Both the position numbers and the translations under genes were made by a program. The notes below the pieces were generated by a model. The model was not told the origin of the DNA, did no database searches, and worked only from the letters and a program-made list of their open reading frames with translations. From Pseudomonadota bacterium (GTDB lineage: Bacteria > Bdellovibrionota > UBA1018 > CAIMNF01), in the NCBI GenBank assembly GCA_027491115.1, contig JAIXWV010000034.1, forward strand, positions 1-64,000: DNA of 64,000 nucleotides, in the 5' to 3' direction. Every line of letters begins with the position of its first letter. The stretch's first letter is position 1. Below, one piece after another: positions 1 through 64,000 of the stretch.

Positions 1-863
1 CCGATGGCTCCGAAGGTGCGGGAGCGGGTCGGATTCGACAGGCGGGTCACAAAAAACTCGCGGATGGCCGCACCGGCCGCACTGATGGCGATCAGGATCT
101 GCCAGTTGTAGGCGTTCCCGTAGGTGTTCGGGAAGTGGTTCGAGAGCATGATGAAGATCACGGGAAGGGTGAGGTAGGTGTTGTGAGTGGAGCGGTTCTT
201 TGCGTTCTTTCCCCACTCCTGGTTCACGGGTTCACCCCGTTTCGAGGCCTCGACCATCTTGACTTGTCTCGGGATGATCCGGAGGAACACGTTCGCGGTC
301 ATCCAGGTTCCGACCATCCCACCGATGTGGATGTAAGCCGCCCGTCCGGACAGAGTATGGCAAAGCAGGTATACCATGCCTCCGAACCAAAGCAGGGTCA
401 GGACATGACCGGTGACCGGACTTTTTTTGGTGAGGTTCGATTCCCAGAGGAAGTCGTAAAAAAACCAAGATCCGATGAGGGACCCGAGCGACAATCCGAT
501 TGCCTGGGCGTAGGTGATCTTGGAAACAGAAGAATCGAGTAGAAAGGTTCCTGATCCGGCGTAAAAAATCATCGCCAGCAGGAAGATGCCGGAGAGCCAG
601 GTCCAGTAGGATTCCCACTTGAACCAGTGGAGTTCTTCAGGAACTTTTGTCGGTCCCATCAGGAGCTTTTCGACATGGTAGAAGCCCCCGCCGTGGACCA
701 TCCAGAGTTCTCCGACATGGCCTTCGCGTTTCGCCTCCGGGTTTCGGACAAAACTCCGGTCCAGCCACATGAAGAAAATCGAGGTTCCGATCCAGGTGAT
801 GCCGACCGTGATGTGCACCCAACGCCCGAGTAGAAGGAGCCACTCAAAAAGATCCTGATTCAT
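1..863 (-). CDS. puuD: PuuD-type membrane urate hydroxylase, N-terminal part (cut by window edge)
   Basis: Likely oxidises urate to 5-hydroxyisourate at the inner membrane. Family members pass the electrons to a C-terminal cytochrome c domain. The frame is open from the ATG at 861-863 leftward for 287 codons to the window edge, so only the membrane domain is visible and the expected CxxCH haem motif lies outside. Recognisable family stretches are RWVHITVGITWIGTSIFF near the N-terminus, HGGGFYHVEKL, NRSTHNTYLTLPVIF and SNHFPNTYGNAYNW, separated by hydrophobic helices. A Shine-Dalgarno AGGGGA sits 5 nt before the start. It is divergent from guaD with 75 bp between, which fits purine catabolism (guanine to xanthine to urate to hydroxyisourate). 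Family assignment is by recognition of these motifs; no search was run. Confidence 0.88.
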   Translation of the reverse strand, partial: MNQDLFEWLLLLGRWVHITVGITWIGTSIFFMWLDRSFVRNPEAKREGHVGELWMVHGGGFYHVEKLLMGPTKVPEELHWFKWESYWTWLSGIFLLAMIFYAGSGTFLLDSSVSKITYAQAIGLSLGSLIGSWFFYDFLWESNLTKKSPVTGHVLTLLWFGGMVYLLCHTLSGRAAYIHIGGMVGTWMTANVFLRIIPRQVKMVEASKRGEPVNQEWGKNAKNRSTHNTYLTLPVIFIMLSNHFPNTYGNAYNWQILIAISAAGAAIREFFVTRLSNPTRSRTFGAI

Positions 864-883
864 GCCGTTCCCCTTTTTGTTGG

Positions 884-911
884 ACTCTAGCAGAAAACCC
901 TCCCTGTGCCA
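884..911 (-). promoter_or_regulatory. Possible sigma-70 promoter of puuD
   Basis: On the minus strand, TGGCAC (906-911) and TAGAGT (884-889) are spaced 16 bp apart. TGC directly precedes the second hexamer, giving an extended -10. Transcription would start near 877, leaving a short leader with the AGGGGA ribosome site. The hexamers are weak matches. Confidence 0.3.
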
Positions 912-938
912 TTAAAAAGCGTTTAATATTGGACAGAT

Positions 939-2276
939 ATGACCAAAAAGCCCTCCCTCCGCTTCCACCTTGGCACTCTGTTGAACCCCCTCTCGGACCG
1001 GTCCTGTGAAACGATCCGGAACGGAGTCCTGGTGGTCGATTCCCAGACAGGAAAGATCCGGGGAATCCATTCTCTCGAGGAGGCGCGTCGGCGGTACGGA
1101 AAGAACATGAGTGGCCGTTCGGTGATCGACCATGGCTCGGCCCTCTTGATTCCTGGGTTCTTCGATCTTCACTTTCATTGGGTTCAGGACGAGGTCCGCG
1201 AAATGCCGAAGGCCTCACTCCTCACCTGGCTCAAGAACTACACCTTTCCGACCGAGATGCGCTTTGCGGATCCGGCTTACTCCAAGGATCGTGCGAAGGT
1301 GTTTTTTCAAAAGCTCAGGAATTCCGGCACCCAAGGTGGAGCGATTTACAGCTCGATCCATGAGACCGCCATCCGTAGCGCGTTCCGTGAAGTGAAGGGA
1401 CATTTTGTCATGGGCAATGTGCTGATGAACATGGAGTCTCCTCCCGAGTTGACAGTGGGCGAGGAGGACTCGCTCCGGCTGGTGAAGCGCCTGCTGAAAC
1501 GCTACGGAGTCCGCTACGCCCTGACACCCCGCTTTGCGATCACGACCACCCCTCGGGTGATGAAGGAGGGGGCAAAGTGGGCCGATGCCGCCCGAGCCTT
1601 CAAGCAGACCCACCTTTCGGAGACTCCAGGCGAGATCGAGTTCGTGCTCTCACAATACAGAAAGATCCCGGGATTTGAAAAAGTCAGGAGCTATACGGAG
1701 ATTTACCACAAATGTGGCATGCTCGGCTCCCGCTCGATCATGGGTCACGGGATCCATCTTTCTTCGGAAGAGCTGAGGCTTCTGTCCCGCACCCGCACTT
1801 CGATTGCGCACTGCCCGACCTCGAATGCACCGGTCAAGGACCTCGGGCTCGGCTCAGGACTATTTGATTTCCGTCGCACCGAGAGGGCAGGGGTGCGTTG
1901 GGCCCTCGGTTCCGACATTGGTGGAGGGCCGTTTTTGTCCATGTTCGATGTGATGGAGAGCTTCGTCCGTCAGAACCGGAAGGCCGGAGTGAAGGCAGCG
2001 ACCCGGGTGAAGGCCCTGTACCGTGCGACCTTGGCAGGCGCAGAGATCCTCGGACTTGGCCGGATCACCGGAAATTTCAAAGTTGGAAAGGAAGCCAACT
2101 TCATGGTGGTTCCGGTCTCCGAGCAGGTTCTCGCCGGGCGGAATGCCGAGGAAATCCTCGAGCGTCTCCACGCCGGAGTCAAGCGCCGGAGCGATTACGA
2201 TTCTTTGGTGGCCTCGGCTTGGATCAAAGGTCGATGTGGGTCCCGAGCTCGATCACCTGATCCGGCGGAAGCTTGA
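939..2276 (+). CDS. guaD: Guanine deaminase-like amidohydrolase
   Basis: Probable zinc-dependent deamination of guanine to xanthine (445 aa, the usual length). Amidohydrolase motifs occur in order: PGFFDLHFHW (metal-binding HxH near residue 78), TPRFAITTT, QTHLSET (about 222-228), GHGIHLS, IAHCPTSN and ALGSDIGGGP (metal-binding Asp near 324). TPRFA plus QTHLSE plus AHCPTSN is the signature I associate with guanine deaminase rather than other members of the superfamily. Its divergent neighbour is a urate hydroxylase, which supports a purine-degradation role. TAATAT lies only a few bases before the ATG and the only ribosome-site candidate is GGA, so the leader is very short. The last 53 bp overlap the 3' end of convergent kup. 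Confidence 0.85.
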   Translation: MTKKPSLRFHLGTLLNPLSDRSCETIRNGVLVVDSQTGKIRGIHSLEEARRRYGKNMSGRSVIDHGSALLIPGFFDLHFHWVQDEVREMPKASLLTWLKNYTFPTEMRFADPAYSKDRAKVFFQKLRNSGTQGGAIYSSIHETAIRSAFREVKGHFVMGNVLMNMESPPELTVGEEDSLRLVKRLLKRYGVRYALTPRFAITTTPRVMKEGAKWADAARAFKQTHLSETPGEIEFVLSQYRKIPGFEKVRSYTEIYHKCGMLGSRSIMGHGIHLSSEELRLLSRTRTSIAHCPTSNAPVKDLGLGSGLFDFRRTERAGVRWALGSDIGGGPFLSMFDVMESFVRQNRKAGVKAATRVKALYRATLAGAEILGLGRITGNFKVGKEANFMVVPVSEQVLAGRNAEEILERLHAGVKRRSDYDSLVASAWIKGRCGSRARSPDPAEA

Positions 2277-4134
2277 AGTAGTCCGTCGCATTCCGGGCAT
2301 TACGGGAGAGGAACGAGAAGATCCCCTGCTGGTAGCGGTTCATCTCGCCGCTCTCCTGCTCCACGAAGGTCTCGTGCCCGAGGACGTACACCAGCTCTTT
2401 CAAATTCGCTGTCATCTCGAGTTTCACGAGTGCCTTCTCCATGATCGAGGGGATGTCCGGCATTTCCATGTAGCCGTATCGGACCAGCACCCGATGAAAC
2501 CCTTTTCCGAGATTCTGCACCTCGACACGATCGTCCTCGCATTTTCCGCCTCTACAGAAATAGGGAACGGTTTCAGAGGTGACGGTCAGCAAAAGGATGT
2601 TGGCATGAAGCGAATGGAAACGCCTTACCATCCGGAGCACCACGGGGGGCACGCCGTTCGGATCCGAGGCGAGAAACACGCCGGTGCCGGGGATGCGGTA
2701 GGGGACCTCTTTCTCGAGATCATTCAGGAAGGCGTCCAAGGGTTCCGCACTCCGCATGAAGTGCCGGGCCAACAGACTCCGCCCCATTTTCCAGAGCAAC
2801 ATGACCAGGAAAAAGAAGGACCCGATAAACACCGGAATCCAGCCACCATCCACGAACTTGAGCACATTGGCCAGGAAGAACGGGATGTCAAAAGCAAGGA
2901 AGACCAGCAATACGAGCCAGGAAAGAGCTGGCTTCCATTTCCATTTGTAGCGGGTGACCTGGAAATACACCAATGAAGTGATGGTCATGGTACCGGTAAC
3001 CGCCAATCCGTAAGCGGCCGCTAATTTGGAGGACTCCTTGAATACGAGCACGAGAGCGATGCAGAGAATCGCCAAAGTCAGGTTGATGAAAGGGATGTAG
3101 ATCTGTCCTTCGCCATGTTCCGAAGTGTGCTTGACCGTGAGTCGGGGGAAATATCCGAGGCGGATCGCCTGGGAGGTCAAGGAGTAAGCTCCTGAAATTA
3201 GGGCCTGTGAGGCGATCACGGTTGCCAGGGTCGCCAGGGCGATCATGGGGTACAGGAACGATTGCGGGACCATGTTGTAAAACGGGCTGCCAGTCGATTC
3301 CGGGTGGGTGATCAGGAAGGCGGCTTGACCCAGATAATTCAAGACCAGACACGGGAATACAATGTAGAGCCAGGCCTTCCGGATGGGAATTTTTCCGAAG
3401 TGTCCCATGTCGGCGTACAGAGCCTCACCGCCCGTCACAGCAAGGACGACCGAACCCAACATCCGGAACGCGTGCCAACCGTGCAATTCGAAGAAGTCAA
3501 CCGCGTAGACCGGTGACAAGGCTTGGATGACACCCGGGAAGTGGGCAATTTGCATCAGACCCATAATGCCCAGACAAGCGAACCAAACGAGCATGATCGG
3601 GCCGAAAGCGTTTCCGATTTTTTCCGTGCCGTGTTTTTGAAATGCAAAAAGAGCGATCAGGATGAGCAAGGTCAAGGGAACCACCCAGGCTTCCAGTGCG
3701 GGCGATACCACTTTCAACCCCTCCACAGCAGAAAGAACCGAGATGGCAGGAGTGATGACCCCGTCACCGAAGAGGAGTGCCGCCCCGATGATCACCAGAA
3801 TGCCTGTGATTCCGACTTTCCCGGGACCCCGCATTTTCACGCTCTCAGGGAGGAGCGCCAGGAGGGCCATGATCCCACCTTCGCCCCGGTTGTCGGCCCT
3901 CATCATGAACACGACATACTTGAGGGTCACGATCATCATGAGTGCCCAGAATATCAGCGAGACGAGTCCGAAGAGGTTCGCCTGAACCGAAGCGCTCACC
4001 CCGTGAACCGGGTTGACGCACTCTTGAATGGTGTAAAGGGGACTGGTTCCGATGTCGCCGAAAACGATCCCGAGAGCACCGAGAACGAGCAGCATGGAAT
4101 TGGATTTTTTTGTAGAATCACCGGTGGTTGCCAT
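2224..4134 (-). CDS. kup: Kup (KUP/HAK/KT) potassium uptake permease
   Basis: Inner-membrane K+ uptake permease, probably proton-coupled, 636 aa, with about twelve hydrophobic helices followed by a cytoplasmic C-terminal domain. The N-terminal hallmark GDIGTSPLYT lies at about residues 26-35. Other family stretches are DNRGEGGIMALLAL, FGDGVITPAISVLSAVEG and ALYADMGHFG. I chose ATG at 4134 (MATTGDS), with GGTGG about 9 nt upstream, over a TTG nine codons earlier. The 315 bp upstream contain a strongly folded element (4193-4358) that ends about 59 nt before this start, so leader-mediated control is plausible. The 3' end overlaps guaD by 53 bp, tail to tail. Confidence 0.93.
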   Translation of the reverse strand: MATTGDSTKKSNSMLLVLGALGIVFGDIGTSPLYTIQECVNPVHGVSASVQANLFGLVSLIFWALMMIVTLKYVVFMMRADNRGEGGIMALLALLPESVKMRGPGKVGITGILVIIGAALLFGDGVITPAISVLSAVEGLKVVSPALEAWVVPLTLLILIALFAFQKHGTEKIGNAFGPIMLVWFACLGIMGLMQIAHFPGVIQALSPVYAVDFFELHGWHAFRMLGSVVLAVTGGEALYADMGHFGKIPIRKAWLYIVFPCLVLNYLGQAAFLITHPESTGSPFYNMVPQSFLYPMIALATLATVIASQALISGAYSLTSQAIRLGYFPRLTVKHTSEHGEGQIYIPFINLTLAILCIALVLVFKESSKLAAAYGLAVTGTMTITSLVYFQVTRYKWKWKPALSWLVLLVFLAFDIPFFLANVLKFVDGGWIPVFIGSFFFLVMLLWKMGRSLLARHFMRSAEPLDAFLNDLEKEVPYRIPGTGVFLASDPNGVPPVVLRMVRRFHSLHANILLLTVTSETVPYFCRGGKCEDDRVEVQNLGKGFHRVLVRYGYMEMPDIPSIMEKALVKLEMTANLKELVYVLGHETFVEQESGEMNRYQQGIFSFLSRNARNATDYFKLPPDQVIELGTHIDL

Positions 4135-4192
4135 GATGCGCCCACCATAACCGAAGCTCAAGAACTCGGCATTAAAAATTCAAATGAGAACT

Positions 4193-4358
4193 GCGGGGCT
4201 CCGGGTCTGATTCGGCGTCAAGAGGCGGTTCACCGGGCATGGCCCGGATCCCCGTAAGGTGGGATGTTTCTTGAGGCGGACAGATTGGGTGGGACAGGTG
4301 GATCCTGTGAGGGATCCGACCAGTGGGACAGGCCGTCGAACCGGTCCCGGAGCCCCGC
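4193..4358 (-). promoter_or_regulatory. Structured RNA element, candidate leader/riboswitch of kup (family not recognised)
   Basis: A perfect 13-bp inverted repeat closes the element: GCGGGGCTCCGGG at 4193-4205 and its complement at 4346-4358. The stem continues inward after a 3-nt internal loop, with 4208-4216 pairing 4334-4342 apart from one A-C mismatch. Inside, TCAAGA (4218-4223) pairs with TCTTGA (4268-4273) around a CCGGGC/GCCCGG hairpin. A second hairpin is formed by the two GGATCC copies at 4300-4305 and 4312-4317. GTGGGACAGG occurs twice (about 4289 and 4323). The element lies between a minus-strand gene and kup, so it would be in the kup 5' leader. I do not recognise it as the c-di-AMP (ydaO) riboswitch, 6S RNA or tmRNA. 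A free-standing RNA on either strand is also possible. Confidence 0.45.
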
Positions 4359-4377
4359 GGTCACATTCCACACCTCT

Positions 4378-4407
4378 GATGCGCGGGGCCATGAAGGCCC
4401 CCGCATC
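4378..4407 (-). terminator. GC-rich hairpin downstream of the 121-aa gene; weak terminator candidate
   Basis: GATGC...GGGGCC pairs with GGCCCC...GCATC around an ATGAA loop (12 bp with one bulged base). It lies about 40 nt after the stop of the minus-strand gene ending at 4450. No T-tract follows on either strand, so it may instead be part of the structured kup leader that begins 20 bp further on. Confidence 0.3.
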
Positions 4408-4449
4408 CGGGGCATGAAAAAATTGCATGGGGTTTGGATGGAAGAGGAA

Positions 4450-4815
4450 TCATCGATTCTTCCTCCCGGCACTTTCGAGTACCAGATTGGAATCCGAATT
4501 GAGTTCGAGGTTTTCAGGAAGGTAGCCCGTGTAGACCACGCTCTCTTGCGAAATGCGGCTCACCTCCAGGCGCAATTTCTTCCAGATACCGCCCCGGTTG
4601 GACACCTTCAGAATGAGGGCTGCTTCCGGGTGATCCAAGGGCCCGCACATCACCACGACTCGATTGAGAGCGCGATCGGGCAAGATTTCGTAAAGGCGGC
4701 CAGAGTACTCGACATGATTCTGAACACTCAGCACGGTCGGCCCGGCCGCGACCGGCATGGGCCGGCATGCGAGGAGCAGGAACAGGGTGCTGGCTTTCAG
4801 AGAATCGATCCACAT
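4450..4815 (-). CDS. Small exported protein of unknown function
   Basis: 121 aa. The N-terminus has a hydrophobic stretch (TLFLLLAC) ending near VAAGP and looks like a signal peptide. A lipobox reading at the Cys (LLAC) is possible but not canonical. The mature part is about 95 residues, rich in beta-type sequence, with no motif I recognise. A good sigma-54 match (4828-4842) lies directly upstream, with predicted transcription start one base before the ATG, and there is no Shine-Dalgarno. The next gene upstream on the same strand encodes a sigma-54 activator, so this is probably one of its targets. Function unknown. Confidence 0.7.
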   Translation of the reverse strand: MWIDSLKASTLFLLLACRPMPVAAGPTVLSVQNHVEYSGRLYEILPDRALNRVVVMCGPLDHPEAALILKVSNRGGIWKKLRLEVSRISQESVVYTGYLPENLELNSDSNLVLESAGRKNR

Positions 4816-4827
4816 GTCCCGGGTATC

Positions 4828-4842
4828 GCAAGATCGATGCCA
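4828..4842 (-). promoter_or_regulatory. Sigma-54 (-24/-12) promoter match for the exported 121-aa gene
   Basis: The minus strand reads TGGCATCGATCTTGC, with GG and GC separated by exactly 10 bp, matching the TGGCAC-N5-TTGC consensus. The predicted +1 is near 4816, one base before the ATG at 4815. Confidence 0.6.
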
Positions 4843-4869
4843 TGCCCTGTTCGATGGAGGGGGCAGGAG

Positions 4870-4897
4870 GCCCCCCGGGGCGGGACTACCGGGGGGC
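4870..4897 (-). terminator. GC-rich hairpin after the response-regulator gene
   Basis: GCCCCCCGG (4870-4878) and CCGGGGGGC (4889-4897) form a perfect 9-bp stem with a 10-nt loop, 11 bp after the stop codon of the response regulator. It lacks a T-tract, so termination is only suggested. It separates the regulator gene from the sigma-54 promoter of the next gene. Confidence 0.35.
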
Positions 4898-4908
4898 GTT
4901 TCGCCTTT

Positions 4909-6381
4909 TCAGTGGGCACTCATGCCCGATTCACTCTCGGAAAACGTGCCCAGATCCTCATCTCCGTTCGGCTCCGGTTCATTGGCGCTCACCAGACCGT
5001 ACTCGCGCTCTTTCCGGTACAAGGTCCGACGGTTGATGCCGAGGATGTTAGAAGCCTTGTCTTTTCTGCCGGCAGTTTTTTCGAGAATGAGCTTGATGTA
5101 CCGCTCTTCAAGCTTTTCGATGGTCGGGAAATCACGGGTCGCATCTCCGAAGAAGCTCTCCGGGCTCACCAACTCATGGGTGGGAAGATCTCCCTCATCG
5201 ACCAGTGAGTCCCCACACAGAACCACGGCCCGTTCGACCACGTTCTCGAGTTCCCGGACGTTTCCTTCCCAGCGGAGACGGAGCAGTTTCTGAATCGCCC
5301 GTTTGGTGAACCCTTTGACCGGTGCCTGGTTGGCGGCTGCGTATTTTTTGAGAAAATGCTCGGCCAGCAAGGGGATGTCTTCCTGACGGTGGCGGAGGGG
5401 CGGGATCTGGATCGGGATCACCGACAACCGGTAGAACAAGTCATCCCGGAACCGGCCGTCTTTCATCGCCGCGCGGAGGTCTTTGTGGGTGGCGGCGATA
5501 ATCCTGACATTCACATCAAGTGCGATGTTCTCACCGACCGCCCGGATCTTCCGCTCCTGGATCACGCGCAAAAGCTTTGATTGAAGAAGAGGATTCATAT
5601 CCCCGATCTCGTCGAGAAAGATCGTTCCTCCGTTTGCCTCTTCAAACAGACCGCGTTTTCTTTGGATGGCACCGGTGAAGGACCCCTTAGCATGACCGAA
5701 AAGTTCCGATTCGAGGAGATTCTCGGGAATCGCCGTACAGTTGATGGCGACGAAAGGTTTATTGGCCCGAGGGCCGCTGCGGTGGATAGCTTGTGCGATC
5801 ATTTCCTTACCGGTACCGGATTCTCCGGTGATGAGGACGTTCGACGAGGCACCTGAGACGCGTTCAACCAGGTCGAAGATCGCCTTCATGTTCTGGCTCT
5901 TGCCGATAACGTTGCCGTAAGACCAGGTCTTCCTGACTTCCTGACGGAGAACCGTATTGTCCTGTTGGAGCTTTCGGAACTCGATAGCCCGTTCGGTTAC
6001 GGTGTTCAGTTCGGCAAGTTTGAAGGGTTTGGTGATGTAATGAAAAGCGCCCTTCTGCATCGCTTCGATGGCAGTTTCGATCGTTCCGAAGCCGGTGGCG
6101 AGAACAACCGGGATCTCGGGTCGCAATTGTTTCAGTTGAGCGGTCAGTTCGATCCCGTCCATGCCGGGCATCTTGATGTCGGAGATGATGACGTCGACTT
6201 CGCCTGCTTCCTCGTTTCGTGAAAGTGGTCCGCCTTCCGAGAGAGCCACAAGGGCCGAGGCCCCGTCGGCAAAGGCATGAATTTTGTGTCCTTGGTCTGT
6301 GAAAACATCGGAGAGCAATGTCCTCATTTCGGGTTCGTCGTCAATGATCACTATCGAATGGCTGTTGGTTTGTTTCTGCAT
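4909..6381 (-). CDS. NtrC-family sigma-54-dependent response regulator
   Basis: 490 aa. Receiver domain at residues 1-120, with acidic pocket IDDEP and phospho-acceptor Asp68 (SDIKMPGMDG). Central AAA+ domain with Walker A GESGTGKE (186-193), sigma-54 contact loop GSFTGA (233-238, where most of the family has GAFTGA) and Walker B GGTIFLDEIGD. The C-terminal Fis-type helix-turn-helix is around KASNILGINRRTLYRKE. I start at the ATG at 6381 because the receiver begins there and an extended -10 promoter (6413-6421) lies just upstream, making the longer frame to 6459 impossible to transcribe whole. A histidine kinase gene is divergent, 150 bp away, and is the likely partner. Probable targets are nearby genes with -24/-12 promoters. 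Confidence 0.93.
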   Translation of the reverse strand: MQKQTNSHSIVIIDDEPEMRTLLSDVFTDQGHKIHAFADGASALVALSEGGPLSRNEEAGEVDVIISDIKMPGMDGIELTAQLKQLRPEIPVVLATGFGTIETAIEAMQKGAFHYITKPFKLAELNTVTERAIEFRKLQQDNTVLRQEVRKTWSYGNVIGKSQNMKAIFDLVERVSGASSNVLITGESGTGKEMIAQAIHRSGPRANKPFVAINCTAIPENLLESELFGHAKGSFTGAIQRKRGLFEEANGGTIFLDEIGDMNPLLQSKLLRVIQERKIRAVGENIALDVNVRIIAATHKDLRAAMKDGRFRDDLFYRLSVIPIQIPPLRHRQEDIPLLAEHFLKKYAAANQAPVKGFTKRAIQKLLRLRWEGNVRELENVVERAVVLCGDSLVDEGDLPTHELVSPESFFGDATRDFPTIEKLEERYIKLILEKTAGRKDKASNILGINRRTLYRKEREYGLVSANEPEPNGDEDLGTFSESESGMSAH

Positions 6382-6412
6382 GGTGCGGAGGAATACGTTT
6401 TTTAACGCGCAA

Positions 6413-6421
6413 ATCATAGCA
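6413..6421 (-). promoter_or_regulatory. Extended -10 promoter of the response-regulator gene
   Basis: The minus strand reads TGC-TATGAT, an extended -10 element. GTGACA lies 14 bp further upstream, too close for a standard -35, which fits extended -10 use. The start point would be near 6406, giving a leader of about 25 nt. Confidence 0.45.
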
Positions 6422-6531
6422 AAAACAAACCGTGTCACATTATTTCCCGGGGAATACAAATCTGAAGAATCTCTGAAGGTTTAAATTCAGGTTGTTGAAA
6501 ATCTTGATTCACTCTTTAGCTTCTTGTTGAT

Positions 6532-7659
6532 ATGAACCTGTGCATGACGAAGAGTCGAAAGAACATTCTTGTCCTCGGGTTCGATCTGAGTGAACAGAAC
6601 TGCTTGGTGGAGTTGTTGTCCGCAGGTGGGTCGGAATGTCCCTTCTGTGTTTGGATTGAGCCAACAGGTGAATCACCTGATCTAGTGATCGAGCGCTTTC
6701 GTTCAGGAGAGAGGTCTGGTGCGCGCATGCATCATGTTCCGGTTCTTGGTTTGGTAAGTGAGGAAGATGCAGCTCAAATCCAATGTGATTTCGGTTATCA
6801 AGACGTGCTTCCGTGGGAATTGCTGAATGCAGACTGGCTCAGACATGCCATCCGTCGGGTGATTCAACGGTTCGCTCAAGAGACTGAGCGGCGCGAGATC
6901 GAGGCAAGGTTGATTGTACGGGAGCGGCTCGGTTCGGTGGGGCTGTTTGCCTCGAGTATTGCCCATGAGATCGGAACCCCCCTCGGAGTGATTCGGGGTA
7001 AAGCCGAGTTTCAGCTGTTGAAACATCAGGAAGATCCCCGCTATGTGAGGGATCTCAATGTGATCATCCAACAGGTTGACCGGATCGCCCGCTATGTGAG
7101 GGGTGTGGTGAATCTGGGTTCCAGTAAGGCGTCGGGTGCCCCTGTTTCTGTGAAGCTTTGTGGCATGATGGGGGAGGTTCTCGATCTGATGGGTCCTGCC
7201 CTTCATGCCTCGGGGATCCAAGTGGAACTCCAAGGGGTACAGTCTGGTCCGGGACTTGTAAAAGTCGAGCCTGAAGCGTTCCGGCAGGTGCTATTTGAAC
7301 TGTTCTCGAATTCCATCCATGCCATCGATGAAGCGATCCGTCGGGGGATGGTTCGTGAGGGCCGGATTCGGGCGTCTTATCGTCATCAAGAAGGCAGGAT
7401 TGAGTGTTCGTTTTCTGACAACGGTATCGGGATGAATGCAGAGGAACTCGATCGGGTGTTTCATCCTTTTCGCTCGAACAAGGGATTCGGAGAGGGATGG
7501 GGGCTCGGACTCTCCATCAGTTATCGATTGATTGAGAATTGGAATGGTTCCCTGAAGATTCAAAGTGAGCCAGGGCGTGGGACTCTGGTCACCTTCACCT
7601 TACCCGAAGCGACGGATCAGGTCCGTCCTCAGGTGAATCAGACTTTCGCGAGTCCCTGA
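6532..7659 (+). CDS. Sensor histidine kinase with a receiver-like N-terminal domain
   Basis: 375 aa, with no transmembrane segment or signal peptide, so cytoplasmic. Residues 10-115 resemble a CheY fold (KNILVLGFD, PVLGLVSEED) but lack the usual acidic pocket. The dimerisation/phospho-acceptor box SIAHEIGTPLGVIRGKAEF has His145. The ATPase has an N-box (FELFSNSIHAID), DNGIGM, and a glycine-rich GEGWGLGLSIS. It is divergent from the NtrC-type regulator and is its probable partner. The input signal is unknown; the degenerate receiver could take phosphate-independent protein input. An in-frame ATG four codons later (6544) is an equally possible start, and neither has a clear ribosome site. The last 60 bp overlap the convergent small gene ending at 7600. 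Confidence 0.9.
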   Translation: MNLCMTKSRKNILVLGFDLSEQNCLVELLSAGGSECPFCVWIEPTGESPDLVIERFRSGERSGARMHHVPVLGLVSEEDAAQIQCDFGYQDVLPWELLNADWLRHAIRRVIQRFAQETERREIEARLIVRERLGSVGLFASSIAHEIGTPLGVIRGKAEFQLLKHQEDPRYVRDLNVIIQQVDRIARYVRGVVNLGSSKASGAPVSVKLCGMMGEVLDLMGPALHASGIQVELQGVQSGPGLVKVEPEAFRQVLFELFSNSIHAIDEAIRRGMVREGRIRASYRHQEGRIECSFSDNGIGMNAEELDRVFHPFRSNKGFGEGWGLGLSISYRLIENWNGSLKIQSEPGRGTLVTFTLPEATDQVRPQVNQTFASP

Positions 7660-7956
7660 GATCCGTTCTTCGGTACTGACAATCCTGTCGACCAGGGGTT
7701 CTCCGTGTCCGAAAAGCCACGTCAAGAAGTGGTGCTTGTCCATTCCCGGTCCGCTTAATGCGCAGTAGCGGTGACGTTCCATGTGTCGGAGCATTTCCAT
7801 GTAAGTTTTGATCCTGTGGATCGGCGAGGTATGGTTCATTTTGTAGTGGTGTTCGATCGGGCGGTCTGTTTCCCCTGGGAATTCCATCAATAGCACCTCT
7901 GTGGAGCCGATCCAAAGTAGGAGTGAGAGGTGAAGCGGCGCTGAGGGTGATATCAT
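7600..7956 (-). CDS. Uncharacterised 118-aa protein under a sigma-54 promoter
   Basis: 118 aa, basic and His/Arg-rich (for example HHYKMNH and HMERHRY), with a hydrophobic stretch near the N-terminus that is too short to call a signal peptide. I recognise no domain. I accept it as a gene because AAAGGA lies 6 nt before the ATG and a well-matched sigma-54 promoter (7982-7996) sits at the right distance. A competing frame (7595-7978) has neither. It overlaps the 3' end of the histidine kinase gene by 60 bp and ends the minus-strand group with the c-type cytochrome protein. Function unknown; co-regulation with the stress island is inferred. Confidence 0.6.
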   Translation of the reverse strand: MISPSAPLHLSLLLWIGSTEVLLMEFPGETDRPIEHHYKMNHTSPIHRIKTYMEMLRHMERHRYCALSGPGMDKHHFLTWLFGHGEPLVDRIVSTEERISGTRESLIHLRTDLIRRFG

Positions 7957-7981
7957 CGGAGTTCCTTTCGACTGTCATCTA

Positions 7982-7996
7982 GCAAGGGTTGCGCCA
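7982..7996 (-). promoter_or_regulatory. Sigma-54 (-24/-12) promoter match for the 118-aa gene
   Basis: The minus strand reads TGGCGCAACCCTTGC with GG-N10-GC spacing. The predicted +1 is near 7970, giving a 14-nt leader that contains the AAAGGA ribosome site. Confidence 0.65.
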
Positions 7997-8049
7997 TTTC
8001 CGAGCGGTTTTGATTCAGTTGGAGCGAACCTTCGGGCAGAACGACCCGA

Positions 8050-9216
8050 TCATCGGAGATCGAGTCCCTTGGACAAGAATGCCAAACCCCAGAGTTCCAA
8101 AAGACGTTTTCTGACTTCTTCAGGAATGCGGGTTCCCGAGCTTCCGGTATATCCAGCGACCACACTCCGCTCGAGTTTGCGGTAACAGAGGTCAGAACGT
8201 GGCGTGTGGGGAACTTCCCGGATACAGGATTCATAGAAACGCTCATGGAGGGTTTCTTGGTTTCTCGGGGTCAGGACCTCAAAGGCGCTTCCCAGCCAGA
8301 ACAGGGCATCACCCCTTTGATCGGTTCGGAGACTCCCTCTCAGTGAAGCGTACAGCTCAGATACCGCTCGCCAGTACCAAACCTGGCTTGATCGGTCGGT
8401 GTGGGACTCCTGGAGAGTTCGGGCTTTCCGGATGTGCTGTCGAGCTCGATTCAAGTGAGTCGCCGCAGGTACCGTACCCTTGATGGAGGGTTCGCGAGTC
8501 CAAACTTGCAGATCCCTGATCCATCCTCGTAGATCTGAACGGAGGTATTTGGGAATGGATTCTCGTTCTGAGAAGGTTTTTAGAAGACCCATCAGTCGAT
8601 CCGGGCGGTTACGGGTCCTGATTTCAAGCGAGAGCAGTTCATAAAGGGCGTCCTCCATGATGTCGGCGGAGTCACGTCCTTGGACCGGCCGCTCGATCAA
8701 CTGCTTCAATTCCTCGAACGCTTGTTCAGTAAAGCCCACGCTCCTCAGGTACCGGACACGGTCAATCGGACTCCAGAGTGACAGATCTTTGTCTTCAATC
8801 CGATGAAGGATCGGAGATCGGGGAGAGGCTGCGGTGTGACACTCGATACAGGTTGAACTCAAGGTCCGGAACAAGGCTCTCGAATAAATGGTTTGTCCGA
8901 TCCTCCAGGCGGAAGTCATCTGATCTGACTGCTCCGGGAGAGCTTCTCCCAAGATGGGGTAGAGTTGTCCTGTGCCTTCATTCTGCTTTTTTTGGGTGAC
9001 CCGGTGCGCGAGTCGGCTGAGTCGTTCCATCCTGACTTCGATTCTCTGGTGTTCGGGAGAGCCCGGTTCCGGTAGGGATCGGGCGAGATCGGTGTTGAGA
9101 TTCAGCAGGATGGAATGCAGTTCACTCATTCCTGTTTTGAGCCCGGGTTCCTCAGCCCGGGTGTAGTGGGAGAAGCTGAGTAGGATTGGAATCCAGAATA
9201 GCCAACGTCGAATCAT
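8050..9216 (-). CDS. Exported single-haem c-type cytochrome-like protein
   Basis: 388 aa. An N-terminal signal peptide (positive MIRR, then a hydrophobic run, cleavage near TRAEEP) sends it to the periplasm. One CxxCH haem-c motif, CIECH, sits near residue 122 after a helical segment, in the order seen in small helical cytochromes. The remaining 250 residues are helix-rich, resemble no enzyme I know, and contain two further Cys (ESCIREV, SDLCYRK). The gene is divergent from ppsA with 60 bp between. It has no Shine-Dalgarno, and a degraded sigma-54 match ends one base before the ATG. A role in electron transfer or redox sensing in the stress island is inference. Confidence 0.75.
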   Translation of the reverse strand: MIRRWLFWIPILLSFSHYTRAEEPGLKTGMSELHSILLNLNTDLARSLPEPGSPEHQRIEVRMERLSRLAHRVTQKKQNEGTGQLYPILGEALPEQSDQMTSAWRIGQTIYSRALFRTLSSTCIECHTAASPRSPILHRIEDKDLSLWSPIDRVRYLRSVGFTEQAFEELKQLIERPVQGRDSADIMEDALYELLSLEIRTRNRPDRLMGLLKTFSERESIPKYLRSDLRGWIRDLQVWTREPSIKGTVPAATHLNRARQHIRKARTLQESHTDRSSQVWYWRAVSELYASLRGSLRTDQRGDALFWLGSAFEVLTPRNQETLHERFYESCIREVPHTPRSDLCYRKLERSVVAGYTGSSGTRIPEEVRKRLLELWGLAFLSKGLDLR

Positions 9217-9227
9217 GCCCGGGTCGC

Positions 9228-9243
9228 TACAGGATTCGTGCCG
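9228..9243 (-). promoter_or_regulatory. Degraded sigma-54 promoter match for the cytochrome gene
   Basis: The minus strand reads CGGCACGAATCCTGTA. The -24 half GGCACG is ideal, but the -12 half has GT instead of GC. Spacing is correct and the predicted +1 falls one base before the ATG at 9216, the same geometry as the ppsA and 121-aa gene promoters. Confidence 0.35.
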
Positions 9244-9248
9244 GGCGC

Positions 9249-9265
9249 TTGGCTTGAACTTTGCT
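9249..9265 (+). promoter_or_regulatory. Sigma-54 (-24/-12) promoter match for ppsA
   Basis: Reads TTGGC, a 6-bp gap, then TTTGCT, with GG-N10-GC spacing. The predicted +1 is at about 9276, one base before the ATG, so the transcript would be leaderless. Confidence 0.6.
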
Positions 9266-9276
9266 GGTGTGCGGGT

Positions 9277-11739
9277 ATGAGTGAGACCTCTTCAAATCGC
9301 ATCATTCTGTTGAATCAGGTATCGCGGGACGATCTACCCCGTGTTGGGGGTAAGGCAGCCAACTTGGGCGAGCTGGTGCGGGTGCTCCGGGGTAGGATCC
9401 GGGTCCCTGCCGGTTTTGTCCTGACCTTGAGCGCTTATCGGGAGTTCATTGAGAAAAACGGAATCGATCTGGTCCTGAAACAGCATTTTGCATCGGGAGA
9501 AACCCTCGATCCTACACGGATCGAAATGATTTCATTGCAAATTCAGGATGCTTTTCGGGCAAGTCATTGGCCCGAAGCCCTGTCTCATGAGGTAATCGCC
9601 GCTTACACCCAGCTCAATGCATCCCGTCCAGGAAGACGTGATGTGGCGGTTCGGAGCAGCGCAAGTTCCGAAGATCTCCCCACAGCGAGTTTCGCGGGTC
9701 AGTTGGACTCCTACCTCAATGTGGAAGGAGAAGAGTCCCTGCTTGAGCACATCCGAATGTGCTTCGCCTCGAATTATACGGCGCGAGTCATCAGTTACCG
9801 TAACAGCCGAAAGATCCCCCAGATCGGAGCGGGGTGCTCGGTAGTCGTCCAGGAGATGGTGCGGTCCGACCTCGCTTCGGCCGGTGTGGCTTTCACGCTC
9901 GATCCGGAGTCGGGCCATGAGGGAGTGATCCTGATCAACTCGGCATTCGGCCTCGGAGAGTTGTTGGTTCAAGGCGAAGTGATTCCCGATGAGTTTGTCG
10001 TTCACAAGGAACGTCTGAGAAGAGGATTCCTTCCGGTGATGAAGCGGGAGCTCGGCTCGAAGGAACTCAGTCTGGTTTATGATCCCTTCCACCCGGATCG
10101 GACTGTACGGGTGCGTGTCGCAGACGAGGATCGACACAAGTATTCTTTGAGCGACGAAGAGATGGTCGAGCTTTCACGTGCCTGCCTCGAAGTCGAGGAC
10201 CACTATTCAGCCGGGAGTCTCCGCCGGAGGCCGATGGATATTGAGTGGGCCAAAGATGGCCTGAGTGGTCTGATCTATCTGGTGCAAGCCAGGCCAGAAA
10301 CGGTTCATTCTTTGCGTTCAGTTTCCTCGAAACGACCCACATTCAAGCTTGAGGTGATCGGAAATCCCCGCCCTCTTCTGATCGGAAGGGCGGTAGGGGA
10401 CCACATCGCTTCTGGAAGGGTCAGACGTATCAGAAAGGTTTCGGAGCTTGGATCCTTCCAGGCGGGAGAGATTCTGGTTGCGGATCGGACTGACCCCGAT
10501 TGGGAGCCCGCGATGAAGATCGCATCGGCAGTCATCACCGCAAGCGGTGGACGGACCTGTCATGCGGCGATCGTGGCCCGGGAGATCGGTATTCCAGCGG
10601 TGGTGGGAGTCGGGGCTGGGATCGATCTCCTTCAGGACGGGATCGAGGTGACGGTGTCATCTGCCGAAGGAGAGGAGGGTCGGGTTTATCCTGGAACGCT
10701 TGCACTTCGTACGGTTCCGGTTCCAGATGTGTCCCTCGAAGGACTCAGAACCCGACTCCTTATGAATGTTTCACGTCCCGGAGATGCGCTTTCCTGGTCT
10801 CTCCTCCCCGGGGGAGGCGTAGGGCTCCTCCGGCTGGAGTTCATGATCGCCTCCGAGATCAGGATCCATCCGCTGGCTCTCTTGAATCTGAGAAAGATCA
10901 AAAGTCAGGAAACCCGTCGCAGAATCGATGCACTGACCCGTGGATTCGAAGACAAGCAGGAATTCTTTGTCCGGAAGCTCTCGGAGGGGATCGCATCGAT
11001 CTGTGGGGCGTTCCATCCCCGTCCTGTGGTGGTCCGCTTCAGTGATTTCAAAAGTAATGAGTATGCAAACCTCATCGGGGGTGATGAATTCGAGCTCCGG
11101 GAGGAGAATCCCATGTTGGGACTGCGGGGGGCCGCCCGCTATTCCCATCCCATTCACCGTGAAGCCTTCGCACTTGAGTGCCAGGCCATTCGTAGGGTCC
11201 GTGAGACCATGGGATTTGACAATCTGAGTGTCATGCTTCCTTTTGTCAGGACCATGGTTGACGCGGATGCCACCCTCGAAGTGATGCATGAACACGGGTT
11301 GACCCGGGGGCAGGGTGGGCTCGAAGTTTGGATGATGTGTGAAGTCCCGGCAAATGTCCTCCAGCTCCGTGAGTTCAGTGAGCGATTTGACGGCATCTCG
11401 ATCGGTTCCAATGACCTGACCCAGTTGATGCTCGGAATCGACCGGGACTCTTCTTCTGTGGCGCCGTTTTTTGATGAACGGCATCCGGCGGTCAGGATGA
11501 TGATCTCCTTCGCACTCCGAGAAGCGAAAATTTGCGGAATGAAGACATCACTTTGCGGTCAGGCTCCCTCGGATTATCCGGAGTTCGTCCGCTTCCTGGT
11601 CGATGAAGGGATCGACAGCATTTCACTGAGCCCTGATGCAGTTTTGAAAGTGGCCAGCGTCGTTTCAGAACATGAGAAAAGGAGTAAGGTTCATGTCCAG
11701 TCACCCCATGCGGATTCTGCTCGCCCTCGACCCCTTTGA
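9277..11739 (+). CDS. ppsA: Phosphoenolpyruvate synthase
   Basis: 820 aa. Converts pyruvate and ATP to PEP, AMP and phosphate in gluconeogenesis. The N-terminal ATP-grasp/pyruvate-binding domain (to about residue 340) contains VGGKAANLGEL and VRSSASSEDLPTASFAGQ. The central phosphohistidine domain has GGRTCHAAIVAREIGIPAVV (His429). The C-terminal PEP-binding barrel has GSNDLTQLMLGIDRD and a CGQAPSD Cys (760). The start at 9277 is chosen because the longer frame from 9238 would begin upstream of the sigma-54 promoter. No Shine-Dalgarno is present. It is followed by an overlapping universal stress gene. Control by the adjacent NtrC-type regulator is inferred from the promoter. Confidence 0.92.
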   Translation: MSETSSNRIILLNQVSRDDLPRVGGKAANLGELVRVLRGRIRVPAGFVLTLSAYREFIEKNGIDLVLKQHFASGETLDPTRIEMISLQIQDAFRASHWPEALSHEVIAAYTQLNASRPGRRDVAVRSSASSEDLPTASFAGQLDSYLNVEGEESLLEHIRMCFASNYTARVISYRNSRKIPQIGAGCSVVVQEMVRSDLASAGVAFTLDPESGHEGVILINSAFGLGELLVQGEVIPDEFVVHKERLRRGFLPVMKRELGSKELSLVYDPFHPDRTVRVRVADEDRHKYSLSDEEMVELSRACLEVEDHYSAGSLRRRPMDIEWAKDGLSGLIYLVQARPETVHSLRSVSSKRPTFKLEVIGNPRPLLIGRAVGDHIASGRVRRIRKVSELGSFQAGEILVADRTDPDWEPAMKIASAVITASGGRTCHAAIVAREIGIPAVVGVGAGIDLLQDGIEVTVSSAEGEEGRVYPGTLALRTVPVPDVSLEGLRTRLLMNVSRPGDALSWSLLPGGGVGLLRLEFMIASEIRIHPLALLNLRKIKSQETRRRIDALTRGFEDKQEFFVRKLSEGIASICGAFHPRPVVVRFSDFKSNEYANLIGGDEFELREENPMLGLRGAARYSHPIHREAFALECQAIRRVRETMGFDNLSVMLPFVRTMVDADATLEVMHEHGLTRGQGGLEVWMMCEVPANVLQLREFSERFDGISIGSNDLTQLMLGIDRDSSSVAPFFDERHPAVRMMISFALREAKICGMKTSLCGQAPSDYPEFVRFLVDEGIDSISLSPDAVLKVASVVSEHEKRSKVHVQSPHADSARPRPL

Positions 11740-12664
11740 AAAGCACTTGAGCCTACCCGAGTCCGAAATCCGGGAATGGCGACGTTGGTTCACCGACTCA
11801 GGAGCCAGCGTCGAGGCGGTTCATGTGATTCCCTGGGATCCTGATCCGTCCGAGGCGGCGGAGCGCCACAAGAAAGCCTTCGACCGCTTGCAGACCTGGA
11901 TCCAAGATTGGGGCATGGACGGATGGGTGAGCCCTTCGATCATCCAGGACCGGTTCGGAGGGAGGAACGGAGCGGTGGATACCCTGATCGAGGTGATCGG
12001 CATGAGGTCAGTCGATTTGGTGATGGTGGCCTCCCGGGGGAGACGGTGGGTGAGCCGGATGGTGCTCGGGAGTTTCTCGGAGCGCCTGTTGCTTGAATCC
12101 CCGGTTCCAGTGCTGTTTCTCGGAGCCCGTGCGATGGTTTCTGAGCACCCCCCGACCGTGTTGTTCCCGACGGATTTCTCGCTCGCCTCCCGAGCTGCCT
12201 TCGAAGCGTTTGTCGAACAGGTCCATCCACTGGGGGCCGAGGTCCTCCTGCTTCATGTAGAACAGTATCCGGGCTTGATCAATGGCTACAGCCTGACCGG
12301 GATCGGAGCTTATCTTCCGGAGGTGTACTGGAAGATCCAGAAGGAATCTTCGATCTCCGAGGGCGAGATCTGGGTGGAATATGCCAAAAAGAGAGGTCTC
12401 AAGGCCAGGTTCCTGCTGGAGGAGTGCGGGAGTGAGCCAGAAACAGTGATCATGAGGACCGCCCTAGAGTACGGCGTCCGTTTGATCGGGGTCGCTTCTG
12501 TCCGGTCCGAATTCGAGAAGCTCGTGTTGGGAAGCATTTCTACGCGACTTTTCCGATGGTCGCGGATGAATGTGTGGGTGCTCGGCCCCGGAGCTTATGG
12601 AGCCATCCTGGCTCAGAGTTCGCCTCGAACGTCGCCCGGAGCCTCTCCTGCTCCGCCCAGTTGA
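11693..12664 (+). CDS. Tandem universal stress protein (two Usp domains)
   Basis: 323 aa, two UspA-like alpha/beta domains in one chain. The first begins MRILLALDPFEK and ends with VMVASRGRRW...VLGSFSERLLLESPVPVLFLG. The second begins TVLFPTDFSLASRAAF and ends VLGSISTRLFRWSRMNVWVLG. In the first the ATP-binding pattern G-x2-G-x9-G(S) is only partly kept, and in the second GVASVRSEFEKLVLGS is also partial. The ATG at 11693 has AAGGAG 8 nt upstream and lies inside the end of ppsA (47-bp overlap), so the two are probably co-transcribed. Likely a cytoplasmic stress or starvation factor; molecular role uncertain. Confidence 0.88.
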   Translation: MSSHPMRILLALDPFEKHLSLPESEIREWRRWFTDSGASVEAVHVIPWDPDPSEAAERHKKAFDRLQTWIQDWGMDGWVSPSIIQDRFGGRNGAVDTLIEVIGMRSVDLVMVASRGRRWVSRMVLGSFSERLLLESPVPVLFLGARAMVSEHPPTVLFPTDFSLASRAAFEAFVEQVHPLGAEVLLLHVEQYPGLINGYSLTGIGAYLPEVYWKIQKESSISEGEIWVEYAKKRGLKARFLLEECGSEPETVIMRTALEYGVRLIGVASVRSEFEKLVLGSISTRLFRWSRMNVWVLGPGAYGAILAQSSPRTSPGASPAPPS

Positions 12665-12673
12665 GGTCAGGGG

Positions 12674-12689
12674 TGGCACCGGATTTGCT
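12674..12689 (+). promoter_or_regulatory. Near-consensus sigma-54 promoter of hsp20-ftsH
   Basis: Reads TGGCACCGGATTTGCT, matching the sigma-54 consensus at every conserved position with GG-N10-GC spacing. The predicted +1 near 12700 leaves a 16-nt leader that contains AAGGAG. It is the best such match in the window. Confidence 0.75.
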
Positions 12690-12715
12690 TGATGTGCTTT
12701 GAAAAGGAGTAGCCT

Positions 12716-13225
12716 ATGAAAACATTACCCTCATTGTTCGAAAGAAGCCTCGGTTCCCCTGTCACACGGAGTCCGTTCAGGAGTCTCCTGAACCTCCAGC
12801 GAAGGATGGACCAGTTGATGAACGAGTCGTTTCCTGAAGCTTGGAGCGAAGGTTCGATGGAAGCCGGGTTCGAACCCTTATGTGATGTCGAGGAGTATCC
12901 CGCGCATTACCAGTTCAGTTTCGATCTTCCCGGAATCAAGAAAGAGAACCTGAGCATCGAAATCAGTGCTGACAACGAGCTCAAGGTGAAGGGAGAGCGC
13001 AAAGCGGAGAAAGAAACCAAAACCGGATCGATGCAGCAAAAGGAACGCATGTGGGGCGCGTTTGAACGCAGCTTTCTTCTTCCGAAGTCCGTGAAGGCGG
13101 ATCAGATCGAAGCCCAGTATCGGGACGGAGTTCTTCTGGTGACGGTTCCGAAGTCGGAGCCGTCTCAGTCCAAGCTGATCAAGATCACCGAAGGCAAGCC
13201 AGGGCTTGCGGCTGAGAAACACTGA
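12716..13225 (+). CDS. Hsp20 / alpha-crystallin small heat shock protein
   Basis: 169 aa. ATP-independent holdase that binds unfolding proteins in the cytoplasm. The N-terminal arm is about 50 residues (LLNLQRRMDQLMNE). The alpha-crystallin domain runs from about 55 to 150, including YQFSFDLPGIKKENLSIEI, a GAFERSFLLP strand and the signature DGVLLVTVPK. The C-terminal I-x-I motif (LIKIT) needed for oligomer assembly is present. AAGGAG lies 7 nt before the ATG. It is preceded by a near-consensus sigma-54 promoter and followed 7 bp later by ftsH, so chaperone and protease are probably one transcript. Sigma-54 control of a small Hsp is less common than heat-shock sigma control. Confidence 0.95.
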   Translation: MKTLPSLFERSLGSPVTRSPFRSLLNLQRRMDQLMNESFPEAWSEGSMEAGFEPLCDVEEYPAHYQFSFDLPGIKKENLSIEISADNELKVKGERKAEKETKTGSMQQKERMWGAFERSFLLPKSVKADQIEAQYRDGVLLVTVPKSEPSQSKLIKITEGKPGLAAEKH

Positions 13226-13232
13226 ACCCGGC

Positions 13233-15110
13233 ATGAGGGCCCGGCGTCGATTCCCGCTTTTCCTAGTTCTCTTGGCACTCTGGTGGTTGTTGTTCACCCC
13301 CGGACGGAGCCTCGTTGGAACAGGGAGCGAATCCCTACCTTACAGCACGTTTCTTGACGAGCTCGAGCAGGGAAGGATCACTTCGGTCTTGATCCGTGAG
13401 GATCGGATTGAGGGAACACGTTGGGCCCCTCCATTCCGTATTTCGCGCGGGTTCAGAACCACGCGGATCGAGGATCCCACCCTGATCGAGCGTCTTCGCT
13501 CGGGTGGGGTCCAATTTGATTCCGTGGTCGGGGGAGGTTGGATTCGGGAGACCCTTTCCTGGATCCTTCCTCTCCTCTTTATGGCTGGATTCTGGTGGTG
13601 GATGCTTCGGGGAATCGGACGAGGCCAGACTCAAATGGGAACCATCGGCCGGGCTCGAGCAAGGGTATATGTTGAGCGCGATCTCCCGGTGAGGTTCCAG
13701 GATGTGGCCGGAGTCGATGAGGCCAAGGTCGAACTCCGTGAAGTGGTCGAATTCTTGAAAGACCCCGTCCGCTATGGACGTCTTGGTGGAAGGATGCCGA
13801 AGGGACTGCTCTTGGTGGGACCTCCCGGAACCGGGAAGACCCTGTTGGCCCGGGCTGTCGCGGGAGAAGCCGAGGTGCCGTTCTTTTCGATCAACGGGTC
13901 CGAGTTTGTGGAACTTTTTGTCGGACTGGGAGCTGCCCGTGTGCGGGATCTTTTCGAACAGGCCAGAAAAGCCGCCCCCTGTATCATTTTCATCGACGAA
14001 ATGGACGCCCTCGGTAAGGCTCGCGGGCTCGGCGCCCTCTCGGGTGGGGCGAATGATGAGAAGGAGCAGACCCTCAATCAACTGCTGGCGGAACTCGACG
14101 GATTTGATCCCCGAGGTGGGGTGGTTCTGCTTGCTGCCACGAACCGGCCCGAAATCCTCGATCCGGCCTTGCTCCGATCCGGACGCTTTGACCGGCAAGT
14201 TCTGATCGACATGCCCGATCGTAAAGGGCGGGAAGATATTTTATTGATTCACCTGAGAAAAGTGAATCACTCGGATGCGGTGGACGCAAAGGTGTTGGCG
14301 GGCCTCACCACGGGTTTCTCGGGAGCTGATCTCGCGAACTTGGTGAACGAATCTGCCCTCATCGCCACCCGTCGTGGTGCAAGCCAGGTCGAGCCGGTGG
14401 ATTTCACAGCGGCAGTCGAAAGAATGGTCGGGGGGCTGGAGCGGAAAAGCCGAGTATTGGCTCCCGATGAGAAGCACCGTGTGGCGGTTCATGAGATGGG
14501 GCATGCAACGGTTTCTTTCGCACTGGACCGCGGGAAGGCGATTCACAAGGTCACGATCATTCCAAGAGGGATCAGTGCACTCGGATACACGATGAGACGA
14601 CCGATGGAGGATCGTACGCTGATCGCCCAGTCGGAGCTCGAGCATCAGATCGCGGTTCTCCTCGGGGGCAGAGCCGCCGAAACCTTGCGGTTCAAGGAAG
14701 CCTCGACCGGTGCGGCCGACGACCTGCTCAAGGCCACGGAGGTCGCCAGGGCCATGGTTGAACGTTTCGGTATGGGTGTGGATCTCGGGCCCGCGTCCTG
14801 GATGCATGATCCCTCACCTCCGATCAGCATGCACAGCGAGGAAATAAGAAAGAGAATCGACGAAGAAACCATCCGGATCCTCGATCATGCGTACGGACTC
14901 GCTGTCCGGACCTTGCGGCATCATGAAGGCTTCGTCGATGCCGGAGTGAGGGGATTGCTTGAGAAGGAGAGTCTCGATGAGGCCGAGCTTCAGGCCCTCT
15001 GGAAAATCCACGGTGAAACCGGATCAATCTCCCCGCAAAGCCTCGATCGGGTGCAATCGGGCGGCCCGTCTGGCCGGCCAGAGCCCGAAAACCATCCCTA
15101 CCAGGCTTGA
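13233..15110 (+). CDS. ftsH: FtsH-type membrane AAA+ zinc metalloprotease
   Basis: 625 aa. Two transmembrane helices (about 8-22 and 108-125) frame a short periplasmic loop. The AAA+ module has GPPGTGKT (about residue 196), [11 protein letters not shown] and SGRFDRQ. The protease module has HEMGH near 420, where most FtsH have HEAGH, and GGRAAE. The start at ATG 13233 lies 7 bp after the hsp20 stop; nine codons of the longer frame would overlap hsp20. Because it is operonic with a sigma-54-driven hsp20, it may be a stress-specific copy rather than the housekeeping FtsH, which could be elsewhere. The 3' end overlaps macB by 87 bp, tail to tail. Confidence 0.93.
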
Positions 15111-16994
15111 AAACCAGAAGGCTCCGAGAACTCCTGGGATCGAAATGGACGTCACCCACCCGGCGATTTCGGAGATCACAAACGAGATGAGTACCCCAAG
15201 GCAGATGCCGATCACGCCTCCCAACACTCCGATGGTTGCCGCCTCGATCAGAAACTGGATCAAGATGTCATTTGAAGTCGCGCCGATCGCTTTTCGAAGA
15301 CCGATTTCGCGGGTTCTTTCGGTGACAGAAACGAGCATGATGTTCATGATCCCGATCCCACCCACGAGGAGTGCGATGCTGGCGATGGCGATCAACAGGG
15401 TTCCCAAGGTTTTGCTAGTCTGGCTGAGTGCGTTCTGAATGTCCGCCATGTTGAAGATGCGGAAGGCCTCTTCTGTTTGGGATTTAGGAATCTCGTGCCG
15501 GTCATACAGCAGTGACCTGAGCCGCGCCTGCGCCTCGGTCATGTCGGCACCCTTCTCGATCTCGACTTCGATCATGTCGATCCACTGCTTGCCGAACACC
15601 CGGTACATGGCGGTGCTGAGGGGAAGGTGCACTTGGTCGTCCCGGTCTCCGAAGCTGCTCGCCCCCTTTTCGGGTAGCAACCCGATCACCCGGACCGGCA
15701 TTCGGTTCAATTTCATGGTTTTCCCTACGGGATTTTCGGAGCCGAAAAGATTCCTCGACACGGTGAGACCGATGACTGCCACGAGGGCCCGCTCCCGGTT
15801 CTCATCTTCGGTGAAATAACGTCCGATCGTGGGCTCGACTGCGTGCATCCTGGCATAGCCGGGTGTGACACCATAGACTTGGGTGGCTGCGTTTTTTTCC
15901 TGCCAGGCGACCCGCTGACCGTTTCCGATCACCACCGAGGTAGCGCTCTTCACAATGGGAAGGGTGTCGGCAATCGCCCGTGCGTCTTCACGAGTCAGTT
16001 TGAGCCAGTCGCTCTCAGTGGTCACTCCACCCACACGGACAGCCGCCGGCCTCACCGAAATGAGATTCGATCCCAGAGACGACAATTGGGCTTCGATCGA
16101 TTCCCGCGCTCCCTTTCCGATCGCAAGCATGGCAATCACCGCCGCAACCCCGATCAGGACACCGAGAGTCGACAGGACGGTTCTCATCGGGTGGGCGACG
16201 AGCGTGTGAAAAGCCTGTCGCAGGAGTTCAAGATAAGGACCGGAAACTGGGGAAGGCGATGCGACCGGTTTGACATCTGTCGCAGTTCCGTCCTTCAATC
16301 CAGAGTAGCCACTGTCCCGGTCAATTTTTCCGTCCATGACCGAAATCACCCGTCGGGCGGAAGAAGCGACGTTCGGGTCATGGGTGATCAGGATGACCGT
16401 GATGCCCTCTTCGTTCAGGGTTTTCAGAAGGGCCAGGATCTCTTGTGAGCTCTTGCTGTCCAGGTTCCCGGTCGGCTCGTCCGCGAGAATGATGCGGGGC
16501 CGGTTGATCAGAGCGCGGGCGATCGCAACCCTTTGCTGTTGTCCTCCGGACAATTGGGATGGACGGTGCTCCAGGCGGTCTTCCAAGCCCACTTTGACCA
16601 GAAGCTCGCGTGCAGGTCCGAGGTCGGGTGTGCGCTGGGAGTACAGAAGAGGGAGCGCCACGTTCTCTTCGGCACTGAGGCGGGGAAGAAGTTGGAACTG
16701 CTGGAATACGAAGCCGAGCTCCCGCCTTCTGGCCTCGGCCGATTCTTGTTCGTTCATTCCTGCCGTTTCAACACCTTTGAGGGTGTAACTCCCGGAGTCG
16801 GGTCGGTCGAGAAGTCCCAGGACATTCATCAAGGTCGATTTCCCGGAACCCGAGGGACCTGTGATCGCCACAAACTCCCCGGGAAAGATCTCCAGTGAAA
16901 TCCCTTTCAGGATTTCCACTTTTTCATCACCGAGTGGAAAACTTTTTCTGATGTCGACGAGGCGTATGAGCGGTTGCATGCCGGAAGGTTTCAA
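15024..16994 (-). CDS. macB: MacB-type ABC transporter (ATPase fused to permease)
   Basis: 656 aa. The ATPase domain (about 1-230) has GPSGSGKST, LSGGQQQR and ADEPTGNLD. It is followed by one transmembrane helix (VLSTLGVLIGVAAVIAML), a large periplasmic domain and three more helices with the FtsX-type stretch NIMLVSVTERTREIG. This is the mechanotransmission exporter layout that works with MacA and TolC to expel macrolides, peptides or siderophores; the substrate here is unknown. The start is either TTG at 16994, which overlaps the macA stop (TTGA) and has GGAAGA upstream, or ATG at 16979. It is third in the tolC-macA-macB operon, and its end overlaps ftsH by 87 bp. Confidence 0.92.
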   Translation of the reverse strand: MKPSGMQPLIRLVDIRKSFPLGDEKVEILKGISLEIFPGEFVAITGPSGSGKSTLMNVLGLLDRPDSGSYTLKGVETAGMNEQESAEARRRELGFVFQQFQLLPRLSAEENVALPLLYSQRTPDLGPARELLVKVGLEDRLEHRPSQLSGGQQQRVAIARALINRPRIILADEPTGNLDSKSSQEILALLKTLNEEGITVILITHDPNVASSARRVISVMDGKIDRDSGYSGLKDGTATDVKPVASPSPVSGPYLELLRQAFHTLVAHPMRTVLSTLGVLIGVAAVIAMLAIGKGARESIEAQLSSLGSNLISVRPAAVRVGGVTTESDWLKLTREDARAIADTLPIVKSATSVVIGNGQRVAWQEKNAATQVYGVTPGYARMHAVEPTIGRYFTEDENRERALVAVIGLTVSRNLFGSENPVGKTMKLNRMPVRVIGLLPEKGASSFGDRDDQVHLPLSTAMYRVFGKQWIDMIEVEIEKGADMTEAQARLRSLLYDRHEIPKSQTEEAFRIFNMADIQNALSQTSKTLGTLLIAIASIALLVGGIGIMNIMLVSVTERTREIGLRKAIGATSNDILIQFLIEAATIGVLGGVIGICLGVLISFVISEIAGWVTSISIPGVLGAFWFSSLVGMVFGLWPARRAARLHPIEALRGD

Positions 16995-17953
16995 TGGCGT
17001 CTTCCACCCATCGGACTGAATGGATTGGTCGGCATGGATTTGCGGTTCGAGTCGATCGGTTTCAAGTCAGGAACGAGGAGGACCTCTCCCGGATCGACAC
17101 CGGTGAGGATGACAGTTTTCTTCTCACCGCTCGGCCCGGCTTTCACCGGGAAGCAACGTTCCGGCCCAGCCGACTTCTTGCGGAGGCAGGCACTTCCATT
17201 GTCGGACTGCAGGGCTTCATTCGGAACCTGGATCGCTTCCGGGATTTCTTGAAGGATGAACCGTACGGTGGCCGTCATTCCGGAAAGCATGTGGACAGGC
17301 ACTTGGTTCGGGAGCACATCGACCACATAGCTGGTGACGTTGTTGACCGTCTTTGAGTCGAATCCGCGGTGAACCACTTTGGCTTCGAGGGTCTCGTTCG
17401 GATAAGCATCGAGGATCACTTGGGCCCGCTGGCCGACACTCACCTTCGAGATGGAGGTCTCGTCGACCTGGGCCTTCACGGTCAGGCGGTTGGACATCAC
17501 CAACAGCGTGTCACCTGCATTGAATGATTGTCCCGGTTCGAGATTCCGGAGAATGATCATGCCCCGGATCGGAGCGTAGACAGGGGTGGGCCGGTAATAC
17601 TGTTCCCACTGCGCCAATTCTGCTTCACCTTCGGCCCGGGCTGAATCGAGCAGGGCGGCGCGTTCGGTGGTACTGACCCAGGCCAAAACCGTACCGGCCG
17701 TGACGGTTTGTCCCTCACGAACCAGGATCTTTTCGATGCGCCCTCCGATCGGGGGCCGGATGGCGAGGCGATTTTCGGGGGCGACGGATCCAGTGGAAAG
17801 GATCATCTCGGTGAACGGCGATTTCTCGACCACGGCTTCATGATAGGTCCTCTCACCCGGTGCTGTCCTGAAGGTCCGGTAACCGAGCCAAGCAAGAATG
17901 AGAGCCAAACCCACACCTGCGAGCCAGAATTTCTTTTTCCCGGAAGTCTTCAT
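16991..17953 (-). CDS. macA: MacA-type periplasmic adaptor (membrane fusion protein)
   Basis: 320 aa. N-terminal transmembrane anchor (FWLAGVGLALILAWLG), then beta-barrel and lipoyl halves (IEKILVREGQTVTAGTVLA; APIRGMIILRNLEPGQ) and a C-terminal membrane-proximal domain. The alpha-helical hairpin between the lipoyl halves is very short (about 25 residues around SARAEGEAELAQWEQYY), much shorter than in E. coli MacA, so the tunnel to TolC would be shortened. It links MacB in the inner membrane to TolC. It overlaps tolC by 4 bp upstream and macB by 4 bp downstream, so the three are translationally coupled. Confidence 0.87.
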   Translation of the reverse strand: MKTSGKKKFWLAGVGLALILAWLGYRTFRTAPGERTYHEAVVEKSPFTEMILSTGSVAPENRLAIRPPIGGRIEKILVREGQTVTAGTVLAWVSTTERAALLDSARAEGEAELAQWEQYYRPTPVYAPIRGMIILRNLEPGQSFNAGDTLLVMSNRLTVKAQVDETSISKVSVGQRAQVILDAYPNETLEAKVVHRGFDSKTVNNVTSYVVDVLPNQVPVHMLSGMTATVRFILQEIPEAIQVPNEALQSDNGSACLRKKSAGPERCFPVKAGPSGEKKTVILTGVDPGEVLLVPDLKPIDSNRKSMPTNPFSPMGGRRH

Positions 17954-19179
17954 GGAAGGTCTCCTTTGCCCCGGCTTTGCATCCAGGCGCTTTCAGCGAT
18001 GATCCGGTCCCTCTTGCTGATCAGGGCGGTCTTCTGGCGGTTGATGAGATCGGTTTCGATGATGTCCCACTGTTCAAACATGAGAATCCCGTTGTTGTAG
18101 CGTTTCCTGGAAATGGTCGCTCGGATTGTCGCGGCCTCAAGGGTGGTGAGGTCCACTTTCCATTTTTCGACAGACTGTTGGAACGAGAAAAGGTTTTGTC
18201 TAAGTTCGTTCAGGATGTCGAAATCGGTGGTTTGAAGATCCGCAGATGCCGCACGCTCCTGTGCCGCACGGGCTCGGACGTCCCTGAAGGTGGAGAGTCC
18301 ACTGAAGATCGGGATTGTCAGACTGAGTCCAAGACTCCATTGGCGATTTTCGCTAGGAACGGGACTTTCTCCGCGGTTCGAAGTGCTGCCAGTGAGATCG
18401 AGACTCGGCAAGAACCCACTCCAAGCCCCTCTCGCGACGGCCTCCGCCAGATCTTGTTGGGCCTTCCGAATCCGGTGAAGCGGTGTCTCGTTCAGGAACT
18501 CCTCCGCTTTCAATCCATCAGGAGGATTTTGAAGAGGGACTTCTCCGACCGGCTCGATGTCAAAGGAGTCTTCTCCCAAAATGTGAGCCAATTGTTGAGA
18601 GGCGATCACCGCTTGATCGCGCGCAACCCGGGTTTCAAAAACGGCTTGGTCGAAGAGAGCTTTCGAAAGCAGGTAAGAGCCCTTGTTCTCACGCCCGTTC
18701 TCATAGAGGGCCCGGACTAAGCGCTCGTTTTGAGAGCGACGTTCACGGATTTTCTCTGCCAATTCACGGTTTTCGCGGGCGTAACGATACTGGGCATAGG
18801 CCCGTCTGAGTTGAAAGCTCACTCTTGCGCGGGTCTGGTCGAGGGTTGCCTCTGCAACTGACCTTCGGGCACGGGCCTGACGGATGGAAGCCTCGTCGCG
18901 GAGACCGGCAAACAGGTTCATCCGGAGCTGGGCGTTCAGTCCGTGGAGCGGGTCGCCGTAAATCGAAGTAGGAGATTGGCGACTGGTGGAGAGCCCTGCC
19001 GAGAGTTCGGGAAAAAACGGAGCAAGAGCTCCACCCAGATTCTCTTCCGCTGCGGTAAGGTTTTCCCGAGCGCTCCGAATCTCCGGATTTTTTTGGGACA
19101 CGATCCGTGCACAGTCCTCAAAGGTGAGATCCCGGGCAGAAACATCCGAAATCCAGAGACTGATCCAGAGCAGAAACAT
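17950..19179 (-). CDS. TolC-family outer membrane efflux protein
   Basis: 409 aa. Short signal peptide (cleavage near DVSARD) followed by two repeats of the outer-membrane-factor fold: long amphipathic helices such as ENLTAAEENL, and the stretch FFPELSAGLSTSR, mirrored in the second half by GFLPSLDLTGSTSN. First gene of the tolC-macA-macB operon, with a 4-bp overlap to macA. On the minus strand TGC-TAGAGT, an extended -10, ends only 7 bp before the ATG and there is no Shine-Dalgarno, so the transcript may be leaderless. Which substrate is exported cannot be told. Confidence 0.88.
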   Translation of the reverse strand: MFLLWISLWISDVSARDLTFEDCARIVSQKNPEIRSARENLTAAEENLGGALAPFFPELSAGLSTSRQSPTSIYGDPLHGLNAQLRMNLFAGLRDEASIRQARARRSVAEATLDQTRARVSFQLRRAYAQYRYARENRELAEKIRERRSQNERLVRALYENGRENKGSYLLSKALFDQAVFETRVARDQAVIASQQLAHILGEDSFDIEPVGEVPLQNPPDGLKAEEFLNETPLHRIRKAQQDLAEAVARGAWSGFLPSLDLTGSTSNRGESPVPSENRQWSLGLSLTIPIFSGLSTFRDVRARAAQERAASADLQTTDFDILNELRQNLFSFQQSVEKWKVDLTTLEAATIRATISRKRYNNGILMFEQWDIIETDLINRQKTALISKRDRIIAESAWMQSRGKGDLP

Positions 19180-19226
19180 GAATTGACTCTAGCATTGACC
19201 TGGGGTGTCGAGTTAAAGTTTTCTTC

Positions 19227-20120
19227 ATGAACAAAACATTAGAAACCAGACTACACGACTCCCTGGTGGAGATCATCCGGAAGACATCCGCCGAGCTTCC
19301 TGACGATGTGTTCAAGGCGATCGAAGAAGGGCGTCAGGCCGAGCAGGCCGGGTCGTCTGCCGCTTATGCGATGAACATCATCTGCGACAACGTGGATATC
19401 GCCAAGCGGAAGTCCCAGCCACTATGTCAGGATACGGGGACGGTCCTGTTCTACATTCATTTTCCGATGAAGACCGATTACGAGAAGCTTCAGAAACTGA
19501 TCAAAAAAGCAGTCGTTACTGCGACCAAGAAGGGCTACCTTCGCCAGAACAGTGTGGATTCCATTACTGGAAAAAACAGCGGCAACAATATCGGACCGGG
19601 CGCACCGGTGATCCATGCGGAGCCTTGGAAGAAGGATCATTTTGAGATCAAGCTCATGCTGAAGGGCGGGGGCTGCGAAAACGTCGGAGCCCAGTACAGC
19701 CTTCCTGATTCTCGCGTCGGTGCAGGACGAGACTTGAAAGGCGTGGAGAAGTGCATTCTGGACGCCGTTCAGAATGCACAAGGCAAGGGCTGCGGCCCCG
19801 GAATCCTCGGAGTCGCGGTCGGTGGTGATCGAGGAACTGGTTATTCCGCTTCCAAGGAACAGTTTTTGAGGAAACTCGGTGATCGCAACCGGAACCCAGA
19901 GCTATCCGCACTTGAGGAGCGGATCACCCGCGAAGCGAACGAGCTCGGTATCGGTCCCATGGGCTTCGGGGGGAAAACCACTTTGCTCGCAACGAAAATC
20001 ACCGCACTCAATCGTGTTCCCGCGTCGTTTTTTGTGAGCGTGTCTTACATGTGTTGGGCTTTCCGGCGTCAGGGAGCCAAGGTGAGCAACAAAGGGGAGA
20101 TTCAAAAATGGCTGTACTAG
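19227..20120 (+). CDS. Class I (Fe-S) fumarase / tartrate dehydratase-type alpha subunit
   Basis: 297 aa, the N-terminal catalytic half of the oxygen-sensitive 4Fe-4S hydro-lyases, encoded separately as in two-subunit enzymes. Cluster-binding Cys are seen in PLCQDTGTV (Cys67), GGGCENVG and KGCGPGILGVAVGGDRG. Most likely hydrates fumarate to malate in the TCA cycle, though two-subunit members can also act on tartrate. The stop codon overlaps the beta-subunit start by 13 bp. No clear promoter or ribosome site was found. It is divergent from tolC with 47 bp between. Confidence 0.9.
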   Translation: MNKTLETRLHDSLVEIIRKTSAELPDDVFKAIEEGRQAEQAGSSAAYAMNIICDNVDIAKRKSQPLCQDTGTVLFYIHFPMKTDYEKLQKLIKKAVVTATKKGYLRQNSVDSITGKNSGNNIGPGAPVIHAEPWKKDHFEIKLMLKGGGCENVGAQYSLPDSRVGAGRDLKGVEKCILDAVQNAQGKGCGPGILGVAVGGDRGTGYSASKEQFLRKLGDRNRNPELSALEERITREANELGIGPMGFGGKTTLLATKITALNRVPASFFVSVSYMCWAFRRQGAKVSNKGEIQKWLY

Positions 20121-20725
20121 AGCGCGAGGGAGGGGCGATCCAATTGACCGCACCTTTCACCGAAGAAAAAGTCCGCAGTCTGAAAGTCGGCGACATGGTG
20201 GAAATCACCGGGTTGCTTTTGACAGGGCGGGATGCCGTTCACAAGTGGTTGCATGACGGCAATGAGCCCTCCGTGAAGGAGGTCGATCTCAAGAATTCGA
20301 TCATCTACCATTGCGGTCCAGTGATGATGAAAAAGGGCAAAAACTGGGTGGCGACAGCTGCCGGACCTACGACCTCGATCCGTGAAGAACCCTACCAGGC
20401 GGGGATCATCGAGAAGTTCGGTCTGAAGGCCGTCATCGGTAAGGGCGGAATGGGTGAGAAGACCCGTGAAGCCTGCCAAAAGTTCGGGTGTGTGTACTTG
20501 CATGCCGTGGGCGGTGCGGCGCAAGTCCTCGCCGAGCGGATTCGTGCAGTCGAAGGGGTTTACGGACTCGAGACTTTCGGAAGTCCCGAAGCGATCTGGA
20601 AACTGAGAGTCGAGAAATTCCCGGTGGTGGTCACGATCGACGCCCATGGTAACTCCCTTCATAAAGAAGTTGAGGCGTCTTCTTCGAGCAAGCTCGGAGA
20701 AATCGTTGGAAAAATCGGCAAGTGA
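20108..20725 (+). CDS. Class I fumarase / tartrate dehydratase-type beta subunit
   Basis: 205 aa, the C-terminal swivelling half of the class I hydro-lyase. Recognised by ITGLLLTGRDAVHKWL, YHCGPVMMKKG, AAGPTTSIREEPYQ, GKGGMGEKT and YLHAVGGAAQVLAE. The ATG at 20108 has GGGGAG about 8 nt upstream and lies inside the alpha gene; the longer frame from 20051 would overlap it further with no ribosome site. It acts in complex with the alpha subunit. The SDR-like gene follows directly, its ATG touching this stop codon. Confidence 0.92.
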   Translation: MAVLEREGGAIQLTAPFTEEKVRSLKVGDMVEITGLLLTGRDAVHKWLHDGNEPSVKEVDLKNSIIYHCGPVMMKKGKNWVATAAGPTTSIREEPYQAGIIEKFGLKAVIGKGGMGEKTREACQKFGCVYLHAVGGAAQVLAERIRAVEGVYGLETFGSPEAIWKLRVEKFPVVVTIDAHGNSLHKEVEASSSSKLGEIVGKIGK

Positions 20726-21454
20726 ATGGGTAAGCTCGACGGCAAAAAAGCCCTCGTTTTGTGCGCTTCAGGCGGGATCGGTTTCGGGATCGCGTCTGAG
20801 TTGATGAATGAGGGTGCCCGGGTGGCAGTGACCGGCCGTTCGCCCGAGCGATTGCTCGAGGCGAGGAGCCTCATGCCGATCGAAGAGACGATCCAAGTGG
20901 ATCATTCCTTTCCGGGATCCACCCGTCCCGCCGTTGAGAAGCTGATTGAAAAGTGGGGCGGTCTCGACATCCTCGTGCTTCACTCACCCGCGCCGGTAAA
21001 AGGGTATGTCGAATACCTGAAGCTCGAGGACTGGAAGGACGGTTTCCAGAAGCTGTATCTGGCGCCACTCGAGGCCCTTCAGGCGGCCCTCCCGGCTCTC
21101 AAGCGCTCGGTGTCTCCCCGTGTGATCTTTGTCCTGTCCACGGCGGCAAAAGAGCCGATTCCCGGTCTTCCCATTTCAAGCTCACTTCGCGCCGGACTCG
21201 TGTCGCTCTGCAAATCCCTGTCCCGTGAGCTTGCTCCCGAGCAGGTCACCGTCAACGCCATTCTCCCGGGCTACACGCGTACGGGCGATCCGCTGATCAC
21301 AGGTGGCTCCGGGCACATCGAGCAGACCATTCCGCTCAAAAGATTGGCTGAGCCTTTCGAACACGGAAAACTGGCGGTCTTTCTCGCCTCGCCTGAATCC
21401 GCGTACATCACTGGCCAGACCATTGCTGTCGACGGGGGCCTGATCCGGTCCTGA
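20726..21454 (+). CDS. Short-chain dehydrogenase-like protein lacking the Tyr/Lys active site
   Basis: 242 aa Rossmann-fold protein of SDR length. The cofactor loop is ASGGIGFGIA (T/S-G-x3-G-x-G), the middle has LVLHSPAPVKG where NNAG is usual, and the C-terminus ends in the usual AVDGG. The catalytic region reads VLSTAAKEPIPGLPISSSL; by eye the Tyr and Lys of YxxxK are replaced by Ser and Arg (SSSLRAGL), so ordinary dehydrogenase chemistry is doubtful. A known SDR subgroup resembling FabG has this loss. It is co-transcribed with the fumarase genes, the ATG abutting the beta stop. Substrate unknown. Confidence 0.82.
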   Translation: MGKLDGKKALVLCASGGIGFGIASELMNEGARVAVTGRSPERLLEARSLMPIEETIQVDHSFPGSTRPAVEKLIEKWGGLDILVLHSPAPVKGYVEYLKLEDWKDGFQKLYLAPLEALQAALPALKRSVSPRVIFVLSTAAKEPIPGLPISSSLRAGLVSLCKSLSRELAPEQVTVNAILPGYTRTGDPLITGGSGHIEQTIPLKRLAEPFEHGKLAVFLASPESAYITGQTIAVDGGLIRS

Positions 21455-21466
21455 TTCAGCGCTGAT

Positions 21467-22684
21467 TTACCAGTGAGCCGTCCTGAAGGCCGTCAATGGC
21501 GTCCCGGTCAGCCCTTCGAAAAAATTCCGCAGATCATCGGGAAGGTCCGCTTCGAAGGCCATGATCTTCCCCGTGGAAGGGTGTTTGAAGCGGAGTCCGG
21601 CGGCATGGAGGGCGTGTCGGGGGATCAAGAGTCGCGCCTCGACTTCTGCATAGGTGGTGGAAACGGGGCCTGGGATCTCGAAAGGCGCATCGTCTTCAGT
21701 GCCTTCATCCGCTTCTTCTTGTGTGCTCTCTTCCGGGAAAGTGTCTTCCTCAAGCGTCGCATCCTCGCTCTCAACGGGGTCGGGCGAGACCTCGGAGCGG
21801 AGGTCTTCGCGATTCCCATCGAGCAGGGTCAAGACGTCATCCTCCGGGATTCCGTAAACCTTGTCCCCAACCAAGGGATAGCCGGCAATCTCGGCATGGA
21901 CCCGGATCTGATGCTGACGTCCTGTCCTGGGAAAGCACGCCATCAGCGTGAAGGCGCCCTGGGGTCCGGTTCGAGATTCCACCGTTTCGAAGCGGGTCTC
22001 CGAGGGGAGGCCTCCCGATTCCAGGGGGAGCGCGACCATCTTGAGTCCGATCCGGCCCTTGGGGTTTTTCCCGATGGGAGTCTCAACGGTGAAGTGGTCC
22101 CGGTCCGGGCGGCCCCGGACGATGGCAAGATAGTACTTCTCCGTTTCCCGGTTGCGGAATTGAGCGGTCAACGCGTTGCAGGCTTCTTTGGTCTTGGCGA
22201 GTAGAAGCACCCCGCTGGTCTCCTTATCGATGCGGTGCACGAGGTAGTACTTACGCTCACTCGCTAAATCGACTTTGAAACCGTCGGTTTTGAGGTGGAT
22301 GAGCAGGGTGTTGAAAAAGTATCTTCCGGCAGGATGAACGGGCAGGCGGGGGGGCTTGCTGATGACCAGAATATCGTCGTCCTGGTAGAGGACTTTGTAG
22401 TTGAAGTCGACCTCGGGTTCGGGTCTTTTAATGGATAAAACTTGTACGATGTCGCCCGGTTGAAGCGCAAAGCTCGCCTTGATTTTTCCAAGAGTCTGGT
22501 GTCGCGCGTGTTCTCGTAGAACCGTAACGGCGCCTGAGTCAATGGCTCGTTTCAATTGCTCCCGGGAGCGCCGCGTGTAGCGGTCCATTAAAAAACGGTC
22601 GAGACGGATTCCCGCCTGATTCGGTCCCACCGAATGGGTGACCCGGTATTCCGACCCGGTGATTTTTTTCGTGGTGTCACTCAT
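21467..22684 (-). CDS. RluA-family pseudouridine synthase with a long acidic insert
   Basis: 405 aa, longer than usual (about 300-330). N-terminal S4 RNA-binding domain (RLDRFLMDRYTRRSREQLK), then the catalytic domain with HRIDKETSGVLLLAKT (Asp153) and FPRTGRQHQIRVHAEIAGYPLVGD split for length: TGRQHQIRVH is diagnostic. Between VYG and LLIPRHALHAAG, about 50 extra residues very rich in Glu and Asp interrupt the fold (codons at about 21660-21810). It modifies uridine in rRNA or tRNA; the exact site (RluC/D-like) is not determinable. ATG 22684 is chosen since the S4 domain follows soon after, and the longer frame would run into the divergent peptidase gene. Confidence 0.9.
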   Translation of the reverse strand: MSDTTKKITGSEYRVTHSVGPNQAGIRLDRFLMDRYTRRSREQLKRAIDSGAVTVLREHARHQTLGKIKASFALQPGDIVQVLSIKRPEPEVDFNYKVLYQDDDILVISKPPRLPVHPAGRYFFNTLLIHLKTDGFKVDLASERKYYLVHRIDKETSGVLLLAKTKEACNALTAQFRNRETEKYYLAIVRGRPDRDHFTVETPIGKNPKGRIGLKMVALPLESGGLPSETRFETVESRTGPQGAFTLMACFPRTGRQHQIRVHAEIAGYPLVGDKVYGIPEDDVLTLLDGNREDLRSEVSPDPVESEDATLEEDTFPEESTQEEADEGTEDDAPFEIPGPVSTTYAEVEARLLIPRHALHAAGLRFKHPSTGKIMAFEADLPDDLRNFFEGLTGTPLTAFRTAHW

Positions 22685-22770
22685 TAGTAAAATTTCTTTA
22701 TCACAAAAAGATTTGCTTATTCCACCTTTGTTCCTTACCCTTTTCAGCATCAGGGATGAGAGGGGGAAAC

Positions 22771-24333
22771 ATGATTCATCCATTACTGGTAGCAATGATT
22801 GCTACATCCGCAGTAGTGTCCGGTTCCGCTAATGCAGCTTTTCAGGTGGTTCCGGCTTCCAAAGCATACATGCAACTCGAGCGGGCGTCTTCGCCTGAAG
22901 CGGCTGCCAGGCACTTTCTGAAGAGCATGGCCACCGGGCTCGGGCTTCGGGACGACCTTTCGGACCTGGCGTTCGAATCGGTCACCCCGACTCCGGCCGG
23001 GTATTCGGTCCGCTTCCAGCAGATGTCGAACGGTTTGCCGGTCGAAGGGGCCAATCTGGTTTTGACCCTATCGCACGATCTGCGGGTCCTCGGCTATGTG
23101 AGTGATTACATCCGTTCCGCAAACGGCTACGGTCTCGAGTACTTCTCCAAACAGAATTTCCAACTGACCGAGCAAAACGCGCTCGATCGCGCCTTTGAAG
23201 AGCTCCAGATGAGGTCTTCTCCGACCCGCCTCGAGACTTCGAAGATCATGATGATGGTGTCCGGGTCTCTCCGCTCGGTTTACCGGATCCAGCTCGCTTC
23301 TCCGAACGACCGTCTCTACGCCTGGGAAATCCTGGTGGACGCGATGGATGGACGGATCCACCGCTCCCGTGACCTCTCGGTTCATGCCCGCGGACGCGGC
23401 CAGGTGGCTGCAAAAGTGTTCGATCCGAACCCGACGATCAAGTCAGGTAAGTCGGCCCAGGGTCTTGATGCGAACAATGCCAATACACCATTTTTCGAAT
23501 CCGCATTGACCCAGGTGACTCTGGACAATCTCGACCAGAAGAACGGCAAGTATGTTCTTTCGGGTCCGAATGTGGTGATCGTGGATTCCGAGAATCCGAA
23601 GAATCCGGAGTGCAGCTTCGGGGACCGCATCGAGCTGAAGCGCAACGACGCCTGTTTCGACGGTGTGAACGTGTACTACCACATCGACAAGAACTTGAAG
23701 TATTTGAACGGGAAGCTCGGCTTCAATGCCAAGCCACTCAAGTACAAGGGTGGCATCAAGGTCGATCCTCACGGATTGAACGGCGATGACAATTCTCACT
23801 ACAGTCCCTTCTCGGACGAACTCGCGTTCGGTCAAGGTGGGGTGGACGACGCTCAGGATCATGATGTGATCATTCACGAACTCGGACATGCGCTCCATTC
23901 TTGGTTCACCAAGGGGCATTTGTCCCAGGTGGAAGGATTGAGTGAGGGAACCGGCGATTACTGGGCCGCTTCTTACTCCAGGACTTTCATGAAGCCGGGA
24001 CACATTGCTTACAACTGGACGTTCTCGTTTGACGGTCACAATGAATTCTGGCCGGGTCGGGTGACGAATGTGGCAGCGAAGTATCCGGAAGGTGCCCGCG
24101 GATCGATCCATACTGCCGGCCAGCTTTGGGCGACGGTGTGTATGGAAATCCTGGAAACGATCGGCAAGGAAAAGGCTGACAAGTTGTTCTGGACGGCGAT
24201 TGCGAGCTTGAACGAGCGCTCGAACCAGGCGGATGCCGCGAAGGCGTACGTGGTGGCGACGCAGCAGTTGTTTCCGCAGGATTTGCAGGCGGTGGTGGGG
24301 AAGTTCAAGGCGCGGGGTTTTCCCGTTAACTGA
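22771..24333 (+). CDS. Secreted zinc metallopeptidase with FTP-type propeptide (thermolysin/fungalysin-like)
   Basis: 520 aa. Signal peptide (cleavage near SANAAF), then an inhibitory FTP/PepSY-like propeptide (GYSVRFQQMSNGLPVEGANL). The catalytic zinc site is HELGH at residues 369-373, with a downstream Glu in GLSEGTGDYWAAS as third ligand, giving gluzincin spacing. It is probably exported and matured outside the cell or in the periplasm. The start at 22771 has GAGGGGG upstream. The stop codon (TGA at 24331-24333) falls inside the left terminal repeat of the adjacent insertion sequence, so the original C-terminus may have been altered. It is divergent from the pseudouridine synthase. Confidence 0.85.
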   Translation: MIHPLLVAMIATSAVVSGSANAAFQVVPASKAYMQLERASSPEAAARHFLKSMATGLGLRDDLSDLAFESVTPTPAGYSVRFQQMSNGLPVEGANLVLTLSHDLRVLGYVSDYIRSANGYGLEYFSKQNFQLTEQNALDRAFEELQMRSSPTRLETSKIMMMVSGSLRSVYRIQLASPNDRLYAWEILVDAMDGRIHRSRDLSVHARGRGQVAAKVFDPNPTIKSGKSAQGLDANNANTPFFESALTQVTLDNLDQKNGKYVLSGPNVVIVDSENPKNPECSFGDRIELKRNDACFDGVNVYYHIDKNLKYLNGKLGFNAKPLKYKGGIKVDPHGLNGDDNSHYSPFSDELAFGQGGVDDAQDHDVIIHELGHALHSWFTKGHLSQVEGLSEGTGDYWAASYSRTFMKPGHIAYNWTFSFDGHNEFWPGRVTNVAAKYPEGARGSIHTAGQLWATVCMEILETIGKEKADKLFWTAIASLNERSNQADAAKAYVVATQQLFPQDLQAVVGKFKARGFPVN

Positions 24334-24350
24334 CCCCTTTTCCTGTTGGT
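24328..24350 (+). repeat. Left terminal inverted repeat of the IS
   Basis: Begins AACTGACCCCTTT and ends CTGTTGGT, matching the reverse complement of the right end at 21 of 23 positions. TGA at 24331 is the stop codon of the upstream peptidase. Confidence 0.85.
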
Positions 24351-24401
24351 ACTGATGTGAGGGTTTGATGATTTGGCCTGGTTTTTGTGGATCTCTGGTC
24401 C

Positions 24402-25295
24402 ATGAAACCAGGCTGCCCTCGTTTTAAAGACCACACTTCATCTCAGGACAATCCGAAAGGCGGATCAGTGATCGGATACGGAACGTACTATCGCGCTTGT
24501 GACAGTCGTCTTGTGAAGCGATTTAAGTGTCAAATTTGCGGACTGCACTTCTCCCAGAGTACGGGTACGCGAAGATACAGACAAAAGAAGCGACGTATTG
24601 TATCCCCTTTGTACAAGATGTTAGCCTCGACCGTCTCGCAACGGAGAGCGGCCAAATTACTCGGAGTCGATAAGAAAACCGTCGTACGGTACTTTAGATT
24701 CATTGCAATCGAATGTTCAGAGCGCGAGAAACGACGCTTGCAGTCCTATGGTCAAAACCCCCTCGCCAGAATTCAGTTCGACGACCTGGAAACCTCCGAA
24801 CATACCAAGCTGAAACCCATCAGTGTCGCACTTGCTGTGGATCCCGATACTCGAAAAATAGTTGGGATTCAGGTCTCCCGCATGCCTGCCAGGGGTATCC
24901 AGGCCAAGGTTGCACTCAGAAAGTACGGGAAGAGGAAAGATGAGCGCAGATTAGGATGGAGCCGCCTCTTCAAAAGCTTGGTCCCTTTGGTGAGGCCCGA
25001 TGGAGAATTCCTCTCAGACCAGAACCCTCATTATCCTCCGGCTCTGAGAGCTTACTTTCCTTCGGCCCGCCACGAGACCACCCCAGGGGGTAGGGGGGCG
25101 ATCACGGGGCAAGGGGAGTTGAAGAAACTGTCTTTCGATCCACTGTTTGCACTAAATCATACCTGTGCCATGTTGAGGGCCAACATGAATCGCTTGTTGA
25201 GAAGAACCTGGTGTACGACGAAGACGATTCGTGGACTGCAGGATCACTTGGCAATCTATGTCGACTACCATAATCGGATTTTGACCAACGATTAG
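24402..25295 (+). CDS. IS1-like transposase (zinc ribbon, HTH, RNase H-like fold)
   Basis: 297 aa. N-terminal zinc-ribbon-like region (GCPRF, then KRFKCQICGLHFSQ), a helix-turn-helix (SQRRAAKLLGVDKKTVVRY, residues about 78-96) and an RNase H-like catalytic part. By eye against IS1 the first Asp is in IQFDDLET and the second in FLSDQNPHY. The position of the IS1 Glu (in ERNN) is Asn in LNHTCAMLR, followed by the shared RLLRRTWCTTK segment. I start at ATG 24402; GTG at 24387 is also possible. It moves the surrounding element. The loss of one zinc-ribbon Cys and the Asn change could be family traits or decay. Confidence 0.82.
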   Translation: MKPGCPRFKDHTSSQDNPKGGSVIGYGTYYRACDSRLVKRFKCQICGLHFSQSTGTRRYRQKKRRIVSPLYKMLASTVSQRRAAKLLGVDKKTVVRYFRFIAIECSEREKRRLQSYGQNPLARIQFDDLETSEHTKLKPISVALAVDPDTRKIVGIQVSRMPARGIQAKVALRKYGKRKDERRLGWSRLFKSLVPLVRPDGEFLSDQNPHYPPALRAYFPSARHETTPGGRGAITGQGELKKLSFDPLFALNHTCAMLRANMNRLLRRTWCTTKTIRGLQDHLAIYVDYHNRILTND

Positions 25296-25301
25296 GAGGT
25301 C

Positions 25302-25324
25302 ACCAACAGCGAAAGGGGTCAGTT
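25302..25324 (-). repeat. Right terminal inverted repeat of the IS
   Basis: Reads ACCAACAG...AAAGGGGTCAGTT, the complement of the left end with two mismatches. Its outer bases encode the last Asn codon and TGA stop of prkA on the minus strand. Confidence 0.85.
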
Positions 25325-27472
25325 GGATCGGGACATCAGGAAGCCAATCACCTCCTTAGCCCCATCCACCCCGTACCCGAACTTCCCCTGCATGTTCTGA
25401 ATCGTCAGTGCTGCCAACTTCGAGCCCTCCGATGTTGGGTCCTCGTGATCCGTCCCGAACTGTTTCAGCGCCGTGTGCATCTTCTGAAGCAGAGTCTTCT
25501 GACTTTCATAGAAATGCTTCTCCATCTTCATCCGCATCTCCGGAAACACCTTGAAGTAATCCATCTGCTCGTTCGGATGATCCAAAGCCCAGGCCCCGAT
25601 CTGGGTGATCAGGTTTTTCCTGAATTGAATGCGTGGCTCTTCCTCAACAGGAGCTCCAACGATCCCCTCGAACTCCTTCAACAGAGCCTGGTCCGGCTCC
25701 TCGTAAGCTCCAGTGATCGGATTCTTGATCCGCTCTTTCTTGAGGAGTGAAGACAGGTGTCCGATATAACGACGCATGAAATCGTCCCATTGGCCGGTAT
25801 CGTAAAGTCCGAGACACTCACGGACCTCTCGGTCCACCAGTTGGGCGTACTCTTCCATGACAACGTCGATGAACTTCTCGTGGTCGTGATACTGCTCCAC
25901 CGGATCCTGTCTCAGGAACTCGTACTCGGTCAGACGCTTCACAAATTTCTTCAGCTCATGGATCACTGCAAGGGGGGAGAGGGACTTGAACTGTGGGTTC
26001 TGGGCGGCGTCGATCAGAAGGGTCTTCAGTTCACGGGCGGAGGCCCCGGTTCGTCCCTCATAGTAAGGAACGTTCGCGTACTCCTCCTCGATCCGTGCTA
26101 GCGAAGCCTTCAAATGCTTCCTTTCCTCGGCCGAGATCCGCTCTGGTAACTCACCATTCTCGTAAATTTTGAGTTTCTCCAGTGGACTCAGTCGCTCGAC
26201 GACGTTCGAAATTTCCTCCGGGTAGTGATCGTGATGGGGGCGCTTCAACCGGGTCAGCACGGACCACATTGCAATGGTCCAGGCAGTATGAGGCGTGACC
26301 GTCTTATCGCCTGCAATCGAGGCCAGTAGGGGTTCGTAAACCTTTTGTTCTTCGGAAAGCTTGATCAAGTAGGGCACTTTCACTAGCTCGATCCTGCCCT
26401 TGAAGCTGCTGAAGTCCGGATACTCCTTGAAGGCGTCAAGCTGGAGCTCGTTCGAGGATCCGATGAAAACAGTGTCGAGATGGACAATGCTCCCGCCGAC
26501 ATTCACCTTGGCGGTCTCGCAAGCGGTGAGGAGGTATTTGTAGCTGTCGAGGGGACGCTTCAGAAGATCGTTGTAATCAATGATCCCCCGGTTGGCTTCG
26601 GCCAGGTCACCGCTGATCGAAAAAAGATTGATGCCTTGAAGGCTTGCCGGAAGCTGGGACAAAGACCGGTTCATGGTCAGTTGCTGATAATGGGCGTCCA
26701 CATGCATCTGAGGTTCGACCGTGATCAGACCGGTCCGGTAAATCCTGGACAGGGTGAAACGCTCCACACGGATGTGTTTCAAAACCTGTGAGTAATCACC
26801 CTGGTAGCTGTTGAGCAGGGCCTGGTAAATCAGTTGATCCCGGTGGGAAAGGCCACCCTTGATCAGGCGATCCGGAATCGTGAAATCGTATTCCCGGAAC
26901 CATCTTGATCGTTCATCAGCCGGAATCAGGAGCACCGGATGATCTCTGAGCTCGCTCGGGATGATGCAGGCGATCTCCTCGTCAGGTAGGTACGCGTAGC
27001 TCGTTAGGCTTCCCGAGCGGCGTTCCTGCTCCCCGGTCCGGATTCCAAGGCTCCCACGCGTGACTTTGTCGATGGGGAAAATCCAAGAGAAGGAGTAAAG
27101 CGCTCCCTCGCGGATCCTCGAGTATTCGCTGAGTCCGTCCATGAGCGCGGACACCAGAGTGCTCTTGGCACTTCCGTTCGGCCCGTGCAGCAGGATCAGC
27201 CGGTTGTTGATCCCCTGATTCGCGAAGGCACGGAGAATCCTGTAGATCTGGTCTTGGACATTTTCGAGTCCGATCACCTTGCCCTGGAAAACCCGGAACC
27301 CTTTTCCGCTCTTGCCGTAATGCTCCAGCATATCGGCGGAATATCCTGCCGTCCCACGAAGTTGCCTGGACGGTTCACTCTTCAAGATCTTCAGATACTC
27401 TTCGAAGCTCAGGATCTGTTGATCGTCTCTGAACCCTTGTTTTACAGTCCTGCTGAGCTCATTCAGATCCAT
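25319..27472 (-). CDS. prkA: PrkA-family AAA+ serine protein kinase
   Basis: 717 aa, longer than the usual 630-650. PrkA AAA domain with Walker A GPNGSAKST at about residue 96, and a C-terminal PrkA region. Recognised from YSFSWIFPIDKV, GVINY-like IIDYNDLLKRPLDSYKYLL, FIGSSNELQLDAFKEYPDFS and DAHYQQLTMNRSL. In other bacteria it acts in stress and stationary-phase signalling, usually beside YeaH/YhbH and SpoVR; neither is here. Instead it is last of four overlapping genes (14-bp overlap with the gene before). AAAGGA lies 7 nt before the start. Its final codons and stop lie in the IS terminal repeat. Confidence 0.92.
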   Translation of the reverse strand: MDLNELSRTVKQGFRDDQQILSFEEYLKILKSEPSRQLRGTAGYSADMLEHYGKSGKGFRVFQGKVIGLENVQDQIYRILRAFANQGINNRLILLHGPNGSAKSTLVSALMDGLSEYSRIREGALYSFSWIFPIDKVTRGSLGIRTGEQERRSGSLTSYAYLPDEEIACIIPSELRDHPVLLIPADERSRWFREYDFTIPDRLIKGGLSHRDQLIYQALLNSYQGDYSQVLKHIRVERFTLSRIYRTGLITVEPQMHVDAHYQQLTMNRSLSQLPASLQGINLFSISGDLAEANRGIIDYNDLLKRPLDSYKYLLTACETAKVNVGGSIVHLDTVFIGSSNELQLDAFKEYPDFSSFKGRIELVKVPYLIKLSEEQKVYEPLLASIAGDKTVTPHTAWTIAMWSVLTRLKRPHHDHYPEEISNVVERLSPLEKLKIYENGELPERISAEERKHLKASLARIEEEYANVPYYEGRTGASARELKTLLIDAAQNPQFKSLSPLAVIHELKKFVKRLTEYEFLRQDPVEQYHDHEKFIDVVMEEYAQLVDREVRECLGLYDTGQWDDFMRRYIGHLSSLLKKERIKNPITGAYEEPDQALLKEFEGIVGAPVEEEPRIQFRKNLITQIGAWALDHPNEQMDYFKVFPEMRMKMEKHFYESQKTLLQKMHTALKQFGTDHEDPTSEGSKLAALTIQNMQGKFGYGVDGAKEVIGFLMSRSN

Positions 27473-27917
27473 GGTTTGGTCCTTTCAATGCGGTGATCTT
27501 GCCGAAGCCTGCGCGAACAGAAAGCTTCAACGCCTGAACAACCAGGAAATTTTCGGTGTATTGAATCTTGTCTGTCGATACCAGTCCGCTCTTTTCAAAC
27601 CATTCTTTTTCAAGTGATATGATCGAAGCAAAAAGGGCATCGATCTCCGCCTTGGAGGAAAACTCGATTTTCTGAATCGGCAATAAGGGGCCTTCCACCA
27701 AGACGCGCTCAACCGGATGTAATGGAATCAAGTCCGAGAGGTTTTCCTCCAGAGTCGGTTCGATCCACTCATCAAAATCATCAAGAGCAGCGGGGAATGC
27801 CACCAAATCTCTCTGAAGCTCACGATCCTCAGCATATCGGGTGGGAGGAACCGAGAATTCCACCACTAGGTCACGGTGGAGACTTCTCAAGGCATTGATC
27901 ACCTCACCCCAGATCAT
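27459..27917 (-). CDS. Unknown acidic protein in the prkA operon
   Basis: 152 aa, acidic, predominantly helical, without signal peptide or membrane segment. Visible features are an acidic patch (DDFDEWIEPTLEENLSDL) and a C-terminal helix with LVVQALKLSVRAGFGK. No family recognised. It overlaps the 102-aa gene by ATGA at its start and prkA by 14 bp at its end, so it is translationally coupled to the kinase and may form a complex with it or be its substrate (inference). Confidence 0.75.
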   Translation of the reverse strand: MIWGEVINALRSLHRDLVVEFSVPPTRYAEDRELQRDLVAFPAALDDFDEWIEPTLEENLSDLIPLHPVERVLVEGPLLPIQKIEFSSKAEIDALFASIISLEKEWFEKSGLVSTDKIQYTENFLVVQALKLSVRAGFGKITALKGPNHGSE

Positions 27918-28222
27918 GACTGTCCAGCGCGGATGATCCGCGAAGAAAGCGGAATCCGGTCACGGTATTGTAGCAGCTTCTGCAGAACGGACTGGTCTCT
28001 GAAAGTCCCTTTTTGCCCGAGAGAATCACCCGAATGACTCAGAGCGGGGGATTTCGCGCGGACCGTATCATTTTTCTGCGTTGGGCCCCATTGCGTCAGG
28101 GAGCCCGTAATCAACGCTTCCAGTTCCACGAATCGGACGATGTCTTTCGCGTCTGTCCGTTGCTCGGTCACACGCCCTTTTTCCAAATCGCTGATCGAGA
28201 ACAATCCTAATTCACGATGCAT
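27914..28222 (-). CDS. Unknown 102-aa protein in the prkA operon
   Basis: 102 aa, basic and Ser/Gln-rich, cytoplasmic. Its first 45 residues look helical (RVTEQRTDAKDIVRFVELEAL); the middle (NDTVRAKSPALSHSGDSLGQ) looks disordered. No family recognised. It is accepted as a gene because it overlaps the previous gene by 16 bp and the next by 4 bp (ATGA) in the same operon, and has GCGGAA before the ATG. Confidence 0.65.
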   Translation of the reverse strand: MHRELGLFSISDLEKGRVTEQRTDAKDIVRFVELEALITGSLTQWGPTQKNDTVRAKSPALSHSGDSLGQKGTFRDQSVLQKLLQYRDRIPLSSRIIRAGQS

Positions 28223-28605
28223 AATTTCCGCTCTTTCACTTCGGTTTGTTCATCCTCGATTTCCCAGTCCGTCCTGGAAAGGGCCATATCGGGAACTCTG
28301 AGTTCATCCCACTTCTGCAAAGCTTCGACTAACAAATCACGTGAGGCCTCCAAGCGGGGACGCGATTCATCGCGCATTCCGCCTCCGATCACTAAAAAAT
28401 GAAGGGTCTTTTCATTCCAGAGAAGTGGAGCGTAAACCGCTTCTCCTCGGGCCCCGGTGATGAGCTGGGTCTTCATGAGTCTTGAGAAATGGCCGTCGAA
28501 CCGCCAATCGAGATGAGCAATCATTCCCTGAAGCGGACGCTCGTTCTCGAAACAAAGGAGCAGGAGGCCTGAAATCTGCTGGTTCGAGAGTGCTCGATCA
28601 ACCAT
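28207..28605 (-). CDS. Stand-alone peptidase M17 N-terminal-like (macro-fold) protein
   Basis: 132 aa. The stretch AHLDWRFDGHFSRLMKTQLITG, shortened here as DWRFDGHFSRLM, followed by GARGEAVYAPL and LHFLVIGGG, matches my memory of the N-terminal domain of leucyl aminopeptidases (DWR-x-G-x-S-x-L ... GE ... L.GLG), without the catalytic half. First gene of the prkA operon. A good promoter (28618-28645) puts the transcript start at about 28611. GTG at 28611 is in frame and would be leaderless; ATG at 28605 has a weak AGG upstream and is preferred. Role unknown, possibly nucleotide or protein binding. Confidence 0.72.
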   Translation of the reverse strand: MVDRALSNQQISGLLLLCFENERPLQGMIAHLDWRFDGHFSRLMKTQLITGARGEAVYAPLLWNEKTLHFLVIGGGMRDESRPRLEASRDLLVEALQKWDELRVPDMALSRTDWEIEDEQTEVKERKLCIVN

Positions 28606-28617
28606 CAACACCTATTC

Positions 28618-28645
28618 ATCATAGCTGATGATGGGGTGAATTCAA
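28618..28645 (-). promoter_or_regulatory. Sigma-70 promoter of the prkA operon
   Basis: The minus strand has TTGAAT (28640-28645), 16 bp, then TATGAT (28618-28623). It lies between nusB and the first operon gene, so the four-gene operon is transcribed separately from nrdR-nusB. Confidence 0.6.
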
Positions 28646-28650
28646 AGGCG

Positions 28651-29124
28651 TCAGGATTCTGACGGAACTTTGCCGGCCTGGGACTCCGGAGTCTTGCTGA
28701 TCGGGTCGAGAACCCCGTTCAGGAAGGACGGGGTATCCTTTTCGCCGAAGATCTTGGACAGCTCGATGATTTCATTCAGGGTCACTTTTGCCGGAACATC
28801 CTTGAAGAAAAGGAGCTCGGCGGTACCGATCCTGAGAAAGGCCTTGTCAACGGCCGCAATCCGCTCGAACTTCCAGTTCTCGGCGTACTGTTCGATGATG
28901 GTGTCGATCCGTTTGATTTCGCGGAGGGTGGTTACAATCAGTCGGAGCGCGAATTCTTTCGAAAGTTCATGGTTTCCGAAGTGACTCAGGTGGCGGCTGA
29001 AGTCTTCTTCGATTTCCAATCGCTCGATCAGGGGCTCCTGTTGACCGTCATAACGGTACAGAAACTGGAATGCCAGCTCTCTGGCTTTTTGTCTTGGAGT
29101 GAGCTGAGAGGAGGGTGCGTTCAT
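28651..29124 (-). CDS. nusB: Transcription antitermination factor NusB
   Basis: 157 aa all-helical RNA-binding protein that joins NusE/S10 on boxA RNA for rRNA antitermination. Recognised from RQKARELAFQFLYRYD at the N-terminus, ENWKFERIAAVDKAFLRIG in the middle and TLNEIIELSKIFGEKDTPSFLNGVLD-type ending (KVTLNEIIELSK, FLNGVLD). Usual length, with a short polar tail. Its ATG overlaps the nrdR stop (ATGA), with GAGGAG upstream. Confidence 0.95.
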   Translation of the reverse strand: MNAPSSQLTPRQKARELAFQFLYRYDGQQEPLIERLEIEEDFSRHLSHFGNHELSKEFALRLIVTTLREIKRIDTIIEQYAENWKFERIAAVDKAFLRIGTAELLFFKDVPAKVTLNEIIELSKIFGEKDTPSFLNGVLDPISKTPESQAGKVPSES

Positions 29125-29636
29125 GATGGCTCCTCATTCAAGAATGGAAAACTGAGATTGGTTTTCTCACCTGTGAAGGCAACGGGAGCCTCAAGGTGCG
29201 AATTCAAGTCTGCGACAAACTCTTCGACATCCCTGAATTCTCGGTAAACCGATGCAAAACGCACATAGGCAACCTTATCGAGCTTGTGAAGAGCACTCAT
29301 CACCATTTCACCCACGCTTTTGGAAGGGACTTCCTTCAGTCCATAGCTTTGGATGTTCTTTTCGATTTGGGTGACTGCGGCTTCAATTTGCCCAGTCGTG
29401 ACCGGACGTTTCTGACAGGACTTCTGCATTCCCATGAAGATCTTCTCACGGGCGAAGGGCTCCCTCCTGCCGTCTTTCTTGATCACATTGGGCATGACTT
29501 CTTCGATACGCTCATAAGTGGTGAAGCGACCTCCACACTCAAGACATTCCCTTCTGCGGCGGGTCATATCGCCGGTCTGGTTCAATCTCGAGTCGATGAC
29601 CTTGGTCTCCGGGGTGGAGCAAATCGGGCATTTCAT
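29121..29636 (-). CDS. nrdR: Transcriptional repressor NrdR
   Basis: 171 aa. The zinc finger CPIC...CLEC (residues 3-34) starts right after the initiator Met, and an ATP-cone domain (NVIKKDGRREPFAREKI onward) follows. It represses ribonucleotide reductase genes in response to ATP/dATP. The ATG at 29636 is fixed by the MKCPIC start; upstream extension is not protein-like for the family. Paired with nusB in a two-gene operon. No ribonucleotide reductase gene lies in this window, so its targets are elsewhere. Confidence 0.96.
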   Translation of the reverse strand: MKCPICSTPETKVIDSRLNQTGDMTRRRRECLECGGRFTTYERIEEVMPNVIKKDGRREPFAREKIFMGMQKSCQKRPVTTGQIEAAVTQIEKNIQSYGLKEVPSKSVGEMVMSALHKLDKVAYVRFASVYREFRDVEEFVADLNSHLEAPVAFTGEKTNLSFPFLNEEPS

Positions 29637-29676
29637 GACGGCCACCCTACTACAAAATGGGTGGTTCCGCCACGGA

Positions 29677-29696
29677 AACCACAAGGGGTTGTGGTT
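29677..29696. repeat. Perfect palindromic repeat in the nrdR-holA intergenic space
   Basis: AACCACAA and TTGTGGTT separated by GGGG form a perfect 8-bp dyad, either an operator or a small hairpin in the nrdR leader (41 nt before the nrdR ATG). It does not match the NrdR-box consensus. No T-tract, so it is not a terminator. Confidence 0.5.
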
Positions 29697-29760
29697 AGGG
29701 GTCGGAACACCGCAAATATCGCTTTTCATTCCGGCAATAACCCGATAAATCTTTGAAAGT

Positions 29761-30768
29761 ATGCCGAAAATCGAGGCCAAAGCCCTTCAAAAAGAGTTGG
29801 ATGCGGGAAAAGTCCGTCCCGTGTACTTTTTGCATGGCCCCGAACGGATGAAGTCGAGGGAGTTGGTTCGACGGATCCTCCGTGCGGCCCTGGCCGGAGT
29901 GGAACCAAACGCCTTCAATTTCGAGAAACTCGAAGCAGGTGAGGTGGGAGTGGAGCGTGTTCTGGACGCCACCCAGGGGTTCTCCCTAGGGGGAGGGGTT
30001 CGGGTGATCCTGGTCCGGAATGTCGAGGACTGGAAGAATCTGGATCCACTCGGGGATTACCTGAAGCCGCTTCCAGAATCCGAGGCGGTGGATCCTGCCG
30101 AGCTCCAAAGTGTCCTCGTCCTCGTTTCAAAGAGTTTCGATGGTAGGAAAAAGGCATCGAAAGCCATCCTCGAATCCGCCGCAGTGACCGAGTGTGAGGA
30201 AGTTCAAGAGCAGGATCGGGAGCCTTGGGTGGAGTACCTTGCCAAGCGGCGGGGGATCCGGCTCGAAGCGAATGAACGTCTTACCCTGCGAGGACTGGAA
30301 CCTTGGTCGCTTGATATCGTAGATCAGGAGCTGGCAAAGCTCGAACTCGTGGGAGGAGACCTTGATTTGCGCGCGCAGGCTCTGCTGAGTGGAGTGAGTG
30401 CTTACGCTAGGGACGATTTCATCGATTCGATTTTTTGTCGCGATGTCAAGCGGGCTCTCGGACTCCACCATTTGTTTTGCTCAGACATGGAGATCCAACT
30501 TCCATTCCTGGGTCTCCTGTCCTGGAACTTGAGACACCTCAAGCTCTATGTTCTGGAGCAAGAGACTCGGAGTCGATCGGTCGAGAAGCGTAATCCCTAT
30601 CTGCTCAAGAACCTGGAGCGTTGGCGAAGACATTGGAACACGTCTTCTCTCAGACGCCTTGAGCAAGGGCTCTTCGGAATTGATTTTTCTCTCAAGAACA
30701 CCCGGCTCCTCCCCACGGGGCTTTGGACCGACCTATTGGTGGCCACCGGTCGGAAAGGGAATCCGTGA
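29761..30768 (+). CDS. holA: DNA polymerase III delta subunit (clamp loader)
   Basis: 335 aa, usual length. Opens the sliding-clamp ring within the clamp loader. Recognised by VRPVYFLHGPERMKSRELVRRI-type start (YFLHGPERMKSREL), FSLGGGVRVILVRN, and the C-terminal stretch EIQLPFLGLLSWNLRHL. As in other delta subunits the Walker A is degenerate. The thioesterase gene start (GTGA) overlaps its stop. No clear Shine-Dalgarno; AAAG lies just before the ATG. Confidence 0.88.
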   Translation: MPKIEAKALQKELDAGKVRPVYFLHGPERMKSRELVRRILRAALAGVEPNAFNFEKLEAGEVGVERVLDATQGFSLGGGVRVILVRNVEDWKNLDPLGDYLKPLPESEAVDPAELQSVLVLVSKSFDGRKKASKAILESAAVTECEEVQEQDREPWVEYLAKRRGIRLEANERLTLRGLEPWSLDIVDQELAKLELVGGDLDLRAQALLSGVSAYARDDFIDSIFCRDVKRALGLHHLFCSDMEIQLPFLGLLSWNLRHLKLYVLEQETRSRSVEKRNPYLLKNLERWRRHWNTSSLRRLEQGLFGIDFSLKNTRLLPTGLWTDLLVATGRKGNP

Positions 30769-31271
30769 ATCTGCTCTTTCGTCTTGCTTGGATCATTTTT
30801 GAGAGCTTTTTCAGACGCAAGCTCCATCCACTTTCCGAATCAGTGCTCCATCTTCGCGTGTTGCCGAACGATCTCGACTTGAACTTCCATATGAACAACG
30901 GGCGGTATTTGTCCCTCATGGATCTGGGGCGACTCGATCTTCTGATTCGGACCGATCTCGCCCAGGCGCTGGTCCGTCACCGCTGGCAACCCCTCGTCGG
31001 GGCACTCAACATCCGTTACAAGATGTCACTCATGCCTTTCCAAAAGTATCGTTTGCGTACGAAGGTGGTCGGTTGGGATGAAAAGTGGTTTTATATCGAA
31101 CAGCGCTTTGAACGGGGGAATCGTACGGTCGCCGTGGGGCTGGTCAAAACGCTGTTCAGAGGAAATGGACGGAATATCACGCCCGAAGAAACCCTGAAGC
31201 TCATCCACGTCAATATTGATCCGCCGAAGATCCCGGAAAACATCACCAAATGGCTCTCGATGGAGGCCTGA
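30765..31271 (+). CDS. Hotdog-fold acyl-CoA thioesterase-like protein
   Basis: 168 aa, starting at GTG 30765 (overlap GTGA with holA; AAGGGA 5 nt upstream). The stretch LPNDLDLNFHMNNGRYLSLM, followed by GALNIRYKMSLMPFQKY, is the 4HBT-type thioesterase pattern with catalytic Asp in the D-x-N-x-H-M-N-N-G-x-Y motif. Probably hydrolyses acyl-thioesters; the closest type I recall is the mesenchymal stem cell protein/THEM6 group. A hydrophobic N-terminus (LLFRLAWIIFESFF) suggests membrane contact. Confidence 0.85.
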   Translation: MNLLFRLAWIIFESFFRRKLHPLSESVLHLRVLPNDLDLNFHMNNGRYLSLMDLGRLDLLIRTDLAQALVRHRWQPLVGALNIRYKMSLMPFQKYRLRTKVVGWDEKWFYIEQRFERGNRTVAVGLVKTLFRGNGRNITPEETLKLIHVNIDPPKIPENITKWLSMEA

Positions 31272-31274
31272 TCC

Positions 31275-32111
31275 TCAGATCCGGTCTTTCGGTCGGGGTG
31301 TAGGCTCTTCTTTTCGAATGAACTGCTTTTCACTTCTGACTCTGCATTTTTTCGGAGTGCGCTTGAGTCGATAGTCATCCACTGCTGCAGCAATCTCGGC
31401 AGCCAAAGTCATTCTCGACTGGCGGAACAAAATACGGTCCCGGTCTTCCTTCAGGTTCATGAAGCCTGATTCGATCAGGATGCTGGGCATGTCAGTACCC
31501 AGGAGCACATAAAACAGGGCCTGCTTCACCCCTCGATCGGTGGCCGCGTGCTTGATTCGCGCTTGGACCGAGCAGGCGAGCTCCTTGGACGGAGTCAGGT
31601 TCGAATCCAGAATGAGATCTTTCATGATGAGGGAGACATGATTGGATCCGGAGGCGGAGTTGACCTGGGATCCTTTCAAAACTGCGTTCTCGAGATCGGC
31701 CAGGCGTTTTGACGTGTCGTCCGTGGCGTGGTTCAGGATGAAGGTCTCGACCCCTCCTGAGCGAACCGTTTCACTGCTCGAGTTCATGTGGATCGAGATG
31801 AACACATCCGCACGCATCTTGTTGGCCAGGGCTGTTCGGTCGCTGAGAAGTACCTCTCGGTCGTCAGTCCGGGTCAGTGCGACTTTGTGTCCGCGGATGA
31901 CCAGCTCCCGGGCCAGATCCTTGCCCAGTAAGAGGGTGAAGTGTTTCTCGGTCAGGTTCACATCCCCGATTTGTTTATGGATCGCCCCGGTATCAGGGCC
32001 ACCGTGTCCGGGATCAATGACGACGGTGAACTTGCGGTCAGCCGCATGTGCGGCACCGGCCCACAAAAGGAGAACGGATAAAAAAGAGGTGTGTTTCCGG
32101 ATGATTCCCAC
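31275..32111 (-). CDS. N-acetylmuramoyl-L-alanine amidase (Amidase_3)
   Basis: 278 aa. Signal peptide (cleavage near AHAAD), so periplasmic. The amidase_3 catalytic domain fills the chain: zinc ligands in VIDPGHGGPDTGA, NLTEKHFTL and SIHMNSS, and the catalytic Glu in SILIESGFM. Cuts the bond between muramic acid and the stem peptide in cell separation or remodelling. No AMIN or SPOR domain. It is divergent from mutY with 17 bp between the starts. Confidence 0.92.
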   Translation of the reverse strand: MGIIRKHTSFLSVLLLWAGAAHAADRKFTVVIDPGHGGPDTGAIHKQIGDVNLTEKHFTLLLGKDLARELVIRGHKVALTRTDDREVLLSDRTALANKMRADVFISIHMNSSSETVRSGGVETFILNHATDDTSKRLADLENAVLKGSQVNSASGSNHVSLIMKDLILDSNLTPSKELACSVQARIKHAATDRGVKQALFYVLLGTDMPSILIESGFMNLKEDRDRILFRQSRMTLAAEIAAAVDDYRLKRTPKKCRVRSEKQFIRKEEPTPRPKDRI

Positions 32112-32128
32112 GTGAGGCTTAGGGTATC

Positions 32129-33202
32129 ATGGGGGGGATGAGCGTCAACTCGGTTCGAAGACTCGGAGAGTGGTTCCGGAAGCACGCGCGCGATCTTCCG
32201 TGGCGGCGCGACCGGAATCCCTACCACATCTGGTTGTCCGAGGTCATGCTTCAGCAAACCCAGGTCAAAACCGTCATTCCGTATTTTCATTCGTTTCTGG
32301 AGCGATTTCCGGAGGTGCAAGATCTTGCGGATGCCCCGCTCGATGAAGTGCTGCGTCTCTGGGCTGGCCTTGGCTATTATTCCCGCGCCAGGAATCTTCA
32401 CGCAGGCGCCCGAGCTCTCGCTTGGCGTCTGAGGAATGGACAAGGATTTCCGCAAAACCGCGAGGAGTGGCTCCAAGTGCCCGGTGTAGGACCTTATACG
32501 GCCGGCGCGGTGTGTTCGATCGCACTCGGTCTCCGAGAAGCGATCGTGGATGGGAACGTGGTCCGGGTGCTCTCCAGGTTTTATGCGATCGAGGATCCTG
32601 ATCCGCGCTATCGGCAAATTTGGGAGACTGCCAAGAAGTGGGTGGCGGTGAAGGAGGTCGAACCGGAAATCACCAATCAAGCCTTGATGGAGCTCGGGGC
32701 GATGATTTGCACGCCTCGTAATCCTCAATGCGAGGTCTGTCCGATCCGTAGAAATTGTCGCGGAAAAAAAGATCCGTCCCGCTACCCTGTGAAAAAGAAA
32801 AAGGCGGAGGTCGTCCGGGTAGAAGAAGAGGTTTGGATCCTGTGCCGGATGTCGAAGTCCGGACTCGAGGTGGTTCTGCGGAAGAACTCGAGTGGTCCCT
32901 GGAGGCGGGGGCTTTGGGATTTTCCCCGTTCCGGCACAGTCGCTCTGGGTGGTGGGAACGTGCTATTTTCAGAATGGTCGTCCCGATACGCGGTCACCCG
33001 GCATCGCATGACCAGGCAGCATCGAGCATTCAGAGTTTCTCGTGCCCAACTGAAGGAAGGTGACAGCTGGTTTCATGTTGACGAGCTGCCAGCCCTTCCT
33101 GCTCCTACAAAAAAGGCCCTTTTACACCTGAAAAAAGAGTTCGATCAGCAGTGCCAGGGATCGGAGCAGGTGGGCTCTTCCACTGTCCGGCGAGTCATAT
33201 AG
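32129..33202 (+). CDS. mutY: Adenine DNA glycosylase MutY
   Basis: 357 aa. Removes A mispaired with 8-oxoG. Catalytic Glu in SEVMLQQTQV, helix-hairpin-helix LQVPGVGPYTAGAV with Asp in AIVDGNVVRV, and a 4Fe-4S loop C-x6-C-x2-C-x5-C (ICTPRNPQCEVCPIRRNC). The C-terminal part is the MutT-like 8-oxoG recognition domain. The start is 32129 (AGGG upstream); ATG 32138 is possible. The last 58 bp overlap the convergent secreted-protein gene. Confidence 0.95.
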   Translation: MGGMSVNSVRRLGEWFRKHARDLPWRRDRNPYHIWLSEVMLQQTQVKTVIPYFHSFLERFPEVQDLADAPLDEVLRLWAGLGYYSRARNLHAGARALAWRLRNGQGFPQNREEWLQVPGVGPYTAGAVCSIALGLREAIVDGNVVRVLSRFYAIEDPDPRYRQIWETAKKWVAVKEVEPEITNQALMELGAMICTPRNPQCEVCPIRRNCRGKKDPSRYPVKKKKAEVVRVEEEVWILCRMSKSGLEVVLRKNSSGPWRRGLWDFPRSGTVALGGGNVLFSEWSSRYAVTRHRMTRQHRAFRVSRAQLKEGDSWFHVDELPALPAPTKKALLHLKKEFDQQCQGSEQVGSSTVRRVI

Positions 33203-33663
33203 CGGATCACACCTTCACCGATGGGAAGGGAGAGTCCAGCGGCTGACAGACTGGCACGCGAATCTCCGGTGATGAGGAGTGCGCGAACAGATTGAATGGT
33301 AAGGGTAAGGCCGGAGCAAAGGCGAATCGTGTCACTTCGATCCTTGCCAGAGGCACGGACTTCGTCAGTGCTCATTGCTTCCCCATCGCCCTGAGTGAGG
33401 AGAGCCTCGAATTTACAACTTTTGCCTTGCTCGACTACGCTTCCGGTTAGGACATAGTCATAATGCCCATGAGAGGGAATCTCAGGATCTCCGAACCGAT
33501 CTACCCGGACCTGCGTATTGATCTTGAACACCAGATTCTTGGTCTCACCGTTCGCTACTTTGATCGAGGCAGAAAACTCATTGTAGCTTTCTCCAGCGCG
33601 GTCGGTGACTTGAGCGAGGGCGGAGGTTGAGAGCAGAACAGAAACCAGTGCAACTAAGTTCAT
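33145..33663 (-). CDS. Exported protein of unknown function
   Basis: 172 aa. Clear signal peptide (LVALVSVLLSTSALAQ, cleavage after ALA). The mature part is beta-rich with four Cys (KSCKFEA, RLCSGLT, PTCSDPWHC), possibly two disulfides. No family recognised. GGAG lies 10 nt before the ATG, and TTGCAT with TAAGGT/GATAAG about 16-17 bp apart suggests a promoter upstream. The final residues are encoded inside the end of mutY (58-bp overlap). Confidence 0.72.
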   Translation of the reverse strand: MNLVALVSVLLSTSALAQVTDRAGESYNEFSASIKVANGETKNLVFKINTQVRVDRFGDPEIPSHGHYDYVLTGSVVEQGKSCKFEALLTQGDGEAMSTDEVRASGKDRSDTIRLCSGLTLTIQSVRALLITGDSRASLSAAGLSLPIGEGVIRYMTRRTVEEPTCSDPWHC

Positions 33664-33728
33664 GGGGACGATTCTCCAAAGTTTTGCTGCACCTTATCAT
33701 TCTCTGTGCTTAAATGCAAGACTCCGCT

Positions 33729-34487
33729 TCAGGGGAGATTCCAGGTGGGCACGAAAAGATTATCGATGCGTTGGTCTTGATCGTCCAGGAATCGAAACGC
33801 ATGCGTGATCCCAACTATTTCTTCCTTCATTCCTGGGCCTTGGCAAAGAAGGGGGCCTCCCGAATCGCCTGGGTTCGCGGAGGTTTTGAGCCACTCTGAA
33901 ACCGGGATCATGTGAATCAACCGATCCTCAAGAATGAACTCTACCTCTTTGGGACTGCCGATGAGGAGGTGCCCGGTGGAGCCCCGGTGATCCTTTCCGA
34001 ATCCGGCGATTCTGCAGGTGATTCCGGGTCTGAGCAAGCCGTTGTCGTCAAACCAGGCTTCCGGAGAGCGAGCCAATGGTAGGGGTTCGGCACGACTCTT
34101 CCTGCGGGTATTTACAATGGCGTAATCTCGGGTCGGAGCCGGATGTTCGGAATCGATCCAAGTACTTGCATCTGGAACCTGAACGTCCCGGACCCCACCC
34201 ATGAATTTTTCCCCACAAGTCACTGTTGCCGAGTAATCGCGCTCGAGCGGAAAACAATGTGCCGACGTGAGAACTGTGTTTTCGGAAATTAAGCTTCCGC
34301 TACAGAGGAATTCGATCTCTCCGTTTCCAGTATCGATGAGAATATCGATTCTACAAAGTGCGGGATGATCCTTTTCAGAAGCTCGCTGCACTCCGTCTCC
34401 GATCAGATTCGGTTCGGCTCCTGCTATTGATATTGAGCCTGAAAGTTGAATCAGTAGTGCTGCGAAAAGAGCTCCAATGCCGGTCAT
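33729..34487 (-). CDS. Exported trypsin-like serine protease
   Basis: 252 aa S1-family protease. Signal peptide (cleavage near SIAGAEP), then the catalytic triad in order: His in VLTSAHCFP, Asp in TRDYAIVN, Ser in NPGDSGGPLLC. Cys at both sides of the Ser loop and in the His loop suggest disulfides, so it is periplasmic or secreted. ATG 34487 overlaps the mutS stop by 4 bp (ATGA), an odd coupling of a secreted protease to mismatch repair. Substrate unknown. Confidence 0.9.
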   Translation of the reverse strand: MTGIGALFAALLIQLSGSISIAGAEPNLIGDGVQRASEKDHPALCRIDILIDTGNGEIEFLCSGSLISENTVLTSAHCFPLERDYSATVTCGEKFMGGVRDVQVPDASTWIDSEHPAPTRDYAIVNTRRKSRAEPLPLARSPEAWFDDNGLLRPGITCRIAGFGKDHRGSTGHLLIGSPKEVEFILEDRLIHMIPVSEWLKTSANPGDSGGPLLCQGPGMKEEIVGITHAFRFLDDQDQRIDNLFVPTWNLP

Positions 34488-37102
34488 GCGTGCTCCGATT
34501 GTACTTGTTGTTTCCATTCGGCAAGCTTTTGAAGCGCATCGATCGGACGGAGGCTGTTCGGATCCAGTTGTTTCAGCTCCTCAAGCACCGGATGGGGAAT
34601 GTTCAGGATAGGTTCCGGCGTGACCAGTTCGTCCGGTACCGGTGCAAAGAGCGAGAGTTGCGATGAGGCGGATCCGCCCTGGCCCTGGCTCTCTAGCGAT
34701 CTCAAAATTTCCCACGCCTGTTTCACCACCGGTTTGGGAAGTCCTGCCAGTTCGGCTACCTGGATTCCGAAGCTCTTCGAAGACCGACCGAGGGCCATCT
34801 CATAAAGGAAGGTGAGCTTGCCCCGCTCATCGAGGACCTTCATGTAGGCATTCTTCAACCCTGGAAGAGAGGCTTCGAGTTCGGTGAGTTCGTGATAGTG
34901 AGTGGCGAAGACGATCCTAGCCCCGGAGTTCCGGTGCAAGTACTCGAGACTCGCACGGGCGACACTCATCCCGTCGAAGGTGCTGGTGCCCCGGCCGATC
35001 TCATCCAGGACGATGAATGAACGCTCGTCGGCATGTTTGAGGATATGGGCCAGTTCGACCATTTCGACCATGAAGGTGCTTTGACCTTTGGCGATCGCAT
35101 CCTGAGCGCCGATGCGGGTGTAGAGGGAGTGAAAGACCCCCCACTTGGCCATGCGGGCGGGGACGGGACCGCCGGCCTGCCCAAGTAGGATGATTTGAGC
35201 TACCTGGCGCATCAAGGTCGACTTACCGCCCATGTTCGGCCCGGTGATGATCAGTGTACGCGTTGATGCACCCAGTTCCAGATCGTTCGGAACGAAGTCT
35301 CCCGCGAGGGCGTCTTCCACCACCGGATGACGGGATCCTTCGAGGACGAGATCGAGGCTTTCATCTAGAAGCGGAAAGCACCAGCCGGGGCGGGCGGCCA
35401 GAAACGAGAGACTCAACCAGGCGTCGAGTTCTCCGATTGAGTCTGAAAGCGCTTTCAGCATCCCGGAGTGGGTGAGGAGTTCGTCCACGAGCTTTTCAAA
35501 CAGTTTCGACTCGAGGGCTCTCTGTCGGCTCGAGGCGGAGAGGATTTCCTCTTCGAACTTCTTGAGCTCTTCGGTGAAAAATCGTTCTCCGCCAACCATG
35601 GTCTGTTTCCGTTGGTAGCGATCCGGGACGTTCTTCAGGTTGGCACTCGAAATTTCGATGAAATACCCGAACACCCGGTTGTATTTCACTTTGAGCGAGG
35701 AGATTCCGGTCGACTCCCGTTCACGGAGTTCGAGCTCGAGCAGGAACTTTTCTCCGTCTCGGGTCAATTCGAGAAGTCGATCGAGCTCGGGATCCGCTCC
35801 GGTTTCAAAGATCCCCCCTTCGCGGGTATGAGTCGGCGCCTCCGCCTTCTGGATCTTGAGAACTCGAGCCGTGATTTCCTCGAGATCGGATGCTGCGGCC
35901 TCAAATCGACTCCCGAGGGACTTTAGCACGCTGGATTCGAAACGGCTGAGAAGGGCCCGGAATCGGAATGCACACGACAGACTCTCGGCAAGCGCGTAAG
36001 TGTCCCTCGGATTCGCCAGTCGGGTCGAGAGGCGACCGAGAATGCGGTCGAGATCGTACACTCCCCTCAAGGTTTCATGAATCTGACGGGAGTCGAGTGC
36101 CCGATCAGAGAGTTCGCGGACCGCTTCTTGTCGGGCATGGATGGCGCTCAGATCCCGGAGTGGACTCTCGAGTTCGGGCTTCAGCCTACGGGACCCCATC
36201 GACGTCGCGGTCCGGTCGACAAACTTGAATAGATCTTCGAGATCGAGATGTCGGAGGGTTTCCGGTCCAGTCTTGAGGCGATCGGACTCGTGAAGCGGTT
36301 TCGGGTCATGAAGGTGGGGGAGTCGGTCGATTCCCTGCGACTTGAGCACATAGCGGATCAGGATGGCGACCGCTCTCGAGGTCGTCTCCGACTCGATCAG
36401 AACGGGCAGCACCTGTCGGTCGAACTGTTCCTTCAGAAAGGGTCCCACTTCCACCGTAGAGATGAGGTTCGGAGCCACTTCCTCGATCAAGACCTGGCCG
36501 GATCGTTCGAGGGCCGATAGAACCTCTGCGGGTGTTTTTCCGGAATTGAGAAAGTGTCTGATTTCTTGAAGGGCAGGGTCCTGTAAGAGCTGGACGGTAT
36601 CGAGGCCTTCAGAGACCCTGATCTCACCCGTGGCCGGCTCGAGGAGGGCCAGGATCTGTCTCTTTTCAGCGGTTTGAACCAAACAGGCCAGATAGCGGGA
36701 TTGCGGATTCCGCCCCAGTTCAAACTGGACTGCCGGGCTGAAGGTTCGGATGATCTTCCGTTCAACGATGCCTTTGATTTGGTCCGCGGTCATTCCCTCC
36801 GGGAGAATCTGTTCCGCGATCGCCACTTTCTTCCCTGAGTTCAGGATTTTCTGGATGTAGTTCGTCGCACTGTGGAAGGGAATTCCGGCCATCGGCATCG
36901 GATTCTCACTCCGCTTGTCTCGCGAAGTGAGGGTCACACCCAGAAGAGGGGCCGCCGCCACTGCGTCCTCGGCAAAGAGTTCATAGAAGTCACCCATCCT
37001 GAAGAAAAGGAAGGCATCACCGGCTTCTTGCTTCAGCCGCACGAACTGCTTCATGAGGGGAGTGGAGCACTCGGGAGAGTTGGGATCGAGCCGGTAAGTC
37101 AT
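34484..37102 (-). CDS. mutS: DNA mismatch repair protein MutS
   Basis: 872 aa, usual length. The N-terminal mismatch-binding domain has FFRMGDFYELF (the stacking Phe and Glu of F-x-E). The ATPase has GPNMGGKSTLMRQ, the signature TFMVEM...ILKHA and Walker B FIVLDEIGRGTSTFDG. Ends with a helical tail. Recognises mispairs and recruits MutL, which is not in this window. The trypsin-like gene is translationally coupled downstream. No clear promoter seen in 37103-37287. Confidence 0.97.
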   Translation of the reverse strand: MTYRLDPNSPECSTPLMKQFVRLKQEAGDAFLFFRMGDFYELFAEDAVAAAPLLGVTLTSRDKRSENPMPMAGIPFHSATNYIQKILNSGKKVAIAEQILPEGMTADQIKGIVERKIIRTFSPAVQFELGRNPQSRYLACLVQTAEKRQILALLEPATGEIRVSEGLDTVQLLQDPALQEIRHFLNSGKTPAEVLSALERSGQVLIEEVAPNLISTVEVGPFLKEQFDRQVLPVLIESETTSRAVAILIRYVLKSQGIDRLPHLHDPKPLHESDRLKTGPETLRHLDLEDLFKFVDRTATSMGSRRLKPELESPLRDLSAIHARQEAVRELSDRALDSRQIHETLRGVYDLDRILGRLSTRLANPRDTYALAESLSCAFRFRALLSRFESSVLKSLGSRFEAAASDLEEITARVLKIQKAEAPTHTREGGIFETGADPELDRLLELTRDGEKFLLELELRERESTGISSLKVKYNRVFGYFIEISSANLKNVPDRYQRKQTMVGGERFFTEELKKFEEEILSASSRQRALESKLFEKLVDELLTHSGMLKALSDSIGELDAWLSLSFLAARPGWCFPLLDESLDLVLEGSRHPVVEDALAGDFVPNDLELGASTRTLIITGPNMGGKSTLMRQVAQIILLGQAGGPVPARMAKWGVFHSLYTRIGAQDAIAKGQSTFMVEMVELAHILKHADERSFIVLDEIGRGTSTFDGMSVARASLEYLHRNSGARIVFATHYHELTELEASLPGLKNAYMKVLDERGKLTFLYEMALGRSSKSFGIQVAELAGLPKPVVKQAWEILRSLESQGQGGSASSQLSLFAPVPDELVTPEPILNIPHPVLEELKQLDPNSLRPIDALQKLAEWKQQVQSEHA

Positions 37103-37287
37103 GGCCGCCAGATTTTAGCAGTAAATCATGCCGCGGAGCAAGAAAAACCTTCGGAAGTCATTGAATTTGCAGTGCGTAAAAAACCTCCCCGCACGGGTGT
37201 TTTTGCGGATCATTTATGCTATCTCTTTGCCTTCGACTTCAACAAGCTCGGGACGGATTTTACAGCCGATTTCCCCGGGGAGGTACA

Positions 37288-38814
37288 ATGGATTCAATTG
37301 AAAATAAAAAAGTATTGGTGAAGACTTTCGGCTGCCAGATGAACGTGGCCGATACCGAACGCATGATTGCGCTGATGGGCGAGCAGGGAATGACGCCGAC
37401 TGAGAATCCAGGAGAAGCCGATCTGATCATCATCAACGGTTGCTCGGTCAGGGACAAGGCGGTTCACAAAGCGGTCTCATACCTCGGTGAACAGCAGATC
37501 CTGAAGCGTGGACCGAATGCCAAGAACCCGGTGATCGCACTTGGGGGTTGTGTCGGCCAACTCGACAAGGGAGACGTTTTCAAGCGGGCACCTTATCTCG
37601 ACTTCGTATTCGGACCCGACGCTATCGATCAGCTTCCTGAACTGGTCCATCGAGCACAGAGCGGGCAGAGGCACTTTGTGCAGGTGGAGTTCGACAAAAC
37701 TCTCGCTTATTCAACTCGGACCAAGGTTCACGGTGCGAAGGCCCAGGCCTTTGTGAACATCATGAAGGGTTGCGACAAGTACTGCACCTATTGCATCGTT
37801 CCCTTCACCCGGGGGCGTGAGAAGTCCCGCACCATTCGCGAGGTCCTCGACGATCTGGCGGGATTGGTCGAGAAGGGAGTCCGGGAAGTCACTCTGCTCG
37901 GACAGAACGTGAATTCCTTCGGTAAAGGGAATCCGAACACTGACGGTTACGAGCCCCGTGAGCTGAACAATCCGATCGGCAAGGTCGGTCCGCGTGCGGG
38001 CGAAGAGAACTTCCCGCAGTTGCTTTACGCGATTGACCGGGATCCTCGTCTGGCACGGTTGAAGCGGATCCGCTTCACTTCTTCCCATCCGCTCGATTTC
38101 AGTGACGAACTGATCGCGTGTTACGCACCGGCAGAAAAAGGCGGCGTGGCCAAACTGGCGCGACACCTTCACTTGCCGGTTCAATCCGGTTCGAACCGGG
38201 TATTGACCAAAATGGGGCGCCATCACCGGATCGAACACTACATCGCCCAAATGAAGCGCTTGAAAGAACTCTGTCCCGGGATCGGGCTTTCGACCGACCT
38301 GATTGTCGGGTTCCCGACCGAGACCGAGGAAGAGTTCCAAGAGACCATCGCGCTCCTCGATGCCATCGAATACGACAATATCTACGCATTCGCTTATTCA
38401 CCGAGACCGGGAACGCGTGCCTCCCGGATGGAGGATGATGTTCCGGGCGAAATCAAGAATCGCCGGTTGAACGAACTCCTCGCGCATCAGCTCAGGATCG
38501 CCAAGAAAACCTATGCAGCCCGCGTAGGTCAGGTGCTTGAAGTCCTGGTCGAGGGCATCGCCAAGAACCAGAACCTCATTCCCGAGGGGGGGGCGGGCCG
38601 GGTCTGGACTGGGCGCACCTCGTGTAACCGAGTTGTCAATTTCATCGATGACAGCCCACGGAATCATCTGGGAAGGTTCCTCGCGGTCCGGATCACCGGA
38701 TCGACCTCTCTCTCCCTTTCGGGCGAGCTGGTCCACGATCCACACTTCGCAGAACGAGGCGATGACGGAGTCCAGTACACCTCCTCTTATTCCACTTCGG
38801 AGGTCGCACCATGA
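37288..38814 (+). CDS. miaB: tRNA-2-methylthio-N6-dimethylallyladenosine synthase MiaB
   Basis: 508 aa radical-SAM methylthiotransferase. The N-terminal cluster Cys are in GCQMNVADTE, NGCSVRD and GGCVGQ; the radical-SAM C-x3-C-x2-C is in GCDKYCTYCIVPFTRG; a TRAM domain ends the protein. Methylthiolates A37 of tRNAs reading UNN codons. The ATG at 37288 has GGGGAGG 5 nt upstream; a longer frame from 37216 has no such site. First of miaB, gamma-CA-like gene, dnaE, all overlapping by 1-4 bp. The 185 bp upstream, back to mutS, hold no gene I can support. Confidence 0.96.
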   Translation: MDSIENKKVLVKTFGCQMNVADTERMIALMGEQGMTPTENPGEADLIIINGCSVRDKAVHKAVSYLGEQQILKRGPNAKNPVIALGGCVGQLDKGDVFKRAPYLDFVFGPDAIDQLPELVHRAQSGQRHFVQVEFDKTLAYSTRTKVHGAKAQAFVNIMKGCDKYCTYCIVPFTRGREKSRTIREVLDDLAGLVEKGVREVTLLGQNVNSFGKGNPNTDGYEPRELNNPIGKVGPRAGEENFPQLLYAIDRDPRLARLKRIRFTSSHPLDFSDELIACYAPAEKGGVAKLARHLHLPVQSGSNRVLTKMGRHHRIEHYIAQMKRLKELCPGIGLSTDLIVGFPTETEEEFQETIALLDAIEYDNIYAFAYSPRPGTRASRMEDDVPGEIKNRRLNELLAHQLRIAKKTYAARVGQVLEVLVEGIAKNQNLIPEGGAGRVWTGRTSCNRVVNFIDDSPRNHLGRFLAVRITGSTSLSLSGELVHDPHFAERGDDGVQYTSSYSTSEVAP

Positions 38815-39407
38815 TTCTCCCGCACAAAGGGACCAATCCCGTTATTCCTGAAAGTTGCTTCATTGCTCCTTCCGCCGACATCATCGGCGACGTGGTCATG
38901 GGCGAAGAATCGTCCGTCTGGTTCCAGGTGGTGATCCGTGGCGACGTGAATCGCATCCGGATCGGGTCTCGGACCAACGTTCAGGACGGGGCCGTGCTTC
39001 ATGTGACCCGGAATCACGCTCCCATGAAAGGAGCGCCCCTCACGATCGGAGACGACGTCACGATCGGCCACCGGGTCACCCTGCACGGGTGTACTCTCGG
39101 GAACCGGATCCTGGTCGGAATGGGTGCCGTGATCCTGGATGAGGCCGTGATCGGAGACGATTCCATCGTGGCAGCCGGCGCTCTGGTCACCAAGGGGAAG
39201 AGTTTTCCTCCGAAGTCCCTGATCCAAGGGGCGCCTGCCAAAGTCGTCCGACAACTGTCCGACGAGGAACTGCACCTCCTCAAGGCTTCAGCTACAAATT
39301 ATGTCGGCGACACCAAGCTCTATATCGAAGAGTTTGAGCATCTGTTTGGTGATCACGACGGTGATCATGAAGAGGATTGCTGCGACGAGAAAGGCTGCGG
39401 CTGCTGA
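38811..39407 (+). CDS. Gamma-carbonic-anhydrase-like hexapeptide protein with a Cys/His-rich tail
   Basis: 198 aa. Left-handed beta-helix made of hexapeptide repeats. The three metal His positions of gamma carbonic anhydrases are seen in VLHVTRN and GHRVTLHGC. Unlike its family it ends in a short tail rich in His, Asp and Cys (GDHDGDHEEDCCDEKGCGC), which looks metal-binding. Whether it hydrates CO2 is unknown, as many family members do not. ATGA overlap with miaB at its start, and its TGA overlaps the dnaE ATG. Confidence 0.88.
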   Translation: MILPHKGTNPVIPESCFIAPSADIIGDVVMGEESSVWFQVVIRGDVNRIRIGSRTNVQDGAVLHVTRNHAPMKGAPLTIGDDVTIGHRVTLHGCTLGNRILVGMGAVILDEAVIGDDSIVAAGALVTKGKSFPPKSLIQGAPAKVVRQLSDEELHLLKASATNYVGDTKLYIEEFEHLFGDHDGDHEEDCCDEKGCGC

Positions 39408-42400
39408 TGGATCCTTTCGTCCACCTTCACGTTCACTCGCACAACAGTTTCCTCTCTTCCACAGTGAAGATCAAGGATCTGGTGGACCGCGCGAAGGCGG
39501 AGGGGATGTCAGCGCTGGCATTGACCGACTCCAACAACATCTTCGGAGGGATCGAGTTTTATTTCGCCTGCAAGGACGCCGGGATCAAACCGATCATCGG
39601 TTGTGATTTGGTCTATTGTCCGGACGGGCGTGACCAGGTGTTCGAACCGGGGAGCAAAAAGACACTCCATTCGCTGGTGGTTCTGTGTAAGGACATGAAA
39701 GGGTATCAGAACCTTTCCCAGCTCTTGAGTCGCGCTTTCAAAGACGGATCCAACAATAAGACCCCCCTCAGTGACTTGGTTCGTGGGGTAGTCGACCGTG
39801 AGCTGTTAAATCAGTTCGGTGACGGGTTGATCGTGCTCAGTTCTTCCATTCGTGGGGAAGTCGGCTACCGCCTGCTCACCGGGCAAGAAGAAGAGGCAAT
39901 AGCCTCCATTCGATGGTTCAAGCAGCGCTTCGGCGAGGATTTCTATCTCGAGATTGTCGACAACGGGATTCCTGAACAGGAGTCGGTGAACCAACGACTC
40001 GCCGAGCTCGCTCCGGGCCTCGGTGTCGAGCTCGTCGGAACCAGCGAAGTCCATTATCTGGACCCTTCTTATGCAGAAGCCCACGAGATCCTCCAGTGCA
40101 TTCCGCTCGGGCGGAATCTCGGGTTCGACCGTCCGAAGTCCTTGGTTCCTGCCGAGTATTATTTCAAGTCCACGACCCTGATGCAGGAGCGTTTGGAAGC
40201 ATATCAGGGTGCGTTCGAGAATGCGGGGAAGATCGCGGCGAAGTGCGACCTCAAATTCAGATTCAAAGATGAGTCCGGAAAGGCCATTTATCACCTTCCC
40301 ACCTTCAGGCCGGACGGTGTGGCCAAGGGTGACCCCTTTGATGCGGTGGAGTTTTTCAAGCAGGAAGCCCGTGATGGCTTGAAGCTCCGCTTTGGGGAGC
40401 CTGAATTCTCGGGCCCTGAAGGGAAGATGCGTCTTCCGAATTGGGGCGAGCTTGAGAAAGAGTATCTCGCCCGTCTCGAAGAAGAGCTCGGGATGATCGA
40501 GAAAACCGGTTTTTCCGGATATTTTTTGATCGTCTCGGATTTCATCAAGTGGGCCAAGTCCAACGACATTCCGGTCGGACCCGGGCGGGGGTCGGGTGCC
40601 GGCTCCTTGGTGGCGTACTGTTTGTACATCACGGACATCGACCCAATCGAGTTCAAGTTGCTTTTCGAACGGTTTATCAATCCGGAACGGGTGTCCATGC
40701 CCGACTTCGATATTGATTTCTGTCAGGATCGCCGTGGACGGGTGATCGAGTATGTCGAGAACAAATACGGCAAAGACAATGTTTCCCAGATCATCACTTT
40801 CGGTAAGCTCCAGGCCAAAGCGGTGATCAAAGATGTCGGTCGGGTACTCGGGCTTCAGTTCTCCGAGACCGACCAGATCACCAAGCTTTTCCCGGACGAG
40901 TTGAACATCAAGCTCGAAAAAGCGCTTGAGACCAGTTCAGACCTCAAGGCCAAGATCGAATCCGAGCCCAAACTCAGGAAGGTTTGGGAGTACGCGGTCA
41001 AGCTAGAGGGCCTTTACCGGAACGCCGGTATGCACGCGGCAGGTGTGATCATCACCGAAGAACCCATCGTCAGTTATTGTCCGCTTTACGTCTCCAAAGA
41101 TGGCGATGTCGTGACCCAGTTCGACAAGGATTACGCAGAGAAAATCGGGCTGGTGAAGTTCGACTTTCTCGGATTGAAGACCCTGACCGTGATCGACAGT
41201 GCGGTTCGATTCATCCGCAATCGTCCGGGTCAGGAAAAGTTCGATCTCAAGGCGGTCTCTTACAAGGATTCCAGGGTTTTCGATTTGATTTCGAGCGGTA
41301 ACACCAACGGAGTCTTCCAGGTCGAATCCGAGGGTATGAAGGATCTTTGCAGGCGGATCATTCCGAACAGCCTTGAAGACATCACCGCGATCAACGCGCT
41401 TTACCGTCCCGGACCTCTCGGTTCCGGCATGGTCGATGACTTCATCGACCGGAAGCACGGAAGGCTCGAGACCCGCTATGAACTTCCTGTGCTCGAACCC
41501 ATCCTGAAGGACACCTACGGGGTGATCCTGTACCAGGAACAGGTGATGCAGATCGCCCGGGACGTCGCCGGTTATTCACTAGGCCAAGCAGACATGCTCC
41601 GCAGGGCCATGGGTAAGAAAAAAGCCGAGGAGATGGCGAAGCACAAGGAGATCTTCGTCCAGGGTGCGACGGGCAGGGGAGTGGATGCCAAGAAAGCGGG
41701 GGATCTCTTCGAACTCATGGCCAAGTTCGCCGAGTACGGGTTCAACAAGTCCCACTCAGCGGCCTACGGACTGATCACGTATCAAACGGCTTATTTGAAG
41801 ACTTATTTTCCGGTTGAGTTCATGGCTGCTCTCATGACCACGGAAATGAGCGACACTGACAAGTTAGCCAAGTACACAGCAGATGCCCGGGCAATGGGAA
41901 TCTCGGTCCTGGCTCCGGACGTGAACACCTCGATCCACTCGTTCACCGTCGAAACACTTCCTTCCAAGATCAACGGCTTCGACCATGCGGTCCGGTTCGG
42001 TCTTGAGGCGATCAAGGGTGTTGGAGGGGCCGCGGTCGATGCCATGCTTGAGGCCCGGGCCGCAGGGCCGTTTCTCTCACCCTTGGATTTCGCCAAGCGC
42101 TGCTCCATGCGGAAGGTGAACAAAAAAGTTCTGGAGTCCCTGATTCAGGCCGGTGCTTTTGACGGGCTCATCTCGAAGGCCGGATCCAATCGGGCTTCGA
42201 TCTTCGCTTCTATTGAAAACCTGATCCAGTTCGGGCAGGACGAGCAGGCTAAGGCAGAGCTCGGGCAGAGCTCGCTTTTTGAAGACTTCAAAGCCGAAGA
42301 GATCAGAGTCTCCGCTCCGGTGGATTCCCTGATTAAAAAGGAGCCCGAGTGGCCTTTTGCCAAGCGGTTGCTCTCTGAAAAACAAGTCCTTGGGTTCTTC

Positions 42401-43054
42401 GTCTCCGGCCATCCGATGGAAAATTGGCAGTCCATTTGCCAGGATTGGCTAGGCCACCACTCCGTGAGTCTGAAGGAGCAAGCCGAGAAGACCCCTTCGA
42501 TGCCGGAACAGAATTCATGGGGTGGCGGGGCGCAAAAACCCAAGCGTAAAGAGGTGAGGGTTGCGGGCATCATCAGCGAGTTCAAGGAAATCACCACCAA
42601 GCGTGGTTCAAAAATGGCCTTCATGCAGCTCGAAGACCTTTTTGGCAGGACTGAGATCGTTGCCTTTGCCGAGTTTTACTCGCAAAACTCGACCCTGTTG
42701 CATGAGTTGAAGGATTCTCCAGAACCCCTCGTGATTACTGGCGACTTTCAAGTCAAGGAGGGGCAGCCCAAGGTTTTGGCCTCATCGATCCAGAAGCTCG
42801 AAGATGCCCACGCTTCCCGGTCGGTCAGTGTGATCCTCGAGATCGATCCGGACGAGACAGGAATTGAGCAACTGAGAAGCCTCAAACAGCATGTCTTGAA
42901 GAACCGAGGAAAGTGCCCGGTTCACATTCATTTCACCGCTCCGGATTGGAAGGGGCGTATGGAGTTTCCAAAGGAGCTTAGGGTGGAGGGCACGCCCCAG
43001 TTTGCCGCTGAGGTGAACCGCATCTTCGGACGGACCGTGGCGAGACTTCAGTAG
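39407..43054 (+). CDS. dnaE: DNA polymerase III alpha subunit
   Basis: 1215 aa replicative polymerase. PHP domain at the N-terminus (HLHVHSHNSFLSSTVK), polymerase core with GPGRGSGAGSLVAYCL and the catalytic Asp pair in MPDFDIDFCQDRR, then helix-hairpin-helix and OB-fold (VAGIISEFKEITTKRGSKM). The ATG at 39407 follows the PHP start closely. No DnaQ-type exonuclease domain is fused. It has a small insertion with EQNSWGGGAQKPKRK before the OB-fold. Translationally coupled to the gene before. Confidence 0.97.
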   Translation: MDPFVHLHVHSHNSFLSSTVKIKDLVDRAKAEGMSALALTDSNNIFGGIEFYFACKDAGIKPIIGCDLVYCPDGRDQVFEPGSKKTLHSLVVLCKDMKGYQNLSQLLSRAFKDGSNNKTPLSDLVRGVVDRELLNQFGDGLIVLSSSIRGEVGYRLLTGQEEEAIASIRWFKQRFGEDFYLEIVDNGIPEQESVNQRLAELAPGLGVELVGTSEVHYLDPSYAEAHEILQCIPLGRNLGFDRPKSLVPAEYYFKSTTLMQERLEAYQGAFENAGKIAAKCDLKFRFKDESGKAIYHLPTFRPDGVAKGDPFDAVEFFKQEARDGLKLRFGEPEFSGPEGKMRLPNWGELEKEYLARLEEELGMIEKTGFSGYFLIVSDFIKWAKSNDIPVGPGRGSGAGSLVAYCLYITDIDPIEFKLLFERFINPERVSMPDFDIDFCQDRRGRVIEYVENKYGKDNVSQIITFGKLQAKAVIKDVGRVLGLQFSETDQITKLFPDELNIKLEKALETSSDLKAKIESEPKLRKVWEYAVKLEGLYRNAGMHAAGVIITEEPIVSYCPLYVSKDGDVVTQFDKDYAEKIGLVKFDFLGLKTLTVIDSAVRFIRNRPGQEKFDLKAVSYKDSRVFDLISSGNTNGVFQVESEGMKDLCRRIIPNSLEDITAINALYRPGPLGSGMVDDFIDRKHGRLETRYELPVLEPILKDTYGVILYQEQVMQIARDVAGYSLGQADMLRRAMGKKKAEEMAKHKEIFVQGATGRGVDAKKAGDLFELMAKFAEYGFNKSHSAAYGLITYQTAYLKTYFPVEFMAALMTTEMSDTDKLAKYTADARAMGISVLAPDVNTSIHSFTVETLPSKINGFDHAVRFGLEAIKGVGGAAVDAMLEARAAGPFLSPLDFAKRCSMRKVNKKVLESLIQAGAFDGLISKAGSNRASIFASIENLIQFGQDEQAKAELGQSSLFEDFKAEEIRVSAPVDSLIKKEPEWPFAKRLLSEKQVLGFFVSGHPMENWQSICQDWLGHHSVSLKEQAEKTPSMPEQNSWGGGAQKPKRKEVRVAGIISEFKEITTKRGSKMAFMQLEDLFGRTEIVAFAEFYSQNSTLLHELKDSPEPLVITGDFQVKEGQPKVLASSIQKLEDAHASRSVSVILEIDPDETGIEQLRSLKQHVLKNRGKCPVHIHFTAPDWKGRMEFPKELRVEGTPQFAAEVNRIFGRTVARLQ

Positions 43055-43088
43055 ACAAGAAAAGTCACCTTTGTTGTAATGGAACGAA

Positions 43089-44444
43089 GTGGCTGTGAAG
43101 AAAAAGAAATTCCGAATCACGAAGCGCTTTCAAGAGATTCTCCAGATCGTCGGTAAGAGTATCTCCGATCGGGGAACGTTCCTGTGGAAGCCGGAGGGTG
43201 AGCAGCGGATCAAATTCTTGTGTGTCGTGGAAGAGGTCGATCCTGAAAAGAGCCGTGTAAGAGTGGTTCTGGAAACCCCCTCGTCTAAATTGATCCTGGG
43301 AGACCATGTTTTTCTCAAATTGCATTTCAGGGATGCAGCCTTCAAGGCCCGGATCCTTTCTTTGGACAAACAGGTGGTCATTCTCGGTTTCCCGGATGAG
43401 TTGGCTTTGGAGGAAAAGAGAAGTTCGCCTCGGTATTATTTCCACCCGAGCGAAGAAAAGTTCGCTCAACTGGTCACCTACAAGTCGGGTCAGGCTGATT
43501 CTGAACGTCTGCATGCGGTACTCGTGTGTGATGTAAGTCAGGGTGGGCTCGCCATTTTCATCCCGACCAAGCTCAAACCTTTTTTCGAGATCGGTGAGCG
43601 CATCAAGCTTTGGCAGCTGGGTGATTTGAGGGTTTCTCCGCCGGTTGAAGGGGAGTTGTTGTTCACCATCCCGTTTTCGATTTATGAGGGAATGGGAAAG
43701 CGTGATGGATTCAAAGTTGGGATGAAGTTTTCCGAGAATCTTCAGGAGTCCCTGATCGAGCGCTTTGTTCAAAAAACCAATGTCTTTTCGATTGAAGACA
43801 AGCAATTGGTCCGGGACCAAGAATTTCGCGAAAACGTGAAAACCAAGATCGGAGCGATCCACAAGGAGTTGACCCGGAAGGGGCCGTTCAGAAAGTTCCT
43901 GGCGGCACTCGAGAAGGGCGGGGGAGACGCCCATTACCTGAGGCAACACATTCACCTACTTTGTCAGGTGATGGCGGGACTTGGAACCCGATTGGGCTGG
44001 ATTTCCGAGAAAAGTGTCGACAAGCTCATTTACATTGCTTACCTACATGACATCCGTTTCGCACAACATCCGCATCTGGCCAGGATTCAAGGCAAACGTG
44101 ACTTCAAGCAAGTCGAGTCGACCCTCAGTGATGAGGAGAAAAACGCGTTTTTGGAGTCACCGGCTTATGCGGCTGAGATTGCGCGGCAGGATCTTTCATC
44201 TTTCCCGGATGCGATCAAGATTCTGATGCAGCAAAAGGAATTACCAGACGCCAGTGGATTTCCGCAGGGGATATCCGGCGCTCAGATCGCGCCCTTGTCC
44301 TCGCTGTTCATTGTGTCCCACTACTTTGTGGATTATGTGATCGAGAACCCGTCTTGGACCATCGAGGAGTTCGTCAAAATCCACAAGAATCTGCTCAAGG
44401 GGAATTACTTCCAGAAGATCATGCAGGCGCTTCAGGAAAGCTGA
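43089..44444 (+). CDS. PilZ protein with a degenerate HD-GYP-like domain
   Basis: 451 aa, cytoplasmic. A PilZ-like core has RSSPRYYF and the [DN]-x-S-x2-G box CDVSQGGLAIF (about residue 155), typical of cyclic di-GMP binding. The C-terminal half resembles HD-GYP phosphodiesterases: YIAYLHDIRFAQHPHL for the HD motif, and QKELPDASGFPQGISGAQIAPLSSLF-type text (KELPDASGFPQG) where active enzymes have HHE..DGSGYP. The paired His are gone and GYP is GFP, so catalysis is unlikely; sensing is inferred. The start is GTG 43089 with GGA upstream. It follows dnaE by 34 bp and ends 6 bp from the next convergent gene. Confidence 0.78.
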   Translation: MAVKKKKFRITKRFQEILQIVGKSISDRGTFLWKPEGEQRIKFLCVVEEVDPEKSRVRVVLETPSSKLILGDHVFLKLHFRDAAFKARILSLDKQVVILGFPDELALEEKRSSPRYYFHPSEEKFAQLVTYKSGQADSERLHAVLVCDVSQGGLAIFIPTKLKPFFEIGERIKLWQLGDLRVSPPVEGELLFTIPFSIYEGMGKRDGFKVGMKFSENLQESLIERFVQKTNVFSIEDKQLVRDQEFRENVKTKIGAIHKELTRKGPFRKFLAALEKGGGDAHYLRQHIHLLCQVMAGLGTRLGWISEKSVDKLIYIAYLHDIRFAQHPHLARIQGKRDFKQVESTLSDEEKNAFLESPAYAAEIARQDLSSFPDAIKILMQQKELPDASGFPQGISGAQIAPLSSLFIVSHYFVDYVIENPSWTIEEFVKIHKNLLKGNYFQKIMQALQES

Positions 44445-44450
44445 GCAGCA

Positions 44451-45818
44451 TCACCGGTTGGAAGCGGGGGAATCGGCTTTGGCTTCGGGTTCGTTTGTTT
44501 TCTTCTGGTAGCGATTGGTGATCCGGTCAAAAAGACTGATGTCTTTTGCTTCGAGAATACGCTCCTCTGACATCGCTTCGAGTCTTCGGAAAACGAGGGC
44601 TTTTGGGTCAGCCTTTTGTTTCGAGGTCTGCGGATTGAGTTGGCCCATCATGTTTTTCATTAAGGAGTTAAAGTCCGACATGGGATCTTTTTTACCCGAT
44701 TTTTGCGCGGCTTTGCTGGCATACTTGCTTGCAAACTCAGGGTCAGCTGCGATCCTCTCTTTTGTTTTTTCGATGCTCGCACTGAGTGCTTGTCCCAATT
44801 GGGGCAAACCGAGCGCGTTGGCGGCGTAGGATCCGATCGAATTGGATGAACCGTCACCGTCGTAGTTTTTTATGAAATCTCCCACGGGCATTCCTAAAGC
44901 ATCTCTCAGAGTATTCATGAGGTTACCGTTTGAAGTCATGGCCGATAGAGCGGGGTCCTGAACTTCCTGGTTGATGCAAGTCAGATATCCGTCGCCTTGA
45001 ACTGATGAACATTCAGATGCGGCATTTATTTTTGAGGGCGCGTTCATCTGGGCGGTCTGGGATTGAGATCCTGGCGGCTGAAATCCTGGACCTGCAATGG
45101 TTCGCGACTTGGTGTTGTTTCTGATAGATTCGGCCACATCTAGGTTTTTCTTGATCGCATTCGAGGCGGCGTCAATACCGATTGCCGACAGTGTTCCATT
45201 GACCAATGCAAAGCCAACACCAATCCAGCATCCGATTCGTTCTCCAGCTTTTTGAGTTCCAGTCTTAGCTGCCCCTTCTGCAGCCTTAGTTCCTGCCTTC
45301 TTCCCAAACATGGCACTGGCCATCATCAATCCCGAAGTCGCATTCGAAATTCCACCGGCAATCGGTTTCACGGTTTCGACCCAATGCCCCGTGGCGACTT
45401 GTGCCGCGTCCTTGAATCCCTGGTCCAGTCCAAACGAGACCAATCCAGCCGCGGTGCTGATTGCAGAGCATAAGGCATTGATATCGCCCCCAAACATTTT
45501 TATGGCAGTATCGGTCACTGCGAGGTAAGTCAGGACACCCGCTGTCACTGCATAAAGCGTAACTTTAGCAATCTCTACCTTCCAAAGAGTGCCCGCATTC
45601 TTTGCATTGGTACAAGCGGCTGAGGTTTGAGTTCCCCCCAAGGATGGATCTGCGTTTTTCTCCTCATCTGAGGCCTCCAAAACGGGTTTGCAAACCGAGT
45701 TGAATTTGCCATTGTGCGGTACTGCGTAAGCTCGCTGCACCATCACGGGATTCAGAATCAAGCCTTGAACCAAGATCAAAGCCAGACCCTTCTTTAGATT
45801 GGTCAAAAGTTTCTTCAT
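44451..45818 (-). CDS. Large exported protein of unknown function (partner of the gene upstream)
   Basis: 455 aa. Signal peptide or N-terminal anchor (KKGLALILVQGLILNPVMV, cleavage near AYAVP). Several hydrophobic, Gly/Ala-rich segments (VTLYAVTAGVLTYLAV, IGCWIGVGFALVNGTLSAIG) alternate with Cys-containing loops. It ends SLFDRITNRYQKKTNEPEA, a near copy of the end of the 756-aa protein encoded just upstream. AGGGGG lies 5 nt before the ATG. The gene is 60 bp downstream of its partner on the same strand. No family recognised; an envelope or surface role is inferred. Confidence 0.75.
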   Translation of the reverse strand: MKKLLTNLKKGLALILVQGLILNPVMVQRAYAVPHNGKFNSVCKPVLEASDEEKNADPSLGGTQTSAACTNAKNAGTLWKVEIAKVTLYAVTAGVLTYLAVTDTAIKMFGGDINALCSAISTAAGLVSFGLDQGFKDAAQVATGHWVETVKPIAGGISNATSGLMMASAMFGKKAGTKAAEGAAKTGTQKAGERIGCWIGVGFALVNGTLSAIGIDAASNAIKKNLDVAESIRNNTKSRTIAGPGFQPPGSQSQTAQMNAPSKINAASECSSVQGDGYLTCINQEVQDPALSAMTSNGNLMNTLRDALGMPVGDFIKNYDGDGSSNSIGSYAANALGLPQLGQALSASIEKTKERIAADPEFASKYASKAAQKSGKKDPMSDFNSLMKNMMGQLNPQTSKQKADPKALVFRRLEAMSEERILEAKDISLFDRITNRYQKKTNEPEAKADSPASNR

Positions 45819-45878
45819 CTTTACCCCCTATGAATCACTTTTTCACCCTACGGACTTTATCAACTGGTATCGATTCAC

Positions 45879-48149
45879 TCAGAATACCGACCCTTCGGCC
45901 GATTTTTTCTGGTATCGCTTGCTGATTTCTTCGAAGATGTTCTTGTTCCTACCGATCACTGCAGTCTGGCTCGAGGCAGGGGATCGATCGCCAAACTGGA
46001 GCTCCCCAGGAGCCTTTTTCTTTTCCGGTTCCGATCCGGGCAGGAACTTTTTCAGTAGGTCTGCGAAACCCGTGTCGACACCCGCTTTTGCGGCGCCGGC
46101 GCTTCGAGATTTGTATCCGCCACCTCCGGCCACTGGGGCATAGGATCCGGCTTTGGTCACCGCAGCGGGGCCTTGGGCACCGGCTTCCATGGCGCTCTTA
46201 TCGGCTGAGGTTCCACCTGCCATACCCGGCCCACCGCCAGCTCCACCGCCTCCTGCACCAGGATCCCTGTTTTCAAAAGCGGCTACAGGAGGACCTTCTG
46301 GCACCAAATTCGGGTCGTTCGGGTTGATGTTGTTGTTCTGTGCCAGTTCTTCCTTCTTGCGTTCTTCCTCAGTGGTCACCGCACTCTGTACCGGACTCAG
46401 GGTGTTCATTCCATCTTGTCCCCCCCCTTGGATGATCCCACCTCCCATGCCAAAACCGTATTGGTGAGCGCTTGCATTCGCTTGAGCTTCAATCGCGCTG
46501 ATGGTTTTAGCTTGCTGGAGTTTCACCCCACCTTTGATGAGCATGGCCGATGCAGCAAGTGTTTGAGCTGCTGCTGCTTCATCTTGGGCCCTGTTCTCGC
46601 CTCTTTGGTTTTCTGCAATAATGAGACTAGTCTCTGTAGATTGAGCATCCCCGGCTTTGAGGAGCATGGTTTCCGCTTTACTGGCAGTTCCATCCACTGC
46701 GGATTTCGATTTCAAGTGCTGAATAGCCCTCACTCCCTGATACAGCCCCATGGCCATGTCAATGACTCCAGCCGAGATGAGGGAGGATTTGGCATCCTCT
46801 GCCACACTTCTTCTGGCTTCGTTCAGCTGCTCGGTGTTCAGGTTCATGGTGCCTTGCTGACGGAGGGCTGCCTCCCGGTCCTGAGCTGCCATTTGGACTT
46901 TCTGCCCTCCAAACATTTCGGTGGTAGCGGATACTTGCTGGACCGCATTGCTGACGGCCTCGCTAGCCCTCACATTCGCTCCACCGTAACGTCCTCCATA
47001 GGATTCACTTTCGTTCTTTTGTTGGATGTCATCAGATCCCCCGAACGAATCTGCGTAGGCATCATCTGCTTGATCGGAATCGCCTTGGGCGGAATCGAGT
47101 TCTTTCCCCGATTTGGCGACCTCTTCTTTCTCATTCGTGACCTTCGCTTTGTTGTCTGCGACTTTCTTAATCAATCCCGAGTTTTCATCGCCGATTTCCG
47201 TTTTGAGCTGATCTACTTGTCCTGTGAGTTTATCGAACTTTTCTTGGTCATCGGCAGAGAGTTGTCCATCAATCTTTTTCTTTTCCGTTAAAGCCCAAAG
47301 CTGATTTTCTTTTTTATGGAGATCCCGCTTCGTGTCTTTCAACGTTTCTTTGCTTTTATTGTATTCATCTTGAGCCAAGTTCAAGTCAGTCAGGTTGGTT
47401 TGATGAGCCAGCTTCTTTGCTTCGAGTGTGAGGTGTTTGTCTTCTTTCTGAGCTTTGAGATGAGATTGAGTGTCCGTTAGCAAGGCACGTTGGCTAATCC
47501 TCTTGCCTTCGAGCTCGAAACTGTCTTTCTCTCTTTTCAAGACGTCTTCTTTCGAGGTGTAGGCGCCTCCAGCTTTGGCACAGTCCTCTTTGGTCATGCC
47601 TTGAGTGAGTGAGCTTTTGATTTTGCACTCACTATTCGCATTTGCCTCAATTTTTCCGAGCATTTGTGCCTTATAGTCGAAATTCCCCGGTCCGTTTTTC
47701 AGGCTGTTGCCGCAAGCAGGGTCATTCGATCCCACCCAAGCGCCATTTTTTGCATAGCACTTGGAAAGGAGGTAGTCCTGTGTAGTGAGCTTGTACCCGT
47801 ATCCACAGCGCTTGATATCTTGATTGAATCCTGATGCAAAATTCAGTGATGGGGTTTTCTTCACCTCAAGCTTGGGAGCGCTGGGCTTGGGAGCGTTGGA
47901 CTCGAGTTCGCGGGAGCAAAGAAATTTACTCGACAAACGTTTCATGCAGTCGTTGTATTTCTGCTTTTCAAGAAACGATGAAAAAGGAGTTTTGCTGATC
48001 CCGTTCAGGGTGGTTGGCAAAGGTTGAAGTTGCACCAAAGAGTTCGGTTCCTTCACGCCGTCCGCCCCTACACAAATCTCCTGCTGGGCGAAGGAGGGAA
48101 GGGAAACCAGCGCCCCAATTACCAGCAAAACGAAGTGATTCCGAAGCAT
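45879..48149 (-). CDS. Very large exported coiled-coil protein of unknown function
   Basis: 756 aa. Signal peptide (FVLLVIGALVSLPSFAQ), then a Cys-rich region (EICVG, YNDCMK, KFLCSRE, KRCGYG, DPACGNS). A long charged coiled coil follows at about 210-370 (for example NKAKVTNEKEEVAKSG). Then comes an Ala/Gln-rich helical part and a Gly-rich segment (GAGGGGAGGGPGMAGG). It ends NIFEEISKRYQKKSAEGS, like the next gene. The start is ATG 48149 with GGGGGATCT upstream. The 176 bp before it, to 48326, contain no gene. Possible cell-surface or periplasm-spanning component; family unknown. Confidence 0.75.
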   Translation of the reverse strand: MLRNHFVLLVIGALVSLPSFAQQEICVGADGVKEPNSLVQLQPLPTTLNGISKTPFSSFLEKQKYNDCMKRLSSKFLCSRELESNAPKPSAPKLEVKKTPSLNFASGFNQDIKRCGYGYKLTTQDYLLSKCYAKNGAWVGSNDPACGNSLKNGPGNFDYKAQMLGKIEANANSECKIKSSLTQGMTKEDCAKAGGAYTSKEDVLKREKDSFELEGKRISQRALLTDTQSHLKAQKEDKHLTLEAKKLAHQTNLTDLNLAQDEYNKSKETLKDTKRDLHKKENQLWALTEKKKIDGQLSADDQEKFDKLTGQVDQLKTEIGDENSGLIKKVADNKAKVTNEKEEVAKSGKELDSAQGDSDQADDAYADSFGGSDDIQQKNESESYGGRYGGANVRASEAVSNAVQQVSATTEMFGGQKVQMAAQDREAALRQQGTMNLNTEQLNEARRSVAEDAKSSLISAGVIDMAMGLYQGVRAIQHLKSKSAVDGTASKAETMLLKAGDAQSTETSLIIAENQRGENRAQDEAAAAQTLAASAMLIKGGVKLQQAKTISAIEAQANASAHQYGFGMGGGIIQGGGQDGMNTLSPVQSAVTTEEERKKEELAQNNNINPNDPNLVPEGPPVAAFENRDPGAGGGGAGGGPGMAGGTSADKSAMEAGAQGPAAVTKAGSYAPVAGGGGYKSRSAGAAKAGVDTGFADLLKKFLPGSEPEKKKAPGELQFGDRSPASSQTAVIGRNKNIFEEISKRYQKKSAEGSVF

Positions 48150-48325
48150 AGATCCCCCAAATTGATTCACAACACTAACCCCATTTCTGAGTTTATCCTG
48201 ACACACCGCTAAATACCAAACTGTTTTTGTCGGAAATAAGTCTGTAAATAGACCCTCGCCTTCGTTTCGGCTGTTTTTTATCGAAACTTAAGTGGCCAAA
48301 GCAGCATATTGTAATTGAATTTCAT

Positions 48326-49666
48326 TTACTTACGAAATGCCCACACATGGTTCTGACTGAACAGGTAAAGCCAATCCCCGAGGAACCAAAGGTCGGTCAG
48401 TGGCTCAGAGGTCTGTGCCCCTGCCAGGTGTTGCCCTTGCCGAAGATCCCGAAAGGCCACACCCGGGAGCTCATTCGGCTCATGAATAGACAGGGCAAGG
48501 ATGAGGTGGTCGGGCGAAACCCGGACGAACCGGTCGCTGAAGTCGGAGAGGGAGTGCTGCCAAAGTAGAGTGTTTGCACTCCATTGACGGACCTCCACTC
48601 GACCGCTGTCCATCAAATGGAGATAACTCTCGCGATCGAGCGCGTTGAGTCTCAGTACTTTGCCGGGGGCCTGATGGGACCAGAGCTTCTCAAAACTGAC
48701 GGGATTCACTGCCGTCCATTCTTGAGGACTTGTGCGAAGAAAAATCGCCGGCGAAGCTGTGTCGGAGACCAGCTCGGTGGATTCAATAAACGAATGACGA
48801 ACCTTCCTGAGTGTCCGTCCGGAGTGTGAATCGAGGACCTGCCACCAACCCTTGCGGTTTGCCACCTCGGGCTCAAAAACGGCCACTTGGCCATTCATCG
48901 GCAGGGGCCTCGACTTCGAATAGAGCTCCGGGCGCTTCCACAAGATCTCACCCGAACGGGCTTTCAAGCTCCAAACCCCTTGATTGCCGGTGCTGACCAC
49001 AATCGCCTGGCTTTCAGAATCGTATGCCAACTGACCATCCCGGCAATTGGGAATATTTCGTTGCCAGAGGAGGGATGGATTCTGCAAATCCAAGGAAGAA
49101 ATTCTGAATGAATCGAGAGAGGTTCTGTCCAAAATGAATAGCCGGTTGGAGGTCTCAACCGTACCCAGAATCCGATGAGTATGGAGGCGGATGCTCCAAT
49201 GGTTGAAGCCGGAGTAGGCGTCGAACCCGTGAATGTTACCCGAGCGATCGCGAACCACCAGGTTCCTGGCCTCGGCCGTGAGGACTCGATCGAATTCGAA
49301 GGGCAGCTTCAATTTGTACTTGAACCGGAACGGGAGCTTTCGGGTGAGCGAGATCTCGTCGGGAGGAAGCTCTGTTTCCGGGTTCCCGACAGGCTCCACC
49401 CACTCTGTCCTTGCCAGAGAATCCATGGCAATGAGGCGAGACTGATCCGGATGCAATCGGCTGGTGAAAAACGGTACCGACCAACTCAAAACCCCAAGGA
49501 CGATTGAGCTCCAGGTGACGCCGATCAGCGGCTTACGGTATCTTCGGATCAGCGGTGAGCGGAATGCGGTGAGGGTGATGGCGCACGACACCGAGAGGAG
49601 AAAGAAGCTCCAAGACAGAATCGAAAAAAACGAGATCCGGGTCAGGAACTCGATCAGTAGCACCAT
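48326..49666 (-). CDS. Membrane-anchored PQQ/WD-type beta-propeller protein
   Basis: 446 aa. Two N-terminal hydrophobic helices (about 8-30 and 48-68), then about 370 residues of repeated W-motif blades: GFNHWSIRL, SLLWQRNIP, GEILWKRPE, FEKLWSHQA, NTLLWQHSL. This looks like a PQQ-like (BamB-type fold) propeller exposed outside the membrane. No catalytic residues recognised; probably a scaffold. The short gap to the 386-aa gene upstream suggests one transcript. Confidence 0.72.
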   Translation of the reverse strand: MVLLIEFLTRISFFSILSWSFFLLSVSCAITLTAFRSPLIRRYRKPLIGVTWSSIVLGVLSWSVPFFTSRLHPDQSRLIAMDSLARTEWVEPVGNPETELPPDEISLTRKLPFRFKYKLKLPFEFDRVLTAEARNLVVRDRSGNIHGFDAYSGFNHWSIRLHTHRILGTVETSNRLFILDRTSLDSFRISSLDLQNPSLLWQRNIPNCRDGQLAYDSESQAIVVSTGNQGVWSLKARSGEILWKRPELYSKSRPLPMNGQVAVFEPEVANRKGWWQVLDSHSGRTLRKVRHSFIESTELVSDTASPAIFLRTSPQEWTAVNPVSFEKLWSHQAPGKVLRLNALDRESYLHLMDSGRVEVRQWSANTLLWQHSLSDFSDRFVRVSPDHLILALSIHEPNELPGVAFRDLRQGQHLAGAQTSEPLTDLWFLGDWLYLFSQNHVWAFRK

Positions 49667-49675
49667 GGCGCTACT

Positions 49676-50836
49676 TTAGGCGATTTTCTTGGTTTCGGCC
49701 AATTTCTTTTCGATGGAAGTGAGGAGGCTTCTGACGCGGGAAATCTGGTGTTCGACGACGAATCTCTCTTCCTGGCTGGATTCTCCGAGTCGGCAGTGGA
49801 GGGCATTCAGTTGGTCCACCAGGATCAGGAACTGGTCCGGAAGGTTCCGCTCCTGCGCGTTCAAAACCGGGATGCGGTTTTCAAACCCTTCTTCATCCGT
49901 GTTTCGGGCGAGGTACCTTGTTTTCTGAGGTTCAATCCAAAAGCCCCGGACCTCCCCCGGATGATGCTGAGAAGGTGCTTCTGCCGTGAAAAAGAGGGTG
50001 ATTTCAAGAGTGTGGTTTTCTGGAAACTGATGGATCCGTACGAAATCGGAGTGCTCCGAGAGGATCTGAAACAGCGGATGCTTTTTCCCGGACGAGGGCC
50101 AAGCGTATTCCATCAATTGTTTCAGAGTGAGTGTCCGGTCTTGAAACGTAAATTTCAATGCAAGACGGCGGTCGTATTCGGCCAACTCGAGTGTCGCACA
50201 AGCTTCGAGTTCGCGATTCCTCGGCTTGCCTTTGAAACACATGAGCCAGAGTGCGGTGAGGATGAATCGGATCGAGCCGACACGGTCTTCCCATCTGCGG
50301 GCGCGCAGGAGAGGCAGACTCATCATCGAATCGAGGCAATGGGTTCCACTCCGGTCGTGCTCATACCATTCCTGGTGGTAAACTTGGGTCAGAAGGGGAA
50401 CAACCCCAGAGAATCCAGTTTTCTGATCCGGATAAACCAGTGCGGTGATCAGGGTGACGATCTCGCTTTCGGTCATGCGGAAAAAATCGAGGAGAATCAT
50501 GCGGTGATAGTTCGGCAGTTGATTCAAATCGAAGGGGAGGAGCGTATCGGCGAAATAGCCTGCCACAGTGACCCCTTCGAGTCGAAGGGCTCCGAAATGG
50601 GAATCCACCTGTTTCCAATCGAGGTAAAGGTGCCAGGGTAAAAGAATCAGAGAGTATTCGCCTTGACCCGTTTTCTCGAGCAAAGAATGCACTCCGTCTT
50701 TCGGGGAGAAAACCTCCAAGTTGCATTGGATCCGCAACAGGCTGATGAATTTGGTGAATTGGGCTTTCCGGACATGGGGGAGGCGATCATCCATGACAAA
50801 AGCGATGCGAGCCTGTTGAGACGGACCCCGTTTCAT
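49676..50836 (-). CDS. Uncharacterised cytoplasmic protein divergent from the helicase gene
   Basis: 386 aa. The first 110 residues have an alpha/beta pattern (ARIAFVMDDR, YSLILLPWHLYLDW, VTVAGYFADTLLPF), reminiscent of receiver or Rossmann-like folds but without a phospho-acceptor signature. The middle is helical and Trp/Arg-rich (RARRWEDRVGSIRFILTALWLM). The C-terminal 60 residues form a coiled coil. No family recognised. The start is ATG 50836 with AAGAG upstream; a longer frame would overlap the divergent helicase gene, whose GTG is 41 bp away. Confidence 0.7.
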   Translation of the reverse strand: MKRGPSQQARIAFVMDDRLPHVRKAQFTKFISLLRIQCNLEVFSPKDGVHSLLEKTGQGEYSLILLPWHLYLDWKQVDSHFGALRLEGVTVAGYFADTLLPFDLNQLPNYHRMILLDFFRMTESEIVTLITALVYPDQKTGFSGVVPLLTQVYHQEWYEHDRSGTHCLDSMMSLPLLRARRWEDRVGSIRFILTALWLMCFKGKPRNRELEACATLELAEYDRRLALKFTFQDRTLTLKQLMEYAWPSSGKKHPLFQILSEHSDFVRIHQFPENHTLEITLFFTAEAPSQHHPGEVRGFWIEPQKTRYLARNTDEEGFENRIPVLNAQERNLPDQFLILVDQLNALHCRLGESSQEERFVVEHQISRVRSLLTSIEKKLAETKKIA

Positions 50837-50877
50837 ATCTCTTTTCTTATCGTCAAAAATACGACAAACTTGATCCG

Positions 50878-53715
50878 GTGAACGAAAAACAAGCAAAAAT
50901 TGTTGAATCACAAGGACTTGGACAGGCTGTAGTGGCAGGAGCCGGATGCGGGAAGACCACCACGCTCGTGGCGAAGTGCAAGGCCCTCATGCAGCGGAAT
51001 CCCGAAGCTCGATTCTGTGCCGTTTCGTTCACTGAAAAATCGGTTCGGGATCTGAGAGAGGCACTCACTCAGGGATTGCCGGGAGGAGAGTTGTCAGCCC
51101 ATTGGGTCAAGACCATCCATGGGCTCTGTTCTTCGATTTTGCGTGAGTTCCCTTCACAGTCCGGACTGCAGGGGGGCGAGAGGATTCTTCTTGAGGACGA
51201 ATCCGTGCGTTACTGGGAACGCAGTCTGGCGGTTCTCTGGACGTCGACGGACAACCTGGAAATCTCCGGGGCGGTGGATCGTCTGCTCGGAGTTTATTCC
51301 CGGAGCACCCTCGAAGCACTCCTGAAGAAGCTCCGTTCTCTTGAGTCTTTTGGAGTGGAACAATTCATCACCCGTTCATTCGACCGCCCGGAGGTCCGGG
51401 ACCTTTGGAGTGTCTTCTTATCGGTCAATCTTCGTTACAAACAGGCTAAAAATCGTGAAGGGGTTCTCGATTTCAACGATTTGGAGACTCGAGCTCGTCA
51501 GGCACTCGATTTTCCCGAAGTCAGGCGCCATTACCAGAGTCGATTTGATCTGGTGCTCGTGGATGAATTCCAGGATACCAACCCGATCCAAGGCGAGATC
51601 CTCGAGCGATTTGTCCGCCAGGATTATTCGAACCTCACCATTGTCGGAGATCCGAAACAATCCATTTATCGCTTTCGAGATGCCGATGTCAGCGTCTTTC
51701 AAGATCTCGTCAAGAAACTTCCCGAGCTCCATTTGTTGGACATCAACTACCGTTCCAGGCCCTCCATCATTCGATTTGTGAACGAGGTCTGTACACCGGT
51801 GTTCGAACTGAGTGCGCTTCCTTATGAGGCCTTGAGTGCGGGAAGGAATGAGGGCGGACCTGAGCCTTCCGTGATCCGGGTGGAGTGGGAGAGCGAGGAC
51901 GACTTGGCTCGTTATTTTCTCTCGCAGCGGGCCTCGGGTGTCGATTTCTCGGAATTCACGATTTTGGTCCGATCCCTCAGGAAAGAAAAAACGCGGACCT
52001 TCCTCGCAGCCTTGGAGAAGCACCGGATCCCGTTTCTTTTGGGAAGTGGTGGACGTTTTTACGAGGACCCACGGGTCAAGGAATTGGTCGCATTCTTGAA
52101 GGGTTGGCTTTCTCCGGGGAATCTTCTCTCCCAAGTAACAGCCCTTCGGAGTCCATGGATCGGGATCCCGGACGAGACTCTACTCAAGTGGTCCACGGCC
52201 CGGGGCGAGGACGGATATCTCCATCTTTTTTTCAAAGAGTCCGATCATCCTGTGGCACTCGCTCTTCGCGAAGCCTACCTGGGCCCCGACCGGATCTCGA
52301 GGTACCGTCCAGGCTTGATTCTCGCCCGCCTTCTGGAACTCGACTCTCTGGACGAACAGATGGTTCAACCGCTCTGTTCTTTGTGGCACAAGTGCGAGGA
52401 GCTGAGTCGTCAGGGGAGACGGTTTCATGAAATCGTCCAGACGCTTGCCCAATCCGTCGAGGATTCCAAGATCGAGCGGGAGGTTCCTGCACCGGCTGAA
52501 AAGGGCATGCTCCGGATCATGACGGTGCATGGTTCGAAGGGACTTCAATTTCCACGAGTGGTTTTACTCGATTTTGACGGCGAATACCGGGGCGGAGGTT
52601 CACCGGATCTGATCTGGGATCGGACCCAGGGTGTGCATTTGTTCGAGAGGGACGAAGAGGGACAGCGTCTGAAGGAGGGAAGCTCGAACGAGCGCTGGTC
52701 CGGCATCGAGAAGCAAGCCGCAGTGGCCGAAAGCAAGCGAGTCTTCTACGTCGCACTCACCCGACCTCAAGAACAATTGATCTTGGCTTGGAAAAAGGAA
52801 GTCAAGGTACGGAAAGCGGCTGAGCAACCCGATTACCGTCCGGGACTCACTGACAATTGGCGGGAGTGGGTGGAAGCGGTGGCTTTGCCCCCGGTATGGG
52901 AGCCTCAAGAATTGGACGAGAAGATCATTCCCCGATCTGATGTGAGCTCATTCGAGAAGGTCCGCATTCCAGACTTCAATCCCAGGCCTTACCGGGCCCG
53001 TCATTCGCCGAGCGAGTGGTTGGTGCTTTCTCAGTGCCCGCTCCGCTATCGATGGAAGTTCTGGGACGGTTTGGATGATTCAGAGGCCGAACAGAAAATT
53101 TTACCTGATTTGGATGCCGTTTCGGAAGCGGCCTCCGAGGTTGCGGATCAGGGAAAGCGCATTCACTCCCTGCTGGAGCACGAGGACTGGGATGGATTGA
53201 GGCAGGAGTTTGATGCCCCGGAAATCGCTGATCGGACTCTCCGGGAGCTTCGTGCTTCACTGGCTCGTGCGGATCAGGGAATCGACGTCCATCCCGAGCT
53301 CGGTTTTGAGGTTCCGCTCTCCTCCCGTGAGGCCTTGGTGGGGATGATGGATCGGTTGGAAGTGGATCCTGTCCGGAAAACCCTCCGGGTGGTGGACTAT
53401 AAATTCACGGCCCGGCCCAAATCTGCGGACACCCTGCTCAGTCATTATGGTCTCCAAATCCGACTCTATGCCTGGGCCGCGAGTCACCTGGTGGACTTTG
53501 TTCCTGAGCGTCTTGAGGGCGCCATCGCCCATTTCAGTCGCCAAGAGGGGCTCCGGTGGATCCCTGTGCCCGAAATGGATCGCGAGGCTCTCGAAAGCGA
53601 GGTCCGTGATTGGTTCAACAAGGCGAAAGTCGAGAATCTGTCCCCTTCCGAGGGCGATCATTGCCGCTATTGCGAATTCAGGGAGCGGTGTCCGGCGAAG
53701 CGGGATCAGGCTTGA
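50878..53715 (+). CDS. UvrD/AddA-like helicase fused to a PD-(D/E)XK nuclease with probable Fe-S site
   Basis: 945 aa. SF1A helicase with Walker A GAGCGKTTTL (about 21-30), motif II LVDEFQDTNPIQ (near 225), PKQSIYRFRDAD and C-terminal MTVHGSKGLQFPRVVLLDFD-type motif V (MTVHGSKGLQF) and VALTRPQEQL. The C-terminal nuclease has GMMDRLE and VVDYKF (near 839) as metal and catalytic residues. Four Cys in the AddB/Cas4 arrangement, one in SQCPLRYRW (near 719) and C-x2-C-x5-C in HCRYCEFRERC, suggest a 4Fe-4S lock. The start is GTG. Likely processes DNA ends for repair or recombination. Topoisomerase VI genes begin 53 bp downstream on the same strand. Confidence 0.88.
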   Translation: MNEKQAKIVESQGLGQAVVAGAGCGKTTTLVAKCKALMQRNPEARFCAVSFTEKSVRDLREALTQGLPGGELSAHWVKTIHGLCSSILREFPSQSGLQGGERILLEDESVRYWERSLAVLWTSTDNLEISGAVDRLLGVYSRSTLEALLKKLRSLESFGVEQFITRSFDRPEVRDLWSVFLSVNLRYKQAKNREGVLDFNDLETRARQALDFPEVRRHYQSRFDLVLVDEFQDTNPIQGEILERFVRQDYSNLTIVGDPKQSIYRFRDADVSVFQDLVKKLPELHLLDINYRSRPSIIRFVNEVCTPVFELSALPYEALSAGRNEGGPEPSVIRVEWESEDDLARYFLSQRASGVDFSEFTILVRSLRKEKTRTFLAALEKHRIPFLLGSGGRFYEDPRVKELVAFLKGWLSPGNLLSQVTALRSPWIGIPDETLLKWSTARGEDGYLHLFFKESDHPVALALREAYLGPDRISRYRPGLILARLLELDSLDEQMVQPLCSLWHKCEELSRQGRRFHEIVQTLAQSVEDSKIEREVPAPAEKGMLRIMTVHGSKGLQFPRVVLLDFDGEYRGGGSPDLIWDRTQGVHLFERDEEGQRLKEGSSNERWSGIEKQAAVAESKRVFYVALTRPQEQLILAWKKEVKVRKAAEQPDYRPGLTDNWREWVEAVALPPVWEPQELDEKIIPRSDVSSFEKVRIPDFNPRPYRARHSPSEWLVLSQCPLRYRWKFWDGLDDSEAEQKILPDLDAVSEAASEVADQGKRIHSLLEHEDWDGLRQEFDAPEIADRTLRELRASLARADQGIDVHPELGFEVPLSSREALVGMMDRLEVDPVRKTLRVVDYKFTARPKSADTLLSHYGLQIRLYAWAASHLVDFVPERLEGAIAHFSRQEGLRWIPVPEMDREALESEVRDWFNKAKVENLSPSEGDHCRYCEFRERCPAKRDQA

Positions 53716-53768
53716 CGCACCCCCGCATTGACGGGGGCGCCGGATTTTGATTCACTGTGGGGACACCT

Positions 53769-55418
53769 ATGGCGGACAGTAAAAAAATTTCGAGTTCCTC
53801 GACAGCCGAGTATTTTTCCAAGAATCTTCAACAGGTTGGCTTTTCGAGCCAGACCAAGGCTGTGCTGACGACGCTGAAGGAAGCGGTCGACAATGCGCTC
53901 GATGCGTGTGAGGAGCACGGGATCACCCCGGACCTGAAGGTCGAAATCGAGCGACTCGGGCCCGGATCCATCAAGAACTCCGAGCGGATCCGTGTGGTGG
54001 TCCAGGACAATGGTCCCGGGATCGACGGCGAAGATCTGCCCAAGGTTTTCGGTGAATACCTCGCATCCTCTAAGTTCGGACGCGGGCGTTGTACCCGAGG
54101 GCAGCAGGGGATCGGGATTTCCGCTGCGACCACGTGGGCCCAGCTCACCTGTGCGCAAGGCGCAAAAGTCGTCTCCAAGACGAAGGCCATGCGAAAAGCC
54201 GTGTCCGCTTTGATTGAAGTCGATATCAAGAACAACAAGGGTGTCATGAAGAATCGTGAGACTTTTGATTGGGACCGCCCCCATGGAACCCGGGTCGAAT
54301 TCATGTTTGACGGGCGTATCCAAATCAACGGGGAGGCAGGTCTTCTGAATTATCTGCTCGGTTCGACACTGGTGAATCCCCACCTCAATCTCGAATACAA
54401 GCTTCCGGATCAGGAATGGCAGAAGGTCGAGCGGGTCACCCAGGAAATGCCAATGATTCCTGAGGCGACCGAGCCGCATCCCCACACCATGAAGCTCGGC
54501 GAATTCATCGCCCATTCGCACTTGTTCGGTCGTCAAAAAGTTTCGATGTGGCTCAAGAAGGGCTTTAGCCGGATCGGTGATTCGGTGATCGACGAGATCG
54601 CCAAGAAGAAAGAGTTCGGGCTTCAGAAGTCGATGTTTGACAAGTTGGTGGATCAACTCCCAGACGGCGAATTGAACAAGCTTTTTTCCGCAATCCAGAA
54701 CACAGAGCTGAAAGCGCCCTCCACCAACTCCGTATTGAGCATCGGAGAAGACGCCCTTGCGAAATCCATCCAGCGACTCGGGAAGGTCGATTATTTTTCG
54801 GTCGTGACCCGTAAGCCCACGATTTGTGACTTCAAGCCAGTGCAAGTTGAAGTCGCCATCGCGCGACTTGAGTCAAAGAGCTCAGATGCGGACAACCCCG
54901 TACAGTTGCTTCGGTTCGCCAACCGGGTTCCGCTCCAGTTCGACAAATCGGCCTGTGCGATCGCCCAGTCGATCACCTCGGTGAATTGGCGTTCTTACGG
55001 CTTGGCGCAGCCCAAGGATTCTTTCCCGACCGGGCCGTACATATTTGCCGTTTCGGTAGTGTCGCCTTTCATCAAGTTCAAGAATGCATCGAAAGAAACC
55101 ATCGATGCCTCCGATGAGCTGGTTGAAGAGATCCGTCGTGCGCTGATGCAGGCCGGACAGAAGTTGTCCCGCTACATCAAGGCCGAGCACAAAGCCAACG
55201 AGCTTGAAGAGAAGATCCGGTACATCGAGCAGTTCGGTCCGATCCTGGTGGAAGGTCTGGCGCGCATCACGAATGCCAAGGAAGACCAGAAGAAACGTGC
55301 CCGTGAGGGCTTGTTGAAAATTCTCGGACGCGACGCGACTGCAACCGAGAAAGAGCTGACGGATGCCAACAAAAAGCTTGAAATCCAGAAAGCCAAGGAC
55401 GCAGAGGAGTCGGAATGA
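53769..55418 (+). CDS. top6B: DNA topoisomerase VI subunit B
   Basis: 549 aa, full length for the short form. The GHKL ATPase domain (1-220) has the N-box KEAVDNALDACEE (Asn42), QDNGPGI (80-85) and the glycine lid TRGQQGIGISAATTWAQ (110 on). Helix-2turn-helix follows at about 230-300, then the transducer with RFANRVPLQFDKSACA. Type IIB topoisomerases relax and decatenate DNA; they are universal in archaea and sporadic in bacteria. The start is ATG 53769 (GGGG about 6 nt upstream). It overlaps top6A by ATGA, so the two subunits are coupled. No horizontal-transfer marker (IS, tRNA) borders it. Confidence 0.95.
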   Translation: MADSKKISSSSTAEYFSKNLQQVGFSSQTKAVLTTLKEAVDNALDACEEHGITPDLKVEIERLGPGSIKNSERIRVVVQDNGPGIDGEDLPKVFGEYLASSKFGRGRCTRGQQGIGISAATTWAQLTCAQGAKVVSKTKAMRKAVSALIEVDIKNNKGVMKNRETFDWDRPHGTRVEFMFDGRIQINGEAGLLNYLLGSTLVNPHLNLEYKLPDQEWQKVERVTQEMPMIPEATEPHPHTMKLGEFIAHSHLFGRQKVSMWLKKGFSRIGDSVIDEIAKKKEFGLQKSMFDKLVDQLPDGELNKLFSAIQNTELKAPSTNSVLSIGEDALAKSIQRLGKVDYFSVVTRKPTICDFKPVQVEVAIARLESKSSDADNPVQLLRFANRVPLQFDKSACAIAQSITSVNWRSYGLAQPKDSFPTGPYIFAVSVVSPFIKFKNASKETIDASDELVEEIRRALMQAGQKLSRYIKAEHKANELEEKIRYIEQFGPILVEGLARITNAKEDQKKRAREGLLKILGRDATATEKELTDANKKLEIQKAKDAEESE

Positions 55419-56575
55419 GCACGAGAAAAGGCGGTAAACTTCAGAGTGAGATTCCAGGGCTCAGTAAAGCCCTGTGCATGAAACTTCTCAGTGACCTCGA
55501 GCGCGGAAAAAGACCGGTTTTGCACGCGACCAAGTGCTCTCTTGACAATGCGATTTACAATCACAAAGTCGGATATTTCACTCCCGGCGGAAAGAAGGTC
55601 GCAACCGAGCTGAACGTCAGCTCAGTGAAGAAAATGTCCCGGGCCGTCTTCATGCTCGAGATCCTGCTCCGGAACATCGATACCGGCGCCGTCAACACCA
55701 AGCGCGAGTTGTATTACATCAGCAAGGGTGAGACCAAAGGGACCCCTTCGTTGAAGCCCCTCGACTTCACTGAACAGGGCGAGAGCGATGACACCATCGA
55801 TTTCATCTGTGAATTGCTCGAGTGTTATCGCGAGGAGATGAACTGCTACGCCAACGACCGCGGTGGTCAGACCTATTCCCAGAATCTGGTGGTCACTGAA
55901 ACTCTCCCAGACGGGGACACGGCCGTGGTGGATCTGTCGAAGCTCGGTACTTCGCCTTTCCAACCGAAGAACCGTCCCCAGAACCTGAAGCTTTCGATGA
56001 AAAAGAAGATCGACTTCTGCCTGATCGTCGAATCCGAAGGTACCGCCAACACCTTGGTGGCCAACGGAATGACGAAGCGGCACAATTGTATTGTGATGGG
56101 TGCCCAAGGGGTTCCGTCGAATGCCGTCAGAGGATGGGCCAAGCTGATCCAAGATCAATTGAGCATTCCGATGTACTTCTTCGGGGACCTCGATGCCTAC
56201 ACCATGCAGAATATTTTCAGGACACTGAAGGCCGGGTCCGCGGCTTCATTGATCCGGAATCAAGACTACAGCGCTCCCGATGTCAGGTTTCTGGGAGTTC
56301 TGCCCGAGGACATCAAGAAATACGATCTGTTCGACTATCCGGTCAAAGAGAACGACGCCCAGGAAGTCCGGGCACTGAAAAAAGCAGATGACGCCCTCAG
56401 GAATGATCCCTTTTTCCAGGATAAAAAGAACAAGGGTTCAGCGGACATCCTCAGGTGGCTGATGAAGAACAAGCGGAGGTGCGAACAGCAAGCTTACTTC
56501 TCCGTGAACCCGAAGGATCCGACGATGCCGGAGAAGATCATCATCGACAAGATCAAGAAGGGCGAGTTCGTCTGA
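55415..56575 (+). CDS. top6A: DNA topoisomerase VI subunit A (Spo11-like)
   Basis: 386 aa, full length. The winged-helix 5Y-CAP domain contains TKRELYYISKG, with catalytic Tyr at 100/101. The Toprim domain has the metal Glu in LIVESEGT (Glu206) and the D-x-D in FGDLDAY (Asp258, Asp260), followed by RTLKAGSAASLIRNQDYSAPDV-type text (KAGSAASLI, VRFLGVLPEDI). Archaeal enzymes usually have D-x-D-P-[YW]-G; here the Pro and Gly are replaced (DLDAYT). All breakage-reunion residues needed for a type IIB enzyme are present. Coupled to top6B by a 4-bp overlap; follows the helicase-nuclease on the same strand. Confidence 0.95.
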   Translation: MSTRKGGKLQSEIPGLSKALCMKLLSDLERGKRPVLHATKCSLDNAIYNHKVGYFTPGGKKVATELNVSSVKKMSRAVFMLEILLRNIDTGAVNTKRELYYISKGETKGTPSLKPLDFTEQGESDDTIDFICELLECYREEMNCYANDRGGQTYSQNLVVTETLPDGDTAVVDLSKLGTSPFQPKNRPQNLKLSMKKKIDFCLIVESEGTANTLVANGMTKRHNCIVMGAQGVPSNAVRGWAKLIQDQLSIPMYFFGDLDAYTMQNIFRTLKAGSAASLIRNQDYSAPDVRFLGVLPEDIKKYDLFDYPVKENDAQEVRALKKADDALRNDPFFQDKKNKGSADILRWLMKNKRRCEQQAYFSVNPKDPTMPEKIIIDKIKKGEFV

Positions 56576-56606
56576 TTGGATCCGCGCCCCGATATTTCGG
56601 GGACGG

Positions 56607-57176
56607 TCAATGAACGATGCCGAGGTTCCGGTTACATTTCGAAAGTTCGCTGAAGAACGAGCCCCCGATTTGAACGACACCGGTTTCCAAGTCGACTCCC
56701 ATGATGGCATAAGGGCCGAGACCGCTGCCATTCTTCGAGGAGCAATAGATCCCATTCTTACCGTCATCAGACAAGATCAAGTCCTGGCTCATCTTGATGC
56801 AAGCACCGAGGCTGGTCGATACCGCACGCTCAAAGCGCACATGCCGCCCATTTTGAATCATTCCGAGGACCCACGGCCCCCGTCCATCACGATCTCTGGA
56901 AGTGCAAAGCAGGGGACTCAAGGGGGTGTTTCGGACTGCATCCATGGCTTGGGTGCACTCTTCCATCCGTTGGTACGAGGTTCCTGGAATGAGCGTGGTT
57001 TGGATTCCCGAAAGAAGAGCCAAAGCGTAAGGATTCCGCCCATCGCGGTGGGCAGGGACGCATGCATAGGGGCCGGGTGAGCCCGATCCATCCGGTTCCT
57101 CACCGCCTAGCCATTGGGCCTCACTGGCTGTTTGGAGAAGCATTCCGAATAAAACGATCCAAATGCGGTATTTCAT
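56607..57176 (-). CDS. Exported protein made of three Cys-containing repeats
   Basis: 189 aa. Signal peptide (IWIVLFGMLLQTASEAQ), then three tandem units of about 50 residues, each starting with Cys and a [DN]G-x-[GN]P-[YW] turn: CVPAHRDGRNPYALALL, CTSRDRDGRGPWVLGMI, CSSKNGSGLGPYAIMGV. Each ends with a second Cys (EECTQAM, GACIKMS, SKCNRNL), suggesting one disulfide per unit. No family recognised. A strong sigma-70 promoter and a hairpin covering the ribosome site lie upstream. It is the last gene before the topoisomerase pair, convergent with it. Confidence 0.75.
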   Translation of the reverse strand: MKYRIWIVLFGMLLQTASEAQWLGGEEPDGSGSPGPYACVPAHRDGRNPYALALLSGIQTTLIPGTSYQRMEECTQAMDAVRNTPLSPLLCTSRDRDGRGPWVLGMIQNGRHVRFERAVSTSLGACIKMSQDLILSDDGKNGIYCSSKNGSGLGPYAIMGVDLETGVVQIGGSFFSELSKCNRNLGIVH

Positions 57177-57180
57177 GAGA

Positions 57181-57196
57181 CCCCCTGTTTTGGGGG
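57181..57196 (-). promoter_or_regulatory. Small hairpin hiding the ribosome site of the triple-repeat gene
   Basis: On the minus strand CCCCC-AAAACA-GGGGG pairs perfectly. The GGGGG half is the Shine-Dalgarno, 5 nt before the ATG at 57176. The promoter just upstream would place the hairpin at the very 5' end of the mRNA. Confidence 0.45.
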
Positions 57197-57201
57197 CAGA
57201 C

Positions 57202-57228
57202 GTTATACTCTTGGAAGCACCTTGTCAA
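57202..57228 (-). promoter_or_regulatory. Sigma-70 promoter of the triple-repeat gene
   Basis: The minus strand has TTGACA (57223-57228, perfect), 15 bp, then TATAAC (57202-57207). The -35 overlaps the stop codon of the upstream haemoglobin gene. The start point would be near 57195. Confidence 0.65.
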
Positions 57229-57620
57229 GAGTCGGACTCAACCACCTTCCTGAAGGACTCCTCGAAGCCTACCCAGGTCTTGATATCGCCAGCGGAGACC
57301 CCGGCATTCTGTAGAACTTCGTTCAAGATCCGGATCCGACGGTCAAAATGGCCTTTCAAAATGGGAGCAAGGTTGCGGTGGGCCGTGGCAGGTCCGTGTT
57401 CGGGCGGTGCTTGGATCAGGCCTGCTGAATGGAGGACGAAGAGGCTTTGTTTGTCGGCGATGGTGTCGGGGTCTCTGCCTGCGAAAAAGAACCCGATCAT
57501 CACATCATCAGCCATGACACGATAAAACCGGCGCATCAGATCTTTAAACGCTTCCTCTCCACCAAGAGACCGGATGAGTTCTTGAAGTCGTTGACGAGAG
57601 AGTGGGGATCGCTGGGTCAT
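57225..57620 (-). CDS. Truncated haemoglobin-like protein
   Basis: 131 aa 2-over-2 globin. Seen: LIRSLGGEEAFKDLMRRFYRVMAD at the A/B helices (shortened: LGGEEAFKDL), the phenylalanine pair in IGFFFAGRD, and a proximal-His candidate in LKGHFDRRIRIL. Possible roles are O2 or NO binding or detoxification. The only ATG in a suitable place abuts the T-run of the FKBP terminator and has no Shine-Dalgarno, so translation would be leaderless or depend on read-through. The gene ends at the -35 of the next gene. Confidence 0.8.
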   Translation of the reverse strand: MTQRSPLSRQRLQELIRSLGGEEAFKDLMRRFYRVMADDVMIGFFFAGRDPDTIADKQSLFVLHSAGLIQAPPEHGPATAHRNLAPILKGHFDRRIRILNEVLQNAGVSAGDIKTWVGFEESFRKVVESDS

Positions 57621-57652
57621 AAAAAAAAGGCGGAGCGGTTGCCCGCTCCGCC
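57621..57652 (-). terminator. Rho-independent terminator of the FKBP gene
   Basis: On the minus strand GGCGGAGCGG-GCAA-CCGCTCCGCC is a perfect 10-bp stem with a 4-nt loop, followed by eight T (57628-57621). It lies 11 bp after the FKBP stop codon and immediately before the haemoglobin ATG. Confidence 0.92.
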
Positions 57653-57663
57653 CTCAGTCACAT

Positions 57664-58116
57664 TCACTTGACGTCCATGAGTTCGACGTCGAAGTACAAA
57701 GTGGAATTCGGAGGGATCATGCCGATGGCGCGATCGCCGTAGGCTTTGTCAGCCGGAATGGTCAGCTTGCGCTTGCCGCCGACTTTCATTCCGAGAAGGC
57801 CTTCATCCCAGCCCTTGATCACTTGGCCTGAGCCCAGGACGAAAGTGATCGGCTCTTTACCGGCGGAAGAGTCGAACTTGGTACCGTCCTTGAGAGTGCC
57901 GGTGTAGTGAACTGATACAGTCTTTCCGTTCACAGCTTCAGCACCTTTTCCGGGCTGAACTTCGACAATTTCCAGCTTTCCTGCTTCAGCTGCGGGAGCC
58001 TGAGCGATTTGCTGGGTAGCGGGTTGGGCGGGAGCACTTGCAGGTGCTTCCTCTTTCTTGGTGCAAGCTGTTGCAAATACGAGACTGGCAAGAGTGACAA
58101 TAAACATCGATTTCAT
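57664..58116 (-). CDS. FKBP-type peptidyl-prolyl isomerase lipoprotein
   Basis: 150 aa. Lipoprotein signal peptide with lipobox FATAC, then a Pro/Ala/Gln-rich linker of about 30 residues and one FKBP domain ([56 protein letters not shown]). Likely a membrane-tethered periplasmic folding catalyst. The ATG at 58116 has AAAGGA upstream. Transcription runs from a good promoter (58151-58180) to a strong terminator (57621-57652), so it is monocistronic. Confidence 0.94.
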
Positions 58117-58150
58117 GGTTGTAGTTTCCTTTCCGAACGTTGATGCCTCC

Positions 58151-58180
58151 ATAATAGATCTGGAATTCGGTGATTGACAA
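58151..58180 (-). promoter_or_regulatory. Sigma-70 promoter of the FKBP gene
   Basis: The minus strand has TTGTCA (58175-58180), 18 bp, then TATTAT (58151-58156). The start point would be near 58144, giving a leader of about 28 nt. Confidence 0.6.
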
Positions 58181-58195
58181 GAGTAGTCTTCTATC

Positions 58196-58987
58196 ATGAG
58201 TCCTTTTGACGCATTCTGGTTCGGCCTGGTGCAAGGTGCGACCGAATACCTACCCGTCAGCAGTTCTGCCCACCTATTGTTACTCCCTAGGGTTCTCGGC
58301 ACTCCTGATCCGGGATTGGCTTTCGACGTGTTTCTGCATGTCGGGACTCTCTTGGCCACTGCTGTCTATTTTTTCAAAGATTGGGTCGAGATCCTGAAAA
58401 ATCCACTTCCGAAGAAGGAAGGAAAAAGAACCCTTTCTTGGGTTCATCTCGGCATCGGCACCCTTCCGGCCGTGGTGGCAGGGGCGTTATTGAATGGATG
58501 GATCTCCGAGCATCTGAGGTCACTTTGGATTCTCTGGATCACTCTCCCCTTGTTCGGAGTTTTGCTCTGGTGGGTGGACCGTAAGCGACCTGCATTGCGT
58601 GAACTCGGGGACGCAAGTCTCAAGGACCTCTGGATCATCGGTTGCATGCAGGCTCTGGCTCTTGTCCCCGGGGTTTCGCGTTCCGGAAGCACGATCACGG
58701 CCTCCCGATTGCTCGGTTTTGGAAGGGCCGAATCTGCCAGGATTTCATTTTTGCTTTCGCTCCCGATCACTTTAGGTGCCGTAATCTATGAAAGCCGTCA
58801 CTGGAATGAACTGATGGATTCGATTTCCGGAGCGGGTCCCTTGCTGATCGGCACGGTCACAGCCCTCGTCTCCGGCGCGCTGGCGATCCACCTCCTCATC
58901 AAGTGGGTGAGCAAGACCAGTTTTGCCATTTTTGCCATTTACCGGGTAGTGGTCGCAGCAATCGTGGCCTTGCTGCTCGGTCCCTGA
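58196..58987 (+). CDS. uppP: Undecaprenyl-diphosphatase UppP (BacA)
   Basis: 263 aa integral membrane protein with about eight helices. The two active-site regions are present: [19 protein letters not shown] near the N-terminus and [17 protein letters not shown] near residue 160. Recycles undecaprenyl pyrophosphate for peptidoglycan synthesis. The start ATG is 16 bp from the -35 of the divergent FKBP gene and has no obvious Shine-Dalgarno. The last 49 bp overlap the convergent LOG-family gene. Confidence 0.95.
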
Positions 58988-59658
58988 ATGCCGAGAAATT
59001 TCAAGGCATCTTCTGCCGTGTCGGCCACATGGATTCTGGCGAATTCAGCCTCGGTGATCATTCCTTGGGGAATCAGAGTCTGTCTGCACCACTCTAGAAG
59101 CCCGCCCCAGAATTCGCTTCCGATCAAAACCACCGGTCTTGGAAGCATTTTCCGGGTCTGAATCAGAGTGATGATTTCGAAGAACTCGTCGAGGGTGCCG
59201 AAACCTCCGGGTAGGATCACAAAGGCCTCGCTGTAACGACAAAGCAGGACTTTACGGACGAAAAAATACCGGCAAGTCAGACTGTGCGTGAGGAAAGGAT
59301 TGGCTTTTTGTTCTCGCTCAATGGTGATGTTGATTCCGATCGAGGGGGCTCCTGCCTCATAAGCGCCTTGATTCGCCGCTTGCATCACCGCGCCACCGCC
59401 ACCTGTGACGATGGCGATCCCTTGCTCTCCGATCTTCCTGGAGACCGTTCTGGCCAAAGCACAGTAAGGGTGATCGTCCGGAGTCCGAGCACTTCCAAAT
59501 ACGGTGATGGCCCGACGCGTGTTCCGGAGAAAATGAAACCCCCTCCAGAACTGGAAGCCGATTCTGAAAAACATCGCGATGTCCGCAAGCATCCGTGCCC
59601 GATAGGGAGCCAGATGTCCCAGAGAAGAACGTGAACGGTCCGAAACGGTCTGGTTCAC
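58939..59658 (-). CDS. LOG-family nucleoside 5'-monophosphate phosphoribohydrolase
   Basis: 239 aa, Rossmann-like lysine-decarboxylase-related fold. The signature motifs are GGGGAVMQAANQGA (normally GGG-x-G-x-MG) and LPGGFGTLDEFFE (PGG-x-GT-x2-E), plus ITVFGSART near the N-terminus. Releases free base from nucleoside monophosphates; cytokinin activation in plants, role unclear here. Overlaps the 87-aa gene by 4 bp upstream and uppP by 49 bp at its end. Confidence 0.88.
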   Translation of the reverse strand: MNQTVSDRSRSSLGHLAPYRARMLADIAMFFRIGFQFWRGFHFLRNTRRAITVFGSARTPDDHPYCALARTVSRKIGEQGIAIVTGGGGAVMQAANQGAYEAGAPSIGINITIEREQKANPFLTHSLTCRYFFVRKVLLCRYSEAFVILPGGFGTLDEFFEIITLIQTRKMLPRPVVLIGSEFWGGLLEWCRQTLIPQGMITEAEFARIHVADTAEDALKFLGIQGPSSKATIAATTTR

Positions 59659-59918
59659 GTTTTCTTCTTTTTGACCACGGGCTGACCTGACAGGTACTGT
59701 TCGGTCACCAGTTTCAGCTTCGTCTTCACGTTCTCGGAGCGTTCCTGTTCGAGCAGGATTTCAATTGCCCTGATTTCATCCTCGAGTTCCCAACGAGAAA
59801 GCATGCTCGACGACAACTCGTCGTGCGTTTCAGGTTCCTTCATGCTGGCGATCACCTTGAGCTTGTGTCTCAATCCGAGCATCCGTTGAACCAGTTCGAG
59901 TTTCTCTTCACGGGTCAT
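59655..59918 (-). CDS. Small helical protein of unknown function
   Basis: 87 aa, charged and almost entirely helical (KLELVQRMLGLRHKLKVI, EIRAIEILLEQERSENVKT), ending in a lysine run (KKKKT). No family recognised. AGAGGA lies 6 nt before the ATG. It sits between acnA (11 bp away) and the LOG gene (4-bp overlap) on the same strand, so it is part of the acnA transcript. Confidence 0.72.
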   Translation of the reverse strand: MTREEKLELVQRMLGLRHKLKVIASMKEPETHDELSSSMLSRWELEDEIRAIEILLEQERSENVKTKLKLVTEQYLSGQPVVKKKKT

Positions 59919-59929
59919 GAGGATTCCTC

Positions 59930-62632
59930 TCAGCCTTTCAGCATTCCGCGGATCACGTAGTGAAGGATTCCGCCGTTTTTGTAGTACTCGAGTTCGTTCG
60001 CAGTATCGATCCGGCCTTGGAGCAGGATCTCCTTGGACGTACCGTCTGCACGGGTGATCCGTGCTTTCAGCTTCTGTCCCGGTTGAACGGTGGTGATGCC
60101 TTCGATGTCGATTTTCTCGTCACCCTTGATCCCGTGTGCGTCCGCATTCTCACCAGTGAGGAATTGAAGCGGCAAAACGCCCATTCCGACCAGGTTCGAC
60201 CTGTGGATCCGCTCGTAACTCTCGGCGATCACGGCTTGCACTCCGAGCATCATGGTGCCTTTGGCGGCCCAATCGCGCGAAGATCCGGTGCCGTACTCCT
60301 TGCCGGCAATGACCACGAGAGGAGTGTTCTCCTTCTTGTAAGTCACTGCAGCGTCATAGATCGACATCTCGGTTCCCTCCGGGAACTTCTTGGTGAGTCC
60401 TCCTTCGACACCGTTCATGATCTTGTTCTTGATCCGGATGTTGGCGAAGGTTCCGCGCACCATGATCTCATGGTTGCCGCGTCGGGAGCCGTAGGAGTTG
60501 AAGTCCTTCTGCTCCACACCCAGCGAAAGTAGGTGACGCGCTGCCGGTGAGTTCTTTGAGATCGATCCGGCCGGAGAAATGTGATCGGTGGTGATGGAAT
60601 CCCCGAAGAGGCCGAGAACGCGGGCTCCGCGGATGTCAGACAGGGGCTTGGGCTGCGCCGTGAGCTCTTGCAAGAAGGCGGGTTCCTTGATGTAGGTCGA
60701 ATTCTCATCAAACGAGAACAAGGTTCCTTCAGGTGCCTGGACACGGGCCCAATATTCGTCACCGGCGAAAACGTCCGAGTAACTTTTCTTGAATTGTCCG
60801 GCGGTCACGTGCCTGGAAACCAGGGCCTCCACCTCGGCATTGGTCGGCCAGAGGTCTTTCAGAAAGACCGGTTTCCCGTCTTTTCCGGTGCCGATCGCCT
60901 CGGTGGTGAGATCGAGATTCACGGTTCCGGCGATCGCATAGGCAATCACCAAAGCAGGGGAGGCAAGATAGTTCGCGCGAACTTGCGGATTGATCCGTCC
61001 CTCAAAGTTCCGGTTGCCCGAAAGGACGGAGGCCACCACGAGTTTACCGTCGGTGACGGCTTTGGAGACTTCTTCGATGAGCGGACCGGCATTACCAATG
61101 CAAGTGGTACAGCCGTAACCCACTACGTTGAAGTGCAGGTCTTCCATGAAGGGGAGCAGTCCCGACTCAGAAAGATAGTCAGTCACCACCTTTGATCCAG
61201 GACCCATCGAGGTCTTGACCCAAGGTTTCACCCGGAGCCCCTGTTCCACGGCCTTCTTGGCCAGCAGGCCGGCTGTGATGAGTCCGCTCGGGTTTGAAGT
61301 ATTCGTGCACGAGGTGATTGCAGCAATCGTCACAGCCCCGTGTCCGATCCGAGTGTCGACACCGTTCAGGGTCAACTTGATTTCGGATTCGAGCTTGGCT
61401 TCGGGATCTTTCATCTGGGAGAGCAAGGTGGGAAGACTCTTAGAGAACTCTTCCTTCACCTTGGGCAGGGTGACCCGGTCTTGGGGGCGGGAAGGACCGG
61501 CGAGAGAGGGCTCGATCGAAGTCAAATCGAGTTCCACGACGTCAGAGAAAAGCGGTGTGGCCGAAGGATCGAACCACATTCCTTGTTCTTGGTAATAGGC
61601 CCTCACGAGAGGAACGAGGTGGCTGCGTCCTGTGAGGTTCAGGTAATCGATGGTTTTCTCGTCGATCGGGAAAAACCCGATGGTCGCACCGTATTCCGGC
61701 GCCATGTTGGCGATGGTCGCACGGTCCGCAAGAGTGAGTCCTGCCACGCCTTGGCCGAAAAACTCGACAAATTTTCCGACAACGCCTTTCTTTCGAAGGA
61801 TCTGGGTGATCGTGAGGACCACATCCGTCGCGGTGATTCCCTCGCGGGTCTTTCCGGTGAGTTTCATGCCGACCACTTGCGGGATGAGCATGGAAATAGG
61901 CTGGCCGAGCATGGCGGCTTCGGCTTCGATTCCACCGACACCCCAACCGACCACTCCCAGACCGTTGATCATGGTGGTGTGGGAGTCGGTTCCGACGCAA
62001 GAATCCGGATACACGGTTTCAGACTCACCCTCGTTTGCAGAAGTCATGGCCACGGTCGCGAGGTACTCGAGATTGACTTGATGGATGATGCCGGTCTCGG
62101 GCGGAACCACGCGGAAATTGCGGAGGGACTTTTGGCCCCACTTCAAGAACTCGTAGCGTTCTTTGTTCAATAGGTACTCTTTTTCGCGGTTCTTGTGGAA
62201 CGAGTCCTTCTGACCGAAGAAATCAACGTTCACCGAGTGGTCGATCACCAGGTCCGCCGGGGTGAGTGGATTGATCCGGTCCGGGTTTCCGCCCAGGCGC
62301 TTCATGGCAGAGCGCATCGCCGCCAAATCGCAGACGGCCGCCACACCGGTGAGATCTTGAAGCACGGTACGTGCGGGGGTGAACTGAATCTCCTGGTCGG
62401 GCTCCGCCTTGGGATTCCAAGTGGCAAGAGTCTCGATGTCGCTCTTTTTGACGGCGAGATTGTCCTCCAAGCGTAGGAGGTTCTCGACGAGAACCTTCAT
62501 GGAGTGCGGAAAGTTCGAGACCGACTTACCGAACTGGGATTCGAATTTTTTAAGGGAGAAGAAACGGTAGTTGCGACCATCGACGGTGAGCGTCGACAGG
62601 GCGCCGAAGCTATTGGGATGTTGTGATTTCAT
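59930..62632 (-). CDS. acnA: Aconitate hydratase (AcnA/IRP1 type)
   Basis: 900 aa, TCA-cycle isomerisation of citrate to isocitrate. 4Fe-4S ligands are seen in ITSCTNTSNP and GCTTCIGNAG. Other family stretches are DSCVGTDSHTTMINGLGVVG, GDSITTDHISPAGSI, SYGSRRGNHEIMVRG and GKEYGTGSSRDWAAKG. The arrangement with the swivel domain at the C-terminus identifies the AcnA rather than the AcnB class. No Shine-Dalgarno is visible before the ATG at 62632. First of acnA, 87-aa gene, LOG gene. It is divergent from the fadD-like gene. Confidence 0.97.
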   Translation of the reverse strand: MKSQHPNSFGALSTLTVDGRNYRFFSLKKFESQFGKSVSNFPHSMKVLVENLLRLEDNLAVKKSDIETLATWNPKAEPDQEIQFTPARTVLQDLTGVAAVCDLAAMRSAMKRLGGNPDRINPLTPADLVIDHSVNVDFFGQKDSFHKNREKEYLLNKERYEFLKWGQKSLRNFRVVPPETGIIHQVNLEYLATVAMTSANEGESETVYPDSCVGTDSHTTMINGLGVVGWGVGGIEAEAAMLGQPISMLIPQVVGMKLTGKTREGITATDVVLTITQILRKKGVVGKFVEFFGQGVAGLTLADRATIANMAPEYGATIGFFPIDEKTIDYLNLTGRSHLVPLVRAYYQEQGMWFDPSATPLFSDVVELDLTSIEPSLAGPSRPQDRVTLPKVKEEFSKSLPTLLSQMKDPEAKLESEIKLTLNGVDTRIGHGAVTIAAITSCTNTSNPSGLITAGLLAKKAVEQGLRVKPWVKTSMGPGSKVVTDYLSESGLLPFMEDLHFNVVGYGCTTCIGNAGPLIEEVSKAVTDGKLVVASVLSGNRNFEGRINPQVRANYLASPALVIAYAIAGTVNLDLTTEAIGTGKDGKPVFLKDLWPTNAEVEALVSRHVTAGQFKKSYSDVFAGDEYWARVQAPEGTLFSFDENSTYIKEPAFLQELTAQPKPLSDIRGARVLGLFGDSITTDHISPAGSISKNSPAARHLLSLGVEQKDFNSYGSRRGNHEIMVRGTFANIRIKNKIMNGVEGGLTKKFPEGTEMSIYDAAVTYKKENTPLVVIAGKEYGTGSSRDWAAKGTMMLGVQAVIAESYERIHRSNLVGMGVLPLQFLTGENADAHGIKGDEKIDIEGITTVQPGQKLKARITRADGTSKEILLQGRIDTANELEYYKNGGILHYVIRGMLKG

Positions 62633-62736
62633 ATGAACAGAAGTTTAGAATAGGAGGCGGCGCGTTGTCGAACGAATTCGGATTCTTTTCGGGACTCCTG
62701 AGTTGCAAGTCTCGGCCAATGAGCCATAATGTGGCC

Positions 62737-64000
62737 ATGGATAAAATCTGGCACAAAAGTTACCAACCCGGGGTTCCGAGCGTCATCGATTCAAATCAGT
62801 TCGTGTCGTTGGTGGATCTCCTTGAGAATACCTTTCAACGGTTCGCCACTCGTCCCGCGTTTCACAACATGGGAAAGACCTTGAGCTATGCCGAGATCGA
62901 CCGTCTGAGTTACCGCTTTGCATGCTTCCTCCAAAATGATCTGAAGCTTTCGCGTGGAGACCGCGTTGCGATCATGATGCCGAATATTCTTCAATATCCG
63001 GTGGCGCTATTTGGCTTGTTGCGTGCCGGGATGATCGCAGTGAACTGCAATCCTCTCTACACACCACGCGAACTCGAGCATCAGCTCCGTGATTCCGGAG
63101 CCAAAGCCGTAGTGATCGTGGCGAACTTCGCTCATGTTCTCGAAAAGGCGATCGAGAAAACCGATGTGAAGCACGTGGTGATCACTGAGCTCGGAGACCT
63201 TCTGCCACTGCCGAAGCGCCTGTTGGTGAATGCAGTGGTGAAACACGTCAAAAAGATGGTTCCGGACTACCGCATTCCTGGAGCATGGAGTTTTCTTGGA
63301 GCTCTCGCTGCAGGTGCGACCACCAATTTGAGCAAGCCCATGATCCGGAGTGAGGATCTGGCCTTCTTGCAGTACACCGGAGGCACCACCGGTGTGTCCA
63401 AGGGTGCCATGCTCACGCATGGCAACATCGTCGCAAACTTTTTGCAGGCCAAGGCCTGGATCCAGTTCTTGGTCAAAGAGGGTGAGGAAATCATCATCAC
63501 CCCTCTGCCGCTCTATCACATCTTCTCTTTGACGGCGAACTGCATGATTTTCTGCTCGGTGGGCGCGCTGAACGTTTTGATCACCAATCCGCGTGATATC
63601 CCGGGATTCGTCAAGGAATTGAAGAAATGGAAGTTCACGGCGATCACCGGCGTGAACACCCTGTTCAACGGCCTCCTCAACAATCCGGATTTCAAGGATC
63701 TCGATTTTTCCGGTTTGAAAGTTGCTCTCGGCGGTGGGATGGCGGTTCAGCGCGCGGTGGCCGAAAAATGGAAGAATGTCACCGGAGTTCCGCTGATTGA
63801 AGCTTACGGTCTCACCGAGACCTCTCCTGCAGCCTGTATCAATCCGATGAATCTGAAGGATTACAACGGGTACATCGGTCTTCCGCTTCCTTCGACCGAG
63901 ATGTCGATTCTCGACGACTCCGGGAATGAGCTCGATGTCGGCCTGGTCGGAGAGATCAGTATCCGCGGGCCTCAGGTCATGAAGGGGTATTGGAACCGTC
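62737..64000 (+). CDS. fadD: Long-chain fatty acid-CoA ligase (FadD-like), N-terminal part
   Basis: 421 codons to the window edge. AMP-binding enzyme that activates fatty acids to acyl-CoA. The start aligns with E. coli FadD (MDKIWHKSY against MKKVWLNRY as I recall it), and MMPNILQYPVALFGLLRAGM and NPLYTPRELEHQL are near-identical to that protein. The P-loop is YTGGTTGVSKGAMLTH; EAYGLTETSP and GEISIRGPQVMKGYW follow. In-frame ATG 62719 is possible but adds six residues with no better ribosome site. The C-terminal lid lies beyond the window. Confidence 0.93.
   Translation, partial: MDKIWHKSYQPGVPSVIDSNQFVSLVDLLENTFQRFATRPAFHNMGKTLSYAEIDRLSYRFACFLQNDLKLSRGDRVAIMMPNILQYPVALFGLLRAGMIAVNCNPLYTPRELEHQLRDSGAKAVVIVANFAHVLEKAIEKTDVKHVVITELGDLLPLPKRLLVNAVVKHVKKMVPDYRIPGAWSFLGALAAGATTNLSKPMIRSEDLAFLQYTGGTTGVSKGAMLTHGNIVANFLQAKAWIQFLVKEGEEIIITPLPLYHIFSLTANCMIFCSVGALNVLITNPRDIPGFVKELKKWKFTAITGVNTLFNGLLNNPDFKDLDFSGLKVALGGGMAVQRAVAEKWKNVTGVPLIEAYGLTETSPAACINPMNLKDYNGYIGLPLPSTEMSILDDSGNELDVGLVGEISIRGPQVMKGYWNR

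Follow-up and report, generated by a model that had tools for sequence, protein, structure and literature searches.

Topoisomerase VI beside gyrase in Bdellovibrionota: near-exclusion of a second type IIA topoisomerase, a fixed Toprim variant and a copy in a jumbo phage

The window, i.e. the whole 64,000-nt stretch of DNA analysed here, encodes at 53769-56575 a full-length topoisomerase VI (topo VI) composed of a B and an A subunit (Table 1), and among 369 genomes of the phylum hardly any combines topo VI with a second type IIA enzyme. The gene pair very probably specifies a type IIB topoisomerase, a heterotetramer of A2B2 composition, that is the host's second type II topoisomerase and acts as a chromosomal decatenase beside gyrase. 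On a wider scale, we lean towards a scenario in which a type IIB enzyme permanently replaced topoisomerase IV (topo IV) as decatenase in most of the phylum and has evolved there as a core gene with a fixed DLDAYT motif, after which a jumbo phage of the phylum took over the enzyme to do, in its own replication, the work of the T4-type type IIA topoisomerase; this would be the sole phage-encoded topo VI in the collections searched.

Table 1. Position and basis of assignment of the topo VI features in the window
Feature	Position	Strand	Basis
top6B: topoisomerase VI subunit B (GHKL ATPase + transducer)	53769..55418	+	NF003218, PF09239, M. mazei Top6B matches
top6A: topoisomerase VI subunit A (winged-helix Tyr101 + Toprim E206/D258/D260/E357)	55415..56575	+	PF21180, PF04406, fold match
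Toprim metal-site codons in top6A, FGDLDAYTM (residues 256-264)	56177..56203	+	coordinates computed from A start 55415

The family, PDB and fold matches place the identity of the two products as topo VI far beyond chance. The top6B product scored above the cut-offs of PF02518, PF09239, NF003218 and TIGR01052, i.e. both the GHKL ATPase and the transducer are present, with E-values in the profile search of 4e-157 for NF003218 ('DNA topoisomerase VI subunit B') and 2e-45 for the Pfam transducer PF09239. The top6A product passed the cut-offs of its Pfam models, namely the TOP6A/Spo11 Toprim PF21180 (E 2e-36) and TP6A_N PF04406 (E 7e-13), and matched NF003335, its best NCBIfam model, with an E-value of 1.5e-116 and 389 bits, slightly below the curated cut-off of 424 bits. 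The top sequence matches in the PDB were M. mazei Top6B for B (1e-90) and M. jannaschii Top6A for A (3e-35). Moreover, Top6B, including the stretch between ATPase and transducer where an H2TH domain would be expected, aligns unbroken to residues 2-493 of M. mazei Top6B, and the AlphaFold model of Top6A (pLDDT 84.5) matched M. mazei Top6A in the cleavage state (9o0g) with a TM of 0.88 (E 1.6e-22). The two genes are separate and full length and overlap by the sequence ATGA, in agreement with the overlapping operon of two complete subunits described in the earlier note; top6B may alternatively begin at the in-frame GTG at 53757. Promoter and Rfam scans yielded nothing useful.

The catalytic elements previously read from the sequence (N-box, lid and RFAN in B; LYY tyrosine, Toprim Glu and D-x-D in A) are all present. 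That is, Top6B contains the GHKL N-box (E38, N42), DNGPGI, the RGQQGIGIS lid and RFAN (R382-N385), and in Top6A the residues R97, Y101 of LYY, E206, D258, D260 and E357 are invariant with archaea in the alignment. The latter are the equivalents of R102, Y106, E202, D254, D256 and E342 of M. mazei Top6A, described in PMC13040014, the R97/E357 pair being the counterpart of R102/E342. The alteration of the Toprim DPxG motif to DAYT was likewise confirmed: archaeal DGDPYG reads DLDAYT in Top6A, with the two metal-binding Asp retained. The lineage to which the window's genes belong (hereafter main lineage) shows DLDAYT in 105 of 105 loci covering the site, a count in which some genes are represented twice and which corresponds to 95 distinct proteins, the phage copy among them. 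A DPYG to DAYT change fixed throughout a lineage could be taken to mean an enzyme that acts like a nuclease or does not religate, in the way that Spo11 differs from topo VI. Such a reading is very unlikely, however: the metal-binding Asp pair, the catalytic Tyr and the acidic partners all persist in A, and B retains its entire ATPase and transducer, which sets it apart from the topo VIB-like partners of Spo11. The DAYT variant offers a defined Toprim change for study.

The operon is located in the interior of a 277-kb contig (G000:C42) that includes the window, in an assembly of 2.55 Mb and 45 contigs that is 98.7% complete. The topo VI family is best known from archaea, and a phage copy exists (L134, see below), both of which could fit top6 genes that are recent foreign DNA, acquired as archaeal contamination, a mobile element or a phage insertion. 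We consider this exceedingly improbable, given that all 12 of the 12 genomes of the genus carry the pair, that the locus lies well inside the contig, that the GC content of the top6 genes (53.9%) is close to that of the window (54.9%), and that the inheritance pattern is vertical; furthermore, a collection of phage records contained no match to Top6B, and plasmid matches were distant and mostly archaeal. The closest named loci are mostly metagenome-assembled genomes labelled Bdellovibrionota, the nearest being 99% identical in A. The native chromosomal bacterial enzyme proposed in the earlier note is thus upheld, the gene tree also following the GyrA tree, as is its placement on a diverged bacterial branch, which in our tree falls outside any sampled archaeal or plasmid group. 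The genes flanking top6B-top6A differ from family to family while the B-A pair itself is kept, and the idea that the operon belongs to a conserved island of defence or repair genes was therefore rejected. Directly upstream of top6B, at 50878-53715 (+), lies a gene for a UvrD/AddA-like helicase with a PD-(D/E)XK nuclease; such a helicase adjoins top6B in a minority of loci, mainly in close relatives.

The window's genome encodes one PF00521 protein, which is GyrA (box QGRGGKG), and one PF00204 protein, which is GyrB, directly upstream of gyrA. No ParC/ParE was found by the PF00521/PF00204 search of this 98.7% complete assembly, and a hidden topo IV was rejected, as the sole members of the two families are the gyrase subunits. 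A check for type IIA enzymes elsewhere in the genome, suggested at the outset, therefore returned gyrase without topo IV. The survey was then based on 369 genomes that kinship assigns to Bdellovibrionota. TP6A_N was detected in 211 of them and the transducer of Top6B in 212, giving a union, counted by hand from the A and B tables, of 214. The earlier description of topo VI as scattered in bacteria consequently does not fit within this phylum. Among these 214 genomes, 193 have one PF00521 match, 14 have none, probably owing to assembly gaps, and seven have several. Five of the seven owe this to one gene that is cut or frameshifted, and G368 has a partial extra match; the second gene of G367 was set aside, its GyrA-like box and long branch making it look like contamination.

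Conversely, topo VI (A and B) is absent from all 129 genomes of family f9, 107 of which have at least two PF00521 matches. The second gene, in the eight f9 genomes examined (L177-L184), encodes a very divergent ParC-like protein of ~475 aa without C-terminal domain and adjoins a GyrB/ParE-like gene. Also without topo VI are 13 mostly small genomes of families f23-f26 and 13 scattered assemblies (64-97% complete). An ordinary ParE-ParC pair is found in two f25 genomes, and searches with PF00521, TP6A_N and the transducer model revealed gyrase only, with neither topo VI nor topo IV, in the mostly small genomes of f23, f24 and f26 (G289-G296, G301); some other genomes, e.g. G162 (97% completeness), show gyrase alone as well. 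The contrast is strong, yet it represents a few clade-level evolutionary events and not hundreds of independent ones. Most sampled genomes of the phylum probably share a replacement of topo IV by topo VI, one branch having kept an enzyme of the usual type. The phylum can thus be viewed as a natural experiment, with families that possess gyrase and topo VI, gyrase and a ParE/ParC-like pair, or gyrase alone, and its cultured predatory strains are open to direct testing.

Enzymes of the topo VI family are A2B2 assemblies that use ATP to pass one DNA duplex across a break, staggered by two bases, in a second duplex. In the window's enzyme, ATP binding would lead B to dimerise and trap a second duplex, Tyr101 of A together with the Toprim metal site (E206, D258, D260, E357) would make the two-base-staggered break, and the trapped duplex would cross the break before it is resealed. 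Gyrase would then supply negative supercoils, and topo VI would decatenate sister chromosomes and remove positive supercoils, which is the job of topo IV elsewhere. With no type II enzyme detected apart from gyrase and topo VI, this double task is the best-supported role. The decatenase reading builds on the gene identity, the catalytic residues and fold, the gyrase-only type IIA content, the near-exclusion and the inheritance with GyrA; the two subunits would be expected to form the complex and perform strand passage, and the enzyme would most likely be the decatenase and may be essential.

It could also be that topo VI is accessory, serving e.g. positive-supercoil relaxation or recombination, and that decatenation of the chromosome is left to gyrase. 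The topo VI of S. shibatae is reported to be a poor decatenase (PMC8185306), so that positive-supercoil relaxation could be the main role, and the genomes with gyrase alone (f23, f24, f26 and others such as G162) suggest that cells may be able to do without a second type II enzyme. In addition, topo VI and topo IV occur together in some other bacteria (PMC11302465). Nevertheless, the accessory role appears unlikely, since well-assembled genomes show almost no loss of topo VI, the enzyme evolves at the pace of GyrA, and it nearly excludes the ParE/ParC-like pair. Allen & Maxwell (PMC11302465) treat the role of topo VI in bacteria as an unsettled question and mention, as unpublished data, complementation of an E. 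coli parE(ts) mutant by the topo VI of M. mazei.

Within the main lineage, A proteins are 68-99% identical to that of the window, and the comparison of Top6A and GyrA distances in 18 genomes gave a Mantel r of 0.80 (0/5000 permutations), with 84% of quartets in agreement and similar mean distances. This agreement suggests that topo VI has largely been inherited vertically, as a core gene. Families f27 and f28 (L083-L088), in contrast, encode a different, archaeal-like topo VI with DPYG, whose A subunit is 31-34% identical to the window's; the two families group together in the Top6A tree and apart in the GyrA tree. The main and f27/f28 lineages group together (98/91), on an extremely long stem that makes the tree fit one or two origins alike. 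Two haloarchaeal plasmids and three PDB proteins, whose sequences came from printed alignments, served as outgroups; with so few, the deep position is uncertain. Allen & Maxwell inferred at least two archaeal-to-bacterial transfers of topo VI (PMC11302465). In about half of the main-lineage Top6B proteins the C-terminus is extended by a variable, Lys/Ala/Thr-rich tail resembling histone H1: at least 30 extra residues are present in 49 of 102 loci, with up to 269 (e.g. L041, L037, L038, L035, L031, L040, L074, L056), and the tail is absent from the window's Top6B. These Lys/Ala-rich tails are possibly DNA-binding.

Both subunits of a DLDAYT-lineage topo VI, each complete and 65% (B) or 76% (A) identical to its counterpart in the window, are encoded at L134:3314-6137 on the 482,156-bp contig IMGVR_UViG_3300028558_000016 (L134), the only viral contig with topo VI in the collections searched. 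The phage copy comes from this single metagenomic contig, which is possibly a fragment. Sampled stretches of L134 (200 kb) carry genes for a major head protein, a head maturation protease, tail fibres and an RNA ligase/tail-fibre attachment protein, as well as a Dda-like helicase, UvsX, a split family-B DNA polymerase and 42 tRNA genes. The topo VI pair sits in the replication region, flanked by the two halves of the polymerase gene and followed by uvsX. The GC content (37.7%) and GC3 of the pair have been ameliorated to the values of the phage and do not fit those of the hosts (48-63%), evidence against a chimera. The L134 record contains no PF00521 or PF00204 match, and topo VI thus appears to occupy the place that a type IIA topoisomerase takes in T4-like phages. 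In the A tree the phage copy is nested in the window's order (96/93), and likewise, with weaker support, in the B tree; a basal position was not rejected (AU p 0.33 and 0.42). In BFVD no protein shared the fold of A at E <= 0.001, and A had no PHROG match. Judging by the phage copy, topo VI can apparently serve in the replication machinery of a virus.

Among known systems, archaeal topo VI (M. mazei 2q2e/9o0g, M. jannaschii 1d3y, S. shibatae 2zbk) shares with the window's enzyme the domain order, the fold, the catalytic Tyr, the Toprim acidic residues and the GHKL and transducer motifs, but the A subunits are only about 20-30% identical and DLDAYT stands for DGDPYG; the window's enzyme is accompanied by a bacterial gyrase, a combination also known from some archaea. 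Another member of the type IIB family is Topoisomerase VIII / Mini-A, described as mostly homodimeric and borne by mobile elements (PMC8185306). Instead of a single short or fused form on a mobile element, the window has two separate genes that overlap, lie on the chromosome and reach the full length of topo VI. Bacterial topo IV (ParC/ParE), which is absent from the window's genome, has the same proposed cellular role with the other domain arrangement of a type IIA enzyme.

The closest parallel is Bdellovibrio bacteriovorus, of the same phylum, whose topo VI (Bd2864; PMC11302465, PMC11318664) has A and B subunits and accompanies gyrase, ParC/topo IV being absent (Allen & Maxwell 2024, PMC11302465), as in the window's genome; loci named Bdellovibrio in our survey belong to the same DLDAYT lineage. 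A topo IV has been claimed in this species as Bd0005 (PMC11318664). We set this assignment aside, because in the complete f11 chromosomes (G134, L147) the only PF00521 protein lies near the contig start and has the GyrA box, so that Bd0005 is probably a misannotated GyrA. Gyrase with topo VI and without topo IV is therefore a type already known in one species of the phylum. Allen & Maxwell sampled one species per family, and the available part of their article (PMC11302465) contains neither the phylum-wide exclusion nor the DLDAYT signature, the f27/f28 second lineage or the phage copy. What is new here is the near-exclusion at the scale of the phylum, the fixed Toprim variant, that second lineage and the copy carried by a phage.
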